Shown here: positions 1 to 50,649 of the stretch, in pieces
Layout of the letters: each line of letters opens with the position of its first letter
Position numbering within the stretch: the stretch's first letter is position 1
Assembly: GCA_030531595.1 (NCBI GenBank)
Contig: JAUNND010000008.1
Coordinates: forward strand, 1-50,649
From: Eubacteriales bacterium
Lineage (GTDB): Bacteria > Bacillota > Clostridia > Oscillospirales > Oscillospiraceae
Reading direction: 5' to 3'
Length of the DNA stretch: 50,649 nucleotides
Notes under the pieces: generated by a model
Databases searched by the model: none
The model's input: the letters and a program-made list of their open reading frames with translations, nothing else
Told to the model about the DNA's origin: nothing
Position numbers and translations under genes: made by a program

Positions 1-1418
1 GCGAGCTTGATGTGCATGAAGGCGGGAGAACGCTTGCCGGTGTAGGTGATGTTCTGGAACTGGTTGAACACCAGAGAAACGGGACGCTGGCAGATCTTTG
101 CGGCAACGCCCAGCAGAGCTTCGTTGGTGGGGGAGAACTTGTAGCCGAAGGTGCCGCCGGCGTGGTTCTGAACCAGACGCAGCTTGTCCATCTCGACGCC
201 GATACCGGCAGCGATCATGGGCATATGCAGGTGGATACCGATGGACTTGGAGTGAACGGTAAGCATACCGTCTTCATCGATGTAGGCATAGCCGCAGTCG
301 GGCTCCAGATGCAGGTGGGGCTGACGTGAGCAGTAGCTCTCGATTTCGACCTGCTGAGAGTCGGGGCAGGCATCCCAGTCAAACTCAGGTCCCTTGATGC
401 AGTTGGTCTCATAGTATGCGTTGGGAGTGCCGGGATGAATTTCAATAGCATCCTCTGCCTTGGCATCCATAGCGTTCATGTATGCAGGCAGCTCTTCAAG
501 CTCGACAACGACCTTGTCGGCAGCGGCCTTTGCGTGAGCCTCGGTGTCGGCGGCAACAATGGCGATAGCGTCACCGAACTGGAAGACCTTCTCGTCGCAC
601 AGGACGGGGCGGTCAAAGCCGTCGCACTTGTTGTTGAGAGGAAGCATGACAAGACCGTTGATGCGGTTGGTGCCGCCGGCTGCCACAACGTCCTTGGCGG
701 TGATGATCTTGAATACGCCGGGCATCTTCTCTGCCTCGCAGGTGCAGACCTTCTTGATGTTGGCGTGGGAGACCTTTGCCTGAACGAGAGCCAGTCTCAG
801 AGTGCCTTCGGGCATCTTGAGAGCGTCATCGGCGCCGAAGTCCCATGTACCTGTGACCTTCTGTGCGGCGGAGGGACGGATGTACTTTGTGCCCTTGATG
901 GAATCGCCGGTCTGCTTGAAGATGAGGTCTTCCTTGCTCAGCTCACCGCGCAGAACTGCGGCGGCTGCCATGGTGGCGTCAACGAGAGGCTTGTAGCCGG
1001 TGCAGCGGCAGAGGTTGCGGTTCTTGTTGAACCAGTCGCGGACCTCCTCGCGGGTGGGATTTGCGTTCTGCTCGAGCAGGACCTTTGCGGAGATGATGAA
1101 GCCGGGGGAGCAGAAGCCGCACTGTGCGCAGCCGTATGCCATCCATGCGACCTGCAGGGGGTGCATATCGCTGAGAGTGCCCACGCCCTCGATGGTGGTG
1201 ATCTCATCGCCGTCTTTCAGCTTGCTCATTTTCATGAGGCAGGAACGGCAGACCTTGCCGTTCAGGATAACGTTGCAGGCGCCGCAGTGACCTTCGCCGC
1301 AGCCGATCTTGCAGCCGGTGAGAAGCAGATGCTCACGGAGCACCTTGGCCAGAGTCTCATCCTGATCCAGAATGAGATTTCTGCTGACGCCGTTGATAAC
1401 AAGTGTCTTTTTAATCAT
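1..1418 (-). CDS. mop: Mop-type aldehyde oxidoreductase (molybdenum, [2Fe-2S]), 3' truncated by window edge
   Basis: Single-chain xanthine-oxidase-family enzyme that oxidises aldehydes to carboxylic acids. About 472 N-terminal residues are visible of a family length near 900; the rest lies beyond base 1. Residues C40/C45/C48/C60 form the plant-ferredoxin-type [2Fe-2S] site and C100/C103/C137/C139 (with the CRCTGY motif) the second cluster. The spacing is the same as I recall for the Desulfovibrio gigas MOP enzyme. The molybdopterin domain follows directly with no FAD domain, which separates this from classical xanthine dehydrogenase. The ATG at 1418 is preceded by a good GGAGG. A small unknown gene lies 54 bp upstream on the same strand. 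The physiological aldehyde cannot be read from sequence. Family assignment is firm; the missing C-terminus prevents checking the active-site Glu. Confidence 0.93.
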   Translation of the reverse strand, partial: MIKKTLVINGVSRNLILDQDETLAKVLREHLLLTGCKIGCGEGHCGACNVILNGKVCRSCLMKMSKLKDGDEITTIEGVGTLSDMHPLQVAWMAYGCAQCGFCSPGFIISAKVLLEQNANPTREEVRDWFNKNRNLCRCTGYKPLVDATMAAAAVLRGELSKEDLIFKQTGDSIKGTKYIRPSAAQKVTGTWDFGADDALKMPEGTLRLALVQAKVSHANIKKVCTCEAEKMPGVFKIITAKDVVAAGGTNRINGLVMLPLNNKCDGFDRPVLCDEKVFQFGDAIAIVAADTEAHAKAAADKVVVELEELPAYMNAMDAKAEDAIEIHPGTPNAYYETNCIKGPEFDWDACPDSQQVEIESYCSRQPHLHLEPDCGYAYIDEDGMLTVHSKSIGIHLHMPMIAAGIGVEMDKLRLVQNHAGGTFGYKFSPTNEALLGVAAKICQRPVSLVFNQFQNITYTGKRSPAFMHIKL

Positions 1419-1472
1419 GCGTTAACCTCCAGATATAAGTTATATAGTATTCTCTTCCGAGAATGGATTACG

Positions 1473-1727
1473 TTAGTGACTGTGCCCGCCGCAGGGGTCT
1501 TTGTCGGGACCTTTGCCGATAAGATCGTTCATCCTCTCCAGACCCCGGGAGGAGTAGAAAACGAGCTGGGAAACGCTGCCGTCCAGATTTTCACCGCTGA
1601 GCCGCAGAAAGTTGGCATTTTCATAGTAATCAATGGGCAGCTCTCTGCGGAAAACCTCTCCGGTAGCTTCATCCCTGACCTCTACGGTTATTTCTCTTGC
1701 AGTGATCTCAAAAAACTCTTTTTCCAT
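1473..1727 (-). CDS. Small unknown protein (84 aa) with Cys/His-rich C-terminus, upstream of mop
   Basis: I do not recognise a family. The start at 1727 (MEKEFFEI) is chosen over the upstream ATG at 1757 because an AGAGG lies about 8 bases before it. The protein is acidic and looks like beta-strands (repeated EITVEVRDEATGEV-type segments), followed by a helix (LERMNDLIGKG) and a tail ending DPCGGHSH, which could bind a metal. It lies on the same strand as the aldehyde oxidoreductase with a 54-bp gap, so co-transcription is likely. A role in that enzyme's maturation is only a guess from position. Confidence 0.6.
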   Translation of the reverse strand: MEKEFFEITAREITVEVRDEATGEVFRRELPIDYYENANFLRLSGENLDGSVSQLVFYSSRGLERMNDLIGKGPDKDPCGGHSH

Positions 1728-1933
1728 GACGGCGCACCTCTGCCCATAATTTAACAAAATAATTTTATCATCCCCGGCGGGAATATATCAACTTATATTC
1801 AAAAACATATCGGAGATATTACTTCCGCAAATTTGTATATTATGTGTAAATACCATAAAAACCGCTACAGGCGAAACATATGATGTACTTCCGCGTTTCA
1901 TCCGCACCCGGAGCGCCGAATACAGACATGGAG

Positions 1934-1974
1934 AAGCCCTCCTGATCACCATTTTCTGATGACCGGGAGGGCTT
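1934..1974 (-). terminator. Stem-loop terminator downstream of the alpha/beta hydrolase
   Basis: A 9-bp perfect stem (AAGCCCTCC at 1934-1942 with GGAGGGCTT at 1966-1974) encloses a 23-base loop. It lies about 50 bp after the stop of the minus-strand hydrolase at 2022. The T-run after the stem is weak in both directions, so efficiency is uncertain. Confidence 0.5.
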
Positions 1975-2021
1975 GCTTTAATCATTTTACTTATACCACC
2001 TAAATTACAAATTCACTCTGC

Positions 2022-2783
2022 TCAAACTGTTCCGGCAAAGAATTCTTTGCATAATGAGATGAACTCTTCCATATTGCTCATCATTGCAGGATGTCCTCCG
2101 TGCTCAAAGATATGCAACTGAGCCATATATGTTCTGGCGCAGATATCTGCGAATAGTTTTTCATAATGACCTTTCGGGAACATTTCATCTTCATCGCTGC
2201 CGGTAAGAAGTAGCTTCACTTCCAATTCCTCTATGGGTTTATGGAAGAATGAACCGATCATCTTTGCATGGGCGACCACTGCTTCCGTATCCGCGTCAAT
2301 AACACTTTCCCAGTCTTCACCATGCATTGCATTTAACATCCCGCAAAATTCCACATTCTGTTTTGCAAAGTTTCGCCCCATGCGAATCTGTTCCGTAATT
2401 TCTGCATTCGCTTTTAATCCCTCAAAGCTGTCAGTAACAACGCATTCGACAAGCTCTGGATTTTCCAATGCACCATTGATAGCTGCAAGCGCACCTCCGC
2501 TGCAGCCGATCAGTTTCACTTTGGAAAGTCCCAATTCATTACAAAGAGCGACAACCTGTCGGGACCATTCATACCACAGATCGGAAGGCCACTCATCAAT
2601 TCGGTCAGACCGTCCACATCCCAGAAAATCCAATGTAATTACGCGGTACTTCTCTGCAAGTATCGGAAGAGCAGGTGTGAAGAACTTGCCGGATACTGTG
2701 TTGCCGTGAAGCAGGATAATTGTTTCACCACTCCCGTGTTCTTCGTAATATATCTTTTTCCCATGATATTGAATATTACTCAT
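2022..2783 (-). CDS. Alpha/beta-fold hydrolase (253 aa)
   Basis: Soluble hydrolase of the alpha/beta superfamily; substrate unknown. Oxyanion-hole HG near residues 26-27 (LLHGN), nucleophile elbow G93-C-S95-G-G, likely acid in the TGSDEDEMF segment (D197/D199) and catalytic His in HGGHP (H231): a complete triad order for the family. The ATG at 2783 has a GGAG 9-10 bases upstream and begins where family homology should start. An in-frame ATG at 2837 would add 18 residues, but these overlap a degenerate copy of the rlmD 3' end and are probably not coding. The gene appears more AT-rich than its neighbours and sits just beyond a chain of rlmD 3'-end copies, consistent with horizontal acquisition (inference). 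Confidence 0.85.
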   Translation of the reverse strand: MSNIQYHGKKIYYEEHGSGETIILLHGNTVSGKFFTPALPILAEKYRVITLDFLGCGRSDRIDEWPSDLWYEWSRQVVALCNELGLSKVKLIGCSGGALAAINGALENPELVECVVTDSFEGLKANAEITEQIRMGRNFAKQNVEFCGMLNAMHGEDWESVIDADTEAVVAHAKMIGSFFHKPIEELEVKLLLTGSDEDEMFPKGHYEKLFADICARTYMAQLHIFEHGGHPAMMSNMEEFISLCKEFFAGTV

Positions 2784-3182
2784 ATGAACTTTACTCCGTC
2801 GAATCTCCTCTCTGACATCTATTCCACTAATTGACACCCTCTCAACGGTTGGGTGCGCTGAACTGCTTTTTACAAAAACATCTATATCACTAACTCAATT
2901 TTTCCCGCCGGATTTTTCTTGCGAAGATATGTTCTCTCGTACACTTTCAGTGCTCCGAGTGAGCGATTTGAATGTCAGCAGATATGCGAAAAATCCCTGA
3001 AGGCAGGCACTTTTCAGCCGTTATTCCTTAACTTTTGACATCAAACATACCGTCTCAACGTGGGTCGAGGAAACAGCATTGATGTCACTTGACCCCCGTT
3101 CGTTCTCGGAAACAAATCGACAAACTGAAGTTTTTTGTTCATCTTCATCAGGTTTTAATCAATGATTTTTTATAGAGTTTTC
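2784..3182. other. Intergenic stretch holding degenerate rlmD 3'-end remnants
   Basis: About 400 bp with no intact gene. On the minus strand, one frame from about 3120 down to the stop at about 3026 reads ...SSTHVETVCLMSKVKE-stop, matching the C-terminal end of RlmD/TrmA-family methyltransferases (THVETV-L-S). A shorter similar patch (CGTTGAGAGGGTGTC read on the minus strand) occurs at 2833-2847. Neither is preceded by the rest of a methyltransferase gene, so these are remnants or attachment-site copies rather than genes. Confidence 0.6.
3026..3120 (-). pseudogene. Fragment matching the C-terminus of an RlmD-type rRNA methyltransferase
   Basis: Minus-strand frame ending in THVETVCLMSKVKE-stop, about 14 recognisable codons of the RlmD/TrmA C-terminus; the intact gene at 4139-5503 ends SHVETIVLMSRA. 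The codons before THVET (…SSDINAVSS) do not resemble the methyltransferase (the intact gene has VDMFPRTS there), so only the extreme 3' end is present. That is what a tyrosine or serine recombinase leaves when an element that carries a copy of the target gene's 3' end integrates and later decays. Confidence 0.55.
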
Positions 3183-4037
3183 TCAGAAAAACATCCCTGT
3201 TCTGTCGGGACTGCTGTGTGAAAAGAACATTCCACAGCAGTAACTGCTTTTGCGCAGATCTGCCAAAAATTCAACGGACTTAAGCTGCAACTTCCGATTA
3301 AATCCATAACCGGGAACAATATGTTCATTGAGATTGGTCTCGGAAAAGGCGGCATCGCCTGCTATTACTGCAAAGCTGCTCCCAACATCTCCGTCACCGT
3401 GATGCTTGAATCTGTCAGACGGGCTTTTGTTTATCATCACGATGAAATTCCCGTCCGTATGACCAGGAGTGTATATGCAAAGGACGCTGTCATCTCCGAA
3501 GAGATCAAAGCCGCGTCCGACCGGTCCGAGCGTACTGGAGCGGTAGTGGATCCTATCTTCTGTTTTAATATAGGGAATCCATGTGTCCCACACCTGTCTG
3601 ATCTTATATACATATCGCGGGGAGTAGAAATATTCAAGTTCGGCGCACACAATTCGTTTTGCCTTACCTGCGAAGTCCTTAAGGGCACAGGTATGGTCAA
3701 TGTCAAGGTGCGTCAGCAGGACAACGTCAATGTCTTCCGGCCTCAGCCCCTTTGCTGCCAGTTGCTCCTTTGCAGTCTGTCCCGGAGTTATCTGCGGCCT
3801 GTAGAAATGTTTAAGATACTTTGGAAGAATATCATTTACGTTTGATGCCCAGCCCGTATCTATAAGAATGTTACCATGGTCAGGATGTTCCACAAGAAAA
3901 GCGTTTACAGGCAAAACGATACGTTTTTCGAGAGGGTTGTTCCTGCGTATATCTGCCTCATATGGAAGCACTGTCATTGTGCCGCACTGCAGTATGCTTA
4001 TTTTAATCTCTTCGGAAATACAATCACCTTCCTGCAC
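3183..4037 (-). CDS. Metallo-beta-lactamase-fold hydrolase (AHL-lactonase-like branch)
   Basis: Predicted di-metal hydrolase. The metal motif reads H110-L-D-I-D-H115 (a variant of HxHxDH with Asp at the second His), followed by H193 in TPGHTDG, D228 in AGDAAF and a final His in FFSHS near the C-terminus. The order fits the AHL-lactonase/RNase-Z-like branch; the substrate is unknown. The only initiator for the full frame is a GTG at 4037 with a poor ribosome site. A much better AGGAAGG lies just before an ATT codon at 4019, where related proteins should begin (ISEEIKISI), so the original ATG may have mutated to ATT. The gene is bracketed by rlmD 3'-end copies (about 3026-3060 and 4111-4138), suggesting cargo of a decayed integrative element. 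Confidence 0.8.
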   Translation of the reverse strand: MQEGDCISEEIKISILQCGTMTVLPYEADIRRNNPLEKRIVLPVNAFLVEHPDHGNILIDTGWASNVNDILPKYLKHFYRPQITPGQTAKEQLAAKGLRPEDIDVVLLTHLDIDHTCALKDFAGKAKRIVCAELEYFYSPRYVYKIRQVWDTWIPYIKTEDRIHYRSSTLGPVGRGFDLFGDDSVLCIYTPGHTDGNFIVMINKSPSDRFKHHGDGDVGSSFAVIAGDAAFSETNLNEHIVPGYGFNRKLQLKSVEFLADLRKSSYCCGMFFSHSSPDRTGMFF

Positions 4038-4110
4038 AATTACTATGTTATAGCCTTCAATTGTTGCTTTTCTGAATATGGTATATCTTCCTCACAAATT
4101 ACAATTTATC

Positions 4111-4138
4111 ACTCAGACAATAGTCCTATAGTCTCAAC
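4111..4138 (-). repeat. Second copy of the rlmD 3' end immediately downstream of rlmD
   Basis: Directly after the rlmD stop, the minus strand reads GTTGAGACTATAGGACTATTGTCT then GAG TGA, i.e. VETIGLLSE-stop. It matches the last codons of rlmD (VETIVLMS) at 18 of 24 bases. The shared core gtctcaac (plus strand) occurs at 4164-4171 in the gene, 4131-4138 here and 3052-3059 in the distal fragment. The arrangement resembles attL/attR direct repeats made by integration at the rlmD 3' end. Confidence 0.55.
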
Positions 4139-5503
4139 CTAAGCTCGAGACATCAAGACTATTGTCTCAACATGGCTCGTTCTTGGGAACATATCCACGG
4201 CAGTTGCTTTTTCAAGCTCATAGCCGCATGAATTGAACACGGAAATATCTCTTGCAAGGGTCGCCGGATTGCAGGAGACATATACGACTCTTTCGGGCTC
4301 CATGGAGGCGACGGCTTTTACGGCATCCTCGCTCATGCCCTTTCTCGGCGGGTCGACTACCACGACCTTCGGCGTGACGCCGCGTTTTTTCAGCTCCACG
4401 GCAGCCTGACCCGCATCGGCACATATGAACTCGGCGTTTTCAATGCCGTTTTTTTCGGCGTTTTCCCTTGCGTTTTCTATGGCCTGCGGCACGATCTCAG
4501 CACCGATGACCTTGCCCGCCCTGCCTGCAAGACACAGGCTTATCGTGCCCGCGCCGCAATAGAGGTCAAGCACCGTATCTTCTCTCGTGACGGCGGCGTA
4601 TTCAAGAGCCTTCATATAAAGCTTTTCCGCCTGCGGCGGGTTTATCTGGAAAAACGCCCTCGGTGAAATGTCAAAGCGCAGATCGCAGAGAGTGTCGGTC
4701 ATGTCGGGATCGCCGAACAGCGTATAAAATTCTCCGTCCAGAACCGTGTTGCCGCGGCTTTTGTTGATATTCAGCACGATCCCCGTGACCTCGGGGCAGT
4801 TATTTCGGATGAACGCGACAAGCTTTTCGGTATGCGCCCCGAAGCCTTTGGCACTGACAACACATACGACCGCGTCGTTTCCGTGGTACGCTCTGCGGCA
4901 GAAAATGTTTCGGACGTTGCCTCTGCCTTTCAGCTCGTCATAGGCGGGGAAGGAGTATCTCTCCATAAACTGCGTGACGGCTCTCGCCGCTTTTGCGCAC
5001 AGATCATTCTGGATGAGACAGTCGTCGATCACGATGAGGTCATGACTGCGCTCACGGAAAAAACCGGCACGTGGTCTGCCGTTTACATCGGCAACTGCCA
5101 TAATGCCCTTGTTTCGGTAATGCAGATATGTGTCGGCTCCGATAATGCCGTCGGCCTTTACGGTCTGCTTTCCGATATGCGTAAGCGCGTTATTGACCTT
5201 GTCGAGCTTAAATCCTAGCTCGCCCTCATAGCTCATGTGCAATGTGTCACAGCCGCCGCATTTTCCGTAATACGGGCACTCGCTGACGCGCCTTTCGTCC
5301 GCGCATTTTATAAGCTCCTCTGCCTTGCCGTAGACGGCGGTCGAGGTGACCTTCACGATGCGTATCTTCCATTCCTCGCCGACAAGGGTTTTCGGTACGA
5401 AGACGGCTCTGCCGCCGATACGGCATACGCCGAGAGCCTCCGAGGAATAACCATCGATCACGACCGTATACAGTTCGTTTTTCTTCAATTCAGCAATATC
5501 CAT
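4139..5503 (-). CDS. rlmD: 23S rRNA (uracil-C5)-methyltransferase RlmD
   Basis: SAM-dependent enzyme of the TrmA/RumA family that makes 5-methyluridine in 23S rRNA; full length at 454 aa. An N-terminal TRAM/OB domain (about 1-65) precedes C76-x5-C82-x2-C85, with a later Cys in VIDDCLI, as the [4Fe-4S] ligands. The SAM motif VLDLYCGAGT lies near residue 305, and catalytic Cys411 sits in SCNPATLARD with the upstream VVDPPRKG motif. ATG at 5503; the neighbouring TIGR04076 gene ends 10 bp upstream, so the two are probably co-transcribed. The extreme 3' end (THVET region) is repeated at least twice downstream, marking it as a likely integration hotspot. In Firmicutes one enzyme may modify both U747 and U1939 (RlmCD), so the site specificity is not settled here. 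Confidence 0.93.
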   Translation of the reverse strand: MDIAELKKNELYTVVIDGYSSEALGVCRIGGRAVFVPKTLVGEEWKIRIVKVTSTAVYGKAEELIKCADERRVSECPYYGKCGGCDTLHMSYEGELGFKLDKVNNALTHIGKQTVKADGIIGADTYLHYRNKGIMAVADVNGRPRAGFFRERSHDLIVIDDCLIQNDLCAKAARAVTQFMERYSFPAYDELKGRGNVRNIFCRRAYHGNDAVVCVVSAKGFGAHTEKLVAFIRNNCPEVTGIVLNINKSRGNTVLDGEFYTLFGDPDMTDTLCDLRFDISPRAFFQINPPQAEKLYMKALEYAAVTREDTVLDLYCGAGTISLCLAGRAGKVIGAEIVPQAIENARENAEKNGIENAEFICADAGQAAVELKKRGVTPKVVVVDPPRKGMSEDAVKAVASMEPERVVYVSCNPATLARDISVFNSCGYELEKATAVDMFPRTSHVETIVLMSRA

Positions 5504-5512
5504 AAAACCTCT

Positions 5513-5827
5513 TTATTCCGCGTCCTCATCCAGCGCTTCAAGCAGAAAGCTCACCGGACGGAAGCCGTCGTTGCAGGAGATGAGCGCAGACCTTTCGTTT
5601 TTCATCCAGCCGTCATAGAAGTTGCCGCCGCCGTGGGCGAGAGTCATCACAAAGGCTGATACGCTCTCCCATGCGCTTTCGCAAAAGCCCTCCGGTCTTG
5701 ACCACCCGTTGGCGATGAATATCTGCCCTTCGCATAGATCACAGGCGTGTTCTATCGGATTTTCGTATTTTTCGATAAGATCCTGATAACAGGCTTTCCT
5801 GACAACTGTTATTTTTACTTTTTTCAT
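5513..5827 (-). CDS. TIGR04076 family protein (104 aa)
   Basis: Small conserved protein of unknown function found widely in anaerobic Firmicutes. The hallmarks are the start MKKVKITVV, a Cys pair in HACDLCEGQ, a later CESAW segment and the C-terminal block in which a Cys in LISCNDGFRPVSF is conserved. The ATG at 5827 is chosen because GGAG lies 8-9 bases upstream; the longer frame from 5881 would start in AT-rich promoter-like sequence. It lies 10 bp before rlmD on the same strand, so likely the same transcript. The Cys set could bind a metal, but no activity is assigned. Confidence 0.8.
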   Translation of the reverse strand: MKKVKITVVRKACYQDLIEKYENPIEHACDLCEGQIFIANGWSRPEGFCESAWESVSAFVMTLAHGGGNFYDGWMKNERSALISCNDGFRPVSFLLEALDEDAE

Positions 5828-5909
5828 TTCTTCACTCCGTACTTTTTTGAAAAGTCTATCACAAAATGTCCCGCTCTGCAATATATACAGAATGTTAACG
5901 GATGATATA

Positions 5910-5938
5910 TTGAAATAAGCGGGGCAATATTGTAAAAT
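5910..5938 (+). promoter_or_regulatory. Sigma-A type promoter for the GNAT gene
   Basis: TTGAAA at 5910-5915, 17-bp spacer, TAAAAT at 5933-5938. It points rightward into a roughly 140-base leader before the GNAT start at 6088. Confidence 0.7.
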
Positions 5939-6024
5939 ACCGTTGGGAACATGGTTTCCGAAATTTTATTTTTTGGAGAGTGCTTTTTGACAAGGTACAC
6001 AACAACGGAGATTGTTTTCTGACC

Positions 6025-6050
6025 GGGAGGTCGGAAGACGGTCTGACCTC
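6025..6050 (+). promoter_or_regulatory. Leader hairpin upstream of the GNAT gene
   Basis: A 7-bp perfect stem (GGAGGTC 6025-6031 with GACCTCC 6044-6050) follows the promoter and precedes the RBS at about 6076. It is followed by TTATTT, so it could be a weak attenuator. The 5' arm contains GGAGG, which could also decoy ribosomes. No known riboswitch class was recognised. Confidence 0.35.
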
Positions 6051-6087
6051 CTTATTTGACGGTCAACAATTTTCAGGAGGATAAATA

Positions 6088-6714
6088 ATGAATATAAATG
6101 ACTGCGTAATTCGTTTGGAAAGAAAAGATGAATACCGTGAGGTGGAGACGCTCGTGCGCGACAGCTTCTGGAATGTCTACCGCCCGGGCTGCCTCGAACA
6201 CTATGTGCTGCATATGCTGCGCGATGACCCCGCATTTGTGCCGGAGCTTGACTTCGTCATGGAAAAGAACGGCAGACTCATCGGGCAGAATATGTTCATG
6301 CACGCCGTGATAAACACCGATGACGGGAGAGAGCTTCCTATCATGACAATGGGACCGATATGCATCGCAAACGATCTCAAGCGACAGGGATACGGAAAGC
6401 TTCTGCTGGACTATTCGCTCGAAAAAGCCACTGCACTTGGCTGCGGTGCTCTCTGTTTTGAGGGGAATATCGACTTTTACGGCAAGAGCGGCTTTACATA
6501 CGCATCCGATTTCGGCATACGCTATCACGGTCTGCCGGAAGGGGAGGACGCCTCGTTCTTCCTCTGCCGTGAGCTTGTAAAGGGCTATCTTGATGGCGTA
6601 ACAGGTGAGTATTCAACGCCGCAGGGTTATTTTGTCGACGAGGAAGAGGCGGAACGGTTTGACGCTCTTTTTGAGCCGAAAATCAAACTGAAGCTTCCGG
6701 GACAGCTTTTCTGA
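6088..6714 (+). CDS. GNAT family N-acetyltransferase (208 aa)
   Basis: Acetyl-CoA-dependent acetyltransferase; substrate unknown. The GNAT core lies at about residues 45-160: a beta-strand segment VMEKNGRLIGQNMF, then GPICIANDLKRQGYGKLLLDY, which carries the Q/RxxGxG/A acetyl-CoA loop (RQGYGK), and the FYGKSGF motif typical of YhbS-like members. The C-terminal 50 residues (STPQGYFVDEEEAERFD) are an extension shared by this subgroup. The ATG is preceded by AGGAGG with 7-base spacing. It has its own promoter at 5910 and a terminator at 6731, so it is monocistronic. Confidence 0.85.
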   Translation: MNINDCVIRLERKDEYREVETLVRDSFWNVYRPGCLEHYVLHMLRDDPAFVPELDFVMEKNGRLIGQNMFMHAVINTDDGRELPIMTMGPICIANDLKRQGYGKLLLDYSLEKATALGCGALCFEGNIDFYGKSGFTYASDFGIRYHGLPEGEDASFFLCRELVKGYLDGVTGEYSTPQGYFVDEEEAERFDALFEPKIKLKLPGQLF

Positions 6715-6730
6715 TAACGAAACATCTTAT

Positions 6731-6756
6731 AGCCGGTGCGCTTTTGCGCATCGGCT
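6731..6756 (+). terminator. Terminator after the GNAT gene
   Basis: AGCCGGTGCGC (6731-6741) pairs with GCGCATCGGCT (6746-6756), an 11-bp stem with one G-T pair and a TTTT loop, 17 bp after the stop. The following T-run is short (TGTT), so read-through into the YitT gene is possible. Confidence 0.65.
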
Positions 6757-6774
6757 TGTTAAAAAGGAGAACTA

Positions 6775-7617
6775 ATGAACAGAAAAAACGGCTTTTCGGA
6801 GTTTATGTCGATCCTGAAAATAATAATCGGTGCGCTGGCAGCCAGCTTTTCGGTCGCCTGCATATTGCTTCCGAATGACGCGATAGACTACGGCACGGCA
6901 GGTATTGCGATCATCATAAACAAGCTGACGGATTTTAATCTGTCACTGTGTATATTTTTCGTATTTCTTCCGTTCCTGATCGCCGGTGCGGTTCTGCTGG
7001 GCAGAAAATTCACGATCAAGGCGCTTATAGGTACGCTCGCCTATACGGTCGGCATGGAGATCTTTCAGAAGATACCCTTTGAGCTGAATACAGAGCATTT
7101 TCTCGCAGTGGCATTCGGCGGCGCGATACTCGGTGCGGGACTGTCTCTTATCCTTCGAAACGGAGGCTGTATAGACGGCTCCGAGATCCTTGCCAACATT
7201 ATCGTAAAGAAGATCGGTGAAAAGACAGGCAAAAGCTTCAGTATGTCTTCTGCATTGCTGAGCTTCAATGCTGTTGTGTACATACTCGTCTTTGTGCTTA
7301 TCGACAGAAATTCCGCACTGTTGAGCCTGCTCGTATATGTTGTCGCTACGGCTGTTATAGATCACTTTACAGACCGTTTTGAGGCCATCAAGCAGGTAAC
7401 GATCATCACTAAATCACCTGAACAGATAATAAACAGCATCCGGGAGGGTATGAAAAAGACCTGTACCATTATGGATTCCCGCGGTGCTATTGCCGGTGAA
7501 AATACGACACTTATCTGTTATGTAAACTATTTCGAATTGACCCGGGTCAAGGATATTCTCAGAACAAATCCGGGCAGCTTCTGCACGATCTCAACGATCG
7601 ATGAGGTGCTGAGGTAA
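6775..7617 (+). CDS. YitT family membrane protein (DUF161 + DUF2179)
   Basis: Integral membrane protein of 280 aa. Five to six hydrophobic segments occupy residues 10-200; the first contains the family pattern NDAIDYGTAGIAIIINKL and a later one NGGCIDGSEILANI. The C-terminal cytoplasmic domain (about 205-280, VTIITKSPEQIINSIREG and TLICYVNYFELTRVKDIL) is DUF2179. Function is unknown for the family; transport has been suggested. RBS AAAGGAG lies 7 bases before the ATG. The next gene starts one base after the stop, and that gene overlaps a third, so genes 6775-8949 form one operon. Confidence 0.88.
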   Translation: MNRKNGFSEFMSILKIIIGALAASFSVACILLPNDAIDYGTAGIAIIINKLTDFNLSLCIFFVFLPFLIAGAVLLGRKFTIKALIGTLAYTVGMEIFQKIPFELNTEHFLAVAFGGAILGAGLSLILRNGGCIDGSEILANIIVKKIGEKTGKSFSMSSALLSFNAVVYILVFVLIDRNSALLSLLVYVVATAVIDHFTDRFEAIKQVTIITKSPEQIINSIREGMKKTCTIMDSRGAIAGENTTLICYVNYFELTRVKDILRTNPGSFCTISTIDEVLR

Positions 7618-7618
7618 A

Positions 7619-7831
7619 ATGAGCAGGTATGACGCACTCCGGAAATATGTCTCCGCACAAAACGGAGATACGTTCAAACTGAGCTATGAGGAAATAGAAA
7701 AGATCACCGGACATCCGCTTGACCATTCATTTCTCAATTTCAAAAAAGAGCTTCTGCCGTTCGGCTGGCAGGTGAAAAAGATCTCCATGAAAGAAGAGAC
7801 GGTTTTGTTTGAAAGGGCAGGAAAACAATGA
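7619..7831 (+). CDS. Small DUF7662-like protein (70 aa)
   Basis: Small basic/acidic soluble protein. The body matches the pattern I associate with DUF7662: a YEEIEKITGHPLDHS helix-turn region, then a GWQVKKISMKEETVLFER beta-hairpin with the conserved GW and terminal FxR. Function is unknown. The ATG at 7619 begins one base after the stop of the YitT gene, and its stop overlaps the next start by four bases (ATGA), so translation is probably coupled. The family name is from memory and should be treated as provisional. Confidence 0.7.
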   Translation: MSRYDALRKYVSAQNGDTFKLSYEEIEKITGHPLDHSFLNFKKELLPFGWQVKKISMKEETVLFERAGKQ

Positions 7832-8949
7832 GGATATTTCGCGGACTTCTTGCCGTGCTGATCGCGGCGGGGATAATAGCAGGAGCGGCTTTTTTCGCAT
7901 CCTCCGACAGCAGCACCGGGCGAGGTACGGTAACGCTGTGGTGCGTTGACGGGAGCGGGCTTACTGACAAACTGAAAGAGGCTGTCGGCGATTATAATTC
8001 GTCACCGAACAGAACGGGGCTTCCTGTTGAAGTCCGTAGCTTCGAAAGCGAGGAAAAGCTTGCCGAAGCCTTTGAGATAAGCTCGCCGGATATTCTTCTG
8101 TGCGCTCATACGAGGGCGTTTTCTCTCAGCAGCCGTGAAAAGCTTACCGATATAAGCGCCGAGCTGCTCTCTGCTCCACGGTATTCACCCGCCGTTACCG
8201 GCAGAAACCCGTGTATAGGCAGAAGCTTTTTCCCGATCGGCTTTGATCTGCCTGTTCTGATCATTAATAACACTCTCTGTGAAAAGACCTCCTTTGACAG
8301 TCTGGAGGCACTGCTTACCGAGGCTTCCGCATATACCGCCGAAACGGATGATCCGTTTTTCGGCTGCGACGGTTTTTCAAAGCTCTTTTCGCTTATGATG
8401 CTCAGAAGCGGAAAAACCTTTAGCGCGGATTTTGAAAATGAGTCCGGCAAGCAATATATTGATCTATATAATCTCTTTGCCCGCGCCGCTTTTGACGGCA
8501 GTATGTATACGGAAACGGAGAATACGGCGCAGTATGTTTCGGCCGGGGCACTGCCCTGCGCGATCGTATCCTCATCTTCACTGGCAGGGATGGAGCTTGA
8601 CGGCATGAGCGTTTCCGACGTTCCCGCTCCGGCAGATGCCGTGAACGCAGACACCGTGGGAACGGCTCTGGGATTTGCCGTGACAAACGGCGGCAGCAGA
8701 AGTACATCTGATATCGCCGCATTCATTTCGTGGTTTTTTGAAGAAGGCAGGTGTGCACAATGTGCGGAAAGCAGCGCTCTTGCGTCCGCCGAGACAGTAT
8801 CGGATGCTCTGACCGGTACACTTTCAAAAACGCTTTCTGCAATTGCCGAAAAAAGCACCGTGTCACTTACGGAATATGATCCGGAATATGTGTCAGAGCG
8901 TGAAAGCTTCGATGAGCGTTTTGCCTCGGCGATGCGGAACCTTCGCTAA
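7828..8949 (+). CDS. Membrane-anchored extracellular solute-binding-like protein (373 aa)
   Basis: A single N-terminal hydrophobic segment (residues 4-23) followed by an extracellular domain. It resembles type-1 solute-binding proteins: VTLWCVDGSGLTDKLKEAV at the start, a hinge-like PIGFDLPVLIINNTL and SPDILLCAHT segments. There is no lipobox Cys at the expected cleavage point, so it is probably retained by an uncleaved anchor. No ABC permease or ATPase gene is nearby, so it may act as a sensor or an orphan binding protein rather than an importer component. It overlaps the preceding 70-aa gene by four bases. Confidence in the coding region is high; the functional class is moderate. Confidence 0.75.
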   Translation: MRIFRGLLAVLIAAGIIAGAAFFASSDSSTGRGTVTLWCVDGSGLTDKLKEAVGDYNSSPNRTGLPVEVRSFESEEKLAEAFEISSPDILLCAHTRAFSLSSREKLTDISAELLSAPRYSPAVTGRNPCIGRSFFPIGFDLPVLIINNTLCEKTSFDSLEALLTEASAYTAETDDPFFGCDGFSKLFSLMMLRSGKTFSADFENESGKQYIDLYNLFARAAFDGSMYTETENTAQYVSAGALPCAIVSSSSLAGMELDGMSVSDVPAPADAVNADTVGTALGFAVTNGGSRSTSDIAAFISWFFEEGRCAQCAESSALASAETVSDALTGTLSKTLSAIAEKSTVSLTEYDPEYVSERESFDERFASAMRNLR

Positions 8950-8963
8950 ATTCGCTGCCGATA

Positions 8964-8992
8964 TTGCAAATTCCCATGAACTGTGGTATATT
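8964..8992 (+). promoter_or_regulatory. Promoter for hypB
   Basis: TTGCAA at 8964-8969, 17-bp spacer, TATATT at 8987-8992, with the hypB start 35 bp downstream. Confidence 0.6.
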
Positions 8993-9026
8993 GAGAGCAG
9001 TTAATTTTTGTATTCGAGGTAATATT

Positions 9027-9695
9027 ATGGAAGGATTCAGAGTTCTTGAAATAAAAAAGAGCGTTTTTGAAAACAATGACCGTGAGGCCGACATTGTAAG
9101 ACAGGAGCTTAAAAGAGACAAAACGTTTCTGCTCAATCTTATGAGTTCCCCCGGTTCCGGAAAGACCACTACGCTTAAAGCCACTATTGCGGCACTGAAG
9201 GATGAACTCCGCATAGGTGTTATGGAGGCCGATATCGACTCGGATGTTGACGCCGCCACGATCGAAAAGACCGGCGCGAAGGTCATTCAGCTTCATACCG
9301 GCGGTATGTGCCATCTGGATGCCGGAATGACAAGACAGGGTCTGGTAGGACTCGGAACGGACGATGTGGATCTTGCGATCCTTGAAAATGTCGGCAATCT
9401 CGTGTGCCCGGCAGAGTTTGACACCGGCGCCGTGAAGAATGCCATGATCCTCTCGGTTCCGGAGGGTCATGACAAGCCACTCAAGTACCCGCTGATGTTC
9501 ACGATATGCGATGTGCTTCTCATAAACAAAATAGATGTTATGCCGTACTTTGATTTTGATCTGGAAGAGTGCAGCCGCTACGCAAAGAAGCTTAATCCGA
9601 ACATAAAGATAATTCCCATCTCCGCACGCAACGGCGACGGGATCGACGAATGGGCAGACTGGCTCCGCAGCGAGGTAAACGCCTGGATCAGATGA
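9027..9695 (+). CDS. hypB: HypB-type nickel-insertion GTPase, orphan
   Basis: SIMIBI-class GTPase that delivers Ni2+ during maturation of [NiFe]-hydrogenase or another nickel enzyme. Walker A SSPGSGKTT is at residues 40-48; the metal/switch region has the GGMCHLDAGM motif with Cys-His; NKIDVMPYFDFD supplies the guanine-specificity motif. At 222 aa it is the short form, lacking the His-rich stretch and the N-terminal CxxCGC site of E. coli HypB. The start at 9027 follows GAGGT; the longer frame from 8964 would run through the promoter. No hypA, other hyp gene or nickel enzyme occurs in the window, so its client is elsewhere. Confidence 0.9.
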   Translation: MEGFRVLEIKKSVFENNDREADIVRQELKRDKTFLLNLMSSPGSGKTTTLKATIAALKDELRIGVMEADIDSDVDAATIEKTGAKVIQLHTGGMCHLDAGMTRQGLVGLGTDDVDLAILENVGNLVCPAEFDTGAVKNAMILSVPEGHDKPLKYPLMFTICDVLLINKIDVMPYFDFDLEECSRYAKKLNPNIKIIPISARNGDGIDEWADWLRSEVNAWIR

Positions 9696-9701
9696 AAGCT
9701 G

Positions 9702-9734
9702 AAAAGACCTCCGATTTACGATCGGAGGTCTTTT
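9702..9734. terminator. Bidirectional terminator between hypB and the Na/Pi transporter gene
   Basis: A 14-bp perfect stem, AAAAGACCTCCGAT (9702-9715) with ATCGGAGGTCTTTT (9721-9734), with A-run and T-run on either side. It ends the converging genes at 9695 (plus) and 9741 (minus). Confidence 0.9.
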
Positions 9735-9740
9735 CGGATA

Positions 9741-11495
9741 TTATAAAACGTATTTTTCGGAGAAGTTCTTGTAATAAGCATCAAAGTTGTGCGAACGCAT
9801 TTCTTTCAGAGCTATGAGGTAGCCGTGGGCGTCAAGCTCGTTCGTCTGCAGCTCTATCATTGCAATGGCAATATTGGAGCAGTGGTCGGCGACACGCTCA
9901 AAGTTTGTGAGCAGATCGTTGTAGACAAAACCGTGGTTTAACGTACATACATCATTCTGAATTCTCTCAACGTGGTGAAGCTTTATCTCATCGCACAGCT
10001 CGTCGATACGCTCCTCCAGCGGTTCGACCATGTAAGCCTTTTCCACATTCTCTTCCACAAATCCGGAGATCGCAAGCTGTAATATTTCCGTAACTGCCGC
10101 TTCGAGCACCTGAAGCTCCGCCCTTGCGTCGCCGGAAAAGACGATCTTCTTTTCATATATCTCCTGTGCGGCTTCGGAAATGTTCTTTGCATGGTCACTG
10201 ATACGCTCAAAGTCACTGATAGTGTGCAGATATCTGGTGACGCGGCTGTTCTGTTCCTCGTTGAGCTCATGGGCATTGAGCCTGACAAGATAGGTGCCGA
10301 TCTTGTCTTCGAACCGGTCGATCAGATCTTCCTCAAGGTCGACCTTTTCAAAGCCATCCGTATTGAATTCACGCAGCAGCATAAGGGAATCCGTAAAGTT
10401 GTCGCGGCAGTGACGCGCCATGGAGTTTACGGTCAGACGGCTCTGAGCGATGGCAACCGCAGGGTTGACAAGGAAACGGTCATCCAGACGGTCAAAGTCC
10501 TCATTGGCAGAGCGCTCCTCTGCGCTTTCCTTTACAATACTGCTTATCGTTTTTACGAGCAGACCGATAAACGGCAGCAATATGACAGCGGTGACTACTC
10601 TGAAAACCGTATTTACAAGCGCGACGGAGACAGTATCCAGTATCATCGTCTTGATCGTAAAGTCAAATACCGCGTCTAAGGCATAATAGGCTGTTCCGCA
10701 GATCACAGCGCCGAGTATTTCGATCGCCAGATACGCAAAAGCCGTGCGGCGGCCGTTTACTCTTGCGCCGAGAGCGGAGAAGAGCACGGGCATGGCAGCG
10801 CCGATGGCAATACCGAGAATGACGGGGTATGCTGTTGCAAAGGTGATTGCGCCGGTCATGGAAAGCGCCTGAAGAATACCGACGGCAGCGGATGCGCTCT
10901 GCAAAACGGCGGTGAAGACGGCGCCGACAAGAATGCCGACAAACGGATTTGAGAAGGTGGTGAGCATGGATATGAATTTCTCACTCTCCTTCAGCGGAGC
11001 GACTGCGCCGCTCATGGCCTGCATACCGAACATCAGAACGGAAAAGCCGAGCAGGATATTCCCTATATGTTTTTTGGACGCTTTTTTGCAGAACATACGG
11101 AAAATAATACCGATAACGGCCATAAATGCGGAGATAGTCGAAGTGGACAGCAGAGAGACCCAGCCTGTGCCCTCAATGCTCGAAAGACAGATGATCCAGC
11201 CGGTTATGCTGGTACCGACAAGAGCGCCTAAAATTATCGAGATCGCCTGATCGAGCTTCATCATACCGGAGTTGACAAAGCCGACGACCATAACGGAGGT
11301 TGCCGACGAGGACTGAATAACGGCTGTAACGCCTGTTCCGAGCAGCAGCCCCTTAAGGTGCGTGTCTGATAATTTATACAGAATGAGCTCCAACGAATTG
11401 CCGGCGACTTTTTTCAGACCGTCGCCCATAAGGGTCATACCGAAGAGGAAAAGCGCTACGCCGCCGAGTAACGAGATCACATTCGAAATGCTCAT
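9741..11495 (-). CDS. Na+/phosphate cotransporter family protein with PhoU-like C-terminus (584 aa)
   Basis: Membrane protein of the NptA/YjbB (PF02690) family, expected to move phosphate with sodium. The two inverted repeats each carry the signature: QSSSATSVMVVGFVNSG near residue 61 and LQSASAAVGILQALS near residue 200. About eight hydrophobic segments fill residues 5-320. Residues 350-560 are a helical cytoplasmic tail with PhoU-like repeats (SDFERISDHAKNISE and NFERVADHCSNIA), which may bind metal or regulate transport. ATG at 11495 with AGGAG about 10 bases upstream. Monocistronic, converging with hypB. Confidence 0.9.
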   Translation of the reverse strand: MSISNVISLLGGVALFLFGMTLMGDGLKKVAGNSLELILYKLSDTHLKGLLLGTGVTAVIQSSSATSVMVVGFVNSGMMKLDQAISIILGALVGTSITGWIICLSSIEGTGWVSLLSTSTISAFMAVIGIIFRMFCKKASKKHIGNILLGFSVLMFGMQAMSGAVAPLKESEKFISMLTTFSNPFVGILVGAVFTAVLQSASAAVGILQALSMTGAITFATAYPVILGIAIGAAMPVLFSALGARVNGRRTAFAYLAIEILGAVICGTAYYALDAVFDFTIKTMILDTVSVALVNTVFRVVTAVILLPFIGLLVKTISSIVKESAEERSANEDFDRLDDRFLVNPAVAIAQSRLTVNSMARHCRDNFTDSLMLLREFNTDGFEKVDLEEDLIDRFEDKIGTYLVRLNAHELNEEQNSRVTRYLHTISDFERISDHAKNISEAAQEIYEKKIVFSGDARAELQVLEAAVTEILQLAISGFVEENVEKAYMVEPLEERIDELCDEIKLHHVERIQNDVCTLNHGFVYNDLLTNFERVADHCSNIAIAMIELQTNELDAHGYLIALKEMRSHNFDAYYKNFSEKYVL

Positions 11496-11598
11496 ACGTC
11501 CTGTCTCCTGAACTGTTTTCCTTTTTATATTTATACCATAACATATTCCGGCTCTGACGGCAACTATGTATAATTACAATTTATCCGGGTAAATGCGA

Positions 11599-11627
11599 TT
11601 GAAAACGGGGCGGATTTGTTGTATTAT
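11599..11627 (+). promoter_or_regulatory. Promoter for the pseudouridine synthase gene
   Basis: TTGAAA at 11599-11604, 17-bp spacer, TATTAT at 11622-11627; the start codon is at 11656. Confidence 0.65.
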
Positions 11628-11655
11628 GCAAAAAGAAAAAAGTAAGGTAAACATT

Positions 11656-12303
11656 ATGAAAATTTTTTATCATGACAGCAATATTGTTGTATGCGAAAAA
11701 CCGGCAGGAATGCTTTCCGAGAGCGGCGGAATGCCGGAAGCGCTCTCCGGACAGCTCGGAGGAGAGTATTTCTGTGTTCACAGACTGGACAGAGCGGTGG
11801 GCGGTCTGATGGTATATGCCGGAAACGCGAAAGCTGCCGCGGAGCTGTCGAAGCTTTTTCAGAGCGGAGGCGTAACAAAGGAATATCTTGCCGTTGTACC
11901 TGATAGACTTGAACAGCCGAACGGCGAAATGACGGACCTTCTGTTCCATGACAAAATGAAAAATCACTCCTATGTCGTAAAGCGTATGAGAGCGGGTGTA
12001 AAGCAATCACGACTTGCATATGAAAAGCTTTGCAGCACGGACGGCTTTGCCCTTGTACGGGTAAAGCTTTTTACCGGTCGGCCGCATCAGATCCGCTGTC
12101 AGTTTGCGTCTCGCAAAATGCCGCTGCTGGGCGATGTCAGATACGGAAGCACCGTGAAAGACACAGATATCGCCCTCTATTCCTATCATCTGAGCTTTAT
12201 AGATCCTTATACGAAAAAGAAAACGGAATATTTTTCATATCCGACGGGAGAGCTGTGGAAGAGATTTGAAAATGCGCTTGAAAATGTAATTTTTTGTTCT
12301 TGA
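11656..12303 (+). CDS. RluA-family RNA pseudouridine synthase (215 aa)
   Basis: Isomerises uridine to pseudouridine in rRNA or tRNA. The catalytic motif VHRLDRAVGGLMVYA contains Asp45; the later TGRPHQIRCQFA and LLGDVRYGS motifs are standard for RluA enzymes. It lacks an N-terminal S4 domain and is shorter than RluD, so it belongs with the RluA/RluC-minimal group; the target base cannot be told. The start at 11656 (MKIFYHDSNIVV) follows AAGGTAA; the upstream ATG at 11593 lies inside the promoter. Monocistronic. Confidence 0.9.
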   Translation: MKIFYHDSNIVVCEKPAGMLSESGGMPEALSGQLGGEYFCVHRLDRAVGGLMVYAGNAKAAAELSKLFQSGGVTKEYLAVVPDRLEQPNGEMTDLLFHDKMKNHSYVVKRMRAGVKQSRLAYEKLCSTDGFALVRVKLFTGRPHQIRCQFASRKMPLLGDVRYGSTVKDTDIALYSYHLSFIDPYTKKKTEYFSYPTGELWKRFENALENVIFCS

Positions 12304-12328
12304 ACATATGAAGGGAAAATGTTAAAAT
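12300..12328 (+). promoter_or_regulatory. Promoter for the DUF4364-asnA operon
   Basis: TTGAAC at 12300-12305, 17-bp spacer, TAAAAT at 12323-12328, start codon at 12366. The -35 overlaps the stop of the previous gene. Confidence 0.65.
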
Positions 12329-12365
12329 ATCTCTATTATAGACGCATCGGAGGTGCCCGAAACGT

Positions 12366-12908
12366 ATGGAAGCGAGATACGGCTTTATTCACGAAATGCT
12401 CGATATCAAAATACTGATATTGTATATACTGCGCCGCCTGCCCGGATATGTGGACGGCAACACACTGACGGAGCTATGTCAGTGTGACGGAGGTGTGGGG
12501 TATTTTGACTATGCTCAATGCCTTTACGAGCTGGTGGATACCGGTAATGTGGAGCAGGAGGGTAATAAATACAGGATCTCCGAAAAAGGCGCCAGAAGTG
12601 TGGATGAAGTGGAGAGCTCTCTGCCCAAGTCAGTGCGCCGCAAGGCGGAACAGGTGCTCAAACCGGTAGCAAGCAAACTTGAACGTGAGTCGATGATAGA
12701 AGCGTTCCACTACCGCACAGACAACGGTATGACCGTGGAGCTTGCCATGTCCGACGGCAGGGGAGAGATCGTCCGTCTTCGCTTCCTTGCCGGAAACGAG
12801 GAGTTTGCAGAGACTATCGAGAAAAATTTCCGAAAAAACGCGGAAGATTATTTTATGAAGATCGTCAATATGATGTGCGAAGAGCAGAAAGAAGATAAGA
12901 AAAAATGA
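12366..12908 (+). CDS. DUF4364 family protein (180 aa, winged-helix-like)
   Basis: Conserved Clostridia family of unknown function. Residues 10-85 look like a winged helix (DIKILILYILRRLPGYVDGNTLTELC, then FDYAQCLYELVDTGNVEQEGNKYRISEKG with a wing-like hairpin), which suggests DNA or RNA binding. The C-terminal 70 residues are an alpha/beta domain. AGGAGGTG lies 10 bases before the ATG. The stop overlaps the asnA start by four bases, so expression is coupled; whether it regulates asparagine synthesis is not shown by the sequence. Confidence 0.85.
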   Translation: MEARYGFIHEMLDIKILILYILRRLPGYVDGNTLTELCQCDGGVGYFDYAQCLYELVDTGNVEQEGNKYRISEKGARSVDEVESSLPKSVRRKAEQVLKPVASKLERESMIEAFHYRTDNGMTVELAMSDGRGEIVRLRFLAGNEEFAETIEKNFRKNAEDYFMKIVNMMCEEQKEDKKK

Positions 12909-13918
12909 GATCCTTTATTCCCGATGATTACAGAACTCTCCTGAGTATTTACGACACCCAGAAGGCAATCAGTCTTCTCAAGAGACTTTTTGAGGACAAG
13001 CTGTGCGCACAGCTCAGCCTTTACCGTGTTTCCGCACCGATCTTTGTTGAAACCGGAACAGGTCTCAACGATGACCTCAACGGTGTAGAACGCCCTGTTT
13101 CTTTTGACATTCTGCGCTCGGACAAGACAGCCCAGGTGGTACAGTCCCTTGCGAAGTGGAAGCGCATGGCGCTCAAGCGCTACGGTTTCTATCCCGGAAA
13201 AGGACTCTGCACCGATATGAACGCCATCCGACGCGACGAGGACGAGCTGGACAATCTCCACTCCGTCTATGTCGACCAGTGGGACTGGGAGAAGATCATT
13301 CTGCCCGAAAACCGCTGCGTGGACTATCTGAAGCTCACGGTAATGGACATCGTCACCGCGATCTGTGATACACAGGACACAATGCAGGCCATCTATCCTC
13401 AGCTCCAGTGCCTCGGAAAGCTTGAACGGCGCGTATCCTTTGTCACCGCACAGCAGCTCGAGGATATGTATCCCGATATGACTGCAAAGCAGAGAGAGAA
13501 CGCCTATACAAAAGAGCATAAGACCGTTTTCATTATGGGCATCGGCGGCACGCTCAGATCAGGAAAGCCGCACGACGGCAGAGCACCGGACTATGATGAC
13601 TGGACGCTCAACGGCGATATACTGTTCTGGGATGATGTACTGGACTGCGCTATGGAGATTTCATCCATGGGCATCCGTGTCGACCCGATCGCCCTTGACA
13701 ATCAGCTCCGTATTTCCGGCCGGGACGAACGCCGCACTCTGCCCTATCATAAGGCACTTTTAAACGGCGAGCTGCCTCTGACCATCGGCGGCGGCATCGG
13801 TCAGTCCCGCCTTTCCATGCTGCTTTTGGGCAAGGCGCATATCGGCGAGGTGCAGGCATCCATCTGGGACGCGAATACCGTTAAGGTATGTGAAGAAAAG
13901 GGAGTTATGCTCCTGTAA
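12905..13918 (+). CDS. asnA: Aspartate-ammonia ligase (AsnA)
   Basis: Makes asparagine from aspartate, ATP and ammonia; fold related to class II aminoacyl-tRNA synthetases. At 337 aa it has the usual length. Recognisable blocks are APIFVETGTGLNDDLNGVERPVSFDI near the N-terminus, VVQSLAKWKRMALKRYGF, DQWDWEKII and the C-terminal GGGIGQSRLSMLLLGKAHIGEVQ (class II motif-3-like, ATP binding). The start overlaps the DUF4364 stop (ATGA). The ammonia-dependent enzyme fits an ammonia-rich gut habitat (inference). Confidence 0.97.
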   Translation: MRSFIPDDYRTLLSIYDTQKAISLLKRLFEDKLCAQLSLYRVSAPIFVETGTGLNDDLNGVERPVSFDILRSDKTAQVVQSLAKWKRMALKRYGFYPGKGLCTDMNAIRRDEDELDNLHSVYVDQWDWEKIILPENRCVDYLKLTVMDIVTAICDTQDTMQAIYPQLQCLGKLERRVSFVTAQQLEDMYPDMTAKQRENAYTKEHKTVFIMGIGGTLRSGKPHDGRAPDYDDWTLNGDILFWDDVLDCAMEISSMGIRVDPIALDNQLRISGRDERRTLPYHKALLNGELPLTIGGGIGQSRLSMLLLGKAHIGEVQASIWDANTVKVCEEKGVMLL

Positions 13919-13934
13919 AATTAAGGGAAATATT

Positions 13935-15407
13935 ATGTCATTTGTAAGCTTTCCGTTCTGGGCGATATTACTGCCGCTGCTGTTTCTTGCATATGCGCTG
14001 TGCGGCAAAACGGCAAGGGGTCAGAACATCGTTCTGCTCATAGGAAGCATTATATTTTACGGCTCCTATGACCTCAAATATCTTATAGTTCTTGCCGCGA
14101 GCATTGCCGTCACATATTTCGGCGGTCTGATCGGCTCAAAACAGACGGACAGGGAAAAGGGAAAAAAGGTACTGACAGCAGCGCTGATAATCAATCTTGC
14201 GCTGCTTGTGGTGTTTAAGTATACGCCTTTTGTGCTCGGCAATCTCAATTCGCTACTGGGTCTCATAGGCGTATCTGTTGCGATCCCGAAGATCCTTCTG
14301 CCTGTCGGGCTGAGCTTTTATGTCTTCCAGAGCTCTACATATCTGCTGGATTTAAAGCGCGGCAAATGCGAGTGTGAGAAGAACGTTATCAATTACGCTC
14401 TGTTTGTCTCGTTTTTCCCCACGGTCGTCTCCGGTCCCATTCTGAGAGCGTCACATATGCTCCCGCAGATAAGAAACAGGCGCGAGATAAGCTTTGAGAG
14501 ATTTCAGATATTTCTGTTTACCTTCCTCTGGGGTATGTTCCTCAAGCTCGTTCTGGGGGACAGACTCTCGCCGCTTGTTGCCCATGTCTATCAGCGTTAT
14601 TACGATTACGGCGGCTTTACGCTTTTTGTACATACCTGCCTTTCCATGCTCCAGCTATATATCGATTTTGCCGGATACAGCTTTATGGCTATCGGCACGG
14701 CGGCGCTGTTCGGCTTCGATATACCGGACAACTTCCGCCAACCGTGGTTTTCAACCTCGGTCGCGGAATTCTGGCGTCGCTGGCACATCTCCATGATGAG
14801 CTGGTTTACAGACTATCTCTATATTCCCCTCGGCGGCAGCAGGCGGGGACGGGCGAGATATTATCTCAACACGCTGATAGTTTTTGCCGTCAGCGGACTG
14901 TGGCACGGCACCTCATGGACATTCATGCTCTGGGGTCTCGGCGGAGCGCTTTATATGATCATCGGGAAGCTTTTACTGCCGACAAGACTTAAGCTCAGCG
15001 AAAAACTGGGCGTGGATCGTGAGAGCTTCGGCTTTAAGACCCTGCAGCGGTTTATCACCTTTTTCCTCATCGCGCCCCTTGTGGATATTTTCAGCGTGGG
15101 TACCTTGAAGGAGTGCGCGGTGTATTTCTACCGTATGCTTACCGTGTGGAATCCCTGGGTGCTGTTTGACGGCTCACTGTTTGAACTCGGTATGACACAG
15201 ACCGACTGGCGCGTGTGCGCAGCTGCCGGAATCGTGATGCTGTGTGTGTCCGCTGCGCGTGAAAAGGGGCTTGGCTGCCGATTTATCATTTCCCAGAATG
15301 TAGTTTGCCGCGTGGTCATATTTATGGTGCTTGTATTCTCGATCGTGGTCTTCGGCGTGTACGGCGCGGCCTATTCCGCGAGCGCGTTCGTGTACGCGGG
15401 ATTTTAG
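13935..15407 (+). CDS. MBOAT family O-acyltransferase (AlgI/DltB-like)
   Basis: Polytopic membrane acyltransferase of 490 aa with about 11 hydrophobic segments. The family's invariant His is at about residue 324 in SGLWHGTSWTFMLWG, and the second block DFAGYSFMAIGTAALFG precedes WRRWHISMMSWFTDYLYIPLGGSRRG, the classic AlgI/PatA region. It should transfer an acyl group, usually acetyl, across the membrane onto an extracellular sugar. ATG at 13935 with a weak AGGGAAA. The SGNH-type partner follows 9 bp later, the standard pairing for polysaccharide O-acetylation. No dlt genes for D-alanylation are present. Confidence 0.92.
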   Translation: MSFVSFPFWAILLPLLFLAYALCGKTARGQNIVLLIGSIIFYGSYDLKYLIVLAASIAVTYFGGLIGSKQTDREKGKKVLTAALIINLALLVVFKYTPFVLGNLNSLLGLIGVSVAIPKILLPVGLSFYVFQSSTYLLDLKRGKCECEKNVINYALFVSFFPTVVSGPILRASHMLPQIRNRREISFERFQIFLFTFLWGMFLKLVLGDRLSPLVAHVYQRYYDYGGFTLFVHTCLSMLQLYIDFAGYSFMAIGTAALFGFDIPDNFRQPWFSTSVAEFWRRWHISMMSWFTDYLYIPLGGSRRGRARYYLNTLIVFAVSGLWHGTSWTFMLWGLGGALYMIIGKLLLPTRLKLSEKLGVDRESFGFKTLQRFITFFLIAPLVDIFSVGTLKECAVYFYRMLTVWNPWVLFDGSLFELGMTQTDWRVCAAAGIVMLCVSAAREKGLGCRFIISQNVVCRVVIFMVLVFSIVVFGVYGAAYSASAFVYAGF

Positions 15408-15416
15408 GAGGCGGCT

Positions 15417-16838
15417 ATGAAGGTTTATTTTAAAAGGTTTATCTGCCTCCTGCTTGTCGTATGTCTGACGCTGGGCGGAGTGTGGTATATCGACAGAGTA
15501 TTACGGCTCAAACGAGTCGACGGTATCCTCACCATGCAGAATTTCTACGCACAGCCGAAGGAAAGCGTGGATGTCCTCTTTATCGGCAACAGCCACAGCG
15601 GTATAAACATTGATACAGCGACTTTGTGGAACAACTACGGTATTTCCTCCTATAACCTCTGGGGTGGCGTGCAGCCTCTTTGGAACTCTTACTATTTTCT
15701 AATTGAAGCCCTCAAATACCAGCGTCCCGAGGTCGTTGTGCTTGAGATTACCGCGGCATCAAGCGACTATGAGTATTCGGAGGAGCAAAATCAGCTTAAA
15801 AATACCGCCGGCATGAAGCTCTCCAAGACAAAGCTTGAGGCGGTAAAGGTCAGCGCCCCGAAGGACAGATGGCTCGATCTGTTTTTCGGCCTGCCGCTTT
15901 ATCACGGACGTTTTGATGAGGTCGAGCAGAAGGATTTTGAAAATTTTCCATGGTCTGACGGACTTGAAAACTTCAAGGGCAGCTACCTTCTCTACGGCGT
16001 GGGCAACTACCGCTTTGAAAGCGCGGAGGGCGTAAACGAAAATCAGGAGATCATGGAGAAGGAGAGGGAATACCTCATTAAAATTATAAAGCTCTGCGAG
16101 GAGGAAAAGCTTCCTCTGATGCTGCTGAAAACTCCCGCGCTTGAACGGCATGACGCACAGAAGATATACAATACCGTTGCCGAGATCGCGGACGTGCACT
16201 CTCTGCCGTTTATCAACATGAACCTTATGGACAACGAGCTCGGCATTACCGAAAACGACTGGTCGCTTGACCGCCACATGAACGGCGAGGGCGCACGCAA
16301 GGTGGCGGACTGGCTTGGAAAATATCTCACCGAGAACTATGACCTCACCGACCATCGGAGTGATACGGCATACGACAGCTGGTTTATAAACGCAAGGACC
16401 ATAAATAACGATTACCTTGCCGCCATCACAGACGCGGAGAACTTTTTCACCGAGCTTGATAAGGATGGCAACACCGTTCTGCTGATAAAGAATTCCCCGT
16501 GGGAGGGGAATGAGGAATATCTTGCCCTGTGCGGAATGCTTGAAAAGACGGGCATGGACATTAAGACTCTGGATGAAAATGAGCACGGCGCATGGCTGAT
16601 TTCCGATACAGTCAGCGCTCTTGACCATGACGGCGACATATATTCGACCGAACTGGACGGAAAAGCTCTTGAAGTCAATTTTGAATATCTGACCGCAAAC
16701 CTCGGAGGCAAAGAGCTCGCATGGTTCGGTACATCAGACATCCTGTGCGTCGTATATGACGAATATCTACATAATCTTGTTGACATAACATCTTTTTCGC
16801 AAAGTGGTCACTATCGCCTCGAACGGGCAGAAAAATAA
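15417..16838 (+). CDS. SGNH-hydrolase-like acyltransferase partner of the MBOAT protein (473 aa)
   Basis: One N-terminal membrane anchor (residues 8-25) followed by an extracellular SGNH/AlgX-N-like domain. The nucleophile motif reads IGNSHSGIN with Ser59, and the paired catalytic acid/base motif is D285-R-H287 in DRHMNGEGARK. The protein probably receives the acyl group exported by the MBOAT protein and passes it to a cell-surface glycan. Residues 320-473 form an extra C-terminal domain with repeated beta segments, unrecognised. GGAGG is 6 bases before the ATG. The following dipeptidase gene starts 19 bp later. Confidence 0.85.
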   Translation: MKVYFKRFICLLLVVCLTLGGVWYIDRVLRLKRVDGILTMQNFYAQPKESVDVLFIGNSHSGINIDTATLWNNYGISSYNLWGGVQPLWNSYYFLIEALKYQRPEVVVLEITAASSDYEYSEEQNQLKNTAGMKLSKTKLEAVKVSAPKDRWLDLFFGLPLYHGRFDEVEQKDFENFPWSDGLENFKGSYLLYGVGNYRFESAEGVNENQEIMEKEREYLIKIIKLCEEEKLPLMLLKTPALERHDAQKIYNTVAEIADVHSLPFINMNLMDNELGITENDWSLDRHMNGEGARKVADWLGKYLTENYDLTDHRSDTAYDSWFINARTINNDYLAAITDAENFFTELDKDGNTVLLIKNSPWEGNEEYLALCGMLEKTGMDIKTLDENEHGAWLISDTVSALDHDGDIYSTELDGKALEVNFEYLTANLGGKELAWFGTSDILCVVYDEYLHNLVDITSFSQSGHYRLERAEK

Positions 16839-16857
16839 GCTGCTGAAAGGATATAAC

Positions 16858-17826
16858 ATGAATCTTCCGTTAATATTTGACCTGCACTGCGACACGGTTT
16901 TATCGCTTTATCAGCACAAAAAGACGCTCCGAAACTGGGACGGGCACATAAATCTTGCAAAGCTGAAAAGCCTCGGTGCCCCGGTACAGAGCTTCGCGCT
17001 GTTTCTTGCCACCCATGACGCGGCGGAGCATCACGGCATAACCGAGCCTCCCTGTGAGCTGTTCAACAGTATGTATGAGATCTTCATACGTGAGCTTGAA
17101 GCAAATAAGGACTGCATTTCACAGGTGTTTACATATGCGGATATTGAGAAGAACATCGCCGAAAACCGCGTTTCCGCGCTTCTGACGCTTGAAGACTGCG
17201 TGCTGATTGACGGTAAGAGCGAACGTGTGGACGAAGTCTTCAAAAAGGGTGTTCGCATCGCGGCACTCACATGGAATTACGAAAATTCCCTCGGCTTCTC
17301 AAACTCCTTCGACAAGGAGCTGCACGGAAAGGGCTTGAAAAAATTCGGCTTTGACTGCGTTGAACGCATGAACGAGCTGGGGATCATAGTTGATGTTTCC
17401 CATCTTTCCGAGGGAGGCTTCTGGGACGTTTCCAAATGCACCCAAAAGCCGTTTATCGCCTCTCACTCCTGTGCAAGAGCCCTCTGTGACCATTCAAGAT
17501 GCCTTACCGACGAGCAGCTTCGTGCCATCGGTGACTGCGGCGGCGTGTGCGGTGTGAACTTCTATTCGGAATTCCTCGTTAAGGACAGCGTACATACGAC
17601 CTGCGCCGATGTCGTCCGCCACATGGAGCATATCCGAAATAAGGCGGGGATTGAGGCTGTCGCTTTCGGTTCGGACTTTGACGGAATTGACTGTACGCTT
17701 GAGTTTTCGGACTATGCGGGACTGCCGACGCTCCTTGACGCGATGGGTAAGAGTTTCTCCGATAAGGAGATAGAACTGATCTGCGGAAAAAACGCTCTGC
17801 GCGTATTCAGAGATTGCGTAAAATAA
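16858..17826 (+). CDS. Membrane (renal-type) dipeptidase, M19 family (322 aa)
   Basis: Zinc dipeptidase of the amidohydrolase fold. H10-x-D12 in IFDLHCDT, the bridging Glu in LLTLEDCVL, later His residues in VDVSHLSEGG and ASHSCARALCDHSRCLTDEQ, and Asp in VAFGSDFDGID give the full metal set. It probably cleaves dipeptides, including those with D-residues, in cytoplasmic peptidoglycan or peptide turnover; no signal peptide is seen. The start at 16858 follows AAAGGA; the frame upstream to 16804 overlaps the SGNH gene. It is the last gene before a bidirectional terminator. Confidence 0.93.
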   Translation: MNLPLIFDLHCDTVLSLYQHKKTLRNWDGHINLAKLKSLGAPVQSFALFLATHDAAEHHGITEPPCELFNSMYEIFIRELEANKDCISQVFTYADIEKNIAENRVSALLTLEDCVLIDGKSERVDEVFKKGVRIAALTWNYENSLGFSNSFDKELHGKGLKKFGFDCVERMNELGIIVDVSHLSEGGFWDVSKCTQKPFIASHSCARALCDHSRCLTDEQLRAIGDCGGVCGVNFYSEFLVKDSVHTTCADVVRHMEHIRNKAGIEAVAFGSDFDGIDCTLEFSDYAGLPTLLDAMGKSFSDKEIELICGKNALRVFRDCVK

Positions 17827-17850
17827 CAGGGTGCGTTATTGCACCCTGTT
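17825..17850. terminator. Bidirectional terminator, dipeptidase / phosphatase
   Basis: A 10-bp stem AACAGGGTGC (17825-17834) with GCACCCTGTT (17841-17850) overlaps the dipeptidase stop and is followed by TTTAT. It serves both converging genes. Confidence 0.85.
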
Positions 17851-18603
17851 TTATAAAAGGCATTTATTTCTGAATTTTTCGATATTTTCATCGGAAATTT
17901 TCAGAGCTTTGTGTATGAATCCGTCCGGTCCGCCGTACAGTGTTTCCATTTCCGAGAGAGCGGCCTCAAGATATGCTTCGTCAGCAACGTAAAGTGAACG
18001 TATCTTATAAGCGGCCTCTTCCGGAACCCCCTTTGCGATGAAGCTGCGAAATGCACTGTCGGCAAAGCTGATCGCGGTTTTATTCGTCTCCATGTAGTCG
18101 GCAAATATCGTTTCACGGTCTATTCCGAGCATATGCTCGACAAGAACTGATACCATACCGCATCTGTCCTTGCCTGCCGAACAATGCCACAGCACCGCGC
18201 CGTCATCCGGATGATTCATAACTTTATAAAGTACGTTTGCAAAGCCCCTGACAGCCATCGGATGATCGACCATCCCCCGATACAGCATCGCCATATCGAG
18301 CCACATAGTCTGCCCCAATTTTTCAAGGGATATGCTGTCACGCGAGATACCGAGCACCGTATCCGAGAAAATGGGGATATGGATATTGCTTACGCCTTTT
18401 ATTTCTTTGTCCGGCTTTTCACTGCGTTCAAGATCGGAACGAAGGTCGATGATGGTTTTAAGGTGAAGCACATCGGTCAGTTCGGCGGCATCGCTGTCGG
18501 AAATATTGAAAAGTGATGCACTTCGAATGAGCAGACCGTGCCGGATGCTTCTGCCGTCTTTGCTTTTCAGCCCGCCGAGATCGCGCAGGTTTTCTATGTT
18601 CAT
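17851..18603 (-). CDS. Tyrosine/serine protein phosphatase (Y_phosphatase3 type)
   Basis: Dual-specificity-like phosphatase of 250 aa. The P-loop signature HCSAGKDRCG gives Cys141 as nucleophile and Arg147 as phosphate binder; the N-terminal NLRDLGGLKSKDGRSIRHGLLIRSA block and the DLRSDLE segment are standard for this family, which includes LipA- and IphP-like bacterial enzymes. The substrate could be a phosphoprotein or a phosphoinositide. No signal peptide is seen. ATG at 18603 with GAGG about 9 bases upstream. Divergent from dus, converging with the dipeptidase. Confidence 0.92.
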   Translation of the reverse strand: MNIENLRDLGGLKSKDGRSIRHGLLIRSASLFNISDSDAAELTDVLHLKTIIDLRSDLERSEKPDKEIKGVSNIHIPIFSDTVLGISRDSISLEKLGQTMWLDMAMLYRGMVDHPMAVRGFANVLYKVMNHPDDGAVLWHCSAGKDRCGMVSVLVEHMLGIDRETIFADYMETNKTAISFADSAFRSFIAKGVPEEAAYKIRSLYVADEAYLEAALSEMETLYGGPDGFIHKALKISDENIEKFRNKCLL

Positions 18604-18709
18604 ATATTGATCCTCTTACCGTTTTTGTTGATTATCTCATAAATCCGCGCAAAAGTAAACAGCGAACGGTATTGAGCCGCTGTCGTTGAAAATACTTCGG
18701 GAGAAGAAT

Positions 18710-19666
18710 ATGGAGCTTTTATTTGCCCCGATGGAGGGCATAACGGGATATATTTACAGGAAAATACACAGTGAAATGTTCGGCGGAGCAGATATGTATT
18801 ACTCTCCCTTTATCGCTCCCGACAGCACGGGACGGTTTAAGGCGGGAAATCTCAGGGACGTTCTGCCGGAGAATAACATCGGAGTTCCGCTCACTCCGCA
18901 GATACTTGCAAATAATCCGGATGCGTTTCTCGCAGTTGCCGGAGAGCTTGCTGAGATGGGGTATGACACGGTCGATCTGAATGTGGGCTGCCCTTCCGGT
19001 ACTGTGACGGCAAAGCACAAGGGCGCGGGAATGCTCTGTGATGTGAAGGCTCTTGACGTTTTTCTGGACAGAGTGTTTTCTTCGTGTCCGATAAAGATCT
19101 CCGTCAAGACAAGACTCGGTGTTTCAAATTCGACAGAATTTGAAAATGTGCTTGCAGTATATAAAAAGTATCCGCTTTCAAGGCTTACCGTACATACAAG
19201 GTGCGCAAGCGGTATGTATAAAAGCCCTACTGAACCCGCGGCTTTTTCGCCTGCTCTTGAAGCCTTTGGAGACAGAGCCTCATATAACGGCAATATTGTC
19301 AGTATTGAACGTTTCAACTCGCTTGCCGATATGTATCCTGCCCTCGCTTCCGTTATGATGGGCAGGGGAGTGATAGCCGACCCGGCTCTGATGCGCACAG
19401 TGAAAGGCGGAGCGAAAGCCGACAAAAATGAGATCAGAGCTTTTCATGATGCCTTGCTTGCAAAAACTCTCGAATCGGGGCTGTTTGAGATATATACGGT
19501 CGGCAGAATGAAGGAGCTGTGGTTTTATATGTCGCATATGTTTCCCGACTGCGATAAGCAGCTTAAAGCCATAAATAAATCAAAGTATATCTCCGACTAT
19601 AACGCCGCAGTATCCTCGCTCTTTTCAAACTGCGCTTTTGACCGCGACTCATTTTTCCCGTGCTGA
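18710..19666 (+). CDS. dus: tRNA-dihydrouridine synthase family protein
   Basis: FMN enzyme that reduces uridines in tRNA. The N-terminal LLFAPMEGITGYIYR replaces the usual APM-GVT, the catalytic Cys94 sits in NVGCPSGTVTAKHKGAGML, and LTVHTRCAS, YNGNIVS and GRGVIADP form the TIM-barrel FMN-binding face. At 318 aa it lacks extra domains. The start at 18710 follows GGGAGA; the frame can extend to 18686 but without a ribosome site. The exact U positions modified cannot be predicted. Ends in a terminator shared with the LysM gene. Confidence 0.92.
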   Translation: MELLFAPMEGITGYIYRKIHSEMFGGADMYYSPFIAPDSTGRFKAGNLRDVLPENNIGVPLTPQILANNPDAFLAVAGELAEMGYDTVDLNVGCPSGTVTAKHKGAGMLCDVKALDVFLDRVFSSCPIKISVKTRLGVSNSTEFENVLAVYKKYPLSRLTVHTRCASGMYKSPTEPAAFSPALEAFGDRASYNGNIVSIERFNSLADMYPALASVMMGRGVIADPALMRTVKGGAKADKNEIRAFHDALLAKTLESGLFEIYTVGRMKELWFYMSHMFPDCDKQLKAINKSKYISDYNAAVSSLFSNCAFDRDSFFPC

Positions 19667-19669
19667 AAA

Positions 19670-19701
19670 ATTCCCGGCAAGCATCTGAGCTTACCGGGAA
19701 T
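19670..19701. terminator. Bidirectional terminator between dus and the LysM gene
   Basis: ATTCCCGG followed by an AAGC segment (19670-19682) pairs with GCTT-CCGGGAAT (19689-19701), a stem of about 12 bp with one mismatch and a 6-base loop, between convergent genes. Confidence 0.8.
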
Positions 19702-19704
19702 GTA

Positions 19705-20178
19705 TCATCTTATCGGAATAAGTATTTCTTCACCGACAGAAAGGGCGGTAAAATCCATACCGCGATTGAGCACAGCCATCCACTTTTCACACTCTTCAAA
19801 TGTACGACCGTAAGAAGCACATATTGAGATGGCTGTATCACCGTAGCTTATCACATGGCTGATGACCTGAATATACGTGTCATTGAGAAGATTGGACTTT
19901 GTCGTGGGCAGCCACAGAACGACTCCGAGCGGAACGATGTCGAGAGAAGAAAGCTGATTTATCGACTGAATCGCGTCGCCGAAATCACGGTAATCAAGAC
20001 CCCAACAGCTGTAAATATTTGTAAGAATATCTCCGGACTGTATTTCATATGGCATTAGATAATACTTGGTGCAGTCATTCCCGACTGGATATTCGTCTGC
20101 GGCTGCGGCAGGACTTATCAGCACCGAGCAGAAAACCATAATGACAAATACAACAGAGCAGATAATACGTTTACGCAT
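19705..20178 (-). CDS. Secreted protein with two LysM-like domains (157 aa)
   Basis: Signal peptide at residues 1-26 (MRKRIICSVV… with cleavage near AAAADE). Two LysM-like repeats follow: YEIQSGDILTNIYSCWGLDYRDF…PLGVVLWLP (about 44-92) and VISYGDTAISICASYGRTFEECEKW…LSVGEEILIP (about 108-155). LysM binds N-acetylglucosamine-containing glycans, so the protein probably associates with peptidoglycan; no catalytic domain is present. ATG at 20178 with GGGGTG upstream and an extended -10 (TGCTATACT on the minus strand) at 20212-20220. It lies just after the NHLM export operon on the same strand but is separated by a long hairpin. Confidence 0.8.
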   Translation of the reverse strand: MRKRIICSVVFVIMVFCSVLISPAAAADEYPVGNDCTKYYLMPYEIQSGDILTNIYSCWGLDYRDFGDAIQSINQLSSLDIVPLGVVLWLPTTKSNLLNDTYIQVISHVISYGDTAISICASYGRTFEECEKWMAVLNRGMDFTALSVGEEILIPIR

Positions 20179-20463
20179 ATTATGTACACCCCATTATGTT
20201 TATTTGACTAAAGTATAGCACAGTCCGAAGATTATGTAAAGCTGATTATGTCGAAGGGAGTGATTAATGCGGTAAACATGACGAAAAACATTCAGACGAT
20301 ATTTAAGCTTTATTTTATAAAAAATGATAAGAAGTAAGAACGTTAATGGAAATAATTCACTAAATCGATTTACAGATAAATCGAATCGGCTCCGACAATT
20401 TTGTGTATTATCACAAAATTGCCGGAGCCGATATTTTCGGATGTTTTTCTGATCAATGATCTG
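20179..20463. other. Intergenic region between LysM gene and NHLM operon
   Basis: 285 bp. It holds the extended -10 promoter of the LysM gene (minus strand, 20212-20220), a long hairpin at 20385-20432, and otherwise AT-rich sequence. Open frames of about 20 codons occur (e.g. ATG near 20278, plus strand), but none has a double-glycine leader or other sign of being a peptide precursor. Confidence 0.6.
20385..20432. terminator. Long hairpin, likely terminator of the NHLM operon
   Basis: A 21-bp stem with a single A/C mismatch (20385-20405 with 20412-20432) closes a 6-base loop, about 30 bp downstream of the last ABC gene (minus strand). It is far longer than an ordinary intrinsic terminator. 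Read on the minus strand it ends in TTCGATTTATC, a weak T-run. Confidence 0.65.
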
Positions 20464-22647
20464 CTATTTATCCACGCGCTGACGTTCGATAAGCTCTGCA
20501 AAAAATCCGCCTTTTGCGATGAGCTCGTCGTATGTGCCGTCCTCAATGATCTTTCCCTTGTCAAGCACCAGTATTCTGTCACACTGGCGGATCGTGGAAA
20601 GACGGTGGGCGATCACTATTCTGGTACATTTCAGACCGTCAAGAGCTTCCGAGACTTTTTTCTGTGTGACATTGTCGAGAGCAGAGGTCGCCTCGTCAAA
20701 AATGAGGATCTTAGGCTTTGGAGCAACGGCACGGGCGATCATGAGCCGCTGCTTCTGTCCTCCGGAGAAGCCCCCCTGTCCCTCTGTGACCATGGTATGC
20801 ATTCCCATCGGCATTGCCCGTATGTCATCGGCAACTCCCGCTATCTCGGCGGCAGCCCATGCATCGTCCAGCGTGAGCCAGGGGGCGGCGATCGTGATAT
20901 TGGAGAAGATGTCACCATAGAAGAGCTTTCCGTTCTGCATCACAACGCCGATCTTGCTGCGCAGAGACTTGAGGTCAAGAGACTTGATATCATGTCTGTC
21001 AAAGTATACTGAGCCCTTCTGAGGCTGTTCAAAGCCCAGAATGATACGCACGAGTGTGGATTTGCCGCAGCCGGTAGAACCGACAAGTGCAACATACTGT
21101 CCGGGCTTGATGTTGAGCGAGAGATTGTCGATTATGTTGGGAGAGTTTTCGTTATAACGGAAAGAAATGTTGTTAAGTTCGATGGCTCCGTTGAGCTTGG
21201 TGACGATCTTTCTGCCGACGCTTAATTCAGGCTCGGCATCCATGATGGGCTTGACCTCTTCAAATACAGGTTTTATCGAAGCGGCTGTCGTAGCTACACC
21301 GGCAAGAGACATAAAAGCGGCGGAGATCATGGCGTATGATGTGTTAAATGCATTGAACTGTGCGATAGAGACGCCGTTTTTAACGGCACAGTAGTACAGA
21401 ATGATCGTACCGCAAAGAGTTATACCGGTGCTTATCACTCCGTAGATCCGAAGAAACAGCGGTTTATTGTAGGTGAGCTGCGCTTCCTTTGAGTAGAGTC
21501 CAAGCCAGCGGGAGAACATTCTCTTTTCGGCCCCCGCAAGCTTTACCTTTTGCACGCCGGTGATCATGGAGTAGATCATGCCGCTCTCTTTGCCGGATAC
21601 TTCCATGAGCTTACGGGTTATTTTCATCTGAGAAAAGGTTGCCGAAACGGAGACAACAAGTGTGGCGGCTATTATTATGAGTGCGGGAACAACAAGAGAG
21701 GGAGCATACTGGAAGATCTTGTATATATATATAAGCGAAAGCAGCGAGGTGATGGATGTGGTAAAAACAGAATTGAAGAGCATGGAGCACATGGATTCCA
21801 TGCAGCTCATTTTATAGGAAAGCTGACCTGAGCTGTAGTCTTTAAAGAACGAGGCGGGAAGAGACATGACACGCGCCATCGTGGCCGACTGCACTCTCAG
21901 ATTGAGCAGGGTGGAGACGTTGGAGTCGAGAAGTGATTTTACGGCGTTGAAGATGAGCGTACTGACCGACAGGCAGACAGAGAAGATCGTAATGCTCAAA
22001 AGAAGCTGAACGCTGTGTCCCGTAACGACTTTTGACATGATAAAATAACTTACGTTCGGTGTTATCATGCCGAGAAGCAGAACGATCACACTGATAACTC
22101 CGATCGGAGCAATGGTGTATACGGGGAGGGAGTTGACGATAAATCTCAAAATATCGCCGATATCTATTTTGCGCAGAGGGAAGGGCTGATAAAAACACAT
22201 GGCGTCAGGCATAAGATTGCCTTCGGTCTTTTTCGAAAGCTTGACAGTATTTCCGGTTTCGGGGTCACAGTAATGATATCCTCCTAAAACGCCGGGAATG
22301 AGTGCGACGATGCTGTGGTCGGAAGCAAGCTCACCGAGAAGCGGACCGGAGCAGTCTTTATACCACCCCTCGCTGAGGGTTACGCGCCTTGACATGATTC
22401 CGTGCGGACGCAGAAGGTAGTCGATCTGCTCATCACGTCCCTTTATGTCCTCCGGCAGCTCGGTGCTGCTGAGACGGAAATAACGGAGAATTTCGGACAT
22501 GGCGTCGGTGACCATTATCCGGTCACTTCTGCTGCTGCGTCCGGCTCGCTTTCCGAGCACGGCGGAGGCAATGTCATCGAAGGCATCTTTCATGGCCTCG
22601 CTGTCTTTTATCTTTCTTTCACGTATCTGTTCATCGAACCAGCTCAT
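20464..22647 (-). CDS. NHLM-type bacteriocin export ABC transporter, second subunit (727 aa)
   Basis: Permease-ATPase fusion matching the second ABC protein of NHLM peptide-export systems (TIGR03797-like). Residues 1-165 are a non-peptidase N-terminal domain of unknown role; about six membrane helices fill 170-450. The ATPase domain has Walker A GSTGCGKST, signature FSGGQKQRLMIARA, Walker B ILIFDEATSALD and the switch His in IVIAHRLSTI. There is no C39 peptidase domain, which the neighbouring subunit supplies. AAGGAGG precedes the ATG at 22647. Last gene of the operon; the partner ends 13 bp upstream. Confidence 0.9.
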   Translation of the reverse strand: MSWFDEQIRERKIKDSEAMKDAFDDIASAVLGKRAGRSSRSDRIMVTDAMSEILRYFRLSSTELPEDIKGRDEQIDYLLRPHGIMSRRVTLSEGWYKDCSGPLLGELASDHSIVALIPGVLGGYHYCDPETGNTVKLSKKTEGNLMPDAMCFYQPFPLRKIDIGDILRFIVNSLPVYTIAPIGVISVIVLLLGMITPNVSYFIMSKVVTGHSVQLLLSITIFSVCLSVSTLIFNAVKSLLDSNVSTLLNLRVQSATMARVMSLPASFFKDYSSGQLSYKMSCMESMCSMLFNSVFTTSITSLLSLIYIYKIFQYAPSLVVPALIIIAATLVVSVSATFSQMKITRKLMEVSGKESGMIYSMITGVQKVKLAGAEKRMFSRWLGLYSKEAQLTYNKPLFLRIYGVISTGITLCGTIILYYCAVKNGVSIAQFNAFNTSYAMISAAFMSLAGVATTAASIKPVFEEVKPIMDAEPELSVGRKIVTKLNGAIELNNISFRYNENSPNIIDNLSLNIKPGQYVALVGSTGCGKSTLVRIILGFEQPQKGSVYFDRHDIKSLDLKSLRSKIGVVMQNGKLFYGDIFSNITIAAPWLTLDDAWAAAEIAGVADDIRAMPMGMHTMVTEGQGGFSGGQKQRLMIARAVAPKPKILIFDEATSALDNVTQKKVSEALDGLKCTRIVIAHRLSTIRQCDRILVLDKGKIIEDGTYDELIAKGGFFAELIERQRVDK

Positions 22648-22660
22648 AAAATGCCTCCTT

Positions 22661-24841
22661 TCATTCGCTCGTTACAAGCTGTGTATACAGCCCGTTGAGT
22701 GCCATCAGCTGCTCATGAGTCCCACGCTCCATTACCTTGCCTTTGTCCAGAACGATGATCTCGTCACAGTCTCGGATCGTGGAAAGACGGTGGGCGATGA
22801 CGATGCAGGCGATACCTCTGTCTTTGATGGATTTGACGACATTGAATTCTGTCCGTGCGTCGAGAGCGGAGGTGGCTTCATCCATGATGATGACTGTGGG
22901 ATCCTGTGCAAGAACTCTGGCTATCTCCATTCTCTGACGCTGACCGCCGGAAAAGTCCTTGCCGCCCTCGGTGAGAACATACTGGTAACCGCCGTCACGC
23001 TGCATGATATCCTCGTGGAGCTGCGCGTCTCTTGCGGCCATGATCATCTCAAAGTCTTCAATGGTATTGTCCCACATTTTTATATTGTTTGCGATCGTAT
23101 CTTCAAAAAGGATGATGTCCTGATCTACGACCGCCAGAGAACCCGTGAACACACTGCGGTCGATCTCGGTTATAGGATGACCGTCATAGAGGATCTCACC
23201 GCTCCAAGGCTGGTAGAGACCCGAGATAAGTTTGGAAAGAGTGGACTTTCCGCAGCCGGAGCCACCCACGAAAGCAACACGGCAGCCGGGCTCAAGAGTC
23301 ATGCTGAAATTTTCGATCAGCGGCTGAGCAAGGGGAGAGTATCCGAAGGTCACATTCTTAAGCTCAATCTTTCCGGTAAGCTTGGAATAGTCTTCATCCT
23401 TACGAAGCTCTTTTTCAACACAGACAGGGTCTGACGGATACTTCATAACGTCCTCAATGCGCTCCATCTGTGTGCGCATTTCCTGTATGGTCTGACCGGC
23501 AGAGATCAGAGAGCTTGCAGGGGCAATAAAAGCGGCGAGGAAGGTCTGAAAAGCGGTGATCTTACCGATGGTAAAGCTGCCGCACATGACGAACCACACA
23601 CCCATCATCAAAACAGCCGTCTGTGTGATTGCATCCACGAGAGTGGGGATCATACCGAGAGTGGCGTTGAGACGCGCAAACTTCATCTGCTGTGTGTTAA
23701 CGCTTGCCTGAAATCCGGACCAGCGCTCAAAATATCCGTTTTCCGTGCCGCTGGCCTTTATAGTCTCGATCATTTCGATACCGGCGACGGTAGTGCTTGC
23801 CAGTTTGCCGGCATCACGCATCTGTACTCTTGTGATATTGACACGTTTGGCGGAAATGAGTCTGGAGACAAAGGAGTCTATGATGATGGATCCGACCCCG
23901 ACCAGCGTGAGCTGCCAGGAATAGCGCAGCATCACGACAAGATAGAATACCATCATGAGAACCTGCAGCACCAGAGGAGCCAGTGTCCCGATGAGGCTGT
24001 TGGCGATAGAGGCGTTGTCGTTCTGACGCTGCTGGATATCGCCGGCCATACGCTGGGAAAAGAACTCCATAGGCATATGCAGCACTTTCCAAAGAAATGT
24101 TGTACTGCCGATAATTGCCATTTTGCCCTGTATCTTCAACTGCGTCAGGGCATCGGCGGCGGAAACGATTATCTGGATCGCCGCCAGAACACTCATGCAG
24201 GTTATCAGAGGAACGAACCAATCGGGATTTTTTCCTGTGAGAAGTCTGTCGTAAAAGACCCTCGTAAATGCGGGATTTATTATGCCGATAAGGGAAGTGA
24301 TGAGCGTGGTAGCAATGACGAACGCTATCGCGGCACGTGCACCTTTAAGACGTTCCTTTGCAAAGCTCACGACGCTTTTCGGCTTGCCGCCGGGCTGGAA
24401 GCTTTCCGAAGGCTCAAACATCAGACAGATACCCGTAAAGGCCATATCAAAGTCTTCCATGGGAATACGGCAGATGCCTCGCGCAGGATCATTGATGATC
24501 GCTTTGCCGCCTTTGAAGCCGCAGCAAACGACAAAGTGATTGAAATTCCAGTGGATTATGCATGGAAACCTACCGTTTTTTTTCAGCTCTTCAGGCTCAA
24601 AACGGTAGCCCTGTGATATGAGCCCGTAGTTTCTTGCGGCACGAAGTACGTTTTTCGCGCTTGAGCCGTCGCGGGATACGCCGCAGTCCTTTCGTACCTG
24701 TTCAAGCGGGATCCATTTGCCGTAGTATGCCAGTATCATGTCCAGAGATGCGGCGCCGCACTCCAGTGCTTCTATCTGCATGACCACAGGCACCTTTACC
24801 CAGCCGCCGGAAACAGGGCTATTGATTTTTTTCTCAGCCAT
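22661..24841 (-). CDS. NHLM-type peptidase/permease/ABC transporter with C39 peptidase (726 aa)
   Basis: Processes and exports a leader-bearing peptide. The N-terminal C39 protease has Cys28 in ALECGAASLDMIL, His103 in NHFVVCCG and Asp119 in INDPARG, a complete triad. Membrane helices occupy about 165-440, then the ATPase: Walker A GGSGCGKST, signature FSGGQRQRMEIARVL, Walker B VIIMDEATSALD and IVIAHRLSTIRD. The domain order matches TIGR03796-type NHLM systems, which cut after a GG/GA motif of nitrile-hydratase-like or Nif11 leader peptides. GAGGTAACTGCC precedes the ATG. No recognisable substrate peptide is encoded in the window. Confidence 0.93.
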   Translation of the reverse strand: MAEKKINSPVSGGWVKVPVVMQIEALECGAASLDMILAYYGKWIPLEQVRKDCGVSRDGSSAKNVLRAARNYGLISQGYRFEPEELKKNGRFPCIIHWNFNHFVVCCGFKGGKAIINDPARGICRIPMEDFDMAFTGICLMFEPSESFQPGGKPKSVVSFAKERLKGARAAIAFVIATTLITSLIGIINPAFTRVFYDRLLTGKNPDWFVPLITCMSVLAAIQIIVSAADALTQLKIQGKMAIIGSTTFLWKVLHMPMEFFSQRMAGDIQQRQNDNASIANSLIGTLAPLVLQVLMMVFYLVVMLRYSWQLTLVGVGSIIIDSFVSRLISAKRVNITRVQMRDAGKLASTTVAGIEMIETIKASGTENGYFERWSGFQASVNTQQMKFARLNATLGMIPTLVDAITQTAVLMMGVWFVMCGSFTIGKITAFQTFLAAFIAPASSLISAGQTIQEMRTQMERIEDVMKYPSDPVCVEKELRKDEDYSKLTGKIELKNVTFGYSPLAQPLIENFSMTLEPGCRVAFVGGSGCGKSTLSKLISGLYQPWSGEILYDGHPITEIDRSVFTGSLAVVDQDIILFEDTIANNIKMWDNTIEDFEMIMAARDAQLHEDIMQRDGGYQYVLTEGGKDFSGGQRQRMEIARVLAQDPTVIIMDEATSALDARTEFNVVKSIKDRGIACIVIAHRLSTIRDCDEIIVLDKGKVMERGTHEQLMALNGLYTQLVTSE

Positions 24842-24851
24842 GGCAGTTACC

Positions 24852-25328
24852 TCAGTTGAAAACGAAAGACAGCGGATTTACGCTCTCGGTCACAATTTCG
24901 GCCGGATATATCCCGTCGGGAAGCGTTACATTGACGGGGGCGCTGAATACCCACTCTCCTTCGGTGAGCTTGCCCACGTGGATGCAGTATTCCTGAAAAT
25001 CGCCGTCGACGATTTCAGGCTCGGAGGATATGGTGCCGAGGACGGCGGACTGACCGTTCACATTTATGACGGCTCCCTCGCTGCAGCCGTCAAGATCGGC
25101 TTCACGTATGTAGCATATCGTATTTCCGTCGGCACTGACGGCACAGACAGAGACAGTCGTTTCAACATGTCCGAAAATTCCCCACACACCTACGCCGATA
25201 AGAAACACTATTACGGCTGAAAGCAGCAGCCATATACCGGGATTTGAAACACGGATATAGTCATTGAGCTGCTCGGGAGAAGAAATCCTGTCAATGCTTT
25301 TCTGACGAAAAATGCTGTTTTTTTCCAT
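24852..25328 (-). CDS. Short HlyD-like NHLM secretion adaptor (158 aa)
   Basis: First gene of the exporter operon. The N-terminus (EKNSIFRQKSIDRISSPEQL) is the diagnostic start of the NHLM HlyD family, followed by one membrane helix at residues 32-53 and a small extracellular beta domain. The long coiled-coil hairpin and split lipoyl domain of a normal adaptor (around 400 aa) are missing, yet the frame is clean and closes 10 bp before the next start. It is therefore either a natural short form or an old internal deletion. The start at 25328 follows GAGGG; the frame extends to 25376 without a ribosome site. Confidence 0.82.
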   Translation of the reverse strand: MEKNSIFRQKSIDRISSPEQLNDYIRVSNPGIWLLLSAVIVFLIGVGVWGIFGHVETTVSVCAVSADGNTICYIREADLDGCSEGAVINVNGQSAVLGTISSEPEIVDGDFQEYCIHVGKLTEGEWVFSAPVNVTLPDGIYPAEIVTESVNPLSFVFN

Positions 25329-25405
25329 ATACACGCCCTCTTTTCTGATAGAAAATGATATTGCTTTTTCTGCCATACGGAAATGATGTTCGAAATTATT
25401 TTTAC

Positions 25406-25434
25406 ATTATATAACATACAGATCATTTTTTCAA
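25406..25434 (-). promoter_or_regulatory. Promoter of the NHLM export operon
   Basis: Minus strand: TTGAAA (25429-25434), 17-bp spacer, TATAAT (25406-25411). Near-consensus, about 78 bp upstream of the adaptor start and back to back with the ligase promoter. Confidence 0.85.
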
Positions 25435-25484
25435 GGAAATAAAGAATATTAACCGGATAAAAAGAAAATACGAGCAATTTCCTG

Positions 25485-25514
25485 TTGACGATAAACAGAT
25501 TTGCAGTTTATAAT
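25485..25514 (+). promoter_or_regulatory. Promoter of the adenylate-forming ligase gene
   Basis: TTGACG (25485-25490), 18-bp spacer, TATAAT (25509-25514), 37 bp before the start codon; divergent from the NHLM promoter. Confidence 0.85.
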
Positions 25515-25551
25515 ATCCGAAAATATATCAAAAAAGGTGAATTGAAAACGT

Positions 25552-27138
25552 ATGATGTTTGAAATTGACGAAAATATAACATTTCCCGGATTGTTTGAAA
25601 ATGTTGTCAGAGAATTTCCGCAAAGACCGGCGCTGGAGACATCAGACACAAGCTATACATATGCACAGCTTGACAGACGAGTAAGAAATCTCTCTGCGGG
25701 CCTGTCGAAGATCGGGGTAAAGCGGGGAGACCATGTCTGTATCTGGGCAGAGATGCGTATTGACACTGCGATCACTTATTATGCTCTTATGCGCATCGGT
25801 GCCGCATCCGTCATGATGCGGACAGGCACACCGGAAAACATGCTTGCGGATATCATTGATAAAAGCGACAGCGTGCTTGTCATATGCGGCTGCGAGCAGG
25901 TAGATATGTTCCGAAGAGCGTCGCTTCCGGAAAGCGTACGTGCGATCGTTTCCGTGACAGACAGTGAAAATGCCGACTACAGCTTTTCACAGCTTGAAAA
26001 AATCGGTGAGCAGATGGGGGAACGGGAGTTCAAAGAGCTTGAAAACAGAGTTGACGGCACCGAGACCTCCGAGATACTTTTCACCTCCGGAACAACCGGC
26101 ATCCCTAAGATGGTCGTGATCAGCCAGTATGCCAGACTGAATATGGGCAGACTGCTTGCATACAATCTGCGTGCCGATTCAAATGACAAGTTCCTCAACG
26201 CTCTGCCGATGTTTCACTGCTTTTCCCTCGGGTCCAATCTTACGGTGGCACTTGCCGTCGGTGCGTGCGTGCATTTTCCTGACAGCCGCCATACAACCGA
26301 TATTATCAAGGCGATTCGCAGAGGATGTACGGTTTTCAATGCCGTGCCGACACAGTTTACCGTGCTTTTAAAACGCCGGGATCTGACAGATGAAGACTTT
26401 GTAAAGCTTCGTGTGGGTATGGTCGGGGGCTCTGTGTGCAATACGGAGCTGTTCCGGCAGATCGAAGAGCGGCTCGGCGTAACGCTTGTCTCCACTCTCG
26501 GCATGACCGAATGTGCGGGCGGAGTTACGATGGCGAGTCTGGACGATGACCTGACTACAAGGTGCATGACTCTCGGCAAGGTGCTTCTCGGGGATGAATG
26601 CAGGATCGCGGACATCCGTACGGGCGAGACTCTGCCGGACGGCGAGAAGGGGGAATTCTGCGTACGCGGCTTCTCACAGATGAAGGGCTACTACAAGGAG
26701 CCCGAGCTTACGGCAAAGGCTGTGGACAGTGAAGGCTGGTTCCACTCGGGAGATCTTGCATGGCGCGATGAAAACGGCAACATAAACCTTGCCGGGCGCA
26801 TCAAGGAGCTTATTATCCGCTCGGGCGAGAATATCTGCCCCGGCGAGATCGAGAGCGCGATATTGCAGATGGAGCAGGTGGCAGCCGTCAAGGTCGCTGC
26901 CGCGCCGGATGAGGTCTTCGGAGAAGAGGTCTGCGCCGTCATCGTACCCGAAAAGGGGAGAAACGTTACAAACCGCGAGATCATAGAGCATCTGAGAGGC
27001 AGGGTGGAGCTGAACAGGATACCGAGATACTATGTCTATCTCAAAGAGCTACCTCTGAATCCGGTAGGAAAGCCCGATCTGGTCGCCATTCAGAAGCTTG
27101 CAGCCGACGCTGCGGGAACGCCCAAAGAAGTAATATAA
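25552..27138 (+). CDS. Class I adenylate-forming enzyme (acyl-CoA synthetase-like, 528 aa)
   Basis: Activates a carboxylic acid with ATP, probably to its CoA thioester. ATP loop TSGTTGIPKMV near residue 180; GMTECAGG (A5-type TE motif); WFHSGDLAW with the ribose-binding Asp; hinge GRIKELIIRSGENICPGEIE; and the C-terminal catalytic Lys in NPVGKPD. It is free-standing, with no carrier-protein or condensation domain. The acyl-binding pocket cannot be read, so fatty, aryl or amino acid substrates remain possible. The start is the first of two adjacent ATGs (25552/25555), following AAAGGTGA at 25534-25541. Own strong promoter; divergent from the peptide exporter, so a functional link is possible but unproven. 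Confidence 0.9.
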   Translation: MMFEIDENITFPGLFENVVREFPQRPALETSDTSYTYAQLDRRVRNLSAGLSKIGVKRGDHVCIWAEMRIDTAITYYALMRIGAASVMMRTGTPENMLADIIDKSDSVLVICGCEQVDMFRRASLPESVRAIVSVTDSENADYSFSQLEKIGEQMGEREFKELENRVDGTETSEILFTSGTTGIPKMVVISQYARLNMGRLLAYNLRADSNDKFLNALPMFHCFSLGSNLTVALAVGACVHFPDSRHTTDIIKAIRRGCTVFNAVPTQFTVLLKRRDLTDEDFVKLRVGMVGGSVCNTELFRQIEERLGVTLVSTLGMTECAGGVTMASLDDDLTTRCMTLGKVLLGDECRIADIRTGETLPDGEKGEFCVRGFSQMKGYYKEPELTAKAVDSEGWFHSGDLAWRDENGNINLAGRIKELIIRSGENICPGEIESAILQMEQVAAVKVAAAPDEVFGEEVCAVIVPEKGRNVTNREIIEHLRGRVELNRIPRYYVYLKELPLNPVGKPDLVAIQKLAADAAGTPKEVI

Positions 27139-27176
27139 AAAGATTCGGAGCGGGAAATCAATTTTCTCGCTCTGAT

Positions 27177-27863
27177 TTATTTTATGTACAGTATATTACA
27201 GAGAAAACCGACGCTCTCTTCACGGGTATAGTCCTCATACTCTTTTCGGCTGATATAATACCTTCTGCCCCACGATGACACGGTCATCCATTTGTCGTCA
27301 AGAGCGGTCATAGTCATGTAGTGGGCCTTGACGGAAGCGGCAGGAATGTACTCCCCGTCAGCTGTACGGGTATAGAGTTTAAGCCGTTTCTTTCCCCACA
27401 CGGCGGGAAAATTCACACCGACGGAGAAAATGACGGGGATATCACGCGCGAGCATATCTGCGGCTCTGTCCCACAGAGGAGCGGACAGAACACAGCGTTT
27501 AACACGGTAGGGGAGAGCGCAGCGGATAAAGAAAACGTCAAGACCCGCCGCCATGGTAATCGCGTTGATGCCGCGCATCGGTATGAGCGGAAGAAAGCGA
27601 TGAACGAGCTTTTCCAACAGAGCGTTATAGAGATCGATCGGAACGGCACCGCCGGCGGGAAGAGCGTCAAAGCCCTCATATCGGACGGGACTGTGGTATC
27701 TGTGCAGATATAATAGCAGATCAAGCGCCGCGACAGGCCCACAGCCGCATTTCCGTATGTTTTTTGAGGCGGAGAGCATCTGACTCCCTCCGTAAAACTT
27801 CCATCCGTTTCTCTCGACGGATGTGTAATCGTGTTGCAAAGAAACCGGCTTCAAAACTCCCAC
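27177..27863 (-). CDS. Putative papain-fold (C39-like) cysteine peptidase-like protein (228 aa)
   Basis: Not assigned to a named family with certainty. The layout is papain/C39-like: Cys41 at a helix start in KCGCGPVAALDLLLYL, His181 in VKAHYMTMTALDDKWMTVSSWG, and SSWG (197-200) where classical enzymes have N/D-SWG. The Asn/Asp of the triad seems replaced by Ser, so it may be a non-proteolytic acyltransferase-like member or an inactive form. There is no signal peptide, so it is presumably cytoplasmic. It converges with the ligase gene and diverges from the MoxR operon. Confidence 0.65.
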   Translation of the reverse strand: MGVLKPVSLQHDYTSVERNGWKFYGGSQMLSASKNIRKCGCGPVAALDLLLYLHRYHSPVRYEGFDALPAGGAVPIDLYNALLEKLVHRFLPLIPMRGINAITMAAGLDVFFIRCALPYRVKRCVLSAPLWDRAADMLARDIPVIFSVGVNFPAVWGKKRLKLYTRTADGEYIPAASVKAHYMTMTALDDKWMTVSSWGRRYYISRKEYEDYTREESVGFLCNILYIK

Positions 27864-27913
27864 GCTCCAAACTCAAAACTTCATACGCAATATAATAAAC
27901 TTTTTACTCCCTG

Positions 27914-27942
27914 TTTACAAGCGTCGTATTTGAGAATATAAT
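27914..27942 (+). promoter_or_regulatory. Promoter of the MoxR/VWA operon
   Basis: TTTACA (27914-27919), 17-bp spacer, TATAAT (27937-27942), 35 bp before the start codon. Confidence 0.8.
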
Positions 27943-27976
27943 CAGCGAATAGAAATATACTATGCGGAGGCTTAAT

Positions 27977-28894
27977 ATGCTTGATTTTCTGAAAAGCGAG
28001 GGTATAGACAGCGGTATCATCGAAGCGATCGGAGAGTTCAGAACGAAATACCCTGCCGATGAGAAAGATGAATACCGTATCCCGCGCCCGAAATACCGTT
28101 ACTACGGCAAAGAGGTCTGGGAAAGTGCTCTGGCGGCGATCCTTGCGGGAGAAAATCTCCTGCTCGTCGGACCGAAGGCTACGGGTAAAAATGTTCTGGC
28201 CGAAAATCTTTCCGCCGTTTTCAACCGCCCGCAGTGGGACATTTCGTTTTACCTGAATACGGACGCCGCATCACTGATCGGCACCGATACCTTCCGAAAC
28301 GGAGAGGTCACCTGGCGACGCGGACCTGTTTACTGCTGTGCCGAGCAGGGCGGATTCGGTATCCTTGACGAGATCAATATGGCAAAAAACGAGTCTCTTT
28401 CCGTGCTCCATGCGACCCTTGACTTTCGCCGCATCATTGACGTGCCCGGATATGAGCGCATAACCCTTGCACCCTGCACCCGTTTTATCGCAACGATGAA
28501 CTACGGATACGCAGGAACAAGAGAGCTCAACGAAGCGCTCGCATCCCGCTTTATGGTCATAAATATGCCGGTCATTTCCGAGGAAAACCTTTCAAAGCTC
28601 ATGACTGAGCAGTATCCCGAGCTGAAGCCATCTTATGCCCGGGAGCTTTCGAAGCTTTTCCATGAAATCCGCGCAAAATGCGACAGCGCCGAGATATCCA
28701 CCAAGGCTCTCGACCTGCGCGGACTTCTCGCTTCCGTTATGCTCGTAAAACAGGGACTTACTCTCGGACGGTCTCTTGAAATGGGAATTACAAATAAATC
28801 CTTTGACGATTTCGAACGTCAGCTTGTGGCAGACATCATATCCGCCAGAATTGACGCATCTCTTACATCGGACGAGATTTTTGAGAAGAAATGA
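27977..28894 (+). CDS. MoxR-family AAA+ ATPase (305 aa)
   Basis: AAA+ chaperone-like ATPase of the MoxR/CbbQ/NorQ type. Walker A GPKATGKN at residues 65-72, Walker B GFGILDEIN at 127-135, sensor-1 FIATMNYGYAGTRELNEALASRF with the arginine finger, and a helical lid after 210. Such ATPases work with a VWA partner to remodel or insert cofactors into target enzymes. The partner gene overlaps its stop by four bases. The start at 27977 follows GGAGG; the ATG at 27962 lacks one. The target complex is not evident. Confidence 0.9.
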   Translation: MLDFLKSEGIDSGIIEAIGEFRTKYPADEKDEYRIPRPKYRYYGKEVWESALAAILAGENLLLVGPKATGKNVLAENLSAVFNRPQWDISFYLNTDAASLIGTDTFRNGEVTWRRGPVYCCAEQGGFGILDEINMAKNESLSVLHATLDFRRIIDVPGYERITLAPCTRFIATMNYGYAGTRELNEALASRFMVINMPVISEENLSKLMTEQYPELKPSYARELSKLFHEIRAKCDSAEISTKALDLRGLLASVMLVKQGLTLGRSLEMGITNKSFDDFERQLVADIISARIDASLTSDEIFEKK

Positions 28895-30597
28895 AAGAAG
28901 TAAATGAGCTGCAGGTCAAACGCGCAGTTAATATAATATGGAACTGTGCCGATGATCACGCTTTTAAACCGGATTTTAAGGCCTATGACAGCGACGGCAA
29001 TGCGGAAATATACTGGAATTGTATTTTCGGAGCAGTGCGACGGCATTATGACTATGAGAAATTTGTTCCCGTTTTCAGAGCCTTTGAACAATATGAGGAT
29101 GCACAACTTTATCAGGCGCTTTTCTGGCTCGGTCTTGAAAACTGCGTTTTTCCCAGAGAGGTCAGCAGCCGCCCCGTGCTTGCGTCGCTGCGAAAGGAGT
29201 ATGCGCAGGACTTTATAAAGGAGTTTCCGGACGGAGACGGTTATCATCTCTATGAAGCCCTTGCCTCGGCACATTGGAAGCGTGTACTCGGCACAGAGCC
29301 GAAAATGAGTCGGTACGACATAAAGCTTCTTGACGAGCTTGAATTTTCACGGGAATTGTCCGAAGAGCAGATCGTTGAGCTGACAGGAGAGCTTTTTAAG
29401 CGTTGGTTTGACATCTGCACGGAGGAAAAGAAGAAAGAAAAAAGATTTACTCTTTTAGGGCTTCGAAAGAATAAAGCGTCGCTCAGAAAAAGCCGTTTCG
29501 GGAAATTCGGCAAAGGCTTTGCAGAGCATACCGACACATACGGCGGCGGTGCGATGACGGGTGATCAGGACAGACAGCTTAAAACCAAAATGTCCGATTC
29601 CGAGCTGAGAGCATTTATTACAACGAAGTACGGAAAACCCTTCCTTAACGAGCGGGAGACAGGTGAGGCGGAACGGACGATCTGCCGCGGCAGCCATAAG
29701 GACTGTCATCTGCACTTCACAAACGGCGAGAGAGTAAAGATCAGCGAGATACAAAACGGTTTTGAAGCGCTTGAGCGCCAGCGGGAGAGTGAACAGATCG
29801 AGAAAAACCGCCTTTCCTATGAGGCAAATATTGCTCAGAACCGTATAAATATCGCAAGACTGGCCGATAAAATCCAAAACTCAGTACTTCTGCATATGCA
29901 GCCCTCACCTGTAAGAACCGATAACGGTGCGCTTGACGGAGGCAGAGTCTGGAGAGCCGCTGCACTTGACGACAACCGCGTCTTTACAAAATACGAGAAC
30001 GACAATATGGGCGAGCTGACGGTGGATATCCTGCTCGATGCTTCCACCTCACAGAAGTACAGACAGGAGACCGTGTCCGCACAGGGGTATATGATCGCGG
30101 AGAGTCTCACAAGATGCGGCATACCGTGCAGAGTAATGTCGTTTTGCTCCATGACGGGATATACGGTACTTCGCATTTTCCGTGATTACAACAAGCCCTC
30201 TGATAATAAGAAGATATTCGAATATGTCTCTAACGGCTGCAACCGTGACGGACTTGCGATCTCGGCCGCCCGATATCTCATGAACAAAACGCCCTCGGGA
30301 CATAAGCTGCTTATCGTTCTGTCCGACGTAAAGCCAAATGACATCATAAAGGTCGCGGCGAGAGCGGGAGACGAGCCGGAGCTGTATGAGGGCGCGGCCG
30401 GCGTCACCAATACCGCCTTTGAGGTACGGCGGGCCAGAGCGGAGGGCATTTCCGTGATCTGCGTTTTTACCGGCAACGATGAGGATGTGGCTTCTGCAAA
30501 GCTCGTCTACGGCAGAGATTTCGCAAGGATACAGAGCCTTGACAAGCTGGCAGATACGGTAGGCCGACTGATACAGAACAGAATAAAAAACCTTTGA
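28891..30597 (+). CDS. VWA-domain protein, partner of the MoxR ATPase (568 aa)
   Basis: CobT/NorD-like protein. Residues 1-370 are mostly helical and charged, with a Lys-rich stretch (EEKKKEKRFTLLGLRKNK); the C-terminal 190 residues form a von Willebrand A domain. The MIDAS motif is D383-A-S-T-S387, followed by a CNRDG segment and LSDVKPND, giving the usual metal ligands. With the MoxR ATPase it probably forms a remodelling machine comparable to NorQD or RavA-ViaA. Four-base overlap with the ATPase gene (ATGA). A perfect promoter for the next element starts 25 bp after the stop. Confidence 0.88.
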   Translation: MKEVNELQVKRAVNIIWNCADDHAFKPDFKAYDSDGNAEIYWNCIFGAVRRHYDYEKFVPVFRAFEQYEDAQLYQALFWLGLENCVFPREVSSRPVLASLRKEYAQDFIKEFPDGDGYHLYEALASAHWKRVLGTEPKMSRYDIKLLDELEFSRELSEEQIVELTGELFKRWFDICTEEKKKEKRFTLLGLRKNKASLRKSRFGKFGKGFAEHTDTYGGGAMTGDQDRQLKTKMSDSELRAFITTKYGKPFLNERETGEAERTICRGSHKDCHLHFTNGERVKISEIQNGFEALERQRESEQIEKNRLSYEANIAQNRINIARLADKIQNSVLLHMQPSPVRTDNGALDGGRVWRAAALDDNRVFTKYENDNMGELTVDILLDASTSQKYRQETVSAQGYMIAESLTRCGIPCRVMSFCSMTGYTVLRIFRDYNKPSDNKKIFEYVSNGCNRDGLAISAARYLMNKTPSGHKLLIVLSDVKPNDIIKVAARAGDEPELYEGAAGVTNTAFEVRRARAEGISVICVFTGNDEDVASAKLVYGRDFARIQSLDKLADTVGRLIQNRIKNL

Positions 30598-30621
30598 TCC
30601 GGAGGATCGGAGTATGCATCC

Positions 30622-30650
30622 TTGACAAGTCCGCGAGCATAGAATATAAT
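30622..30650 (+). promoter_or_regulatory. Consensus promoter driving the structured RNA
   Basis: TTGACA (30622-30627), 17-bp spacer, TATAAT (30645-30650): both boxes match consensus exactly. No coding frame follows within 700 bp, only a structured RNA and a terminator. Confidence 0.9.
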
Positions 30651-30656
30651 ATATAC

Positions 30657-30803
30657 ACTCTTTGCACTGCAATCTGATCTACAGTACAAACTGAGCAGGC
30701 AACGGTTTTGACCGTGGAGCCGGGTTACCGAAATGTAACAGCGGAGAGTGTGAAAACACCCTTTGCGGGACAGTGATATGTTCCGCGGAGAGGTGTCTTT
30801 TTT
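30657..30803 (+). ncRNA. Candidate structured non-coding RNA or riboswitch-like leader (~147 nt)
   Basis: Begins just after a perfect promoter and ends in an intrinsic terminator. Elements visible: ACGGT-ttg(t)-ACCGT hairpin at about 30702-30714, GTTAC-CGAAAT-GTAAC hairpin at 30724-30739, GTGT-GAAA-ACAC at 30749-30759, then the terminator: ACACC (30756-30760) with GGTGT (30792-30796) around a 7-bp inner helix (30765-30771 with 30780-30786), and six Ts at 30798-30803. The GTGT/ACAC hairpin and the terminator stem compete for the same bases, as in an attenuator. GGAGCCGGGTTACCGAA recalls the 3' end of the c-di-GMP-I motif, but the GCAAAGC core is absent, so I assign no class. Confidence 0.5.
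30756..30803 (+). terminator. Intrinsic terminator of the structured RNA
   Basis: Outer stem ACACC/GGTGT, inner stem GCGGGAC/GTTCCGC (one G-T pair), then six T residues; 106 bp downstream of the -10 box. Confidence 0.75.
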
Positions 30804-30868
30804 ACCGTTCGGGAGAATTGAAAATGGTTATGTGATGTAGTTTTCGTATCAGACGCCTTTTGAAGCAT

Positions 30869-30899
30869 TAACCGCGCAAAGCGCGGCTCTTAAATGCTG
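30869..30899. repeat. Two-part hairpin upstream of the 143-bp array
   Basis: An AGCATT/AATGCT outer stem encloses a CCGCGC-aaa-GCGCGG inner stem. It lies between the RNA terminator and the left 11-bp inverted repeat and has no T-run, so it is probably a palindromic repeat rather than a terminator. Confidence 0.5.
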
Positions 30900-30905
30900 C
30901 AAAAG

Positions 30906-30916
30906 TTCTGATTAAA
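30906..30916. repeat. Left arm of an 11-bp inverted repeat flanking the array
   Basis: TTCTGATTAAA; its perfect reverse complement TTTAATCAGAA lies at 31356-31366, immediately at the right edge of the third repeat unit. The pair encloses 439 bp containing the tandem array. Confidence 0.7.
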
Positions 30917-30926
30917 AATGTCTTGT

Positions 30927-31355
30927 TTTACTGTGAAAGCTCCGCTTCCGCAGTAAAATTATAATAATCGCCCGTTCCTCGCCCCTGACGGGGCAACCGG
31001 AACGGATGCGAAAAACTCCCATGCGCAGTCAGCTTTCATTTATCGTGGTGCACATTTGGCGCATGGGAGTTTACTGTGAAAGCTCCGCTTCCGCAGTAAA
31101 ATTATAATAATCGCCCGTTCCTCGCCCCTGACGGGGCAACCGGAACGGATGCGAAAAACTCCCATGCGCAGTCAGCTTTCATTTATCGTGGTGCACATTT
31201 GGCGCATGGGAGTTTACTGTGAAAGCTCCGCTTCCGCAGTAAAATTATAATAATCGCCCGTTCCTCGCCCCTGACGGGGCAACCGGAACGGATGCGAAAA
31301 ACTCCCATGCGCAGTCAGCTTTCATTTATCGTGATGCACATTTGGCGCATGGGAG
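30927..31355. repeat. Three tandem 143-bp units, each with three hairpins
   Basis: Units at 30927-31069, 31070-31212 and 31213-31355 repeat exactly every 143 bp. The only difference I see is one G to A in the third unit (GTGGTGCAC becomes GTGATGCAC). Each unit has hairpin 1 (TTTACTG/CAGTAAA), hairpin 2 (CCGTTCC…GCCCC/GGGGC…GGAACGG) and hairpin 3 (14-bp arm AAACTCCCATGCGC and its complement, 31013-31026 with 31059-31072 in unit 1). The 3' arm of hairpin 3 shares its TTT with hairpin 1 of the next unit. No coding frame runs through. The identity implies recent amplification. Confidence 0.92.
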
Positions 31356-31366
31356 TTTAATCAGAA
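31356..31366. repeat. Right arm of the 11-bp inverted repeat flanking the array
   Basis: TTTAATCAGAA, reverse complement of 30906-30916. It directly abuts an ATG at 31367 in the CDF frame, so any insertion here changed the 5' leader of that gene. Confidence 0.7.
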
Positions 31367-31384
31367 ATGAGTATGAGGTGTGTC

Positions 31385-32260
31385 ATGGAAGAGAAGAAGA
31401 TCGTCAGAAAACTTTCACTGATCGGTATAGGCGGTAATATCCTGCTTGTGGCGTTCAAGCTGTATGCGGGAATTGCGGGAAAGTCCGGCGCAATGTTATC
31501 GGACGCCATACATTCTCTGTCGGACGTTTTTGCGACATTAATCGCGTTTCTCGGCGTGCGAATGGCAAATAAGGCTCCGGACAGTGAGCACCCCTACGGT
31601 CATGACCGTTTTGAGTGTCTCGCTTCCCTTACGCTGGGACTGATCCTTGCCGGAACCGGGATTGGGATCGGTGCGAGCGGTATAAGGACAATAGCGGCGG
31701 GCAATTATGCCGCCCTTGAAATTCCGAAAGGAATTGCTCTTGCAGCCGCAGTCGTTTCGATCGTAGTCAAAGAGGGTATGTTCAGATATACAAAATACTA
31801 TGCCGTCAAGCTCAATTCCTCCGCATTTATGGCAGACGCATGGCATCACCGCTCGGACGCACTGTCCTCTGTCGGCTCCTTGGCCGGCATCGGAGGGGCG
31901 ATGCTCGGTTATCCGGTACTTGACAGTGCGGCAAGCGTCATAATATGTATGTGTATTTTGAAGGTCGCGTACGATATTCTGAAGGATGCTCTCAAAAAGC
32001 TGCTTGATACTTCCTGTGATAAGGCGCTTGTTGATGAGCTGAAAGTTTTTATCACGGCACAGGAGGGTGTTGACGCGCTCGACATACTTCACACAAGACA
32101 GTTCGGCGATAAAATATACATAGACGCGGAAATATCCGTTGACGGGAATATGACGCTTCGGGAGGCTCATGCCATCGCTGAGCGTGTCCACGACGCGGTA
32201 GAGCGGAAATATCCGAACACAAAGCATATCATGATCCACGAAAACCCGACAGAAAAATAA
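31385..32260 (+). CDS. Cation diffusion facilitator (CDF) metal transporter (291 aa)
   Basis: Six-helix metal/H+ antiporter exporting a divalent cation. Aligned by eye with FieF, the transport site is H43/D47 in TM2 (HSLSD) and H154/D158 in TM5 (HHRSD). An HxxxD pair in both helices is the arrangement associated with Zn2+-type CDFs rather than the Asp-rich Mn2+ site. The HPYGHDRFE loop and a C-terminal cytoplasmic domain (about 205-291) are standard. The start at 31385 (MEEKK) follows GAGGTG; an ATG at 31367 abuts the flanking repeat. No promoter is obvious between the repeat array and the gene, so expression may come through the array. Confidence 0.9.
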   Translation: MEEKKIVRKLSLIGIGGNILLVAFKLYAGIAGKSGAMLSDAIHSLSDVFATLIAFLGVRMANKAPDSEHPYGHDRFECLASLTLGLILAGTGIGIGASGIRTIAAGNYAALEIPKGIALAAAVVSIVVKEGMFRYTKYYAVKLNSSAFMADAWHHRSDALSSVGSLAGIGGAMLGYPVLDSAASVIICMCILKVAYDILKDALKKLLDTSCDKALVDELKVFITAQEGVDALDILHTRQFGDKIYIDAEISVDGNMTLREAHAIAERVHDAVERKYPNTKHIMIHENPTEK

Positions 32261-32306
32261 TACTGCAGAGCGCGAGATTATCTTCCGCCGTATATGCATA
32301 AATTTG

Positions 32307-32335
32307 TTGATTATTTGACAAAGACGGTTTATAAT
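32307..32335 (+). promoter_or_regulatory. Promoter of the FAD oxidoreductase operon
   Basis: TTGATT (32307-32312), 17-bp spacer, TATAAT (32330-32335). The start codon is 57 bp downstream, with a palindrome at the expected transcription start. Confidence 0.75.
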
Positions 32336-32340
32336 ACAAC

Positions 32341-32355
32341 TGTGGTATAGCCACA
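32341..32355. promoter_or_regulatory. Possible operator palindrome at the start of the FAD oxidoreductase transcript
   Basis: TGTGG-TATAG-CCACA, 5-bp arms around a 5-bp centre, placed 5 bp after the -10 box where a repressor would block transcription. A further ATGTGGC half-site follows at 32361-32367. The regulator is unknown. Confidence 0.4.
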
Positions 32356-32392
32356 AATCAATGTGGCAATTTAATTGAGGGAGGAAACAGAT

Positions 32393-33943
32393 ATGACCAA
32401 ATACGACGTCGTGGTCGTAGGCGCCGGCAACGGCGGCCTGTCCGCCGCGACATATCTTGCAAACGCAGGCAAAAAAGTGCTTGTTCTCGAAAAGCACAAT
32501 CTGCCCGGCGGCTGCGCCACGAGCTTCAGGAGAGGCGCATACGAGTTTGAGGCCACGCTGCATGAGCTTTGCCAGTTCGGTACAGGCGAGGGCGAGGGCA
32601 AACGCGGCGCTGTCCGTCAGCTTGTCGATGATATGTACAAGCTGGATGTTGAGTGGTGCAGTGCGGACGAATCCTTTGCATCCATCGCTACCGACCCGGA
32701 CGGCTTCAATGTGGCCATGCCGGCAGGCGTTCAGAACTTCATTGATGAGATGGAGCGTCAGGTACCCGGCAGCCGTGAGTCGATGACGACGGTTTTGGAG
32801 CTTGGACGGATGCTGGTCGACGGTGTGGAATGGCTCTATGAACGCCATAATGAGCCGACGCCGCCGCAGAAGGTCGAAATGCTTCTTAAATATTACGACC
32901 TCATGTGCCTTGTTCCTCAGCCGTGCGACGCTATGCTCAGAAAGATCGGCGTACCCGACAAAGCCAGACAGATATTTGAATCTTATTGGACTTACGTTTC
33001 GGCAGACTCTACCGAAATGAGCTTTGCACCGTATGTGTTTATGACCTATGTTTACCTTACGCAGAAGCCGTGGTTTGCCAAAAACCGCAGCCATGAGGTC
33101 AGCCTCGCTTTCGATAAGCGCATCCGTGAGCTGGGCGGCGATATCTGGTACAACAGTGAGGTAAAGAAGATCGACATCCGCAATAAGCAGGTATACGGAG
33201 TGGAGCTTGCGAGCGGCGAGTATATCGAATGCAGGTGGGTTATTTCAAATCTGATGCCCCATGTTGTGTATGACCGTATGGTCGATAAAAATGAAGTTCC
33301 CGAGTACGAGCGCAAGAAAATGAACGCGCAGCGTCTTGCTCAGGCTGCCTTCACCGTATATCTCGGCCTTGATGCATCCGCAGAAGAGATCGGATTGAAA
33401 AATTACGACACCTTTATGCGCTACACGCCCGATAATCATGAGCAGTTTCTCTCGTCAAGCTCCATTGAGACGCATAAGGACATCACCTGCACCGTTCTGA
33501 CAAGTGCGCTTCCCGACGCGGCAGGCGAGGGGAGAGCCTTCATTCAGTTTAGTAAGTTCTATGACGGCGACCCGTTCAAGGATGTCACCGAAGAAAACTA
33601 TTTCAAGATCAAGGATAAAATTGCCCGTGACTGCGTGGAGCGTTACGAGGAGGTCACCGGCTGCGACCTGCAGAGCCATATTGAAGAGATCGTTGTTGCC
33701 TCTCCCGTGACATGGGCACGCTATCTCGGCACTCCCAGGGGCGATGTTTACGGCTATATTCCGGCAACCTGGGACGGAATGTTCCCGAGAGTACAGTGCG
33801 GTCACCGGGAAGACTATCAGATCAACGGTCTGAGATTTGTCGGAGGACACGGCACCCAGATGGACGGCTATTCACAGGCATATCTCAGCGGCGCAGAACA
33901 GGCGCGATATATGCTCCTGGACATGAAGAAGGAGGGCAAGTAA
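32393..33943 (+). CDS. CrtI-like FAD-dependent oxidoreductase (516 aa)
   Basis: Phytoene-desaturase-family flavoprotein. The Rossmann FAD motif VVVGAGNGGLSAATYLANAGKKVLVLEK lies at residues 6-33, followed by LPGGCATSFRRGAYEFE (typical CrtI N-terminus); the C-terminal FAD block LRFVGGHGTQMDGYSQAYLSGAEQA is also present. In a non-carotenogenic anaerobe it more likely desaturates, saturates or isomerises another polyprenoid or lipid. Because the next gene encodes an NAD(P)H-dependent flavin/[2Fe-2S] reductase starting 1 bp after its stop, the pair is predicted to form an electron-transfer system. GGGAGG precedes the ATG at 32393. Confidence 0.85.
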   Translation: MTKYDVVVVGAGNGGLSAATYLANAGKKVLVLEKHNLPGGCATSFRRGAYEFEATLHELCQFGTGEGEGKRGAVRQLVDDMYKLDVEWCSADESFASIATDPDGFNVAMPAGVQNFIDEMERQVPGSRESMTTVLELGRMLVDGVEWLYERHNEPTPPQKVEMLLKYYDLMCLVPQPCDAMLRKIGVPDKARQIFESYWTYVSADSTEMSFAPYVFMTYVYLTQKPWFAKNRSHEVSLAFDKRIRELGGDIWYNSEVKKIDIRNKQVYGVELASGEYIECRWVISNLMPHVVYDRMVDKNEVPEYERKKMNAQRLAQAAFTVYLGLDASAEEIGLKNYDTFMRYTPDNHEQFLSSSSIETHKDITCTVLTSALPDAAGEGRAFIQFSKFYDGDPFKDVTEENYFKIKDKIARDCVERYEEVTGCDLQSHIEEIVVASPVTWARYLGTPRGDVYGYIPATWDGMFPRVQCGHREDYQINGLRFVGGHGTQMDGYSQAYLSGAEQARYMLLDMKKEGK

Positions 33944-33944
33944 G

Positions 33945-35165
33945 ATGGGAAAATATAACTACAAGAGAGATGTTTTCAAGGGTCTGACTCCGTTTCCCTT
34001 CCTCGGCGAGGTCAAGACGAGACTAAAGGCGATCGAGGCCGCTCCCGCGACGATCCCTCAGTCTGTTTTCAATGCCAATATCCTTGCAAAGAGCCTGCAC
34101 CCCGCCGTACAGTACTGCAAAATAGTTAAAGTTGTCGATCACGGCGACGCCAAGAGCTTTACTCTTGCTCCCGACAAGGAAAAGGGCACGGAGAAAATGG
34201 CGTATTTCCGCGCCAGCCAGTATGTTTCCGTGGCACTGAATATAAACGGTGCATCTGTCAACAAGCCCTACACCATCCGCTCCAACCCCAAGGATGCGCT
34301 CGAAACCGACAGCACCTATATCCTTACGGTCAAGCGCACCAATCCCTCCTATGCCTCCGGCTGGATACTCGACAACTGGAAGGAAGGGGACAGCGTTGAG
34401 ATAAGCGGACCCTTAGGCGATTTCTACTACATGGATCTCAAGGACGCAAAGCACGTTGTAGCACTTGCCGGCGGAAGCGGCATTACGCCCTTCTACTCCA
34501 TGGCGGCAGCTATCGTTGACGGTATTGAGGACTTTGATATGACCATCCTCTACGGCTCGCGCACGTGTGACGGCATACTTCTTAAGGACGAGATAGAGGA
34601 GCTTGCGGCAAAGAGCAATGGCCGCGTCAAGGTCGTCCATGTCCTTTCCCATGAGGAAAAGGCGGGATATGAGCACGGATTTCTGAATGCGGAGCTTATA
34701 AAGAAATATGCCCCCGACGGCGATTACAGCGTATTCATGTGCGGACCCAAGGCAATGTATGACTTCTGCATCGGCGAGTGCGTTAAACTCGGTCTTAAAA
34801 AGCGCAGATACAGAGCGGAGATGTCCGGCGACTACATGAACGTGGAAAAGAACGCGGACTTCCCTGCGGATACAAAGGAAAAGGAATATAAGCTCACTGT
34901 TGATATACGCGGCGAAAAGCAGACCGTAACTGCCAGAGGCGGCGAAACTCTGCTGTGGGCGATGGAAAAAGCCGGGATAAACGCACCGTCCCACTGCCGA
35001 AGCGGCGAGTGCGGCTGGTGTCATTCAAGACTTGTCTCCGGCGAGGTCTATATCCCCGAGGACGCAGACGGCCGCCGCGCCGCCGATAAAAAGTTCGGCT
35101 GGGTGCATCCCTGCTGCACCTATCCTCTCAGCGATATAGAGCTGTGCATTTTCCCGACCAAATAA
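33945..35165 (+). CDS. Ferredoxin reductase-type flavoprotein with C-terminal [2Fe-2S] domain (406 aa)
   Basis: Electron-transfer protein. Residues about 100-200 are the FAD-binding barrel (NKPYTIRSNP and EGDSVEISGPLGDF), 200-300 the NAD(P)-binding fold (ALAGGSGITPFYSM, FMCGPKAMYDF), and 320-406 a plant-type ferredoxin with C351-x4-C356-x2-C359 and the fourth Cys at 390 or 391 (HPCCTYPL). The domain order FNR-ferredoxin matches oxygenase reductases such as BenC run in reverse order. The start is 1 bp after the CrtI-like gene, with GGAGGGCAAG before it, so the proteins are probably made in equal amounts and work together. Confidence 0.88.
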   Translation: MGKYNYKRDVFKGLTPFPFLGEVKTRLKAIEAAPATIPQSVFNANILAKSLHPAVQYCKIVKVVDHGDAKSFTLAPDKEKGTEKMAYFRASQYVSVALNINGASVNKPYTIRSNPKDALETDSTYILTVKRTNPSYASGWILDNWKEGDSVEISGPLGDFYYMDLKDAKHVVALAGGSGITPFYSMAAAIVDGIEDFDMTILYGSRTCDGILLKDEIEELAAKSNGRVKVVHVLSHEEKAGYEHGFLNAELIKKYAPDGDYSVFMCGPKAMYDFCIGECVKLGLKKRRYRAEMSGDYMNVEKNADFPADTKEKEYKLTVDIRGEKQTVTARGGETLLWAMEKAGINAPSHCRSGECGWCHSRLVSGEVYIPEDADGRRAADKKFGWVHPCCTYPLSDIELCIFPTK

Positions 35166-35262
35166 ACTATGATCCCTGCATCGAAAAACGGTGCGGGGAT
35201 TTGTTGATTTTTATGAAAAACAGTGGTAGTATCATGGCAATATAAATACGGAGGGATTTACT

Positions 35263-35985
35263 GTGAAAATATATGCCCACAGAGGCTACAGCGGGAGATA
35301 TCCCGAAAATACGATGCTCGCTTTTCAGAAAGCCGTGGAAGCGGGATGTGACGGCGTGGAAATGGATGTACAGCTCAGCCGTGACGGGGAAGTGGTCATT
35401 ATTCACGACGAGCTGCTCGACAGGACGACCGACGGCAAAGGCTTTGTAAAGGATCGTACACTCTCGGAGCTGAAAAAACTTGATGCATCAAAAGTAAAGC
35501 CGGGGGAATGGGGGAGACAGCAGATACCGACCTTTGACGAGTTCTGCGCATGGCTTGCCGGAACGGATATTACAGCCAATGTTGAGCTGAAAACGGGTAT
35601 AGTCTATTATCCCGAAATCGTTGAAAAGTGCATCGGGATCATCCGAAAATACGATGTTGCCGATAAGATAATCTTTTCGTCTTTTAATCATGTATCGGTG
35701 CTCAGAGCAAAAAAGCTCGCACCGGAAATTCCGGTGGGAGCTCTTGTGGAGGGGTACAGTGTGACTTATGCGGGCTATTACTGCGCCGAAAACGGTATAC
35801 AGTATTATCATCCCGACTTCTGCCTGCTCAATGATGAGGCTGTGAAAGAGTGTAAAGAGCATAATGTCGGCATCAATGTGTGGACGGTCAACGACCTGAA
35901 CGCCTTTGAAAAGCTCGTGGAGTGGGACGTCGACGGTGTGATCACAAACTATCCGAAAGTACTCTATGATTGGCTGCACAGATAA
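35263..35985 (+). CDS. Glycerophosphodiester phosphodiesterase (240 aa)
   Basis: Hydrolyses glycerophosphodiesters to glycerol-3-phosphate and an alcohol. AHRGYSGRYPENT at the N-terminus carries the HRG and E-N motif; EMDVQLSRDGEVVIIHDE supplies the metal ligands and second catalytic His. There is no signal peptide, so it is cytoplasmic (UgpQ-like). The start is GTG at 35263 with a perfect GGAGGG 9 bases upstream. It converges with the MATE gene, only 5 bp apart; no terminator is evident between them. Confidence 0.93.
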   Translation: MKIYAHRGYSGRYPENTMLAFQKAVEAGCDGVEMDVQLSRDGEVVIIHDELLDRTTDGKGFVKDRTLSELKKLDASKVKPGEWGRQQIPTFDEFCAWLAGTDITANVELKTGIVYYPEIVEKCIGIIRKYDVADKIIFSSFNHVSVLRAKKLAPEIPVGALVEGYSVTYAGYYCAENGIQYYHPDFCLLNDEAVKECKEHNVGINVWTVNDLNAFEKLVEWDVDGVITNYPKVLYDWLHR

Positions 35986-35990
35986 GAATA

Positions 35991-37337
35991 CTATGCGGTC
36001 AGCATTGATTTATTGTATATGTAAATGCTGTACCCGCCCTCTGCCAGCGCAAGAAGCAGCCAGCCAGTAATGACGGAGATACAGATGCCGGAAATTCCGT
36101 AAAGCGGGATAAGAAATACCGACAGAAGTACACGCAGAAAGATCTGTCCGAAGGAAGCGATCATCGTGAGACGCAGACGACCGAGCCCGCGGAAAAAACC
36201 CTGTATCATTTCATCGACAAACGCAGACAGATAGAAAAAGGACATTATCCCGATATATTCCGCTCCCGCCGCGATGACCTCGGTATTGTCCGAGAACATG
36301 GTTATGAGCCGGGCGGGGAAGCATCTGAATATGACGGCGATGACGATGGCCATGCAAACAGCCGTTCGTATTCCCGCTTTGTAGAATTTACCGGCTCTTA
36401 TCCTGTCGCTGTGTCCTATATTCTGAGAGATACACACTACCATAGCGGCCGATACGCCCTGAGAGAAACAGAAGGCAAACTGCTCAATGCGCATACCCAT
36501 GTTGTAGCCGGTGACCGTGAGAGTTCCGAGACTCGTGAGCATTCCCTGAATGAGAAGCCTGCCGATGCACACAACGGCCTGCTGCAGAGCGGCAGCCCAT
36601 GCGTAAGTGAGCAGAACTCCGGCCTCTGCGTGAGAATAGCGGAATTCGCCGCGTTTAAGGGACAGTGCCGGATATTTGTTACAGGCGTACAAAATACACC
36701 ATACCGCCGAGAAAAGCTGACAGAGTGCCGTTGAAAGAGCGATACCGACGATTCCGGCGTGAAACACCGCCACCAGCAGCAGGTCAAGCCCTACGTGCAG
36801 ACAGGAGGACGCAAGCAATATCAGAAAAGGCGCCGAGGAATTTCCGCAGGAGCGAAGCGCGGAGGCGTAGTAGTTATACAGAAAGCAAAACGGCATACCG
36901 AGAAAGACAACTCTCAGGTAACGCATAGCTTCCGTGCATACGTCTCTTTCCGTCCCCTGTAAAGTAAGAATTCTCGGACTGATGAATATGCCGATAAGCG
37001 AAATAAGGAACGTAAGTATAATTCCACCGATCAAAGCGGTGGAATTTGTTATTTTAAGCTTTGTATTCTGTCCGCCGCCGAAAAGCCGTGCGATCAATAC
37101 GCCGATACCGATGGTACCGCCGATGATCAGAGCGGTTGCTATATCCATGATCGGGGATGCAACGGATATTCCCGACAGCGACAGATCGCCGAGAAAGTTT
37201 CCGACAACGACAGCATCGATGAGATTATAAAGCTGCTGAAAGATGTTCCCCAAAATGATCGGAAGTGCAAACCTCAGAAGCGTTGAATTGACGGAACCGG
37301 AAAGAATGTTTCCGGAACGAATGAAACCTTTGTCCAC
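35991..37337 (-). CDS. MATE family efflux transporter (448 aa)
   Basis: Twelve-helix Na+ or H+ antiporter for drugs or metabolites. The two six-helix halves are visible: LPIILGNIFQQLYNLIDAVVVGNFLG starts the first and QAVVCIGRLLIQGMLTSLGTLTVTGYNMGMRIEQFAF the second. The start is GTG at 37337, four bases after the alaX stop, with GAG eight bases upstream. Last gene of the mtaB-serC-serA-alaX-MATE operon. Substrate unknown. Confidence 0.92.
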   Translation of the reverse strand: MDKGFIRSGNILSGSVNSTLLRFALPIILGNIFQQLYNLIDAVVVGNFLGDLSLSGISVASPIMDIATALIIGGTIGIGVLIARLFGGGQNTKLKITNSTALIGGIILTFLISLIGIFISPRILTLQGTERDVCTEAMRYLRVVFLGMPFCFLYNYYASALRSCGNSSAPFLILLASSCLHVGLDLLLVAVFHAGIVGIALSTALCQLFSAVWCILYACNKYPALSLKRGEFRYSHAEAGVLLTYAWAAALQQAVVCIGRLLIQGMLTSLGTLTVTGYNMGMRIEQFAFCFSQGVSAAMVVCISQNIGHSDRIRAGKFYKAGIRTAVCMAIVIAVIFRCFPARLITMFSDNTEVIAAGAEYIGIMSFFYLSAFVDEMIQGFFRGLGRLRLTMIASFGQIFLRVLLSVFLIPLYGISGICISVITGWLLLALAEGGYSIYIYNKSMLTA

Positions 37338-37341
37338 GGTT

Positions 37342-38526
37342 TTACTCTTTTCGTAAAAAATCGGAATTAATAAAACTTTCTATCTGATATCTTGTACCGG
37401 TCGAGCGTCCCTGTATCATTTCTCTGCTGCCGCCGCCCTTGCCGGATATACCCGCGTTGATCTCTTTGCCGTTTGCGCGGAGGTCAACATTTTTACTGCC
37501 GATTATGTAGTTATACGCTCCGTCGCTGCCCGAAAAGGCCGCGGCAATTCCGCCGCACTTAGGTACAAGCATATTTACAAGCTCACGCAGAGCCACCTCG
37601 TCAAGCACACTGTCAAAAACGCAGATATTGCCGTTTGTCGGCTCAACGGAACCGGCCTTCATTTTTGCAAGCTCCATGCTGACAGCGGAAATGCGCTCCT
37701 TCGCTTTGACGTTTTCGTTGAGAACACGCTCGACAGCCCTCGCGCACTCGTGGCGTTTTGCGCTCAAAAGGCGGGATATATCGGTGACATTCTCCTGCAT
37801 CACCCTCACGGCGTCCAGCGCGTCCATACCGGCGGTGAGCGTCACCCTTATTCCGCCGCGATGACGCATGAAGTCAAGTATCTTTATCATGCCTATCTCG
37901 CCGGTGTGTGACACATGGGGCGCACAGCAGGCACAGCGGTCAATACCCGGTATCTCAACTATTCTCACATCGTGCGTAAGCTCTAACTTGCTGCGGTATT
38001 CAAGCGTTTCAAGGGTTTCACTGTCGGGGAAGCTCGCCGTAACGGGAATATCTGCGCGGACTGCTTCATTGGCGCGGCGTTCTATCTCCATAAGCTCGTC
38101 CCATGTCAGCTCCTTGTCGAAGTCAATGGTCATATCGCCGCTGCCCATGTGAAAGCCCACATTCTCAACGCCGTTCAGAGCGTTTGAAATGCCGGAGACG
38201 ATATGCTCACCGCTGTGGCACTGCATCCGGCGGTATCTCTGCTCCCAGTCGAGTTTGCAGAGGTATTCCGCGCCGACGGTAAGAGGCTGGTTTACATAAT
38301 GAATGATACTGCCGTCCTTTTCGCGCACATCGGTTACTCGCACATCACCGATAAAGCCCGTGTCGGCACTCTGCCCGCCGCCCTCCGGGAAAAAGGCGGT
38401 CTTGTCAAGAGTGACGGCAAAGCCGTTTTTTACCTCGGAAACGCCGGTAATCGTTGCCGAAAATTCGTGTAAATGGCTGTCAATATAATAGAGGCGGTTT
38501 TCAATGCTGCTTATTCTGTCGTTCAT
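37342..38526 (-). CDS. Alanyl-tRNA editing protein, long form (AlaX-like, 394 aa)
   Basis: Free-standing editing domain that hydrolyses mischarged Ser- or Gly-tRNA(Ala). The zinc site is HSGEH (HxxxH) near residue 104 and CAPHVSHTGEIG (CxxxH) near residue 201. After the AlaRS-like editing core, the C-terminal 170 residues form a coiled-coil/DHHA1 region (AVERVLNENVKAKERISAVSMELAKM and the GGGSREMIQGRSTG block), so this is the AlaX-L class. It overlaps the serA stop by 4 bases. A serine-tRNA editing factor in the same operon as serine biosynthesis is a sensible pairing (inference). Confidence 0.9.
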   Translation of the reverse strand: MNDRISSIENRLYYIDSHLHEFSATITGVSEVKNGFAVTLDKTAFFPEGGGQSADTGFIGDVRVTDVREKDGSIIHYVNQPLTVGAEYLCKLDWEQRYRRMQCHSGEHIVSGISNALNGVENVGFHMGSGDMTIDFDKELTWDELMEIERRANEAVRADIPVTASFPDSETLETLEYRSKLELTHDVRIVEIPGIDRCACCAPHVSHTGEIGMIKILDFMRHRGGIRVTLTAGMDALDAVRVMQENVTDISRLLSAKRHECARAVERVLNENVKAKERISAVSMELAKMKAGSVEPTNGNICVFDSVLDEVALRELVNMLVPKCGGIAAAFSGSDGAYNYIIGSKNVDLRANGKEINAGISGKGGGSREMIQGRSTGTRYQIESFINSDFLRKE

Positions 38527-39686
38527 AATACCCTCACTCTGAGCACGTTGTTCATATTCCGTATAGCGTCCGCGGTCTCGCTGTCTATCGCCGTTCCGAG
38601 GTCGATGATGGTATACGCGTACTCGCCGCGGGGCTTGTTTATCATGTGCTCGACGTTTATGTTTCTGTCGCCGATAAACTCAAGTATCCTTGTGAGCATA
38701 CGCGGCACATTGCGGTGCAGAACGCATAAGCGGCACACACCCATGCGGCTTAAAGATGCGCAGGGCAGATTGACGGAGTTTTTGATATTGCCGTTGAGCA
38801 GGTAATCGTACAGCTCGTCCGCCGCCATTTCCGCGCAGCGGTCCTCGCTTTCGGGGGTACACGCGCCTAAATGGGGCATGGCTATGACATTGGGTGCCCT
38901 CAAAATGACCTCATTGGGGAAGTCGGTGACGTATTTTGCGACCTTGCCGCTGTCAAGAGCGGCGGTCATGGCAACATCGTCCACGACCTCGGCGCGGGAC
39001 TCGTTGATAATGCGCACACCGTTTTTCATCCGGGAAAACGCCTTTTCGTCTATCATGTGGTGTGTGCTCTCGGAATACGGCACGTTGAGGCTTATATAAT
39101 CGCTGTTCGTGAATATCTGCGAAATATCGTCACAGCGTATGACCTCGCGACTGAGCTGCCACGCGGCTTCAACGGACATATAGGGGTCATAGCCGTAGAC
39201 CGTCATGCCGAATTCAAGGGCGATGTTTGCGACAAGTGCGCCGATAGCACCGAGACCGATAACGCCGAGAGACTTGCCGAGAAGCTCGGGACCGGCAAAA
39301 TCGGACTTGCCCTTTTCGACTAATTTGGGTATCTCCCTGCCTCTGTCGGATATGCTCTTTACCCATTCGATAGCACCGACAACATCACGCGACGCCATGA
39401 CCATAGAGCATATCTCCTGCTCCTTTACCGCCTGCGCGTTCGCGCCCGGGGTATTGAAAACGACGATACCCTTCTCGGCACAGTCCTCAACGGGGATATT
39501 ATTATAGCCCGATCCCGCTCTTGCAATGGCAAGGAGATTATCGTTAAAGCGGCAGTCGTGCAGATTTGCCGAGCGTATCAGAAGTCCGTCCGGTTCGTCC
39601 ACATTCTTGCCGACCAGACAGCCGCGCTTTTCAAGTCTTGTAATGCCGAAGGGGGATATGGAGTTCATTGTCTGTATCTTAAACAT
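38523..39686 (-). CDS. serA: D-3-phosphoglycerate dehydrogenase (387 aa)
   Basis: First step of serine synthesis: oxidises 3-phosphoglycerate to 3-phosphohydroxypyruvate. The NAD motif GKSLGVIGLGAIGALVAN lies near residue 137, the active-site Arg near INESRAEVVDD and His in MPHLGACTPESED. A C-terminal ACT domain (about 315-387, CVLHRNVPRMLTRILEFIGDRNINVEHM) could bind serine for feedback control. It lacks the extra regulatory domain of long SerA proteins. The start at 39686 follows GAGGTC and overlaps the end of serC by 8 bases. Confidence 0.93.
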   Translation of the reverse strand: MFKIQTMNSISPFGITRLEKRGCLVGKNVDEPDGLLIRSANLHDCRFNDNLLAIARAGSGYNNIPVEDCAEKGIVVFNTPGANAQAVKEQEICSMVMASRDVVGAIEWVKSISDRGREIPKLVEKGKSDFAGPELLGKSLGVIGLGAIGALVANIALEFGMTVYGYDPYMSVEAAWQLSREVIRCDDISQIFTNSDYISLNVPYSESTHHMIDEKAFSRMKNGVRIINESRAEVVDDVAMTAALDSGKVAKYVTDFPNEVILRAPNVIAMPHLGACTPESEDRCAEMAADELYDYLLNGNIKNSVNLPCASLSRMGVCRLCVLHRNVPRMLTRILEFIGDRNINVEHMINKPRGEYAYTIIDLGTAIDSETADAIRNMNNVLRVRVL

Positions 39687-40761
39687 GGCTGACCTCAAAT
39701 TCTTTCATATATTCTGCAAGCTTTATCGCGCCCTCGATGGGCATGGCGTTATAAAGTGAGGCGCGGAGACCGCCGGTGAGCTTGTGCCCCTTGAGGTTGA
39801 CAAGACCGCGTGAGGCGGCACCCTTTACAAACTCCGCGTCAAGCTCGGCTGAGAGTGTGCGGAAGGTGACGTTCATTTCGCTTCTTGAAGCCCTCTGCGC
39901 GTGGGGAATGAAAAGGGAGCTGTTGTCAAGCACGTCATAGACTATGGCGGAACGCTCCTTTCTAAGCTCTGCCATACCCTCAACGCCGCCGTTTGCCTCA
40001 AGCCAGTCAAGCATCAGCCCCAACATATATATGCACCAGCACGGGGGCGTATTGAGCATGGAGTCCTTTTCTATCATCGTCTTATAGCTCATTATCTCGG
40101 GTGTATACGCAAGCTCACGACCGGCGAGGGACTTATTGATTATAACGACCGTCAGACCGGCGGGAGCCATATTTTTCTGCGCACCGGCGTAGATCATGCC
40201 GTACTTTGACACGTCCACGCTGCGCGAGAGAATATCCGATGACATATCGCACACGACGGGGCAGGGAGCATGGGGCGTATACTGCCACTCGGTGCCGTAT
40301 ACGGTGTTGTTGGCACAGTAATAGAAGTATTCGGGATTTTCAGAGAATTTAAGCTCGCTCTGAGCGGGAATACGGTCGTGCCCTGTTGAAGTGCTGTCGT
40401 ATATCACATTGACCGTGCCGTATTTTTCCGCCTCCCTTGCGGCTTTTCCCGCAAAGTTGCCGGTCACGGCGTAGTCGGCAGCTTTGCCGCAAATTAAATT
40501 CATCGGTATCTGCGCAAACTGCAAGGTCGCGCCGCCCTGTAAAAAAAGAATTTCGTGCGTGTCGGGCACGCTCAGCGCGGCTTTGAGCTTGACCTTGGTC
40601 TCGTCAAAAATACCCTGATAGATTTTGGAGCGATGGCTCATCTCCATGACGGACATTCCGCTCCCGTTATAATTCATCATCTCCCGTGCCGCTCTTTCCA
40701 GTACGCTTTCCGGCATTACGGAGGGTCCTGCGGAAAAATTAAATACTCTGTCGTTTGTCAT
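39679..40761 (-). CDS. serC: Phosphoserine aminotransferase (360 aa)
   Basis: PLP enzyme converting 3-phosphohydroxypyruvate and glutamate to phosphoserine. It opens with FNFSAGPSVMPESVLERA and has GNGSGMSVMEMSHRSKIY-like family sequence (here NYNGSGMSVMEMSHRS). The PLP Lys lies in YAGAQKNMAPAGLTVVI. Usual length. It overlaps mtaB by 4 bases upstream and serA by 8 bases downstream, so the serine genes are translationally coupled. No serB is present in the window. Confidence 0.96.
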   Translation of the reverse strand: MTNDRVFNFSAGPSVMPESVLERAAREMMNYNGSGMSVMEMSHRSKIYQGIFDETKVKLKAALSVPDTHEILFLQGGATLQFAQIPMNLICGKAADYAVTGNFAGKAAREAEKYGTVNVIYDSTSTGHDRIPAQSELKFSENPEYFYYCANNTVYGTEWQYTPHAPCPVVCDMSSDILSRSVDVSKYGMIYAGAQKNMAPAGLTVVIINKSLAGRELAYTPEIMSYKTMIEKDSMLNTPPCWCIYMLGLMLDWLEANGGVEGMAELRKERSAIVYDVLDNSSLFIPHAQRASRSEMNVTFRTLSAELDAEFVKGAASRGLVNLKGHKLTGGLRASLYNAMPIEGAIKLAEYMKEFEVSHV

Positions 40762-42044
40762 ATCAGTTCACCCAATAATATTTCGCCGTCAACGGCGGTT
40801 ATTCTGACATCAAGCGTCTTTCCTCTCAGAGCTTCGCCCTTTGCCTTTACAAGCACATAAGTGTCGCTGTGGCCCGTAAAATATCCGTCCTCACTTGTTT
40901 CAAACAGCACGGGCAGCGTCTGACCTATGCAGGAGTCAAGAAATTCACGGTGCATCCGCTCGCATATCCTCTGCGCCTCATGCGCTCTCGCGTCCTTGAC
41001 GGCTCTGGTGCACTGGTCGGGCATGGAGTCGGCGGGAGTACCCGGTCGGCGGGAGTATGGGAAAATGTGCATATCGGAAAAGGCGCATTTTTGAATAAAA
41101 TCGAGCGTTTCAAGCTGATCTGCGTCCGTTTCCCCTGGAAAGCCGGTTATCAGATCACAGGTAAGACCGCAGTTCGGGAAATATTTTCTCAAAAGCTCCA
41201 CGGCTGAATAGAAATGCGCCGTGTCATATTTGCGGTTCATTGCTTTCAGCGTCCTGTCGCAGCCGGACTGAAGCGACAGATGGAAGTGTCGGCACATTCT
41301 GCCCGTCGCGGCAAGACGGCGGCAGAAGTCCTCGGTTATGACGGTCGGTTCAAGCGAGCCGAGACGGATACGCATATCTGGCGCAGCCTCCGCACACGCG
41401 ACTATCACGTCCGCTAAATTCGGCTTGTCGGGAAGGTCCGCGCCGTAGGAGGCGACCTCTATGCCGGTGAGAATTATTTCCTTGAAGCCCTCGGCGTTTA
41501 ATTTGGCTGTCTCGTAAACCGCGTCCTCAATGGGAAGACTTCTCAGTCTTCCGCGAGTGTAGGGAATGATGCAGTAGGTGCAGAAATTCACACAGCCGTC
41601 CTGTATTTTAAGCATGGCGCGTGTTCTGCCCGAAACGGCACCGGCGGGGAGCTTTTCCAGAACTCTGCGCTTGAAGGGCTCGTCTATATCGCGGCAGCCC
41701 TCACCGGAAAGGTACGCCTTTTCAACGGCATCAACAAGGGCTTTCCTGTTATTCGCGCCGAATATCACGTCCGCGCCAAGCTCTTTGACCGCCTCCGGCT
41801 CTATCTGGGAGTAACAGCCGCAGACCGCGACAACGGCGTCGGGGTTTTCGTCCTTGAGTCTGCGTATAAGCTGGCGGGATTTTCTCCCGCTCTCGGCGGT
41901 GACGGCACAGGTGTTGACGATGATCGCGTCCGCGCTCTCGCCCGCCGCGGCGTGAACGTGCCCGCGCTCACGGAGAAAAGTCTCCATCGCCTGTGTCTCA
42001 TACTGGTTGACCTTACAGCCTAAAGTGGCTATAATGTATCTCAT
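40758..42044 (-). CDS. mtaB: tRNA t6A37 methylthiotransferase MtaB (428 aa)
   Basis: Radical-SAM enzyme that adds a methylthio group to N6-threonylcarbamoyladenosine 37 in tRNA. The N-terminal UPF0004 domain has C10, C46 and a Cys in VCGCYSQ for the auxiliary cluster; the radical-SAM motif is CVNFCTYC near residue 146; a TRAM-like tail ends in VRITAVDGEILLGEL. The start at 42044 (MRYIIATLGCKVNQ) follows GGAG; the frame upstream to 42086 runs into a dispersed repeat. First gene of a five-gene minus-strand operon. The neighbouring cysteine desulfurase is divergent and could supply sulfur (inference). Confidence 0.95.
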   Translation of the reverse strand: MRYIIATLGCKVNQYETQAMETFLRERGHVHAAAGESADAIIVNTCAVTAESGRKSRQLIRRLKDENPDAVVAVCGCYSQIEPEAVKELGADVIFGANNRKALVDAVEKAYLSGEGCRDIDEPFKRRVLEKLPAGAVSGRTRAMLKIQDGCVNFCTYCIIPYTRGRLRSLPIEDAVYETAKLNAEGFKEIILTGIEVASYGADLPDKPNLADVIVACAEAAPDMRIRLGSLEPTVITEDFCRRLAATGRMCRHFHLSLQSGCDRTLKAMNRKYDTAHFYSAVELLRKYFPNCGLTCDLITGFPGETDADQLETLDFIQKCAFSDMHIFPYSRRPGTPADSMPDQCTRAVKDARAHEAQRICERMHREFLDSCIGQTLPVLFETSEDGYFTGHSDTYVLVKAKGEALRGKTLDVRITAVDGEILLGELI

Positions 42045-42074
42045 GCAAATTAACTCCTGTGAAAAATGTGATTT

Positions 42075-42101
42075 CGGCGGGAGCAAGCCCCCGCCCTACG
42101 G
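42075..42101 (+). repeat. Dispersed GC-rich 27-bp repeat, copy 1
   Basis: Starts CGGCGGGAGC and ends CGCCCTACGG. The identical sequence occurs at 43318-43344 and, inverted, at 43266-43292. This copy sits in the short divergent region between mtaB and the cysteine desulfurase start, within the 5' leader of the latter. Confidence 0.9.
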
Positions 42102-42117
42102 CTTAAAGGGAAATATT

Positions 42118-43248
42118 ATGGAACATTATCTTGACAATTCCGCCACGACAAGGGTATGTGAAGCAGCCGCAAAAGCCGCGCTTGAAGCCATGACGGAAGT
42201 TTACGGCAATCCCAGCTCCACCCACACAAAGGGCAGAGAGGCAAAAAAGCTGCTCGACAAGGCAAGAGCGCAGGTCGCCGCCGCTATGGGCTGCAAGCCG
42301 ACAGAGCTTGTTTTTACCTCATGCGGCTCCGAAAGCGACAACTGGGCACTGCTTTCGGGCGCGGAGGCAATGAAGCGCAAAGGCAGACACATTATAAGCT
42401 CCGCCGTTGAGCATGACGCGATAAGAAAGAGCCTTGACGAGCTTGAAGCGCATGGGTATGAGATCACGCGCCTTATGCCGGACAGCACCGGCGCGATAAC
42501 GGTCGAGTCCGTAAAAAAAGCTCTGCGTGATGATACTATACTTATATCCCTCATGCTTGTCAACAACGAGACCGGCGCGGTGACGGACATAAAGGGCATA
42601 TCGAATATGCTCAGAAAGTGCGGCTCTGACGCACTTTTGCACACGGACGCGGTTCAGGCGTTTATGAAAATTCCATTTTCCGCAAAAACTCTCGGTGCGG
42701 ACATGATAAGCGTCAGCGGTCATAAAATACACGCGCCAAAGGGAATAGGTGCGCTGTACGTGCGCGAGGGGCTGAGACTGAAGCCCTTTATCGTGGGCGG
42801 GGCGCAGGAAAGCTCCAGACGCGCCGGAACGGAGGCAATGCCGCAAATAGCCGCCCTCGGCGCCGCCTGTGAAGAGGCGGCAAAGGATATGCGCGTAAGT
42901 ATCGAGCGCATGAGCGGATATAAAAATCAGATAACCGAAAGGCTGTCAAAGGAGATACCGGAGCTTCAATATGTGAAAACGGACGCGCCGCATATTCTGA
43001 ATATATCCCTTGTGGGCTGGCGGAGCGAAGTACTGATGAATTTCCTTGAAGCAAGGGAAGTATATGTCTCCAAAAGCTCCGCCTGCAAGAAGGGCGCGAG
43101 AAGCCATGTTTTAGAGGCCATAGGCATGAAAAGCGACGTGATAGACGGCGCGATAAGAATAGGTCTTTCGCTCTTCACAACTCAGGAGGATATTGACGCT
43201 CTGTGCGAAGGACTTGTTGAGGCGAGGAATACACTGGCACACAGATAG
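42118..43248 (+). CDS. Cysteine desulfurase family protein (376 aa)
   Basis: PLP enzyme releasing sulfur from cysteine for Fe-S clusters or thio-modification. It opens YLDNSATTRV, has the PLP Lys in SVSGHKIHAPKGIG and the catalytic Cys in VSKSSACKKGARSHVL, which resembles NifS/IscS-like group I loops. GGAQESSRRAGTEAMPQI is the usual substrate-binding block. The start at 42118 follows AAAGGGAAA; the upstream frame to 42007 translates the dispersed repeat and is rejected. No iscU or thiI lies in the window. The repeat pair at 43266-43344 follows its stop. Confidence 0.93.
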   Translation: MEHYLDNSATTRVCEAAAKAALEAMTEVYGNPSSTHTKGREAKKLLDKARAQVAAAMGCKPTELVFTSCGSESDNWALLSGAEAMKRKGRHIISSAVEHDAIRKSLDELEAHGYEITRLMPDSTGAITVESVKKALRDDTILISLMLVNNETGAVTDIKGISNMLRKCGSDALLHTDAVQAFMKIPFSAKTLGADMISVSGHKIHAPKGIGALYVREGLRLKPFIVGGAQESSRRAGTEAMPQIAALGAACEEAAKDMRVSIERMSGYKNQITERLSKEIPELQYVKTDAPHILNISLVGWRSEVLMNFLEAREVYVSKSSACKKGARSHVLEAIGMKSDVIDGAIRIGLSLFTTQEDIDALCEGLVEARNTLAHR

Positions 43249-43265
43249 ATGAAAATAGATGAAAA

Positions 43266-43344
43266 CCGTAGGGCGGGGGCTTGCTCCCGCCGCAGATTTG
43301 CAGAAGCTTTGGTTTTTCGGCGGGAGCAAGCCCCCGCCCTACGG
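43266..43344. repeat. Inverted pair of the dispersed 27-bp repeat (possible terminator)
   Basis: Copy 2 (43266-43292, inverted) and copy 3 (43318-43344) are perfect reverse complements separated by 25 bp that end in GGTTTTT. They can fold into a 27-bp GC-rich hairpin between the convergent cysteine desulfurase and ddl genes, so they may act as a bidirectional terminator. The sequence is the same as copy 1 at 42075-42101. Confidence 0.92.
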
Positions 43345-43352
43345 AGAAGCAT

Positions 43353-44420
43353 TTATTTTCCTTTTTCCCTTGCTTGGAGCGACATCAGCACGATCTTTTC
43401 GCACAGCTCGGCATAGCTCATGCCTTCAAGCTTTGCGGCTTTGGGAATAAGGCTGTTTGGGGTCATGCCCGGCAGCGTGTTGACCTCTAAGCAGTATGCT
43501 CTGCCCTCATTGTCAATTATAAAATCAGTGCGTGAGTAAACGGAGAGTCCGAGTGCTCTGTGAAAGCGCACGGCGGCCTCACCGAGCATTTTCTGCTCCG
43601 CGTCGGTTATGCGTGCGGGGCATATCTCCCGTGCGCCCTCATCGCCGCTCTGGTATTTGGCAACGTAATCAAAGCTGTTGCCCTCGGGGGGGACGATCTC
43701 GATGGCGGAGAGATACTTATCGCCCAAGATCGGCTGTGTCATTTCGCGTCCGATTATTTTTTCCTCCACAACAACGCGGTCGGAGTAGAATAATATATCG
43801 TGGAGTGCTTTTTCCAGCTCTTCCTTCGTATCGGGAAGCGCAACACCGATAGATGAGCCGCCGTTGACGGCTTTAACGACACATGGCAGGGAAAGTCTGT
43901 CAGCAAGGGCGGGAATATCGGCTTCACAGTAGGTGATCTCTTCCCATTTGGGGGTCAGTATGCCGGCAGATTCCATGATGCGTTTGGCAACAGCCTTATC
44001 CATGGCCATGGCGCTGCTTAAAGGATCAGAGCCGGTATAGGGGACACCCAAAAGATCGAGAGCGGCCTGAATTTTGCCGTCCTCACCGTCCGCGCCGTGG
44101 AGACCGAGAAAAACGCAGTCAGCAAGCTGACATATTTCAAGTACATTTTTACCGAGACGTGAAGCGCTTTTCAGCTCGCGGGAGGCTTTGACCGCCTCAA
44201 GGTTAGGTGCTTCATGCCCGATGGACACATCTCCGCAGAAGCCGTCGGGAGCGTCAAAGGCATCTTCAAGCTTTCCGTTATATTTTTCAAGCCCGAGGAA
44301 CATATCAACGAATATGGCCTTGTGACCGAGACTTCTCAGCGCCCTGCATACGCTTGTGGCTGTCACAAGAGATACATGGCGTTCGGTGCTTATGCCGCCG
44401 CCTAAAACAACTATCTTCAT
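43353..44420 (-). CDS. ddl: D-alanine-D-alanine ligase family protein (355 aa)
   Basis: ATP-grasp enzyme joining two D-alanines for peptidoglycan precursors. N-terminal VVLGGGISTERHVSL, GLHGADGEDGKIQAALDLLGVPYTGS, the ATP-binding KAVNGGSSIGV, the C-terminal SRTDFIIDNEGRAYCLEVNTLPGMT and SLIPKA blocks are all present. The residue after VEEKIIGREMTQPILG fits the ligase family. The start at 44420 (MKIVVLGGG) is set by the conserved N-terminus. Its RBS (AAAGGA) and ATG lie within one arm of a perfect 21-bp inverted repeat, so the mRNA start region could be hidden in a hairpin. Confidence 0.93.
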   Translation of the reverse strand: MKIVVLGGGISTERHVSLVTATSVCRALRSLGHKAIFVDMFLGLEKYNGKLEDAFDAPDGFCGDVSIGHEAPNLEAVKASRELKSASRLGKNVLEICQLADCVFLGLHGADGEDGKIQAALDLLGVPYTGSDPLSSAMAMDKAVAKRIMESAGILTPKWEEITYCEADIPALADRLSLPCVVKAVNGGSSIGVALPDTKEELEKALHDILFYSDRVVVEEKIIGREMTQPILGDKYLSAIEIVPPEGNSFDYVAKYQSGDEGAREICPARITDAEQKMLGEAAVRFHRALGLSVYSRTDFIIDNEGRAYCLEVNTLPGMTPNSLIPKAAKLEGMSYAELCEKIVLMSLQAREKGK

Positions 44421-44491
44421 TTTTATGACCATTCCTTTCATTATAACTCGAGGCACAATATGACCATGAAAAAGGAATGGTCATAAAAATG
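44418..44491 (-). promoter_or_regulatory. Perfect 21-bp inverted repeat covering the ddl RBS and start codon
   Basis: 44418-44438 and 44471-44491 are exact reverse complements with a 32-bp spacer. In a ddl transcript starting upstream of 44491, the 3' arm holds AAAGGA and the AUG, so both would be paired in a 21-bp helix. A TATAAT lies in the loop on the minus strand (44441-44446); initiation there would give a short leader without the 5' arm. Confidence 0.75.
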
Positions 44492-44544
44492 TGCCATGCT
44501 TTTCGGTTGCCGCGCAAGCGGCGAGAAAAGCGGCTTTTATTATC

Positions 44545-44568
44545 AAGGTTGAAACTTGTTTCAACCTT
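44545..44568. promoter_or_regulatory. 24-bp palindrome, possible operator
   Basis: AAGGTTGAAAC-TT-GTTTCAACCTT: 11-bp perfect arms around 2 bp. The close centre suits a dimeric DNA-binding protein rather than an RNA hairpin. It lies between the divergent ddl and DUF4342 genes. Confidence 0.55.
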
Positions 44569-44719
44569 CACACTTCCTGTTTTATTGATTTCTGACTTAT
44601 TATATTATCACCGATGTGTTATTCATACAAGGAGAAAATGAATTGCGCGAATTAAAACGGCATATTCACATAAAATATACTTTGAATTAACAAATTATTT
44701 ATTCCTTTTTTGCGCTTTG

Positions 44720-44728
44720 TGCTATACT
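44720..44728 (+). promoter_or_regulatory. Extended -10 promoter of the DUF4342 gene
   Basis: TG-C-TATACT, 44 bp before the start codon, with no good -35 hexamer; the TG extension can compensate. Confidence 0.6.
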
Positions 44729-44771
44729 TGCGATAAGCAAGGGGAATTAATATATATAAGGAGAATGAATT

Positions 44772-45182
44772 ATGAATAAGGAAACCGTAAACAGTATCGT
44801 TGCAAAGCTCAAGGAGCTGGTTGCAAAGGGCAATGTTAACCGTATAGTGATCCGCGCAAAGAGCGGCAAGGAAGTTCTGAATATCTCCGTAAATGTCGGT
44901 GTCGTCGGCAGTGTTGTGATGCTGAGCGCGGCAAAATGGGTTCTGATCATCGGTGCTCTGACCTCGGTATGTGCCGGATGCACGGTCGAAGTTATCAGGA
45001 ATGATAACGAGGTCGTCAATGTCGTTTCCGCCGAGGACGGAGAGAAGCTCCGCAATGCATTCTCCAATGTTGCCGATACGGTCGCCGACGCGGTTGACGG
45101 CTTTAAGGCAAGCATTGAGATCAGTAAAGAGGAGCCTCAGGATGCAGATGTGATCGAAATCAAGGAAGAAGATAAAGAATAA
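44772..45182 (+). CDS. DUF4342 family membrane protein (136 aa)
   Basis: Small protein with a conserved N-terminal domain (residues 5-50: VNSIVAKLKELVAKGNVNRIVIRAKSGKEVLNIS), one hydrophobic segment (about 52-78) and an acidic C-terminal tail ending in repeated E/D/K. This matches the DUF4342 layout, in which a short ubiquitin-associated-like N-terminus precedes a membrane helix. Function is unknown; the membrane anchor and acidic tail suggest a cytoplasmic-face scaffold. AAGGAGAAT is 6 bases before the ATG. Monocistronic, ending in the terminator at 45199. Confidence 0.82.
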   Translation: MNKETVNSIVAKLKELVAKGNVNRIVIRAKSGKEVLNISVNVGVVGSVVMLSAAKWVLIIGALTSVCAGCTVEVIRNDNEVVNVVSAEDGEKLRNAFSNVADTVADAVDGFKASIEISKEEPQDADVIEIKEEDKE

Positions 45183-45198
45183 TACCTGTTTGTGAAAA

Positions 45199-45224
45199 AT
45201 CCGGGACAGTTTTCTGCCCCGGAT
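45199..45224. terminator. Terminator between the DUF4342 gene and the FMN dehydrogenase gene
   Basis: ATCCGGG-a-CAG (45199-45209) pairs with CTG-c-CCCGGAT (45214-45224) with one mismatch and a TTTT loop, followed by ATTTTAT. It lies between convergent genes. Confidence 0.85.
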
Positions 45225-45238
45225 ATTTTATGTTTCGA

Positions 45239-46258
45239 TCAATAGCTCCAGATATTGGCTCCGGAAATTTCTTTAATGCTTTTCACACCGCACATGAACA
45301 TGGTATCTCTCAATTCGTAGGCGATCTTGTCCATGAGGATCTTCAGACCCTCTTCGGCGCTTCCGTATAAAGCGTTAACAACAGGCCGGCCTATGAGAAC
45401 GCAGTCGGCTCCGAGCGCCAACGCACGGAAAACATCCTCACCTCTTCTGATCCCGCCGTCGACGATGATTTTTATTTTTCCCTTGACCGCATCGGCGATA
45501 TAAGGCAGCACCTCAGCCGTTGCCGGACCGCAGCCGAATACACGCCCGCCGTGGTTGGAAACAACAATAGCTGCTGCACCTGCCTCTACCGCTTTTTCAG
45601 CACCCTCAACAGACATGATGCCTTTGATAATAAAAGGTATTTCGGCGTAGTCGATGATTTCTTTCATCTGCTCGACACTTTTTCCGCCGGCATCGGTATT
45701 TAATGCGCGAAGAAGCGGCAGCCCTGCGGCATCGATATCCATAGCAACCGCAAAAACGTTTTTGCTCTTTATATAATCCAGCTTTTTAAATAGCGTCTCT
45801 TTACCCCAGGGCTTCATTGTGGGACAGCCTATCCCGCCAAGAGCATCTATATCGTCTACGGCTTTTTTCATAACACCGTGATCGACAGCCTCGCCGGTAA
45901 ATGCCAAGCTTCCGTATTCGGCAGCAGCCTTTAAAAGAATTGAATTGTATTCATAATCGTTGTACTTGTCACCGTAATGCAGATTCATGCCGCCGATTGG
46001 CGCAGCAAAGACCGGCGTTTTGAACATATGACCGAAAAGCTCAAAGCTCATATCGGGCTCACAGTTGGCATTGAAGGTATCCATTTTAAGTCGGACATTC
46101 TGCCATGCTTCAAAGTTTTTCGGAGCGGCAGTACCGGGATATTTGCTTCCGGGACCGGGCATGGCGATCCCGCAGGCTTTCCCGTTGCAGACAGGGCAGT
46201 TGCGGCAGTAGGGACCGAGCTGACCGTCGGCGGCAGCATGAAGCTCAGTATAATTCAT
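45239..46258 (-). CDS. FMN-dependent alpha-hydroxy-acid dehydrogenase-like protein with N-terminal Cys cluster (339 aa)
   Basis: TIM-barrel flavoprotein of the lactate-oxidase/glycolate-oxidase family. FMN and substrate motifs: FAAPIGGMNLHYG, the active-site VVSNHGGRVFGCGPA (HGGR retained) and IIVDGGIRRGEDVFRALALGADCVLIGRP. It differs from typical members by four N-terminal Cys, C18-x2-C21-x2-C24-x4-C29, able to hold an Fe-S cluster, and by GCGPA where oxidases have the LD following HGGR. In an anaerobe it is more likely a dehydrogenase or isomerase than an O2-using oxidase. AAGGAGG precedes the ATG. It follows the dehydratase operon on the same strand but beyond a strong terminator. Confidence 0.85.
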   Translation of the reverse strand: MNYTELHAAADGQLGPYCRNCPVCNGKACGIAMPGPGSKYPGTAAPKNFEAWQNVRLKMDTFNANCEPDMSFELFGHMFKTPVFAAPIGGMNLHYGDKYNDYEYNSILLKAAAEYGSLAFTGEAVDHGVMKKAVDDIDALGGIGCPTMKPWGKETLFKKLDYIKSKNVFAVAMDIDAAGLPLLRALNTDAGGKSVEQMKEIIDYAEIPFIIKGIMSVEGAEKAVEAGAAAIVVSNHGGRVFGCGPATAEVLPYIADAVKGKIKIIVDGGIRRGEDVFRALALGADCVLIGRPVVNALYGSAEEGLKILMDKIAYELRDTMFMCGVKSIKEISGANIWSY

Positions 46259-46309
46259 TTTAAAGCTTTGCCTCCTTGTTAAATACTGGTATCGAAGAAT
46301 TTAAATAGA

Positions 46310-46338
46310 TTTTCAGGGCAGCTTTGCTGCCCTGAAAA
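46310..46338 (-). terminator. Terminator of the 2-hydroxyacyl-CoA dehydratase operon
   Basis: A 13-bp perfect stem TTTTCAGGGCAGC/GCTGCCCTGAAAA with a TTT loop, 25 bp after the activator stop. It has T-runs on both strands. Confidence 0.92.
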
Positions 46339-46362
46339 CCGTATATTGACCGTATGTATGGT

Positions 46363-47157
46363 TTATCTCTTTGCAAGACCCTTCTGACGTGCGTACTCAG
46401 CAGCGCCCAGTGCGCCCATGAGCTGCGGGTCGGTGTCAAGGCTGACGACCTTGAGCTTGAGAACGTGCTCGATAGCCTCTTTCAGACCGTCGTTCTTTGC
46501 GCAGCCGCCGGTGAGGGTGATGGAGTCGGTAGCTCCGGCCTTCTTTGCCATGACAAAGCAACGCTTTGCAACAGCCATTTCTATACCCGCCGCTATCTCG
46601 TCCATGGGCTTGCCTTCACCGACAAGGGTGATGACCTCGGACTCGGCAAAAACGGTGCACTGTGCGGTGATGGGGATGACGTTCTTTGCGGTCAGGGAGA
46701 GCTTTGAGAACGCGGGCAGGTCAAGCTCAAAGGAGCGAGCCATTGCCTCAAAGAAACGACCTGTACCGGCGGAGCACTTGTCGTTCATGGCAAAGTTCTT
46801 GACCGTGCCGTCGGTGTCGATGCTGATGCCCTTGACGTCCTGTCCGCCGATGTCGATGATGGCCTTGACGTTGGGGTTGGTCACATGAACGCCCATAGCG
46901 TGGCAGCTTATCTCGGAGATGTTTTCATCGGCAAAGGGGACCTTGTTTCTGCCGTAGCCGGTACCGATAAGGTAGCTCAGTTCCTTGCTGTCTTTTAAAT
47001 TAGCCTGCTTGCAGACATCCTCCATAGCCGCTATCGCGCTCTGCTCGGAATTTATCTTGCTGCGAATGGTGGTATCGGCAACCATCTTGCCGTTCTCGTC
47101 TAAAATAACTGCCTTTGTGAAGGTGGAGCCTACATCGCAGCCGCCGAAATATTTCAT
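46363..47157 (-). CDS. 2-hydroxyacyl-CoA dehydratase activator (BcrA/BadF/HgdC family, 264 aa)
   Basis: Homodimeric ATPase with a bridging [4Fe-4S] cluster that fires one electron into the dehydratase with ATP hydrolysis ('archerase'). ASKHA-fold motifs GCDVGSTFTKAVI and IDIGGQDVKGISI; the cluster Cys are C128 in NDKCSAGTGRF and C167 in ITAQCTVFAESE, the positions expected from Acidaminococcus HgdC. Its length is standard for a one-domain activator. Last gene of the dehydratase operon, 18 bp after the small membrane-protein gene. Oxygen-sensitive, so it supports a strictly anaerobic host. Confidence 0.95.
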   Translation of the reverse strand: MKYFGGCDVGSTFTKAVILDENGKMVADTTIRSKINSEQSAIAAMEDVCKQANLKDSKELSYLIGTGYGRNKVPFADENISEISCHAMGVHVTNPNVKAIIDIGGQDVKGISIDTDGTVKNFAMNDKCSAGTGRFFEAMARSFELDLPAFSKLSLTAKNVIPITAQCTVFAESEVITLVGEGKPMDEIAAGIEMAVAKRCFVMAKKAGATDSITLTGGCAKNDGLKEAIEHVLKLKVVSLDTDPQLMGALGAAEYARQKGLAKR

Positions 47158-47174
47158 TTATCTATCCTCCGCTG

Positions 47175-47390
47175 TTAATATTTGTACTTGGGGAACTTGT
47201 CCATATCGTAGGGAGTCTGGAGAACGTCCCTGCGTTCCATATTGTCAAAGTGCTTCTTCATGAAGGGCTCAACGACATTATACAAAAGCTTGCCGTCAAG
47301 GTCAAAGAAGAAGATCACGAAAATGACGATATTTGCCAGAATGAATATTCCGAGAAGCTTGCGGATAAGCTTGCAGATACATTTTTTCAT
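47175..47390 (-). CDS. Small membrane protein in the dehydratase operon (71 aa)
   Basis: A single hydrophobic helix at about residues 11-29 (LLGIFILANIVIFVIFFF) preceded by MKKCICKLIRK, a positively charged Cys-containing N-terminus, and followed by a 40-residue cytoplasmic or external tail rich in Lys/Asp ending in KFPKYKY. No family recognised. AAGGAGGAAGTATTG precedes the ATG at 47390 and overlaps the end region of the upstream subunit gene, so it is clearly translated in the operon. It may tether the dehydratase or activator to the membrane (inference). Confidence 0.75.
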   Translation of the reverse strand: MKKCICKLIRKLLGIFILANIVIFVIFFFDLDGKLLYNVVEPFMKKHFDNMERRDVLQTPYDMDKFPKYKY

Positions 47391-47406
47391 CAATACTTCC
47401 TCCTTA

Positions 47407-49035
47407 TTACCAGGTCATGGAGTCGTCAAAGTCAAGCAGAGACGGATCCAAAGGCTCTTCGTGCATAACGGTGGTCATGTAGTCGTTTATCATGCGGCGA
47501 ATTTCGGCACGGGAAACGGTGCGGCTGTCAGGCAGAGCGTGAGGCATCCAGAATGCCTTGACATCTCTCTTGCGGAACTCGTCCTCAAACAGACCGTGAA
47601 CACCCTGCATACCCTTGCACTGGAGCTGGTCATACATGGCGACCATGTCGCAGTTGAATTTCTCCATGTAATCCCACAGCTCAAAGATGTGGTGCATACC
47701 GCCGACTGCCATACGGCGCATGGGAGCCCACATATGATATGTGGCGACGTCCTCAAGCATATGCTCGTAGGTGTCGTTTCTGACCTCCATATCGAACATG
47801 AGAGAGTCCATATTGATGATGACGTTGAGACCCCAGCAGTTGTATGCCCATGTGCACCAGTTGGAATAGTAGAGAGGTGCGCACGACCAAGCGATAACTC
47901 TGTGTCGGGTCTGGGGGAAGGGATTGATCTTCTTCTCAACGCACTTGTACATGATCTTCTTGACCTTCTCGGAGGCTTCATCCCAGAAGTCGCCCTGAAT
48001 ACCGTACTGAGTGGAGAAGATGCGGAACAGTGCCTGTGCAACGCCGTTGATGGGATAGAAGTCGGTATTTGCGGCGACCTCCCATTTCTCGTGCTCGTCA
48101 CGCTGGAGCTTGTTCTGCATTTCAAGCCTCTTCTGCATGGATTCCCAGTTGAAGGGAACGCCTGTCTGATCCTCGATGAACTTCCAGCACTCCTCGATCT
48201 CCTTCATGCAGTTTTCTCTGACCAGAGGATCGTCAAACTGCATGGGCAGAGGCAGAGCGAACAGAGGCTTGTCGATGAACCAGTCCTGAACGATGGCAGT
48301 AGCGACAGAGCCGTCGCACGCCTCGTTGCAGGTGATAACGAAGGGGGAGGAATCGGGCACGTCGTCCAGAACGTAAAGACCCGCCTCAGCCTGACACATC
48401 GGGCAGGGGTCGCCGGGCAGACCGATGGACTGAACGGCATCTATGTAGTTGAGAACGGTGTGGGAGTTTACGTGGCAGGTGACAAAGTAGGGGATCATCT
48501 CAATGGGAATGTACTTGAAGCCGGCATCGGCCCAGGGGTAGAACATACCGCCCCAGGTCGTCTCCTTTGCGAGGAAGGTGTGCTTATAATCCTCATTCTG
48601 CTCACCGTTGTGCAGGCGGGTGTCGGCGATGAAGAAGTTGCAGATCTGCTGGAGAGCCGCGCTGACCATTGCGCGGTAGTGCCATGCGGAGGCTCTCAGC
48701 GCCTCGCCGCGAAGACCGGCAAGACCGCGGTCGAACCAGTGTATAACGGGCAGATAGGTCTGACCCATCCAGCGGTAACGCCATGTGCCCTTCATGAAGT
48801 CGACGAGATTGCCGTACTTCATGATATCGGTCACCATGTGCACATAGTTGTAGCCCCAGACATTGTACATATAGTACATGGTATCCTTGAAGCCGCGCCA
48901 CTCTCTGTGCCTGTAAAGACCGGTCTTGTCCATCTGAAGCTCGCCAAGACGGCGACCGCCCTCCTCGGCGGTGTGGGGCTTGCCGTACCAGAAATCCTTG
49001 GCAAGCTGCTTATAATCAATGTTCTTCTTAGCCAT
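47407..49035 (-). CDS. 2-hydroxyacyl-CoA dehydratase family protein, large subunit (542 aa)
   Basis: Member of the HgdB/BcrB/HadB superfamily (PF06050-like). Cys-rich blocks GDPCPMCQAEAGLYVLDD, VITCNEACDGSV, AWSCAPLYYSNWCTW and the helical GGMHHIFELWDYMEKFNCDMVAMYDQLQCKGMQG are consistent with cluster and substrate binding. At 542 aa it is larger than the usual 375-480 aa subunits. It starts 2 bp after the stop of the other subunit and carries GGAGGGCAAG as its RBS. The substrate (2-hydroxyglutaryl-, lactoyl-, aryl-lactoyl-CoA or another) cannot be decided; no CoA-transferase gene is adjacent. Confidence 0.88.
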   Translation of the reverse strand: MAKKNIDYKQLAKDFWYGKPHTAEEGGRRLGELQMDKTGLYRHREWRGFKDTMYYMYNVWGYNYVHMVTDIMKYGNLVDFMKGTWRYRWMGQTYLPVIHWFDRGLAGLRGEALRASAWHYRAMVSAALQQICNFFIADTRLHNGEQNEDYKHTFLAKETTWGGMFYPWADAGFKYIPIEMIPYFVTCHVNSHTVLNYIDAVQSIGLPGDPCPMCQAEAGLYVLDDVPDSSPFVITCNEACDGSVATAIVQDWFIDKPLFALPLPMQFDDPLVRENCMKEIEECWKFIEDQTGVPFNWESMQKRLEMQNKLQRDEHEKWEVAANTDFYPINGVAQALFRIFSTQYGIQGDFWDEASEKVKKIMYKCVEKKINPFPQTRHRVIAWSCAPLYYSNWCTWAYNCWGLNVIINMDSLMFDMEVRNDTYEHMLEDVATYHMWAPMRRMAVGGMHHIFELWDYMEKFNCDMVAMYDQLQCKGMQGVHGLFEDEFRKRDVKAFWMPHALPDSRTVSRAEIRRMINDYMTTVMHEEPLDPSLLDFDDSMTW

Positions 49036-49037
49036 TT

Positions 49038-50249
49038 TTACTTGCCCTCCTGGATATGTTTTATCTCTATGCTTTCAACAAATGCCTGGAAACGTGTGCG
49101 GAGCTGACCGGAAGCGGAGTTTATGTATTCTTTCTCGATAGAGCAGACAGGGATGCCGAAGTCGCGCTTGAGGATGAAGGTGTCAACTACACGCTCATAG
49201 CTCCAGTACTCGCAGAACTTGTTGGAGGCTACGATAATGCCGTCTGCCTTATAATCCTTTGCAAGCTTTGCAAGGCGTGCTTTTCTGGCACGCATCTCGT
49301 CCTGCGGCATGAAGCGAGGGCAGTTGGAGGTCTGGAGATAGTGGCGGGCGATGGCGTCCAGAGGATCCTGCCCTTCTTTTATCTCAATGGGAACGCGGGA
49401 TTCGACGGCACCGTAGCAGTATCTGTCGCAGACTACCTCCGCGCCGCAGCCCTCAATGAGCTTGGTGAAGTCAGGATCGTCATTTTCGGAACCGGCAAGA
49501 ACGACCTTGCAGCGGAACGGCCACTTAGCGTCCGGCTCACGTGTCTTCATCTCCTCGGCGGTCTCACGCAGGTAGGGGAGAATGAGGTACTTGGGGCAGA
49601 CGAGGGAAACGAGCTGGATCACATGGAACTCATAGCCGGTGATGGTGGGATTGTCGAGCTTTCTGTAATCGCCGATCTCGTTTATGAGGCGGCAGACCTC
49701 GTTGTGCTCCTCGACCGCTTTCAGAATGGCTTCATCGGAGGTATCGATTCCGTAGTTTTTTGCAAGAGGATCGAGAACGTGCGCACGAAGCTGCTTGCGG
49801 AAGTGGTCATAGCTGTTTTCGGTATTCTTAAAGGGGACGTCGGTGAATTCAAGGAAGAATTTTTCGTTGGGGATGATATTCATGTCATCCACGCTCTTGA
49901 GGTGCTTGGGCTGGAGATGCTCCTGAAAACGGCAGGTGACGGTGCAGGTCTCGGTACCCATCTGGGCATCGAGGAAGTTGAAGCCGCCTTCAAGTGCACG
50001 TTCCATGAGGGAACGGCCGTAATGGCATACACGACCGGACATATAGTAGGTCGCAATATCGGGAGAGGTGCATTTGGGAGCTCTGAGCCTGACTGAGAAA
50101 CAGCCGGGCAGGTCGAGAAGTACTTCAGGCATAAAATAGCAGGTATAGCCGATAGCGTACTTGCCCTCGTCCTTTGCCTGACGGACAAGCTTGTTATTGG
50201 CTTCCTGAAGCAGATCCTCAAAGAAAATCAGATGTTTCAGATCTTTCAC
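49038..50249 (-). CDS. 2-hydroxyacyl-CoA dehydratase family protein, small subunit (403 aa)
   Basis: Second HgdB-type subunit. Conserved features: IGYTCYFMPEVLLDLPGCFSVRLRAP (typical N-terminus), QMGTETCTVTCRFQEHL, KVVLAGSENDDPDFTKLIEGCGAEVV, YLQTSNCPRFM and SNKFCEYWSYERVVDTFILKRDFGIPVCSIEKEY, with the family's cluster Cys and C-terminal substrate loop. First gene of the operon, about 53 bp downstream of a strong promoter; GGAGGGTTAA precedes the ATG. It probably forms a heterodimer with the 542-aa protein, each holding a [4Fe-4S] cluster. Confidence 0.92.
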   Translation of the reverse strand: MKDLKHLIFFEDLLQEANNKLVRQAKDEGKYAIGYTCYFMPEVLLDLPGCFSVRLRAPKCTSPDIATYYMSGRVCHYGRSLMERALEGGFNFLDAQMGTETCTVTCRFQEHLQPKHLKSVDDMNIIPNEKFFLEFTDVPFKNTENSYDHFRKQLRAHVLDPLAKNYGIDTSDEAILKAVEEHNEVCRLINEIGDYRKLDNPTITGYEFHVIQLVSLVCPKYLILPYLRETAEEMKTREPDAKWPFRCKVVLAGSENDDPDFTKLIEGCGAEVVCDRYCYGAVESRVPIEIKEGQDPLDAIARHYLQTSNCPRFMPQDEMRARKARLAKLAKDYKADGIIVASNKFCEYWSYERVVDTFILKRDFGIPVCSIEKEYINSASGQLRTRFQAFVESIEIKHIQEGK

Positions 50250-50302
50250 AGATTAACCCTCCATAGAATCTGGTTTGGGATTTCTCCCATTTATACTTTT
50301 AT

Positions 50303-50331
50303 ATTCTAACAGAATGATATTTATATGTCAA
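50303..50331 (-). promoter_or_regulatory. Promoter of the 2-hydroxyacyl-CoA dehydratase operon
   Basis: Minus strand: TTGACA (50326-50331), 17-bp spacer, TAGAAT (50303-50308); consensus -35 and 5/6 -10, implying high expression. Confidence 0.9.
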
Positions 50332-50482
50332 TCTGCTGAAAAACAAAAAATAATACAGCAATATACAAAAAGCGTAACAGAAAAGAACTGATTTTATGAC
50401 CCGATATTCTGAAAACAGTAATTTTTAAAATTAATAAAAATTTAACATCCGAATTGATCCCGCGCGTTTCCTCAAGCGGGAC

Positions 50483-50511
50483 TTGAAGAGTGTGCAGCCG
50501 CGTGATAGAAT
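50483..50511 (+). promoter_or_regulatory. Rightward promoter leading out of the window
   Basis: TTGAAG (50483-50488), 17-bp spacer, TAGAAT (50506-50511); no gene starts before the window ends. Confidence 0.65.
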
Positions 50512-50649
50512 ATTAAAGCAATAGTCCGCACGGGCGGAACATGAAGATGGGATACGAAGAGAACAAACAGTTTTTTTGATTTATACGGAGGATATAGTGT
50601 GAAAGTGAGTACAGGTTTGAGATAACTGAAAAATGAGCGCAAAAACCCA

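Follow-up and report, generated by a model that had tools for sequence, protein, structure and literature searches.

Three head-to-tail 143-bp hairpin elements, probably non-autonomous mobile DNA, upstream of a CDF cation efflux gene in a Eubacteriales bacterium

Results

Features of the locus

The window analysed was a stretch of 50,649 bp from a Eubacteriales bacterium, which forms one contig (JAUNND010000008.1) of 121 in a draft assembly. A tandem array of units with three hairpins each (H1, H2 and H3) and the dispersed repeat E2 lie downstream of a NiCo riboswitch and ahead of the start codon of a CDF gene. The features of the window are as follows.

30681 to 30775, forward strand: aptamer of a NiCo riboswitch, upstream of the CDF gene (Rfam RF02683, 67.7 bits; gathering score 37)
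30837 to 30930, forward strand: left part of the host dispersed repeat E2, collinear with L308, L309, L311 and L312 with some base differences
30927 to 30930, forward strand: TTTA target word at the left junction, recurring at the end of every unit
30931 to 31073, forward strand: unit 1, a 143-bp element (H1 30925-30959 including target bases, H2 core 30968-31011, H3 31013-31072)
31074 to 31216, forward strand: unit 2, with no base different from unit 1
31217 to 31359, forward strand: unit 3, with one change from unit 1 (31334 G to A)
31360 to 31374, forward strand: right part of host repeat E2, ATCAGAAATGAGTAT, placed by alignment with intact E2 copies
31385 to 32260, forward strand: CDF cation efflux gene (PF01545, E 3.1e-43, and PF16916)
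43353 to 44420, reverse strand: D-alanine-D-alanine ligase gene (PF07478, PF01820), preceded by a subfamily-B element
44423 to 44568, reverse strand: subfamily-B member ending 2 nt before the start codon of the ligase gene

The CDF start at 31385 was picked by eye from a Shine-Dalgarno-like AGGTG word, and the longest frame starts at 31367. An earlier note on this DNA had set the array directly in front of a CDF gene; the gene was confirmed by its PF01545 match, but the NiCo riboswitch upstream of the array had been missed. At E 1e-40, 17 of 45 genomes, one of them the own genome, had a relative of the CDF protein, and eight of the 16 other CDF loci had a NiCo aptamer at the Rfam gathering score. 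The element model had no match at these 16 loci at E 0.01 (best 0.017), and the core pattern was absent from the 13 CDF upstream regions that could be placed by script. As the protein relatives are only 43-64% identical, the 16 loci do not amount to near-identical empty sites. At another locus, L086, an FMN riboswitch directly follows an A-type element, which makes a second case in the family beside a riboswitch leader.

Structure of the array

Positions 30931-31359 comprised exactly 3 x 143 bp in head-to-tail order, and Tandem Repeats Finder gave a period of 143 with 3.0 copies and 99% matches at 30927-31359. The description of three near-identical units differing in one base was borne out by the exact 143-bp cut, in which position 31334 alone was changed, and the copy number of three rests on one draft assembly.

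The fold of unit 1 with its flanks (30906-31080) showed three hairpins and an MFE of -69.2 kcal/mol, where shuffled sequences averaged -43.6 kcal/mol (z -6.1) and none of 200 did as well, in keeping with the three hairpins per unit of the earlier note. The limits of H1, H2 and H3 in unit 1 were taken from the fold of 30921-31073. The sequence of H1 was TTTTACTGtGAAAGCtccGCTTcCGCAGTAAAA. H2 had three stems: one of 4 bp, followed by a 2-nt AT bulge on the 3' side, one of 7 bp, followed by a TC/AACC internal loop, and a GC stem of 5 bp; in its core form it reads CTCGCC-stem-GGCAACCG with the AT bulge on the 3' side. H3 had a 14-bp stem and a long loop. The word TTTA stood before unit 1 and at the end of each unit, and H3 and the next H1, which the earlier note had described as competing, overlapped by this TTTA.

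Copies of the unit and covariation

The unit was counted in its own genome and in relatives, as the earlier note had proposed. Fifteen matches, spread over about 14 places, were found in the own genome, and the identity of some of these copies was 99-100%; at the DNA level the unit matched 14 of 60 genomes (own included), all from one genus. A covariance model (R1) was built from 23 copies and had matches in 22 of the 41 genomes of the genus, again with the own genome included. The number of R1 matches was 33 in genome G062, 20 in G035, 19 in G022 and 26 in the own genome, the last figure taking in the window units and two antisense matches on them.

In the 23-copy alignment, 95.8% of the cells were paired and 18 of the 36 pairs had two-sided changes. 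Neither the pairing nor the covariation value was reached by any of 500 shuffles, and the pairing fell to 33-48% when the partners were slid by 1-3 columns. Inspection of alignment A1 by eye showed that the 3' end was TTTA in 18 of 23 copies and that the word before H1 was TTTA in 8 of 23, leaving five A-type copies of the 23 without a TTTA end.

The 143-bp element occurs as dispersed copies, as MITEs do, and is taken to be non-autonomous because 143 bp leaves no room for a transposase gene. In the strict sense, the label MITE did not hold, as there was no end-to-end terminal inverted repeat (the hairpins are three and consecutive); no target duplication was seen beyond the shared TTTA. The integron-like alternative in the earlier note is a suggestion for which no positive sign came up.

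Another subfamily-A copy in the genome (G000:C91:3428-3722), by eye, was split within its H3 loop by a palindromic element that has AATGTCATT-like ends and a duplicated flank and contains GTAG-type REP hairpins.

Host repeat E2 and empty sites

The 11-bp inverted repeat TTCTGATTAAA / TTTAATCAGAA was perfect and was located at 30906-30916 and 31356-31366. The earlier note had placed both arms outside the array; the perfect match stood, but the right arm overlaps the last TTTA of unit 3. The further suggestion that the arms enclose and bound the element was overturned, since they are the palindrome of the second repeat, E2, interrupted after TTTTA. The 11-bp repeat was thus ruled out as the ends of the element.

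The left part of E2 consisted of a hairpin (30858-30904) and the left arm of the TTCTGATTAAA palindrome and ended in TTTTA; 30837 is the start of the compared stretch, not necessarily the outer left limit of E2. The 15-base word CTGATTAAAAATGTC was present at eight places in the own genome at no more than one mismatch and at six more with two. Four of those eight (L308, L309, L311 and L312) aligned with the window over about 94 bases left of the insertion point and ran on into ATCAG uninterrupted, while the window had 429 extra bases between TTTTA and ATCAG. These four intact copies without the insert, found in the same genome by the empty-site comparison that had been called for, place the array inside E2 and make the 11-bp repeat the E2 palindrome. 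The empty copies (GTCTATTTTTA) and the window (GTCTTGTTTTA) had the same length, with two base changes adjoining the junction. E2 itself (30837-31374 in the window) was recorded as a second dispersed repeat of at least about 110 bp with two hairpins and several genomic copies.

The insertion lies 3' of a fixed tetra- or pentanucleotide (TTTTA^ATCAG, one site against four empty copies). No E2 bases were missing, and no target duplication was found beyond TTTA. The TTTA on both sides of the array is also the element's own 3' end, and the empty site has one TTTA; in several diverged copies the left and right flanking words differed. Three further subfamily-A copies (L063, L069 and L071) also had ATCAG directly 3', so the E2 palindrome looks like a repeated landing place for subfamily A, to judge from these flanks.

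Tandem arrays at other loci

Arrays were also found at L189 (three units), L190 (two) and L385 (two). On the reverse strand of L141 (2273-2461) there were three tandem 81-bp units with the H2 core and a different companion hairpin. Regularly spaced cores were present in G194 (three units, 174 bp each), G407 (three units, 122 bp each), G205, G165 and G335.

These arrays, together with the dispersed copies, bear on the reading that no mobile element is involved and that the units arose by simple tandem duplication of a hairpin present locally, or are an artefact of assembly. The assembly is a draft of 121 contigs, some of which begin or end inside a unit (C29 and C101), as an artefact would allow; near-identical copies at unrelated loci and the empty sites speak against it, and since several arrays in other genomes have diverged units, an artefact is unlikely as their general cause. 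This reading is therefore regarded as very improbable. The same near-identical copies at unrelated places and the empty sites agree with the earlier proposal of a recently amplified, non-autonomous structured mobile element.

Core hairpin H2 across the order

H2 was the constant part of the element family and turned up, flanked by other outer hairpins, in several taxonomic families of the order. The exact pattern CTCGCCN{5,9}GGCAACCG matched 103 of 394 genomes of the order (64 of 169 genera), while the reversed pattern, used as a chance control, matched about 40 of 394 by hand count, and many listed single matches were without a pairing stem. The structure is for these reasons the stronger sign of the spread of H2, and loci of other families (f3 and f18) had the core with a changed but paired stem, plus outer hairpins. 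A longer exact pattern had matches in named genomes as well, in 44 stretches that bear labels such as Oscillospiraceae, Flavonifractor, Oscillibacter, Clostridiales and others. Three-hairpin copies also occurred in records without a MAG label (Flavonifractor, Pseudoflavonifractor and Oscillibacter), so cultured relatives may exist for tests.

Base pairing and orientation to genes

Transcribed RNA normally tolerates G-U pairs on one strand. The 87 distinct cores, picked by a filter that treated G-U and A-C alike, had 750 Watson-Crick, 5 G-U, 11 A-C and 17 other cells, and alignment A1 had 23 G-U and 18 A-C with no strand asymmetry. As G-U pairs were nearly absent where RNA would tolerate them, these counts speak for pairing maintained at the DNA level, which transposition or hairpin-templated correction might bring about.

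Orientation was assessed for 158 core matches in 139 of 195 loci, of which eight matches lay within called genes; genes were called by a codon-scored script that replaced a cruder frame finder. After arrays were merged, 138 matches remained, with 56 in co-directional sense and 21 antisense (p 8e-5). With shared flanks also removed, 127 remained (54 sense and 20 antisense, p 1e-4), and 31 gaps were divergent against 12 convergent. Subfamily A alone, shared flanks removed, gave 11 sense and 7 antisense. The sense bias upstream of genes is not required of a pure DNA parasite and counts against the mobile-element explanation in its simplest form. A dual role may apply, in which mobile DNA survives best, or lands, in leaders.

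Subfamilies B and C at expression signals

Three subfamilies (A, B and C) were separated by eye and by script. Subfamily B has an H1 of the form AAGGTTGAAAC... and an H3 ending in GGTCATAA. A model from 10 B copies had matches in 43 of 150 genomes of the taxonomic family (41 of 106 genera), the weaker of which include other subfamilies. The text pattern found 30 B copies among the examined loci, two without downstream sequence, and missed at least seven further copies. A start codon with an open frame of at least 50 codons followed the B end within 0-4 nt in 25 of 28 copies, against 9.3% of random positions at the same loci, and the distance was exactly 2 nt in 23 of the 28 assessable copies. 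The exceptions were L352, L357 and L287, and in L287, by eye, an ATG takes in the final base of the element. Within 16 nt upstream of B, 28 of 30 copies had one of eleven Shine-Dalgarno-like words (random positions 25%), and 21 of 30 had one of the five strongest (14% random). The B copy in the window (44423-44568) sits between the Shine-Dalgarno-like word and the ATG of the ligase gene. The fixed distance of 2 nt from B to the start codon exceeds what a 3-base word alone explains; either targeting or selection may have produced it.

In subfamily C, H1 begins on a -10-like word. A -35-like word was found 16-18 nt upstream, in the flanking DNA, for 25 of 34 first or solo C copies against 79 of 722 control windows (11%), and for 0 of 5 inner units of C arrays. 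Some of the 34 copies depend on one another, L214 and L237 having a flank in common, and two of the 34 have an A-like H1.

The sense bias and the position of B, which ends 2 nt before the start codon, would both suit a cis-regulatory RNA family that is multi-copy by chance, with H2 binding a ligand or protein and H3 opening or closing the ribosome-binding site. In B, the right arm of H3 contains the word AAAGGA, which pairs with the left arm; by eye, a different hairpin, ATGACCAT/ATGGTCAT with GGCAC/GTGCC, could also be drawn. A described Rfam riboswitch or sRNA was ruled out, as neither the window stretch nor any of 15 loci gave an Rfam match on the element. The RNA reading is further weakened by downstream genes that look unrelated (CDF and ligase by Pfam, others by eye), by the near absence of G-U pairs, by the occurrence of subfamily A in both orientations, and by the -10 box inside H1 of subfamily C, from which an RNA would begin within H1. 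On this evidence, a regulatory RNA family is considered unlikely.

Neighbouring genes and search for a mobiliser

The frames neighbouring the element were clustered for 139 loci, and no transposase was recognised by eye among the 25 largest clusters. The clearest cluster (L074, L076, L089 and L091) was one host locus, by eye a transporter operon, at which four genomes have an A-type element. The own-genome copy there (L074), by eye, occupies nearly the same position as those at L089 and L091 but points the other way. Matches to Rfam SpF59_sRNA were found in L074, L076 and L089, the scan having covered these three of the four loci. No match was found in viral contigs by exact pattern, or in plasmids and phages by blastn.

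The Y1 transposase domain PF01797 was found in 6 of 16 genomes, which are mostly drafts: it was not found in six of the eight high-copy genomes, and four of the eight genomes with no element match had it. The own genome and G022 were among the carriers. The H2 core or H3 arm text was not found at the two own Y1 loci or at the G022 Y1 locus. One own Y1 gene lay at a contig edge and the other was RAYT-like, beside GTAG-type REPs. The product of this second gene (L149, G000:C58) is a 163-aa RAYT-like Y1 transposase; the gene has GTAGGGCGGGGGCTCGCTCCCGCC hairpins on its flanks and is apparently part of a REP/RAYT pair. The IS110-type domain PF02371 was present in 5 of 18 genomes and in 3 of 10 high-copy ones. 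Both Y1 and IS110-type candidates for the mobiliser were weakened by this patchy presence among high-copy genomes.

Non-autonomous derivatives of IS200/IS605 insert 3' of a fixed short word without duplication and have hairpins and strand polarity. The array resembles them in these respects, and a derivative of this type, moved as single-stranded DNA by a Y1 transposase with TTTA as target and guides in H1 and H3, would fit the insertion site 3' of a short word, the lack of a new duplication, the 3' end that is usually the same word, the hairpins and the Y1 genes of the own genome. Such an origin is nevertheless judged quite unlikely, because the conserved hairpin here is central, not terminal, and no consistent Y1 transposase was found with it: six of the eight high-copy genomes had no Y1 gene found, the core and arm text was absent from the three Y1 loci, and the two own genes stand at a contig edge and beside different repeats.

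The reverse transcriptase domain PF00078 (RVT_1) was found in 5 of 18 genomes, comprising 5 of the 10 high-copy genomes (G000, G022, G507, G491, G457, G479, G062, G035, G456 and G111) and 0 of the 8 others (Fisher p 0.036). Because PF00078 was found only in high-copy genomes, an RNA step in mobility might be involved; this is a weak hint, as five high-copy drafts show no PF00078.

Discussion

Small interspersed repeats are common in bacteria. The array in the window is probably made up of three head-to-tail, non-autonomous mobile elements of 143 bp (subfamily A), each with the core hairpin H2 between the long outer hairpins H1 and H3, which would be mobilised in trans. Comparison with the intact copies of E2 showed that the unit was inserted in this repeat immediately 3' of TTTTA. 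The unit's own TTTA end would recreate the target word on the 3' side, and for this reason arrays may form at the same point: later copies would have entered at the recreated word, or slippage would have duplicated the TTTA-flanked unit, and either course would leave shared junctions. A putative trans-acting enzyme may recognise the folded DNA, with H2 as the recognition core, and the arms of H1 and H3 beside H2 could pair with the target word. The idea of guide arms stems from the complementarity of the arms to the end word, which is TTTA in subfamily A and TATAATA in subfamily C. Subfamilies with TATAATA-like ends (-10 boxes) and the subfamily at the Shine-Dalgarno word and start codon would fit the same plan at other sites.

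Among described repeats, BOX elements of S. pneumoniae and S. suis are small, interspersed, structured, modular and non-autonomous, have a middle module in multiple copies and can adjoin leaders, and they have terminal inverted repeats and target duplications, according to the excerpted text of PMC3049150, which also treats the pneumococcal RUP and SPRITE repeats. The likeness, drawn from organisation alone and from those excerpts, lies in small size, structure, non-autonomy, multiplied parts and position near leaders. Set against the same excerpts, whole units sharing a junction word are multiplied here, the conserved core is common to several families of the order and the outer hairpins are specific to each subfamily, and subfamilies lie at -10 boxes or between Shine-Dalgarno word and start codon, whereas terminal inverted repeats and target duplications were not found.

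Correia elements and bacterial MITEs, as outlined in the portion of PMC10969869 compared, are short, non-autonomous and upstream of genes and can carry promoter parts, and the present element is similar in being short, non-autonomous and upstream of genes, with promoter parts possible. As far as that portion goes, it differs in that its ends do not pair across the element, its conserved core hairpin is internal, and no duplication of the target was seen past the TTTA of its own end. REP/RAYT systems, in the passages of PMC2817692 compared, are dispersed extragenic hairpins in many copies with a GTAG-type word 5'. The element shares the dispersed extragenic hairpins in many copies; unlike the repeats of those passages, it has no GTAG-type word 5' of the hairpin, and the RAYT-like gene of the genome lies among different, GTAG-type hairpins.

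No description of this gut-bacterial family was found among the matches listed in the full-text literature, judged by title or start of abstract; subscription papers are mostly outside such a search, and the result is not proof of absence. The element is read as a form of small interspersed mobile repeat not previously described.

A wider reading is put forward tentatively. The copies may belong to a mobile family of 110-150 bp across the order, with one conserved DNA hairpin and outer hairpins acting as exchangeable guides that select the target word. Its subfamilies would be specialised to the extended -10 box, the gap between Shine-Dalgarno word and start codon, and terminator-like T tracts, serving as removable or multipliable spacers moved by an undescribed enzyme. 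If true, a core hairpin kept across several families while its branches hold exact distances to promoters and start codons would be unusual, and the family would give a natural system in which to study the way mobile DNA locates expression signals and the way leaders cope with inserted hairpins or put them to use.
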